This document shows, in pieces, positions 1 through 20,496 of a stretch of 20,496 nucleotides of DNA. The stretch's first letter is position 1. The number at the start of each line of letters is the position of its first letter. The DNA is from a virus. A program made the position numbers and the translations under genes. The notes under the pieces were generated by a model, which worked only from the letters and a program-made list of their open reading frames with translations, had not been told where the DNA came from and ran no database searches. The DNA is taken from positions 1 to 20,496 of IMG/VR virus record IMGVR_UViG_3300044701_000404. One strand, 5' to 3'.

Positions 1-2
1 AC

Positions 3-497
3 ATGGGTAATACAACCTCAACCAATAACTTTGTACTGCGCGATCCGGTTATGACGGGGTTACGTTCATGGATTGAGGACTGTATATCTGAATACTTCAA
101 AGCCACTGCTAACCCAAAGCACGATGTCAGTCTGAGAGTCACGCAAAGCTGGTGCAATTACTCGGAGCCAGGGCAGTTCCATCACAAACATGCACATCCA
201 AATAGCTACGTTTCTGGCGTGTTCTATGTGCAGACAAACCCTGATGACAAGATCTTCTTTTATCGTGACGGGTATCAGCAGATCAAGTTCCCACCGCTAG
301 AGTGGAACCAATACAACTCTGAAAGCTGGTGGTTTGAAGCCACGACAGGCAAGTTGATTCTTTTCCCTTCGTCAGCACAGCATATGGTTCCGCAAGTGCA
401 GGGTGAGGAAACAAGAATTTCACTGTCTTTTAATACCTTCCCAGTTGGCATGATTGGTGAAGAAGTTGATTTAACTGGATTACGGCTGGAGGCATAA
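3..497 (+). CDS. 2-oxoglutarate/Fe(II)-dependent oxygenase-like protein, probably 5'-partial
   Basis: The product resembles the putative 2OG-Fe(II) oxygenase family (TIGR02466 type) common in aquatic phages. Visible hallmarks are a QSW strand (residues 48-50), an HKHAHPNS segment with His63 and His65 followed by SGVFYV (71-76), then a late LILFPSSAQHMVP strand with His127 and an ETRISLSFN strand with Arg138. In this fold these fit the iron-binding histidines and the arginine that holds the 2OG carboxylate. Family members are usually near 200 residues, so 164 residues with the first ATG only two bases from the edge suggests that about 40 N-terminal residues lie upstream. The substrate is unknown: hydroxylation of a virion protein, a host protein or a nucleobase are all possible. 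Its TAA overlaps the next ATG by one base (TAATG). Confidence 0.75.
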   Translation: MGNTTSTNNFVLRDPVMTGLRSWIEDCISEYFKATANPKHDVSLRVTQSWCNYSEPGQFHHKHAHPNSYVSGVFYVQTNPDDKIFFYRDGYQQIKFPPLEWNQYNSESWWFEATTGKLILFPSSAQHMVPQVQGEETRISLSFNTFPVGMIGEEVDLTGLRLEA

Positions 498-859
498 TGG
501 CTCACTACGCTTTTTTAGACGCAAATAACATCGTTACCGAAGTCATTGTCGGCAAAGATGAAGGCGAAGAAGGTATTGACTGGGAGGTACGCTACGCTGA
601 GATACGAGGGCAACCTTGTAAACGTACAAGCTACAACACTCAAGGCGGCCAGCATCCTAACGGAACGCCATTCAGAAAGAACTATGCAGGTATTGGATAC
701 ACCTATGATGCAGTGCTGGATGCTTTTATCCCACCACAGCCTTTTGCTAGTTGGGTGCTAAACGCTGGTTCTTGCCTTTGGGAGCCACCCACACCCATGC
801 CGACGGATGGAAAGATGTATAGCTGGGATGAAGCAACAACCTCTTGGAGGGAAGTATGA
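497..859 (+). CDS. Conserved phage protein of the fibre module, function unknown
   Basis: This 120-residue protein belongs to a group I recognise only as a recurrent hypothetical protein near phage tail-fibre genes. It opens with MAHYAFLD and NNIVTEVIVG (residues 1-19), has a central TSYNTQGGQH and FRKNYAGIGYTYD region (about 44-72), then FIPPQPFASWVLN, and ends in a Trp-rich tail with LWEPP, DGKMYSWDE and TTSW. The even spread of aromatic residues and lack of membrane segments suit a small beta-rich structural or chaperone-like protein. It starts inside the stop of the oxygenase gene and its TGA overlaps the next ATG (ATGA), so translation is probably coupled on both sides. No enzymatic motif is visible. 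Confidence 0.75.
   Translation: MAHYAFLDANNIVTEVIVGKDEGEEGIDWEVRYAEIRGQPCKRTSYNTQGGQHPNGTPFRKNYAGIGYTYDAVLDAFIPPQPFASWVLNAGSCLWEPPTPMPTDGKMYSWDEATTSWREV
846..851 (+). promoter_or_regulatory. Strong ribosome binding site that sets the start at 856
   Basis: GGAGGG lies five bases before ATG 856, inside the end of the preceding gene. It makes ATG 856 a much better start than the in-frame TTG at 844, which overlaps this Shine-Dalgarno sequence. Confidence 0.75.
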
Positions 860-1296
860 GTTCAATTGCGGTCACAGGTAATGCAAGCGGCACTGGGACT
901 CAGACGCTTCAATCGGCTAATACAAATAGCACGATTACCCAAACGCTACCCACGGTAGACGCAACAACGCTTGGTTATATTAACGCTCCGTTAGATAGCA
1001 AGACGGATAGCTATTCGATTGTCGATGGAGATCAAGGGAAGGCTATTTATTTAGCTTCAGGTGCTAGCAAGACGTTTACGATCCCTGCCAATAGTTCTGT
1101 TGCTTTTGCTACGGGTACGGTGCTTACGTTCATTAATATGAGTTCAAGTAGCTTGTCGATTGCCATTACGACCGATACGATGTATTTGGCGGGCACGGGA
1201 ACAACAGGCACCCGTACATTGGCCCAGTATGGGATTGCGACTGCTATAAAGATGACATCGACGACTTGGTTAATTTCCGGTAACGGATTAACTTAA
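856..1296 (+). CDS. Small beta-rich tail-fibre-type structural protein
   Basis: The product has 146 residues, is rich in Thr, Ser, Ala and Gly, and lacks Cys and membrane segments. It contains a segment with LGYINAPLDSKTDSYSIVD, then KTFTIPANSSVAFATGTVLTF, GTGTTGTRTLAQYGIATAIK and a terminal TWLISGNGLT. This order of short beta-strands recurs in phage tail-fibre and baseplate-associated proteins, where it probably forms a compact beta-sandwich; that structural reading is inference. The start is ATG 856, in an ATGA overlap with the previous stop and behind a strong GGAGGG. The gene lies between an unknown fibre-module gene and a polyglycine adhesin-like gene, which supports a virion role. Receptor-binding activity cannot be claimed from sequence alone. 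Confidence 0.7.
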   Translation: MSSIAVTGNASGTGTQTLQSANTNSTITQTLPTVDATTLGYINAPLDSKTDSYSIVDGDQGKAIYLASGASKTFTIPANSSVAFATGTVLTFINMSSSSLSIAITTDTMYLAGTGTTGTRTLAQYGIATAIKMTSTTWLISGNGLT

Positions 1297-1305
1297 AGGA
1301 CTCCC

Positions 1306-2211
1306 ATGACCGCCGTCTTGAATCTTCTAATTGGCACATCACGTTCGGGCGCCCTCCCGCTTGATGTCGAGTACCTTGTTGTTGCTGGCGGGGGCGCTGG
1401 AGGAGGAACGTACGGAGGTGGAGGTGGAGGAGGTGGCTTTAGGACAGGAACGACCCAAGGACTGTCCCTTGCGACAAACTATACGGTAACAGTAGGTGCT
1501 GGCGGGGCTTCTGTATCAGGTTATACAAATGGGAACTCTGGTTCAAATTCTGTGTTTAGTACAATCACTTCTGCTGGCGGTGGTGGTGGTGGAACTTACA
1601 CGTCAGCCGGTGTATCCGGTGGTTCAGGTGGCGGGTCAGGTAGCAACCCAGCAGCATCGGGTGCCTCTGGGAATACACCTTCTGTAACTCCTTCACAAGG
1701 AAATGATGGAGGAGCAAGCGTTGGAGCGCCAAGATATGCGGGCGGCGGCGGTGGCGGAGCCGGTGGTGCAGGGACGTCCGAAACAAATGTATCGTCACCA
1801 TCAACAAGCACAGCGGGAACAGGAGGTTCTGGCGCTCAATCATCAATTACCGGAACATCTCCAGCACCTTATTACGCCGGTGGTGGTGGCGCTGGTGGGT
1901 ATCAAACAGAAGGCTTAAATGTCTCTGCTGGCCCAGGAGGACTTGGTGGCGGCGGCGCAGGAGGAACCTACACGCCGACAGGAGTATATGGAACGGCAGG
2001 AACTGTTAATACTGGTGGTGGAGGTGGGAGTGGTGGTGCTGGCTCGGGTAATACGAGCGGCGCAGGTGGCTCTGGTGTAGTCATCCTCAAATACCCCAAT
2101 ACGTACACAATCTCAAATCCTGGGGGCGGGTTAACATACTCAACAGCTACATCTGGTGCATATAAAATAACGACGGTTACTGCTGGAACTGGTAATGTGT
2201 CGTGGAGCTAG
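1306..2211 (+). CDS. Glycine-rich adhesin/tail-fibre-like protein
   Basis: The protein (301 residues) begins with a short leader and VEYLVVAGGGAGGG, the typical opening of phage glycine-rich domain proteins. It carries at least nine polyglycine blocks, including an eight-glycine run near residue 41, separated by Thr/Ser/Asn/Tyr-rich segments. It closes with GAGGSGVVILKYPNTYTI and a beta-rich end. The blocks resemble those of adhesins such as phage S16 gp38, where polyglycine type II helices stack and display variable receptor-binding loops; equivalence to gp38 is inference. The ATG at 1306 follows an AAAGGA sequence just after the upstream stop. Codon bias in the Gly blocks (many GGT/GGC/GGA) creates long shadow frames on both strands. 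The gap before the next gene is the longest in the window (37 bases). Confidence 0.75.
   Translation: MTAVLNLLIGTSRSGALPLDVEYLVVAGGGAGGGTYGGGGGGGGFRTGTTQGLSLATNYTVTVGAGGASVSGYTNGNSGSNSVFSTITSAGGGGGGTYTSAGVSGGSGGGSGSNPAASGASGNTPSVTPSQGNDGGASVGAPRYAGGGGGGAGGAGTSETNVSSPSTSTAGTGGSGAQSSITGTSPAPYYAGGGGAGGYQTEGLNVSAGPGGLGGGGAGGTYTPTGVYGTAGTVNTGGGGGSGGAGSGNTSGAGGSGVVILKYPNTYTISNPGGGLTYSTATSGAYKITTVTAGTGNVSWS
1384..2085 (+). repeat. Polyglycine low-complexity blocks within a coding region
   Basis: At least nine clusters of GGN codons alternate with Thr/Ser/Asn/Tyr codons across this stretch of the adhesin-like gene. They are irregular in spacing, unlike the strict 60-bp unit of the next gene. Confidence 0.7.
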
Positions 2212-2237
2212 TGGCATAGTGCGCCTAGCAAAATTAT

Positions 2238-2244
2238 AGGAAAG
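2238..2244 (+). promoter_or_regulatory. Ribosome binding site favouring a GTG start at 2249
   Basis: AGGAAAG lies in the 37-base gap, with the AGGA core seven bases before GTG 2249. An overlapping out-of-frame ATG at 2247 opens only about 26 codons, so the GTG is preferred. Confidence 0.6.
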
Positions 2245-2248
2245 CAAT

Positions 2249-3364
2249 GTGTTCGGCTTTGATCCATTTTCAACTGCGCCGTTCTCAGCGATCAGTGGGT
2301 CGGGTGCCAACACATACACACGCGAAGTAGCCGAAACAGCCACCGGTACCGACGCTACCGATGCAATCCTAACGGTTAATTCAGCCGTTGCAGAAACGGC
2401 CACAGGTACTGACACCACCAACGCAAACCTCACCATCGATTCAGCCGTTGCAGAAACGGCTACAGCAACAGATACAACTGCGTCAAACCTCACCATCGAT
2501 TCAGCCGTCGCTGAAAGCGCCACGGCAACAGACACCACCGACGCAACACCCATATTAAGCGGGGCCATAGCCGAGTCCGCCACGGGTACTGATGCCGTAA
2601 GCGCAACACAAACGCTGGGTGCGAGCGTAGCCGAGACCGCTACAGGTACTGACTCAATCGCCAACAACCTCACGCTAAATACAAATCTTGCTGAGTCGGC
2701 TACTGCTACGGATTCGGTGACGGCTGGGGATTCGTATAGCGAATCAATTACTGAATCAGCAACAGGCTCAGATGTTGTTGCGGGTGATAAGTTTATTAAC
2801 ACCCTGATTGCCGAGGCAGCGACAGCGACTGACAGTATTAACGCGACGTATACCTTGGTGGCTTCGGTTTCAGAGGTTGCGCTCGGTGTCGACGCTATAA
2901 CAACAATTATCAGTACCTCTGGCAGCGTGTCAGAAAGTGCGACGGGTTCTGATGCTACCTCTGCGGCAGGGGAGGTTGATGGGGTTATAGCCGAGACTGC
3001 TACAGGTACAGACAGTATAGCGGCTGGGTTCTTATACGATAAGGCAGTTTCTGAATCTGCGACAGGACTTGACTCGGTTGAGTCGCTTTATATTCTGGGT
3101 GCCATCGTTGCTGAAACTGCGACAGCAGTGGATAATGTCGCAGCGCGAGCAGATTTTGTTGATGCTGTACTTGAATCGGCGCAGGGCGCGGACCTAACGC
3201 AGGGTGGTGGGTTGTTTAATGTTGGGGTGTCGGAGTCGGCGTCCATAACAGACGTAGCGTTTAGTCGGTTCTTGTGGGAGCTTATCGATGATTCCCAAGT
3301 GGCAAACTGGCAGACCATTAACACAAACCAAACTTCCAACTGGCAACCCGTCGATATGACATGA
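2249..3364 (+). CDS. Tandem 20-residue-repeat structural protein (tail-fibre module)
   Basis: The 371-residue product starts with FGFDPFSTAPFSAI and then holds a strictly periodic array: residues 27-326 are fifteen 20-residue units and a sixteenth begins at 327, with no insertions or deletions between units. The unit consensus is roughly [VI]-[AS]-E-[TS]-A-T-[GA]-[TS]-D-x(11); the first nine positions are conserved and the last eleven vary. After the array come FLWELIDD and two QxxNWQ mini-repeats (VANWQ, TSNWQ). The regular spacing suggests a solenoid or a stack of beta-turns giving an extended shaft, which is inference. The same unit appears three times in the gene at 4370. Translation starts at GTG 2249. 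The function is not known from any characterised homologue I can name. Confidence 0.75.
   Translation: MFGFDPFSTAPFSAISGSGANTYTREVAETATGTDATDAILTVNSAVAETATGTDTTNANLTIDSAVAETATATDTTASNLTIDSAVAESATATDTTDATPILSGAIAESATGTDAVSATQTLGASVAETATGTDSIANNLTLNTNLAESATATDSVTAGDSYSESITESATGSDVVAGDKFINTLIAEAATATDSINATYTLVASVSEVALGVDAITTIISTSGSVSESATGSDATSAAGEVDGVIAETATGTDSIAAGFLYDKAVSESATGLDSVESLYILGAIVAETATAVDNVAARADFVDAVLESAQGADLTQGGGLFNVGVSESASITDVAFSRFLWELIDDSQVANWQTINTNQTSNWQPVDMT
2327..3286 (+). repeat. Sixteen tandem 60-bp coding repeats
   Basis: Sixteen in-phase 60-bp units each encode one 20-residue repeat. DNA identity is highest at the 5' end: 2424-2448 is identical to 2484-2508 (25 bases, offset 60), and 2381-2400 is identical to 2441-2460. 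Later units keep the amino-acid pattern but diverge in DNA. This fits duplication at the 5' end or slippage-driven expansion. Confidence 0.9.
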
Positions 3365-3372
3365 GGTAAACC

Positions 3373-4362
3373 ATGCCTATTACAAGAACTTCTCTCCTTG
3401 ATTTACCCATTATTGAAACCGACACGGAAGTTGGTTCGTGGGGTAACGCCATTAATAATGGCCTAACGCAGTATATTGATATTGCTGTTGCAGGGATTAC
3501 TAACCTGACAGGTTCAAACTTTTCAGGCTCGCCAAACTACGACCTGACATTATCCCTAACCGAAGGGGATGCAAGCGCAACCAATATTGTTTATAACAGC
3601 GCACAGTATTCGACAATCAGGGTGTCAAGCCTTAACGCTAACTCAACCATCATAGCCCCTGCGTCATCACGCTCCTATAAAGTTATTAACGCAGACTCAA
3701 CCTACACGCTAACAGTTAAAGCTACAGGTCAGACAGGCGTAACAATTAACCCCGGTGCCTCACTCGTTGCTGTGTTTAACGGCACGGACTATGTGGGTCT
3801 TGGTGTACAGGCTGCTGCCACACTCACGGCAGGGCAGCTCATTAAAGGTGCGGGTTCTACCGTTGTTACCCCTGCCACTGCTGGAACCGATTACGTAGCT
3901 CCCGGTACAGCCACAACATTCACGGCGCTTCAAACGTTTTCTGGTACTTCGGCAAACCTCGCTCAAGTGCTTGCAAATTCGTCAGAGGTTGTGACGGTTA
4001 ACGCCACCGTTGTTCCATCCACGGTTAACTACGACGTGACTACACAGTCCGTTATTTACTATACCGGTGGGGCTGGTGGTTCTAATTGGACCGTTAACTT
4101 TAGGGCTTCGACGGGTACAACACTTAATACGGCGCTGGCAACAGGGCGCAGTGTGACCGTGGCATTGATGGCTACACAGAACGCAACACCTTACTACAAC
4201 AACACCATACAAGTTGATGGAAACACCATAACTCCAAAGTATCAGGGCGGTATTGCTTGGACCGGAGGTAACGCTTCGGGTATTGACGTTTACGTATATA
4301 CGATTATTAAAACAGCATCGGCAACTTTTACGGTGCTAGCTTCTCAAACTAAATTTACCTGA
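3373..4362 (+). CDS. Putative tail-fibre/phage structural protein
   Basis: This 329-residue protein is dominated by Thr, Ser, Ala, Asn and Val, as in trimeric fibre proteins. Its N-terminus, with LDLPIIETDTEVGSWGNAIN and then YIDIAVAGITNLTG (residues 9-45), is a recurrent opening of phage fibre proteins and may be the virion attachment part. A middle segment (VINADSTYTLTVKATG, TINPGASLVAVFNGTDYVGLG) resembles beta-sandwich units, and a linker with AGTDYVAPGTATTFTALQTF is typical of fibre shafts. The C-terminal half, from about residue 200, ends with SATFTVLASQTKF. ATG 3373 follows a GAGGT near the previous stop. No enzymatic site is visible; the exact role in the fibre is unassigned. Confidence 0.7.
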   Translation: MPITRTSLLDLPIIETDTEVGSWGNAINNGLTQYIDIAVAGITNLTGSNFSGSPNYDLTLSLTEGDASATNIVYNSAQYSTIRVSSLNANSTIIAPASSRSYKVINADSTYTLTVKATGQTGVTINPGASLVAVFNGTDYVGLGVQAAATLTAGQLIKGAGSTVVTPATAGTDYVAPGTATTFTALQTFSGTSANLAQVLANSSEVVTVNATVVPSTVNYDVTTQSVIYYTGGAGGSNWTVNFRASTGTTLNTALATGRSVTVALMATQNATPYYNNTIQVDGNTITPKYQGGIAWTGGNASGIDVYVYTIIKTASATFTVLASQTKFT

Positions 4363-4369
4363 GATTGAT

Positions 4370-5224
4370 ATGCCGGTTATTCAACGTTTAGCTGCTGGAG
4401 GCGCTCGGGGTTTTGGTTTCGGTGGTAACACAAATGTTACCTACGACGGAATAATTACTGAAACTGCTGCCGGAGTAGATGCTTTTGCTGGGGGCTTAAC
4501 GTTAGGCGGTGCAGTAAGCGAAACGTCAACAGGCGCAGATGGGACATCAAGCATCTTGGTTTATTTACGAGATGTTTCTGAAACTGCGGCTGCATCAGAT
4601 AGTATTTCTGTAGAAGGTGGAGCTCCGGGCATTGGTACGTTTATTTACGGTGGGTACTACGCCGGGATGATTGACTATAGTGGTACAGGTGCCGGACCTT
4701 TCTACTACCTAATTGTTGCACCAAAATCTACGCAGTCTCTGCAAGATTACAAAACAACCGATACAGCTACAGGTGGCGCTAATTCAATGGTGGATGGTGC
4801 GGCTAACACTTCTTACTTGGTGGGGATAAGTCCAACAACGTACCCCGCCGCTGGTTATTGTGATGGGCTAACTACAAATGGGTACACCGATTGGTATTTA
4901 CCTGCTTATTATGAATTAGAAATTTGTTACTACAACCTCAAACCCACAACTACATCTAACAATACAGGGTCGGGCACGACTAATCCTTATGCAGTCCCCG
5001 CACGAAGCTCGCCCTATACAACTTCTTCTCCAGCACAGACTTCAGTTGCGTTATTTCAATCGGGCGGATCAGAAGCGTTTAGCACTACTTCTTATCATTG
5101 GACATCAACTAACCAGTCAACTGCTTACGCATGGACAAAGAATTTTTCTAATGGGGCTGTTTTAGCTGTAAATAAGAGCTACTCAAATTATGTTCGGGCT
5201 ATTAGAAAGGTGGCGGTGGCATGA
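4370..5224 (+). CDS. Repeat-module protein with DUF1566/Lcl-like C-terminal domain; candidate variable receptor-binding protein
   Basis: The 284-residue protein has a short Gly-rich N-terminus (MPVIQRLAAGGARGFGFGG), three 20-residue repeats at 29-88 of the same type as the gene at 2249, and then a domain from about 89 to the end. That domain has YYLIVAPK, YCDGL, GYTDWYLPAYYELEICYYNLKP and a terminal HWTS, YAWTKNFSNG, NYVRAIRK series. This order matches the DUF1566 (Legionella Lcl-type) domain, a C-type-lectin-like fold used by phages for adhesion and known as a variable domain of diversity-generating retroelements. Here YHWTS replaces the more usual YWSST. Whether it varies in this phage is not shown: no template repeat or reverse transcriptase is present in the window. 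Its TGA overlaps the next ATG by four bases. Confidence 0.75.
   Translation: MPVIQRLAAGGARGFGFGGNTNVTYDGIITETAAGVDAFAGGLTLGGAVSETSTGADGTSSILVYLRDVSETAAASDSISVEGGAPGIGTFIYGGYYAGMIDYSGTGAGPFYYLIVAPKSTQSLQDYKTTDTATGGANSMVDGAANTSYLVGISPTTYPAAGYCDGLTTNGYTDWYLPAYYELEICYYNLKPTTTSNNTGSGTTNPYAVPARSSPYTTSSPAQTSVALFQSGGSEAFSTTSYHWTSTNQSTAYAWTKNFSNGAVLAVNKSYSNYVRAIRKVAVA
4454..4633 (+). repeat. Three 60-bp units of the shared 20-residue repeat
   Basis: Three in-phase units encode ITETAAGVDAF..., VSETSTGADGT... and VSETAAASDSI.... They keep the x-E-T-x-x-x-x-D spacing of the sixteen-unit array at 2327-3286, though the DNA has diverged. Confidence 0.8.
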
Positions 5225-5640
5225 TGGACGACAAAACGCATGAGTTAGCAGTCCTTAAAGCGCAAGCCAAGATCCGGCTTGAGGAGCTAAAGGCCCAAGA
5301 CTCTGCCAAAGAAGTTGCTGGCAAAGCGATTGGTGAAGATGGATTGCTTTACATCTTCCTCATCGTGTTAGTAGGTGTTGGCGCTTCACTTTTCCTTGAT
5401 GGCGAAAAAATTGCTGCTGTGATGGGCTTGCTTGGCGCTTCACTTACTGCACTTATTCAAATGCTAAACGGGATTGCAGGTACTGCGCCAAAGCAGGAAA
5501 AGCCCGAGTTTGAAGTCATCAAGGATCTCATTACTCGGTTGGACAAGCTTGATCGTGCCGAGCCACCCATGCAGGTGGATGTTGAAGGCTCCAAAGTCAC
5601 AGTCAAGAAAGGTGCCGACATCGTGACGGCTAAGGGGTAA
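5221..5640 (+). CDS. Small membrane protein with two predicted TM helices, lysis cassette
   Basis: The 139-residue product has a charged N-terminal helix (residues 3-37, rich in Lys, Glu and Ala), hydrophobic segments at about 41-59 (LLYIFLIVLVGVGASLFL) and 63-86, and a soluble tail containing EFEVIKDLITRLDKLDR and a last VDVEGSKVTVKKGADIV strand. Size, topology and position two genes before the endolysin fit a holin, antiholin or accessory lysis membrane protein, but I do not recognise the family. It may equally be a virion membrane-interacting protein. Two ATGs (5221 and 5224) are in tandem; the first gives an ATGA overlap with the preceding stop. The next gene starts two bases after its stop. 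Confidence 0.6.
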   Translation: MMDDKTHELAVLKAQAKIRLEELKAQDSAKEVAGKAIGEDGLLYIFLIVLVGVGASLFLDGEKIAAVMGLLGASLTALIQMLNGIAGTAPKQEKPEFEVIKDLITRLDKLDRAEPPMQVDVEGSKVTVKKGADIVTAKG

Positions 5641-5642
5641 TC

Positions 5643-6146
5643 ATGCTTTCACTTCTCTCAACACTTGGTGGCCTACTTATTTCGGGCCTACCCAAACTGC
5701 TTGATTACTTCCAAAACAAAGCCGACCAAGCCCATGAGCTTGAGCTTGCAAGGATGCAATCGGAGCGCGAACTAGCCTTAGCCAAAGAAGGTTTTATTGC
5801 TCAGCAGCGCGTGGAAGAGATTCGCACTGACCAGATTGCCATGCAGACGGATGCTCAAATGACCGTGGCGGCGCTGGACCATGACAAGCAGATCATTGAG
5901 AAGTCTAGCAAGTGGGTGGTGAACTACATTGGAACGGTGCGGCCTAATGTCACTTACTTGCTCATCTTAGAACTCATTGCCATTAACGCTGTGCTTGCTT
6001 ATTACGTCTGGCAGCACCCGCATCTTGTGCAAAACATTGATGACTTGGTTCGGGTCAGTACGATCATCTTTTCCGATGATGAGATGGCAATGCTTGGCGG
6101 CATCATTGGCTTTTGGTTTGGCTCGCGTAGTTGGCAGAAGAAATGA
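5643..6146 (+). CDS. Holin-like membrane protein with coiled-coil segment
   Basis: The 167-residue protein has an N-terminal amphipathic/hydrophobic segment (2-20), a long charged helix likely to be coiled-coil (about 26-88), a clear membrane helix at about 103-123 after a VRPNVTYLL motif, and a second short hydrophobic segment at 148-160 ending in IGFWFGSRSWQKK. The RPxxTY...FWFGSR pattern recurs in phage holin-like proteins encoded next to endolysins, resembling the three-TM holin group of gene transfer agents and phages. The lysozyme gene directly follows, overlapping its stop, and this supports a pore-forming role. I cannot tell holin from antiholin, and no spanin pair (Rz/Rz1) was found. 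Confidence is high for a membrane protein and moderate for holin. Confidence 0.6.
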   Translation: MLSLLSTLGGLLISGLPKLLDYFQNKADQAHELELARMQSERELALAKEGFIAQQRVEEIRTDQIAMQTDAQMTVAALDHDKQIIEKSSKWVVNYIGTVRPNVTYLLILELIAINAVLAYYVWQHPHLVQNIDDLVRVSTIIFSDDEMAMLGGIIGFWFGSRSWQKK

Positions 6147-6652
6147 AAACAGGACAAGCTGGTATAGACTTGATGCACAGTTTTGAAGGTAAGAGCCTTA
6201 AGCCTTACTTATGCCCCGCCCACATTTGGACGATTGGCTATGGTCATGTTTTGTATCAAGATCAAATTAAATTACCTGTAATAAGGAAAGATGGTTATAC
6301 CGGCATCCTTCGCAAGGACTACCCACTCGCAGCCCAAGATAATCGCACTTGGTCGCAGGAGGAGATTGATCGCCTTTTTGAGGATGATCTCGTCCGTTTT
6401 GAACGCGGTGTATTGCGAATGTCTCCTAATCTTGCTGGCCGTCAGTCAAGCTTCGACGCTGTGGTCAGTTTTGCGTTCAACGCTGGAACTGGGAGGTATC
6501 AGAGTTCCACAATAAGAATGAGAAACAACCGCGCCGACTATGAAGGTGCAGCAGAAGCGTTTATGATGTGGACTATGGGCGGAGGTAAAGTGTTACCGGG
6601 ATTGGTGCGCCGCCGCAAAGCTGAAAAAGCGTTGTACCTACGGGGTGCATGA
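6143..6652 (+). CDS. Endolysin, phage lysozyme (GH24, T4-type muramidase)
   Basis: The product cleaves the MurNAc-GlcNAc glycan bond of peptidoglycan to lyse the host. From ATG 6143 (169 residues), the active-site region reads SFEGKSLKPYLCPAHIWTIG, giving Glu15, Cys24 and Thr30 with the family spacing E-8-(D/C)-5-T. Cys24 takes the place of T4 lysozyme Asp20, as in several phage endolysins such as P1 Lyz. GYGH follows. Residues about 35-60 (YQDQIKLPVIRKDG...) form a longer insert than in T4-type enzymes before WSQEEIDRLFEDDL. The C-terminal part has FDAVVSFAFNAGTG and GLVRRRKAEKALY. No signal peptide or SAR segment is seen, so release should need a holin. ATG 6143 overlaps the previous stop; an in-frame TTG at 6131 is a weaker choice. 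Confidence 0.9.
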   Translation: MKTGQAGIDLMHSFEGKSLKPYLCPAHIWTIGYGHVLYQDQIKLPVIRKDGYTGILRKDYPLAAQDNRTWSQEEIDRLFEDDLVRFERGVLRMSPNLAGRQSSFDAVVSFAFNAGTGRYQSSTIRMRNNRADYEGAAEAFMMWTMGGGKVLPGLVRRRKAEKALYLRGA

Positions 6653-8709
6653 TGCCACTCAAAAAGATACTTTTTAAGCCCGGAACAAACCAAGAGAATA
6701 CTCGGTATACCAATGAGAACGGCTGGTATATCAGTGAAAAGGTTCGGTTTCGTCAGGGTACGCCTGAGAAAATTGGTGGGTGGCAGCGTATCTCCCCGTA
6801 CACGTTTCAAGGGGTGTGCCGGTTTCTTTGGAATTGGGTGACGCTTAGCTTTGATAATCTGCTGGCGGTTGGTACGAACCTGAAGTTTTATATTGAACGA
6901 GGTGGTGTTTACAACGACATAACGCCTATCCGTGAGACGGCAACCCTAACAAACCCTTTTACGACGGCAAGTGGCTCAGCAGTTGTAACAGTAACTGACG
7001 CTTCTCATGGGAGCGCTAACGGAGATTTTGTAACTTTCAGTGGCGCTTCAGCAGTTGGGGGGTTAACACTTAACGGTAACTATCAAATAGCAAACGTTAC
7101 AACTAACACGTACACCATAACAGCTTCATCAAATGCTTCAAGCACCGCTACCGGTGGGGGTACGGTAACTGCTAAATACGAAATTGATGCTGGCCCTGCC
7201 ATTCAGGGTGCCGTTATTGGGTGGGGTTCTGGTGGTTGGGGTATGGGCGGCTGGGGTACTGGAGTTGCAGGTACTGAGCGGTTGAGGTTGTGGGATGCCC
7301 AGAACTGGGGTGAAGATTTAGTCTTTGGCTACCGGGGCGGCGCTATTTATTATTGGGACGCGACCAATGGTGTTACTACTCGTGGCGTTGCTCTTAATTC
7401 GATTGGCGGGAATGTAAGTTTCACGTTAGCCTCCCCTACAGTTGTTACGTTTGCTTCGGTTTTATTGTCCGAGGGCACTGCTGTTAAGTTTGCCACCACA
7501 GGCACGATGCCTTCTGGGGTCACTGCGGGTACAACGTATTACTTGCGAAATGTAGACGGGGCCACAGCAAATATATCGGCTTCTCCCACTGGAGCGCTGG
7601 TTAACGCCGCATCTACTGGGTCGGATGTGTATGTTTCTGAGCTTGTTGATGTGCCGTCAAAGCAAAACGGGTTGATTGTTTCCGATACATCTCGGTTTCT
7701 TCTACTCTTTGGTACAACAGCTTATGGCAGTGCTGTGCTTGACCCGATGCTGATTCGTTGGGGTAATCAAGAGTCGGTTACTGATTTTGTACCTGCTGCC
7801 ACAAACCAAGCAGGTAGTCTGCGTTTATCCCACGGTTCACAGATTATTTCTGAGCTTCAAACACGCCAAGAGATCTTAGTGTGGACTGATTCGGCGTTGT
7901 ACTCCTTGCAGTATCTCGGCCCTCCGTTTGTGTGGGGGTCTCAGTTACTTGGCGACAATATATCTATCGTTGGACCAAACGCTACGGCTGTTGCTTCAGG
8001 TGTGGTGTATTGGATGGGGGTTGATAAGTTTTACACCTATAACGGGCGAGTGCAGACGCTTCGTTGTGATCTAAGGCGGTATGTCTTTTCCGACATTAAC
8101 GTCTCGCAGCTTGATCAGATCTTTGCCGGAACGAATGAAGGCTTTAACGAAGTCTGGTGGTTTTATTGCTCCTCCAATTCCACGGTAGTTGATAAGTACG
8201 TTGTGTACAACTACGCAGAAGATATTTGGTATTACGGCACGATGGGGCGCACGGCTTGGCTTGACTCGGGGCTACGCAACTATCCTGAAGCAGCTACATA
8301 CAACTACAACGTTGTTGATCATGAATACGGGGTGGACGATAACGCCACAGGAACAGCCACCGCAATTGAAGCCTATATCGAATCGGCTGAATTTGATATT
8401 GAAGATGGGCAGAACTTCGGGTTTGTATGGCGCATGGTGCCGGATCTGACATTTCAAGGGTCCACAAGCCAAAGCCCACAGGTCACGATGACGCTCTACG
8501 GTATGAACGGTTCCGGGTCTGGATTTAACACCGAAGCCGCCAAAGCTGTTGCCCGTACTTCCACAGTGACGATTGAGCAGTTCACCAATATTATCTATAC
8601 CCGTATTCGTGGACGCCAGATGATTATGCGGGTTGGCTCTGATGGGTTGGGTACGACGTGGCAGCTTGGTGCCCCACGAATCGATGTTAAACAGGACGGT
8701 CAGCGGTGA
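6649..8709 (+). CDS. Large phage structural protein (tail/neck component, hypothetical)
   Basis: This 686-residue protein is of a type I know from aquatic phage genomes. Its N-terminus reads LFKPGTNQENTRYTNENGWY, followed by KVRFRQGTPEKIGGW and LAVGTNLKFYIERGG. A Gly/Thr-rich insert at about 99-177 (SAVVTVTDASHG, NGNYQIANVTTNTYTI) and another at about 255-337 (MPSGVTAGTTYYL) resemble small beta modules often labelled FCCH-like in phages. Between them lies a Trp-Gly stretch, GWGSGGWGMGGWGTG (about 192-206). The C-terminal half is beta-rich (VVDKYVVYNYAEDIWYYG) and could form a propeller or tail-hub shape, as P22 gp10-type neck proteins do; that comparison is structural inference only. The ATG at 6649 overlaps the endolysin stop, and its own stop overlaps the next GTG. 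Confidence 0.65.
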   Translation: MMPLKKILFKPGTNQENTRYTNENGWYISEKVRFRQGTPEKIGGWQRISPYTFQGVCRFLWNWVTLSFDNLLAVGTNLKFYIERGGVYNDITPIRETATLTNPFTTASGSAVVTVTDASHGSANGDFVTFSGASAVGGLTLNGNYQIANVTTNTYTITASSNASSTATGGGTVTAKYEIDAGPAIQGAVIGWGSGGWGMGGWGTGVAGTERLRLWDAQNWGEDLVFGYRGGAIYYWDATNGVTTRGVALNSIGGNVSFTLASPTVVTFASVLLSEGTAVKFATTGTMPSGVTAGTTYYLRNVDGATANISASPTGALVNAASTGSDVYVSELVDVPSKQNGLIVSDTSRFLLLFGTTAYGSAVLDPMLIRWGNQESVTDFVPAATNQAGSLRLSHGSQIISELQTRQEILVWTDSALYSLQYLGPPFVWGSQLLGDNISIVGPNATAVASGVVYWMGVDKFYTYNGRVQTLRCDLRRYVFSDINVSQLDQIFAGTNEGFNEVWWFYCSSNSTVVDKYVVYNYAEDIWYYGTMGRTAWLDSGLRNYPEAATYNYNVVDHEYGVDDNATGTATAIEAYIESAEFDIEDGQNFGFVWRMVPDLTFQGSTSQSPQVTMTLYGMNGSGSGFNTEAAKAVARTSTVTIEQFTNIIYTRIRGRQMIMRVGSDGLGTTWQLGAPRIDVKQDGQR

Positions 8710-9353
8710 GTTTGCTTAGGCAACCCGCCCCACCCAGCTTACCTGCGGCAGGGGCTAACTATGAACGTGCCTATCATGACCAGTTCAACAATGTTTTACG
8801 CCTTTACTTCAACCAACTCAATAACAACGTAGCTGCGTTACTAGGTACAGATGGGGGGCGGTATTTAAGTATTCCGTTTGGGGCATGGTCTAGCGATTCG
8901 GATCAAACCGCTGTAAGTACAACCGCTGCTTACGCGATTACGTTTGATGTTACTGATGTTGCTGATAGTGTTACGCTTGTTGACGATTCTAAAATGACCG
9001 TGCGTTATTCTGGCGTTTACAACCTACAATTTAGCATTCAGTTTAATAACACTGACTCTCAGATCCATGACGTTGATGTGTGGGCGGCGATAAATGGGAC
9101 CGACGTACCCAATAGTAATTCAAGATTCTCAGTATCAAACAGTCATGGTGGAGTTGATGGGCATTTAATTGCCGCCTTAAATTTGTTTTTGCCTTTGTAT
9201 TCGGGTGATTACGTCGAACTGTACTGGCATACTGACAATACATCGGTTAGTATCGAACATCTTCCTGCGGCCTCATCCCCTACACGCCCTGCCACCCCTT
9301 CTGTTATTGCGACGATGAGTTTTGTTTCCGCTTTACCGGATAGCACGACATGA
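8706..9353 (+). CDS. Jelly-roll (C1q/TNF-like) virion surface protein
   Basis: The 215-residue product begins with a short helix region (ANYERAYHDQFNNVLRLYFN, about 17-36). A beta-rich domain follows from about 55 to 210, with MTVRYSGVYNLQFSIQFNN, HDVDVWAAINGTDVP, GHLIAALNLFLPLYSGDYVELYWHT and a final PSVIATMSFV. This strand order is that of the C1q/TNF-like jelly roll used on many phage virions and fibres, often as trimers, for carbohydrate or capsid-surface binding. The start is GTG 8706, in a GTGA overlap with the previous stop and in a frame with no nearer ATG, so GTG is preferred. Its TGA overlaps the next ATG. Its position before the internal-protein genes suits a tail or decoration protein. 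Confidence 0.65.
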   Translation: MSLLRQPAPPSLPAAGANYERAYHDQFNNVLRLYFNQLNNNVAALLGTDGGRYLSIPFGAWSSDSDQTAVSTTAAYAITFDVTDVADSVTLVDDSKMTVRYSGVYNLQFSIQFNNTDSQIHDVDVWAAINGTDVPNSNSRFSVSNSHGGVDGHLIAALNLFLPLYSGDYVELYWHTDNTSVSIEHLPAASSPTRPATPSVIATMSFVSALPDSTT

Positions 9354-10423
9354 CCACTTCGACCCAAATCACACCCGAAGCAGCTCTGGCGAAGTTCAAT
9401 GCGTTTGTGCAGTCGCAGCAAATGCAGGATTATTTGTCTCAACGCCAACAGCAATATGGCACAACCCCCAAAGGTGCAGCTTCAGATAAAGGGTGGACCG
9501 CAGGTGAGTCTTACACCAACCCGTTTGCAGGGTTGAAGGAATTTGGTTCAGAGGAAAAGCCTACTTTAAATTGGAATGCAGCGCTTGGTGAAGCGGGTGA
9601 ATACGAGTCTGGAACCCAGACCCAACAGAAGTCAGCGTATGACATATTAAAAGGCGCTTTTAATACAGAAGATAATATCTTTGGACACAAGTCCACTTTC
9701 ACTAAAGCCTACAGCACATCCGAGAAAGATGCTAAGGGCAATCCGATTGAGATCAAAAACCCAACGCTTGAAGATATTCAATCAGGCAAAGTTGCTTTTT
9801 TAGTAGGCGGTAAGACAGGTGGCGAGAGCCGCGAGCGTATGGCTCAGATGTATTTGCCTATGGGCGATAAGCTTGTCCCTATCGGAGACCCCCAGTATTA
9901 CAAAGGCGAACACCCTGACGCTAAGAATGTAGCTAATGCCTTAAAGATTGCTTCAATTGCCTCATTGCCTTTTGGTGGGATTGGTGCGTTTCTTGGGCCA
10001 GTAACCGGCACGGTTACTAGTGGGCTTGCTTCGCTTGGACTTCCAGCTATGGCGGCAAATATCGGCGCTAATGCTTTGGTGAGCGGGGGGTTAAACGCTG
10101 GTATTGCAAAACTTGTAGACATGGATGCGGGTAAAGCATTTAAGTCTGGCGCTACATCCGGGGCTATTGGTGCGGGGCTTGGTGAACTTGGCGCAATGTC
10201 AGGGCTGGATAAGGGGTTAGGTGCGTTGTACGCTCCAGCTAAATCAATTGCTACTTCTGGACTTACGTCTGCTGCGCTTGGTAGACCGTTTAACTTTTCC
10301 GAAGCTGCTAAGAATGCAGCCCTGTCTTTTGGGTTACAGCAAGCTTTGGGTTCAACCGATTTAGCCCCCAAGCAGGGCGAAGCACTTAACAAATTCCTAG
10401 AGTTTCTGGGGAGGAAGCCGTAA
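9350..10423 (+). CDS. Putative internal virion/ejection protein with Ala/Gly-rich hydrophobic C-terminal half
   Basis: The 357-residue protein divides in two. Residues 1-190 are polar and helical (Gln-rich start FNAFVQSQQMQDYLSQRQQQ, then mixed charged sequence with ERMAQMYLPMGDKLVPIGDP). Residues about 191-337 are a long Ala/Gly/Leu-rich stretch with repeated small-residue segments (ASLPFGGIGAFLGPVTGTV, MAANIGANALVSGG, SGAIGAGLGELGAM). Such glycine-zipper-like regions are seen in phage proteins that enter the host envelope with the DNA, hence the ejection guess. I do not recognise a named family and see no catalytic motif. It opens in an ATGA overlap with the jelly-roll gene and ends in a TAATG overlap with the next gene. 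It is the first of five probable internal-protein genes. Confidence 0.55.
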   Translation: MTTSTQITPEAALAKFNAFVQSQQMQDYLSQRQQQYGTTPKGAASDKGWTAGESYTNPFAGLKEFGSEEKPTLNWNAALGEAGEYESGTQTQQKSAYDILKGAFNTEDNIFGHKSTFTKAYSTSEKDAKGNPIEIKNPTLEDIQSGKVAFLVGGKTGGESRERMAQMYLPMGDKLVPIGDPQYYKGEHPDAKNVANALKIASIASLPFGGIGAFLGPVTGTVTSGLASLGLPAMAANIGANALVSGGLNAGIAKLVDMDAGKAFKSGATSGAIGAGLGELGAMSGLDKGLGALYAPAKSIATSGLTSAALGRPFNFSEAAKNAALSFGLQQALGSTDLAPKQGEALNKFLEFLGRKP

Positions 10424-11343
10424 TGAGTAATGAGTCATTGTTGGAAAGTATGGGGTTAACTTTCCCCTCAACTCCTACCGATTTAGATACGGGCACTGAT
10501 TTTTCAACATCACTATCTGAAGTTACAAACCCCATATACAGACAAACACCTGTATCTTATGGGTCTGACTCTGTAATTGTTGCAGCGCAAAAAGAATTTG
10601 AAAAGTTGTTCCCTGAATGGGCAGCGCCTTTAGCTGCGGCATTAGCTGGTGCAGGTATTATTTCTTCTCTTGCAAGTTCTGGTCCTGCTAAAGTTGAAGT
10701 AACTGCACAAAAACCTGTTACTCCACCCCCCGCTGAACCTCCACCTACAACAACCACACCTCCGCCTGTTATACCCGCGCCTGTTTCTCCTTCTGTAGAC
10801 CCCGCAGATCCGACAAAAGAAGTACCTAAACAAGATATAACCCCGGAAGAAGCAGAAAAACTAGGCATACCTAAAGAACTATTACCCCTCCTTCTTAAGT
10901 ATGGCCTTGGGGCGCTAGCTTCTTATTTATCCTATAAGTCTGCCAAAGATGCTCAGGAACAAGCTAGAGGTGCGTCGTTTACTTCAAGGGGTCCGGTAAC
11001 TTCAACACGTCGGGCATATCAGGGTAGTACGTACAAACCTGCGGCACAGGGTGGGCTGATGGCGCTTGCTGGGGGCGGAGAGATTTCTCAACCCTTTTAC
11101 CTCGGTGGCCCTACGGATGGTATGGCAGATGAAGTCCCTGCACATATTGACAACAAGCGTCCCGCTGCATTAAGTGATGGTGAGTTTGTGATTCCGGCAG
11201 ATGTTGTTAGTCATTTAGGCAATGGCAATTCCAATGCTGGTGCAAGTCGTTTGTATGAAATGATGGATCGCGTGCGTGAGGCACGTACTGGTAACAGAAA
11301 GCAGGGTATTCAAATCAACCCTAACAAATTTATGCCGAGGTAA
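10423..11343 (+). CDS. Putative virion protein with Pro-rich linker and conserved Gly-motif C-terminus
   Basis: In the 306-residue product, residues 64-88 form a small Ala-rich hydrophobic segment (FPEWAAPLAAALAGAGIISS). A Pro/Thr linker at 101-130 contains PPPAEPPPTTTTPPP. A second hydrophobic helix at 152-172 includes ELLPLLLKYGLGALASYL. The last hundred residues are a conserved phage motif set: QGGLMALAGGGEI (209-221), YLGGPTDGMADEVPA, IDNKRPAALSDGEFVIPADV, and SRLYEMMDRVREARTGNRKQ ending INPNKFMPR. I have seen this C-terminus in many uncultured phage proteins of unknown role; a structural or ejection function is inferred from its neighbours. The two hydrophobic segments may contact membrane or pack in the particle. 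The start lies in a TAATG overlap. Confidence 0.6.
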   Translation: MSNESLLESMGLTFPSTPTDLDTGTDFSTSLSEVTNPIYRQTPVSYGSDSVIVAAQKEFEKLFPEWAAPLAAALAGAGIISSLASSGPAKVEVTAQKPVTPPPAEPPPTTTTPPPVIPAPVSPSVDPADPTKEVPKQDITPEEAEKLGIPKELLPLLLKYGLGALASYLSYKSAKDAQEQARGASFTSRGPVTSTRRAYQGSTYKPAAQGGLMALAGGGEISQPFYLGGPTDGMADEVPAHIDNKRPAALSDGEFVIPADVVSHLGNGNSNAGASRLYEMMDRVREARTGNRKQGIQINPNKFMPR

Positions 11344-11345
11344 TC

Positions 11346-13208
11346 ATGGCGACATTTAAGTCAAACAAAGGTGAATTTACGGATGATCAGATCCGTAAGT
11401 ACGTTCAAGATAACTTTAATGCAGACACCTATAAATACCTCGTCAACCAAAAGCTTATACGCCCCAGCGATGATCCTGAAGAATTAAAACAGCGGGCTAC
11501 TTATTATGGGCTTACTCAGCTTCTTGGGATGCCTGATTCAGAAGCTCGTGCTGCAATGGCGTCGGTTTTTGAGAAAGGGTCAAAAGCTGATCTTGATGAG
11601 TTAGCACGTTTATACGAACGCTCCATGATTATTGGAGTGCCTACGTCTGCGCTTCAAGAGGCTGCGGCAAAAGTCGGTTTAACAAGCACTGATTCTTATG
11701 ACATTCAACGCTTTCTGGCAGACAGAGGAATTACTTCAAGTGCCGTAACTAAAGGCACGCCTTCCTATGAGTCGATTGTAGAGTTAGGCCCACAGATCAA
11801 CGCTAAAGATAATCCTATCCAAGGCGGCAACCTAATCTTCCAACCGGGGTACGACGCACCGGGGTCCAATACTAATATTTATGATTTAGCAAAGTCCATC
11901 ACAGCCGAGACTGACGCTACAAAACGGGCGGAGCTTGAGAAAACCGCTCAGGCTGAACAAGCCAAAATGAACACTGCGGCAAAGGCCGAAGCTGAAGCCG
12001 AGGCAGCGGCAAATATAGAAAAAGCCAAACAAGCAGTACAGCCTAAAGGTGCAGTATTTGATACTTCGGTTAAAACAGTTCGTGATGACGGTAGAGAAGG
12101 TACAGGAGTTTCGGTTGGTGGTGAGTCTGGGTTACGTGAGGGGTATGCGCCCTATGTACAACGTTTACTTGAACGTGCCTCTGCCGAGGCTGATGTGCCG
12201 TTTCTTAAATACACAGGTACATCCCCCCTGCTTGAATCGGCTAAGGCAGGGATTGCTAACTTAACAACACCTGCTCAATTCTTACAAGGTACCAATCTTG
12301 CACAGGCTGCTGGCATTGGCGCTTTGGAGTATGGGCAATATAAACCCACGGCATTTACGACGGGTACGTTTGCTAACCCTGTGCAGACTGAAACCACTGT
12401 ACCCAAAGCTCACGGCGGTGAAATTGAAGGATATGACGCTGGTGGTACCGTTGATGTAGGTGGGAATCCTGCTACTAACCCCTACACAGTACCTGCTAAC
12501 CCCAACATCCAACCCGTCAATTACGGGGGGCAGAACGTTACCAATGTGCAGGCGTCTTACATGTCGCCTTATATGCAGAATGTTGTTGATGTCCAGCAGC
12601 GCGAAGCCAAGCGCCAAGCAGATATTGCCAACCAAGCTATCGGAGCAAAAGCTGCACAAGCTGGGGCATTTGGTGGGGCACGTCATGGCTTGCTGGAGTC
12701 TGAAGCAAATCGCAATCTCATGACTCAGCTTGGTGGCATTCAGGCTAAGGGTTTACAGGATGCCTACACACAAGGACTTGGGCAGTTTAACGTCGAACAA
12801 GGTCGTGGGCTTGAAGCTCAGAAGATGAGTGAACAGTCTCGGCAGTTCGGTGCAGAGCTTGGGCTTAAAGGTTTGCAAACTGGTATCCAAGCAGGGCAAG
12901 CGCTTGGTAATCTTGGGCAACAACAAGGTTATCTCGATCTGGCAACGCTTAAACAAATGGCTGACTTGGGTACTGCTGATCGCAACTTTGACTATAACGA
13001 GTTCCTACGCGCTGAGAAGTATCCGTACGAGAACCTTACGTTTATGAAGAACATGCTGACGGGGCTACCTATCAGTGCAGCAGCTACGGGTATTGATCCT
13101 ATGTCACAGGCGCTTACGGGAGGAATATCTACAATAGCGCTCATAGATATGATAAATAAAATCAATACAGGGTCTACCGGCCCGACTACAACAGGTACAA
13201 AACCGTAA
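11346..13208 (+). CDS. Putative internal virion protein, helical, with conserved C-terminal domain
   Basis: The 620-residue protein has a helical N-terminal domain (1-150; FTDDQIRKYVQDNFNADTYK, LLGMPDSEARAAMASVFEKG), a charged Ala/Glu/Lys helix around 190-235 (KAEAEAEAAANIEKAKQ), a Gly motif at 356-373 (HGGEIEGYDAGGTVDVGG), and a conserved helical region from about 403 to 480. That region contains SPYMQNVVDVQQREAKRQAD, IGAKAAQAGAFGGARHGL and LMTQLGGIQAKGLQDAYTQG. The GAFGGARHGLLESEANRN stretch is a recurrent signature in uncultured podophage-like genomes; its function is unknown to me. Gln-rich helices follow to the end. No TM helix or catalytic residues are evident. ATG 11346 lies two bases after the previous stop. 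Position and helical make-up suggest an inner core or ejected protein. Confidence 0.6.
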   Translation: MATFKSNKGEFTDDQIRKYVQDNFNADTYKYLVNQKLIRPSDDPEELKQRATYYGLTQLLGMPDSEARAAMASVFEKGSKADLDELARLYERSMIIGVPTSALQEAAAKVGLTSTDSYDIQRFLADRGITSSAVTKGTPSYESIVELGPQINAKDNPIQGGNLIFQPGYDAPGSNTNIYDLAKSITAETDATKRAELEKTAQAEQAKMNTAAKAEAEAEAAANIEKAKQAVQPKGAVFDTSVKTVRDDGREGTGVSVGGESGLREGYAPYVQRLLERASAEADVPFLKYTGTSPLLESAKAGIANLTTPAQFLQGTNLAQAAGIGALEYGQYKPTAFTTGTFANPVQTETTVPKAHGGEIEGYDAGGTVDVGGNPATNPYTVPANPNIQPVNYGGQNVTNVQASYMSPYMQNVVDVQQREAKRQADIANQAIGAKAAQAGAFGGARHGLLESEANRNLMTQLGGIQAKGLQDAYTQGLGQFNVEQGRGLEAQKMSEQSRQFGAELGLKGLQTGIQAGQALGNLGQQQGYLDLATLKQMADLGTADRNFDYNEFLRAEKYPYENLTFMKNMLTGLPISAAATGIDPMSQALTGGISTIALIDMINKINTGSTGPTTTGTKP

Positions 13209-13218
13209 GGGGTAATAC

Positions 13219-14721
13219 ATGTCGCAGATCCCTTTTAACCCCATGCAGTCGCAAGCAGCGATTCAGAATCCTGCGCGTTTCCCCGACCAGAAGCTACAGC
13301 AGTACGCTGCGGGTAAACCACCACAACCTACTGGACAAGTCACGCCTCAGATGGCAGGACAAGAGTTGGCTCAACGGGGCGCGGAGCGTCAGGCGATTAG
13401 TCGTAATGCGGCTATGCAGAATGATCCCAAAAACAGCCCGACTATCTTTCAGCAGCTTATGATGAAAGAGCAAATGGTCAACCAACAAGCGCAAGCCATA
13501 CAGCAAAAAGAACAGCAGCTTGGTATGGCAGGTGCGATGATCGCCAAAAAAGCTCAAGACCTTGCAGAACGTGAGCGGGGTATAGCCGCCTTACCCATGC
13601 GCCCTGATATGTTTACCGCAATGGATGGTGGGATTGTGTTTAAACAGGGTGGTGGAGTTCAAGGGTTTAAGGGTGGCGGTGATATGTCTGCCCGAATTGC
13701 AGAAGGGTTTACAGAACGCGAAGACGAACCGTCTACATTAGGTAGTAGCGGCGTGAGTCCTAATGACCTTATGGCGTTGATTCGCAAAAGGATGGAAAGC
13801 ATCGATGAGGCTGAAAAAACTGCCATGCTTTCGCCTGAAGAAAAAGAACTGATGCGTTTTAAAAACACGCAAGAGATGCAGAAAGAGTACGATGAGTACG
13901 CACGAGGTAGGGGTGAAAGGCAACAAAAAGTAGCCGATGCTTTGAAAGGACGAGCGCCTGATCTTGGTGATTACTTAGGAGCTATGGCCGCAGGTGGTCC
14001 GGGTAAAACGCTTGCTGAAACGTTATCACGTATGGTCCCCGGTGCGGCTAAGTTACGTACTGAATACCAAGCGCGTGAGATGGCAGCGGCTAAGTTTTTA
14101 GCAGAAGCCGAAGAAAAAGCAGCCCAAGCCGACCTTGCAGAAAAACGTGGACAGCGTGATGTAGCGGCTAAACTTCTTCAGGATGAACAGGCACTGCGCC
14201 TTAAAGCTTTTGAAATTAAGCAAGGTGCAGCCAGGACAGGTATTCAGGGACTTGCTGCGATGCAAGAATCCCAAGATCGTCAAGCAAGCGAAGCTAGAAG
14301 AGCACAAGAAGCTGCGGCAACGCGAGCATTTGAAGAACAAAAATACAGAGAAGCTCCTGGTAGAGCAGCAGAGCAAGCTAAACTTGAGGCTCGTTTGCGG
14401 AGAGAAGGTCGAGTTCCGGGTGTTGATGAACGCCTTTATGACGACCTTACGTCAGGTGATCCTCAGCGTGTGGCCCGAGCCAACACGTACTTATCGGGGC
14501 GATATAACACAGCAGCACGTGGGCAGTTGACTGAAGCACAAGTTGCTAAAGCAGTTGCAGATTTTAATGACGAGTTTAAAGGCGAACAACTACGCAAGCA
14601 GCACGGCACTGTTGAAAAATATCTTGAGTATTTACGCACTACTCGCGCTAATATTGGGCAAGGAACTTCTGAAAGCAGCGGAGAAGTTGTTTACGATACT
14701 TCTGGAAAGCGAGTTCAATGA
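13219..14721 (+). CDS. Putative internal virion protein, Gln/Ala-rich coiled coil
   Basis: The 500-residue product starts with a Pro/Gln-rich segment (QIPFNPMQSQAAIQNPARFP), then Gln/Met-rich helices (MMKEQMVNQQAQAIQQKEQQ). A Gly-rich motif, MDGGIVFKQGGGVQGFKGGG, lies at 135-154. A charged helical region follows, with long probable coiled coil at about 275-390 (AREMAAAKFLAEAEEKAAQA, RRAQEAAATRAFEEQKYREA). The C-terminus includes YDDLTSGDPQRVARANTYLS. Composition, neighbours and a motif shared with the two preceding genes point to an internal or scaffold-like virion component, but no family is recognised. ATG 13219 is ten bases after the previous stop with a GGGGT nearby. Its TGA overlaps the start of the giant gene (ATGA), implying coupled translation. 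Confidence 0.6.
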   Translation: MSQIPFNPMQSQAAIQNPARFPDQKLQQYAAGKPPQPTGQVTPQMAGQELAQRGAERQAISRNAAMQNDPKNSPTIFQQLMMKEQMVNQQAQAIQQKEQQLGMAGAMIAKKAQDLAERERGIAALPMRPDMFTAMDGGIVFKQGGGVQGFKGGGDMSARIAEGFTEREDEPSTLGSSGVSPNDLMALIRKRMESIDEAEKTAMLSPEEKELMRFKNTQEMQKEYDEYARGRGERQQKVADALKGRAPDLGDYLGAMAAGGPGKTLAETLSRMVPGAAKLRTEYQAREMAAAKFLAEAEEKAAQADLAEKRGQRDVAAKLLQDEQALRLKAFEIKQGAARTGIQGLAAMQESQDRQASEARRAQEAAATRAFEEQKYREAPGRAAEQAKLEARLRREGRVPGVDERLYDDLTSGDPQRVARANTYLSGRYNTAARGQLTEAQVAKAVADFNDEFKGEQLRKQHGTVEKYLEYLRTTRANIGQGTSESSGEVVYDTSGKRVQ

Positions 14722-17700
14722 GCTACAGCATCCAACTACCTGACGGGCGCAGAGCGCGGTTTCCTGACACTATACCTTTAGAGCAAGCGCAGCAGATTGT
14801 GCGGCGCGACTTTCCAGATTTGTTTCCAAAACAAGGAGGGGTCGCAGGGGCTTTTAAGAAAGGTGCGGAGTCGCTCGTATCGAGTGCGGTAGCTGGAGCC
14901 ACTGGGATTGTTGACCCTGAACAAGCAGCGCGTGAAGCACTTGAGCGTGAGCAAGGTATTGCGCAGCGGTATAAAGACGAGACAAGCCTCGACGCACTTA
15001 AAGAGCGCTATCAGAAGGAAGGTTTGTTTGCTGCGGGTAAAGAGCTTGTACGTCAAGTACCGTTGGCTGTTGCAGAACAACTCCCACAAGTCGGGGTTTC
15101 TCTGGGTGGTGCGTTTGGTGGCGCACGTCTGGGGGCAATGGCAGGGTCTGTTGCTGGGCCGGTTGGTGCTGGTGTTGGGGCGACTGTTGGCGGTCTGGCT
15201 GGAGCGTTTGCGCCTTCTTGGCTTCAACAGTTTGGGACTAATCTTTCACGCCAAGCCGCTGAAGGCAAGACAATTGATGCCTCGTCCGCAGCCGCAGCCG
15301 CCGCTGCACAAGCTGGGATTGAGACTGCCGCAGGTGCGTTTATTCTTGGTAAGCAGATGGTGGGTAAGATTCTTGGACGCCCTGCCGAGAAAGCACTTGA
15401 TAGCACAGCAGGCCGCGCACTTGCTGAACAGAGTTTAAAGCGTACCTTGGCTACGGGGGCAGCGCGTGCTACAGCCGTTGAAGTTCCGACTGAAGTTACG
15501 CAGGCTATGCTTGAGCGTTTACAAGCAGGTCTCCCTCTAACATCAGACGACGCGCTCAAAGAGTACGGTGATACGGCATATAAGACAGCACTCAGCGCTC
15601 CTGTATTTGGTGGGGCTGCACGAGTAGGTGAGCGTGGCGCGGCGCGTACGCAAGTTGAAACGGAAGATGCAGCTAAACGCGCAGAAGAGCAACAACGTCA
15701 AGCAGCAGAGGATCAGCAGCGTCAGGCAGCAGAAGAAGCTCGCAAGCGTTCTCCCGAATATATGCAGCAGTTGAATCAAGAACAGGTTCAGCTCAAGGAT
15801 GAAATACGTCAGCTTAACGACTTGTTAAAAGATAAAACGCTTGATCCAACACAAAAGCTAGAAGCGCAGGATCGTCGTAAAGATATTGGTAAACGGCTTA
15901 AGGAAATTAACGACGAGATCCGGTCAGTAGTACCAGCACGTCCTGTTAGTGCATTGTTGGCAGAGCGTCAGATGGAGCAGGAAGCCAAAGGCGCACCTGT
16001 TGTTGATGAGTTTGGTAATGTTGTTCCCGGCAAATTTGTGCCCACTGAAGTAGACATCGAAGCGCAGGTTGGCCCCGGTTACGATACAGAGGTAAACAAG
16101 CTACGCGCCGCAGAAGAAAAGCGTGTACGTGAGCTACAAGAATCCTTACGTGAAGCGTATCAGCGTAGTGTGGCTGCGGCTGAGCGCAAAGACGCCAAAG
16201 AAAAAGCTGAGTACGATAAGCTAATTGCCAGTATTGCCAAGCAAGCTGAGAAAGGTAAGGAACGTCTTGCTAAAACTCAGATCCCTATGGACATGCAGAT
16301 GCCTTTTGCAGACGCATACGACGCGCTTACACAAGCTGCGGAGCAGACGCAAGTTGGGCAGTACGATGAAGCGCTTGTTGATCAAATTCTTCAAAAGATT
16401 GAAGGTCAACAACCTAAGCCTACGGTGCAAGCGCAAGGCGAACTTGCCCTTGAAGACCGCTCTAAATTCACCAGACAGATTCAAGATCTTCAAGCCCAAC
16501 GTGAAAAAGCTGTACAGGCCAGAGACTCAGCAACGATAGCCACACTTGATGCGCAGATTGCAGAATTACGTCGTGATCAAGCTGCGGCTGCGCCTGACTT
16601 TGCCACTAAGCGGGATGAAGTATTTCTTGATCTTGAAAGTACAGTTGATGATTTGAGAAAGCGCCGATATTTTGGCGTTACAGGAGAAACCGCAGAAGCT
16701 TCTTCATTAGCTGCGTCTTTACAGAAGAAAGCAACTGCCCTTAAAGGCGATTACGTCAATACGGTGCTGCAAGAAATTGCACAATCTCGTGCCGACAATA
16801 AACAAGTTGGACTGAATAAAAACGAAGAGCTTGCTGTTAGAGCGCGACTTGACGGGTTGTTGCAAGAATATATAACGCGTTCACAGGCATTGTCTGCTAA
16901 AGAAGTTAGAGACGGACTTGATCAAGTTGTTGAGAAGAAGCGTGAGTTTGCTCCGCGTGATGTGCAGGTTTTAACGCAACTTCAAAACCGTATTAAAAAC
17001 AACGCAGATGCTGAGCGTGCTTTAGCAGAGCGGATAGCTAAAGAACCTAACGAGAAATTACAAAAACAGCTTGACGCGTTAGGTGAGAATACTAGTCAAA
17101 TCGTTAATACGTTTTTACAGCGTTTAACTGAGCCATTGAAAGTTCGCGTTGTTGAAGTTTTACGTCGTCCGTCGGACACGCGTCCTTTGGGGGAACGCCC
17201 ATTTGGTGCTCCTGGGCGTGCTGCTGAATTGTTGCAAGAAGGGCTTAACGAAGTACGCCAGGAATACATGCGCCCTGAGCGCGTGGCTGCACCACAGATT
17301 TTAAAAACGGAATTCCCCGGCTACAAACTTGCACCTGCTGCTGAAGGTGAACCAACTAAGAGTCGCGTGGTTGTTACGCGTGATGAAAAAGAAGAGAAGG
17401 TAAGTGACACTGGTCGAGTACGCAGAAAGATTGAACAGGCAGAGTTGAAGATTGAGCGCGTTCGCGCTATGGGAGAACTACTGCCTGCGGTCGAGTCTGC
17501 GTTCGATACGTTTGAGCGCATGGACAAACCCAGTGAAGCGTTGGTTGATTTAGTGCTTGAACAAGCAGACAGAATTCTGAAGGGTACAGATCTTCCGTTC
17601 AAACCAAGCGCAGACATAACACGCCGTGCCAAACGCCCCGGTGCGCAGAATACGGCTGAGTTGTTGCCACAGATCCAAGAAGCTATTAAAGCTGAAGCAC

Positions 17701-20496
17701 CTGCCCCAGAAGTTGGTGGTGCGCAGATGGATTTGTTTGGTGAGAAAGAGCTTGAGCCCCGTGCCATTACGCGTAAGACGCCAGAAGCATTTATGCGTTT
17801 TCTTGGGTCGTTGCAAGTTTCAAATATGCGTAAGCGTATAACAGACGCTAAAAAACAAGCGGCTGACGCTGTACAGAAACAAAAAGATGCAGCACGTGCG
17901 TCCAAAGAAAACCTTGATAGGCTGATTGAAGAGGTAGGTAAAGACGTTACCAAGGCGGCAATGAAAGCGCAGCGTGATGCAGTTGAAAGCATGAACGCCG
18001 CCGCATTAAAAGATCTCCAGACGCTTGCGCAATCTGTATCGCAAGAGCTTGCCGCTAAGACAAGGCAGTACAAATTGATCACTGAGAAGGCAGATCGCGC
18101 TGAGTATTACATCCCTGATCAAGACCGTAAAGCAGCGGATGAATACCTTGCAGACCTACGTTCTGACTTGGAAGCTTTGATTGCCGAAATCAAAGACGCT
18201 GCGCCAACGGCTGAAGATAAACTGCTTGTTAATACAGAAGTAGCGCTTGATAAACGTCTGCAAGCGGAGAAAAATCTTTTAGCTAAACTTAAAGCAGAGC
18301 GTGAAGCTCGCACACCTAAACAAGAATCTGAGCAAGCTGTTGCACGGCGCAATGTTGCCGTTATTGAAGCGACACAGCGTAGGCTGGCCGACCTCCGTGC
18401 CAAGAACAAATTATTGTTTGAGCAGCGCCTTGCAGATATTTCAGGTATTCGTCGCACCAGAGAGACTGTTACAACTTTGGAAGAAACTGCTGGTGTATAC
18501 AAACCAAAAAAAGCAGGTTCAAAGAAAGAAACAAAAGACTTACGCATTCAACTAAGAACTCGTGAGCGACGTGTAACTACACCTGTCGGCAAAGGCGCAG
18601 AGAAAGTTGAGCGTCGCGCAGAACCGTTGGATCTTTCAAGTACGGCAGCGGAAGCATACGCGCTCACCGCTGAAGAAGAAAAAGTTTTGTCACCTGCTGA
18701 AGCAGCGCAAACACTTTTACGAGGTACACGCCAGGGTATTACCGCAACAGGAGCGCCAGGGGGTGTGACAGAACAACTGCGCAAGCAACGGCTTAAACCG
18801 TTACGCGGCGGAGAACCTGAAAAAGCAGCTAAAAATATTGCTGAAGCAAGTACGTTGCGCCAGCGTAAAGCTGGTAAAAAAGCGCAAACTGATAAAGATT
18901 TGTTGAAGCTGCTTAAATCTTTTGAAGAAGGTATTGCACGGCAAAACGACGACACTGCTTTCCGTATCGAAGAAGTTGGGGATACCGTTGTTGATCTTGC
19001 AGAAGCTCAGAAACGTATTGACGAATTCAAGTCCAAGCTGCCAGAAGGCGTGAAGTTTGTTTACGCTGAAACCATCATGGACGCGCCAAAGTCATTTATA
19101 CAGGCGCTCTACAACCAAGGCATGGATCAAGATAGTGCCAAGGTGCGTGGTGGTGTTCTGCCTGATGGGACTATTGTGGTGGTTGGTGAGAACCACACCG
19201 ACATGCTGGATCTTGAAAAGACGTTAGCACACGAGTTGGTTGGACACTATGGCGTTGATACGCTCTTTGGTCCTAAAGGCATGGACAACCTGATTGAGAC
19301 AGTCAATGCTCAAAAAGGTGGTATGGAGAAGCTAGCCTCTGACCTTGGTGTCTATGATGCTGCGCTTGGTGCTGCGTTGGCGTTACAAAAAGTTGGTGCG
19401 TCTGAACAAGCCCAGCAACGTGCAGCCATGCGTGAGTTAATTGCGCACGTTGAAGAAGCACGTATTGATGAAAACTTTAAGCAGAAAGCTCGTCGTTTTA
19501 TTGGCGAATTGATGGGCGCTGTTCGTGACGCGTTACGTAAGATGGGCTTGGCTACGCTTGCAGAACAGAACCCCTCAGACATTTACTTCTTGCTGCGTCA
19601 GTCACGCATCAACATGGCTAAAAGCAAAGCCGGGGCATACGTAGCGGGGGATCAAGTTGTGTTTCGTAGCGCCCCGCGCTACGGCGCAGATGTTCCTGAG
19701 AATGTCATTAAGACAGCAAACAAAATTGTTGCTACTCCTCCAGGAGTGTTTGACAAGGTTAAAGCTAACAACTCTTGGCTTGCCATCCGTACGCAGTTTA
19801 TTGATCGCTTTGAACCTCTGGAACGTGTTGCTGCTGAGATGAAGGACTCGCTTAAAGCAACGCAAATGCTGTACTACCTGCGCATGTTTGATCAGCGCAT
19901 GAGCTTTACTTCAGAAGTTACAAACAACGGAGCGCTTATTCTGGATAAGAAGAAGCGTGATGACGGTCAAGAAGAAATTGTGGTGCGCAGCGGTGGTACT
20001 ACTTCGTTGAAAGATGTGGCTACCGAATTAAGTAAAGCTACTTCGCTCAATGCGGATGCAGCCAATATGCTGTTCACGACATACCTTGCTGCGCTTCGTG
20101 CGGATCGTGTTGGTCTTGATACGTTGAACTTTAATCCTGACCTTACACAAAAAGATCTCGACGAAGTCAAAGCTTATGTTGAGCGCACACCTGATGTGAA
20201 GGCAGCGTTTAACGCAGCGCGTACGAAGTACAACGAGTACAACAAAGGGCTAATTAACTTCCTTGTACAGACTGGCACGTTGTCTAAAGAGTCTGGCAAA
20301 AAATTGTCAGAAACAAATGACTACATTCCGTTTTACCGCAAGCAGGGTGGCAACGCTGAGCTTGTGCTCGGGGGTGAGATTTCGCCTATCAACGTTGGTA
20401 ACTTAAAGAGTCAGCCATACCTCAACGAGTTGGTTGGCGATAACCGGCACATCCTTGACTTCTTTACAAGCTCGGTACAAAACACAAACCTGCTAA
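14718..20496 (+). CDS. Giant virion/polyvalent-type protein, 3'-partial (at least 1926 residues)
   Basis: One frame stays open from ATG 14718 to the window edge, with no stop in 1926 codons, so the protein is longer still. Order of parts: a short N-terminal domain (SYSIQLPDGRRARFP, 2-16); a Gly/Ala hydrophobic region at about 113-167 (VGVSLGGAFGGARLGAMAG), perhaps membrane-active; an Ala-rich helix at about 186-220; long charged coiled coils from about 312 to 1430; a QMDLF motif at 1003-1007; a metallopeptidase-like region around 1440-1620 with HELVGH at 1505-1510; and a helical region with YNEYNKGLINFLVQTGTL and DYIPFYR (1838-1874), resembling domains of phage large polyvalent proteins (LPD type, family number uncertain). 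Such giants are usually packaged and injected. Catalysis is unproven; N4-like RNA polymerase motifs were not seen. Confidence 0.8.
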   Translation, partial: MSYSIQLPDGRRARFPDTIPLEQAQQIVRRDFPDLFPKQGGVAGAFKKGAESLVSSAVAGATGIVDPEQAAREALEREQGIAQRYKDETSLDALKERYQKEGLFAAGKELVRQVPLAVAEQLPQVGVSLGGAFGGARLGAMAGSVAGPVGAGVGATVGGLAGAFAPSWLQQFGTNLSRQAAEGKTIDASSAAAAAAAQAGIETAAGAFILGKQMVGKILGRPAEKALDSTAGRALAEQSLKRTLATGAARATAVEVPTEVTQAMLERLQAGLPLTSDDALKEYGDTAYKTALSAPVFGGAARVGERGAARTQVETEDAAKRAEEQQRQAAEDQQRQAAEEARKRSPEYMQQLNQEQVQLKDEIRQLNDLLKDKTLDPTQKLEAQDRRKDIGKRLKEINDEIRSVVPARPVSALLAERQMEQEAKGAPVVDEFGNVVPGKFVPTEVDIEAQVGPGYDTEVNKLRAAEEKRVRELQESLREAYQRSVAAAERKDAKEKAEYDKLIASIAKQAEKGKERLAKTQIPMDMQMPFADAYDALTQAAEQTQVGQYDEALVDQILQKIEGQQPKPTVQAQGELALEDRSKFTRQIQDLQAQREKAVQARDSATIATLDAQIAELRRDQAAAAPDFATKRDEVFLDLESTVDDLRKRRYFGVTGETAEASSLAASLQKKATALKGDYVNTVLQEIAQSRADNKQVGLNKNEELAVRARLDGLLQEYITRSQALSAKEVRDGLDQVVEKKREFAPRDVQVLTQLQNRIKNNADAERALAERIAKEPNEKLQKQLDALGENTSQIVNTFLQRLTEPLKVRVVEVLRRPSDTRPLGERPFGAPGRAAELLQEGLNEVRQEYMRPERVAAPQILKTEFPGYKLAPAAEGEPTKSRVVVTRDEKEEKVSDTGRVRRKIEQAELKIERVRAMGELLPAVESAFDTFERMDKPSEALVDLVLEQADRILKGTDLPFKPSADITRRAKRPGAQNTAELLPQIQEAIKAEAPAPEVGGAQMDLFGEKELEPRAITRKTPEAFMRFLGSLQVSNMRKRITDAKKQAADAVQKQKDAARASKENLDRLIEEVGKDVTKAAMKAQRDAVESMNAAALKDLQTLAQSVSQELAAKTRQYKLITEKADRAEYYIPDQDRKAADEYLADLRSDLEALIAEIKDAAPTAEDKLLVNTEVALDKRLQAEKNLLAKLKAEREARTPKQESEQAVARRNVAVIEATQRRLADLRAKNKLLFEQRLADISGIRRTRETVTTLEETAGVYKPKKAGSKKETKDLRIQLRTRERRVTTPVGKGAEKVERRAEPLDLSSTAAEAYALTAEEEKVLSPAEAAQTLLRGTRQGITATGAPGGVTEQLRKQRLKPLRGGEPEKAAKNIAEASTLRQRKAGKKAQTDKDLLKLLKSFEEGIARQNDDTAFRIEEVGDTVVDLAEAQKRIDEFKSKLPEGVKFVYAETIMDAPKSFIQALYNQGMDQDSAKVRGGVLPDGTIVVVGENHTDMLDLEKTLAHELVGHYGVDTLFGPKGMDNLIETVNAQKGGMEKLASDLGVYDAALGAALALQKVGASEQAQQRAAMRELIAHVEEARIDENFKQKARRFIGELMGAVRDALRKMGLATLAEQNPSDIYFLLRQSRINMAKSKAGAYVAGDQVVFRSAPRYGADVPENVIKTANKIVATPPGVFDKVKANNSWLAIRTQFIDRFEPLERVAAEMKDSLKATQMLYYLRMFDQRMSFTSEVTNNGALILDKKKRDDGQEEIVVRSGGTTSLKDVATELSKATSLNADAANMLFTTYLAALRADRVGLDTLNFNPDLTQKDLDEVKAYVERTPDVKAAFNAARTKYNEYNKGLINFLVQTGTLSKESGKKLSETNDYIPFYRKQGGNAELVLGGEISPINVGNLKSQPYLNELVGDNRHILDFFTSSVQNTNLL
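19035..19577 (+). other. Metallopeptidase-like region inside the giant gene
   Basis: Residues about 1440-1620 contain a beta segment (GGVLPDGTIVVVGEN) followed by a helix with TLAHELVGHYGVDTLFG, putting His1505, Glu1506 and His1510 in HEXXGH spacing. Downstream acids that could be the third zinc ligand are Glu1573 (RELIAH) and Glu1579/Glu1580 (HVEEARID). The spacing is not that of classic HEXXH zincins but recalls M49 dipeptidyl peptidase III. This is a motif match by eye, not a family assignment. Confidence 0.45.

Follow-up and report, generated by a model that had tools for sequence, protein, structure and literature searches.

Among the domains of phage polyvalent proteins, zincins are the most common, and zincin peptidases with an HEXXXH motif were previously described in these proteins by Iyer et al. 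2017 (PMC5512222); the six-residue motif is therefore already known from phage polyvalent zincins. The same authors suggested that polyvalent zincins may process the polyvalent proteins that carry them, be it ahead of packaging, inside the head or once injected, or may be effectors (PMC5512222). The best-studied homologue is gp50, the virion RNA polymerase (vRNAP) of phage N4. The cryo-EM paper on N4 names the zincin region C1 and points out its HExxH motif, and it describes C2 as being without a known structural homologue (PMC12633501). N4 gp50 is packaged unprocessed (PMC5512222), and recombinant gp50 showed no degradation (PMC12633501). The tubulin carboxypeptidases MATCAP/TMCP (KIAA0895L) are another HExxxH variant of the gluzincins (PMC10499314). 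No direct protease assay of a polyvalent-protein zincin is reported in the literature cited here.

The window analyzed here is the whole 20,496-nucleotide stretch of IMG/VR virus record IMGVR_UViG_3300044701_000404 (positions 1 to 20,496). It carries the open reading frame (ORF) of a giant protein in which a candidate metallopeptidase domain was located, with the following features:

14718..20495, + strand: ORF of a giant polyvalent-type protein, truncated by the end of the contig after 1926 aa
18996..19550, + strand: predicted zincin-like metallopeptidase domain, about aa 1427-1611, based on AlphaFold2 models, a profile match to N4 vRNAP C1 and zincin-rich structural matches
19149..19157, + strand: core strand, aa 1478-1480, in the AlphaFold2 model
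19173..19184, + strand: core strand just ahead of the motif helix, aa 1486-1489, in the AlphaFold2 model
19230..19247, + strand: HELVGH, aa 1505-1510, read from the sequence, with His1505, Glu1506 and His1510 kept in 64/64 rows of a set not chosen by motif
19434..19436, + strand: Glu1573 in the helix at aa 1563-1580, the candidate third zinc ligand, invariant and aligned with the Glu of N4 NEFMAW
19455..19457, + strand: Glu1580, from the alignments a possible active-site neighbour and not the main ligand candidate
19635..20495, + strand: start of the C-terminal module, aa 1640-1926

An earlier sequence-only reading of the window had proposed a metallopeptidase-like motif, HELVGH, with three glutamates further on as possible third ligands. 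Translation of the ORF confirmed HELVGH at aa 1505-1510 (nt 19230-19247), and Glu1573, Glu1579 and Glu1580 are at the positions that were given for them. All three are contained in RELIAHVEEARID, which begins at aa 1572 of the giant protein. Glu1573 lies 63 residues downstream of HELVGH and forms an E-x-x-A pattern with Ala1576.

Close relatives of the domain were found in viral contigs, with 79-98% identity over the domain. The distant relatives include phages cultured on Vibrio, Achromobacter, Bacteroides and Escherichia and many more viral contigs, and examples of cultured phages with the domain are E. coli phages PTXU04 and Pondi and Achromobacter phage CF418P1, while a few came from bacterial genomes, e.g. 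Cupriavidus, Acinetobacter and Bacteroidales. In alignments of 27 and 58 diverse sequences, H1505, E1506, V1508, H1510, G1512 and E1573 were invariant, although many of the loci in both alignments had been found by motif-containing patterns and are thus biased toward intact motifs. Conservation of the HExxxH residues was judged on a set fetched by the C-terminal module and not on motif scans. This unbiased set consisted of 80 loci, 73 of which have at least 700 aa upstream. HExxxH was present in 62 of these 73 loci, and HELGH in one (L204). Among the aligned rows, with the window counted, H1505, E1506, H1510, E1573, A1576 and E1580 were present in 64 of 64, and E1579 in 42 of 64.

Judging from these alignments, E1573 is the best candidate for the third ligand, because it is invariant in all distant relatives while E1579 varies and several lineages of the wider set have Q, D, A or G in place of E1580, which is invariant in the near clade. 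The three candidates first offered were thus reduced to one, and the conservation that had been proposed as a check was observed for H1505, E1506, H1510 and E1573, but not for E1579. The HEXXGH form fared similarly: it is true of the window copy, but G1509 is replaced by V or A in some distant relatives. Since the fifth position can also be V or A, the family motif is read as HEXXXH and not strictly HEXXGH. The six-residue form is also less unique than was implied by naming dipeptidyl peptidase III as the known example, as HEXXXH occurs in phage polyvalent zincins and tubulin carboxypeptidases.

The HELGH of L204 (nt ~3447 of IMGVR_UViG_3300032296_000148) has the ordinary HEXXH spacing. It has one codon fewer in frame than its relatives, and this variant was seen in one contig only. 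The C-terminal module was found without the HEXXXH domain in 10 of the 73 loci. Eight of these ten (L215, L219, L220, L232, L233, L241, L244 and L245) have another HEXXH domain elsewhere in the chain. The substitute domain (ETLLHEGTHAA ... LSEFAAE) resembles the N4 type by eye, and it is located farther from the C-terminal module than the HEXXXH domain is. Neither peptidase was found in the other two of the 73 (L217 and L223), the ORFs of which may be cut upstream. In most loci, the C-terminal module is therefore accompanied by one of the two types of zincin-like domain, and the presence of an N4-like HEXXH domain instead in 8 of 10 loci is what would be predicted if the peptidase activity were the feature retained.

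The family alignment (A2) was compared by hhalign with an alignment of the N4 vRNAP zincin region from 11 schitoviruses (A3). The match had a P of 2.1e-9 and a probability of 96%, and the score of 69.1 compares with at most 18.5 in forty column shuffles and with 41.3 when the motif columns were masked. In this alignment, the N4 counterpart of E1573 is an equally invariant residue, the Glu of the NEFMAW motif. On this profile evidence, we regard the domain and the C1 zincin domain of N4 vRNAP as homologues. In N4 gp50 C1 (aa 2124-2375; PDB 9pnr), the elements are arranged in the same order and include an ET-x-x-HE stretch and a Glu helix with the E-x-x-A pattern; a large helical C-terminal region comes after the domain, as it does here. 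The two differ in that the N4 motif, HELVH, has five residues compared to six here, and in that an RNA polymerase is located upstream in N4, whereas none was detected here (no profile of a single-subunit RNA polymerase domain was matched in P0001 or P0002).

The AlphaFold2 models of the domain had mean pLDDT values of 83.9 and 85.7, and they predict a zincin-like core that starts with a helix, a strand and a second helix, continues with two strands and the motif helix, and ends with linker helices and the Glu helix. The strand at aa 1486-1489 followed by a helix at aa 1496-1511 that carries HELVGH agrees with the beta segment and motif helix proposed earlier. The top structural match of model 1 was N4 gp50 aa 2162-2365 (Z 4.7, rmsd 6.7, 157 aligned). 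The leading rows for both models were mostly zincins, consisting of lethal factor, 3e11, PPEP-2, IrrE, M61 and MATCAP, although many rows match the N-terminal domain of lethal factor and not its catalytic one. These PDB comparisons were made with VIA re-alignment, in which Z was at most 5, and are treated as supportive only. Foldseek searches of the PDB with both models gave no match with an E below 0.27, while the best match to predicted viral structures had an E of 1.4e-7, and many of the matches there are named polyvalent proteins. A PDB sequence search returned nothing significant (3e11, a predicted zincin, at E 0.3-0.8), and searches of Pfam, NCBIfam and PHROGs left the domain itself without a meaningful match. 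Structure prediction thus bears out a zincin-like core with mostly zincin matches, but with low PDB scores; together with the profile match to N4 C1, it supports the proposed zincin-type metallopeptidase domain.

The HEXXXH set of Iyer et al. 2017 is similar to the present family in its HEXXXH motif, its zincin core, its location within a giant phage protein and the LPD domain in relatives. The predicted models also contain the three-stranded sheet, the N-terminal helix and the two conserved C-terminal helices of that set, and the conserved Glu in the second of these C-terminal helices corresponds to E1573 in the helix at aa 1563-1580. No difference was found in the comparison with the published description. 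The likeness to MATCAP/TMCP consists of a weak structural row (7z5g, Z 3.0, rmsd 5.9, 129 aligned); these enzymes differ in being eukaryotic, no sequence match to them was found, and their EEG third-ligand motif was not seen here.

The window copy of the giant protein stops before LPD38 and before the conserved core of the C-terminal module, both of which are present in a full-length relative of 2567 aa (L003/P0002). In P0002, a profile match places LPD38 at aa 2276-2449, near the end of the protein (E 2.6e-29), and the module core MNFxRRG...PFxNAQIQG lies just before it, at aa ~2162-2255. InPase, LPD3, helicase and GNAT acetyltransferase matches were found in distant relatives. The full-length and distant relatives fit the definition of polyvalent proteins by Iyer et al. 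2017 (PMC5512222), and in these relatives the domain sits in a large multidomain protein together with polyvalent-protein domains. Three genes upstream in the window also bear on the context of the ORF:

6131-6652, + strand: phage lysozyme/endolysin
6649-8709, + strand: virion structural protein phrog_3287
11346..13208, + strand: DNA ejection protein phrog_4287, a weak match (E 4e-4)

These neighbours form a late virion gene block with a virion and ejection context. From the relatives and this gene context, the giant protein is probably injected by the phage. In podovirus JC1, a large DarB-like protein was detected in virions (PMC9144972). A literature search for virion mass spectrometry on large polyvalent proteins yielded no paper.

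The C-terminal module has 489 relatives. When it was compared with N4 C2 using close N4 relatives only, the result was not significant (P 0.1). A second comparison, in which eight diverse schitovirus proteins and nine further family relatives obtained with a raised length limit were used, gave a P of 3e-4 over 86 columns for part of C2, and a score of 48.7 compared with at most 16.6 in 30 shuffles. The match is between the stretch MNFxRRG...PFxNAxIQG at P0002 aa ~2162-2255 and the C-terminal part of N4 C2. The link of the downstream module to N4 C2 should be considered tentative, because it involves one short stretch and because more sequences were put in after the first comparison had been negative. 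It is conceivable, though we would not count on it, that the HEXXXH zincin and the module after it are the counterpart of N4 vRNAP C1-C2, so that a widespread "protease plus ejection module" would be common to N4 and the many polyvalent-protein phages, with five- and six-residue zinc motifs interchanging in one family, and this module would act on the ejected giant protein. Should the N4 link be correct, the "new fold" of N4 gp50, which is unexplained, would belong to a module that is present in hundreds of phage contigs.

Our data are best accommodated, by a modest balance of likelihood, by a zincin-fold, gluzincin-type HEXXXH metallopeptidase of the polyvalent-protein kind that is homologous to N4 C1 and serves to process the giant protein in its packaged or ejected state. 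His1505, His1510 and Glu1573 would hold a zinc ion, Glu1506 would serve as the general base that activates water, and the motif helix would accommodate the one extra residue. The giant late protein would probably be packaged and ejected, and the domain may cleave its own giant protein, either in cis or via a neighbouring copy, and thereby free domains while the head matures or once the host is reached. Catalysis is favoured because the general base E1506 is invariant, which suggests an enzyme rather than a structural metal site. The packaging of N4 gp50 in unprocessed form and its lack of degradation show that self-cleavage is not general in these proteins.

A chance origin of the motif, as a string in a helical, low-complexity phage protein, would be in keeping with the upstream part of the 1926-aa protein, which is largely charged and repetitive in composition. 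However, HELVGH is more than a chance string because the protein has just five histidines, four of which are inside the peptidase domain (1493, 1505, 1510 and 1577), because about 0.001 HExxxH sites are expected in it from composition, and because the motif is conserved in relatives that were fetched without it. A chance origin is in fact refuted by the invariance over distant relatives and by the homologous N4 profile, and we give it practically no weight. Membership in the dipeptidyl peptidase III (M49) family was also considered and rejected, and is about equally improbable. The likeness to that enzyme consists of the six-residue HEXXGH string and a downstream Glu, to which a loosely similar EEARID string can be added, but the motif Gly is not fixed in the present family. 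In M49, the third ligand is carried by an EExRAE motif. This motif is absent here, and the nearest string, EEARID, begins with Glu1579, which varies (42/64), and does not include the invariant Glu1573. No M49 profile was found in Pfam at E up to 1 for P0001 and the domain segment, and the profile homology is to N4 vRNAP C1. Dipeptidyl peptidase III was missing from the structural match lists, although this does not exclude the two-lobed M49 fold.

If the domain is an active protease, it could alternatively be an effector that cuts one or more host proteins after ejection, e.g. defence or stress proteins. This role is among those listed as possible by Iyer et al. 2017, related zincin domains are effectors in other conflict systems (PMC5512222), and the invariant catalytic residues would suit it. 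No host target is indicated, however, and the fact that the domain, or the N4-like peptidase, is coupled to one C-terminal module points to a partner within the same chain; an effector role therefore seems rather unlikely, and ranks second after self-processing. Less likely again, and third in rank, is a metal-binding or inert zincin with a structural part in packaging or ejection, as in N4 C1-C2, and with little or no proteolysis. In its favour, N4 gp50 retains its zincin C1 yet is packaged unprocessed and shows no degradation (PMC5512222, PMC12633501), the N4 region that spans the domain is required for encapsidation (PMC5512222), and the downstream module and N4 C2 have a stretch in common. 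A purely structural zinc site would not need E1506, however, and this residue was never lost in the 64 unbiased or the 58 diverse sequences. Processing of the giant protein by its own peptidase thus remains our preferred reading.

Compared with the published description of phage polyvalent zincins, the present analysis contributes the Glu assignment, a measure of conservation free of motif bias and a natural HEXXH variant. It also adds the replacement of the domain by an N4-like peptidase and, tentatively, a connection between the downstream module and N4 C2. The family offers a clean test case, with a compact domain, one clear ligand set and a natural relative with HEXXH spacing.

Some further observations were made on the relatives and on the rest of the window. 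Small 40-kb Bacillus megaterium phages (Page, Pony, Pascal and kin) likewise encode the C-terminal module, in hypothetical proteins. Many of the loci L016-L029, L032 and L036 have an extra HEWWH, HEWLH or HELGGH in the same protein, perhaps in additional peptidase domains. Within the window, the predicted proteins at 2249-3364 and 4370-5224 have ETATGTD-type repeats in common, the first consisting mostly of such repeats, and a 2OG-Fe(II) oxygenase (PF13759, E 2e-22) is encoded at 3-497, upstream of glycine-rich and repeat-bearing genes.
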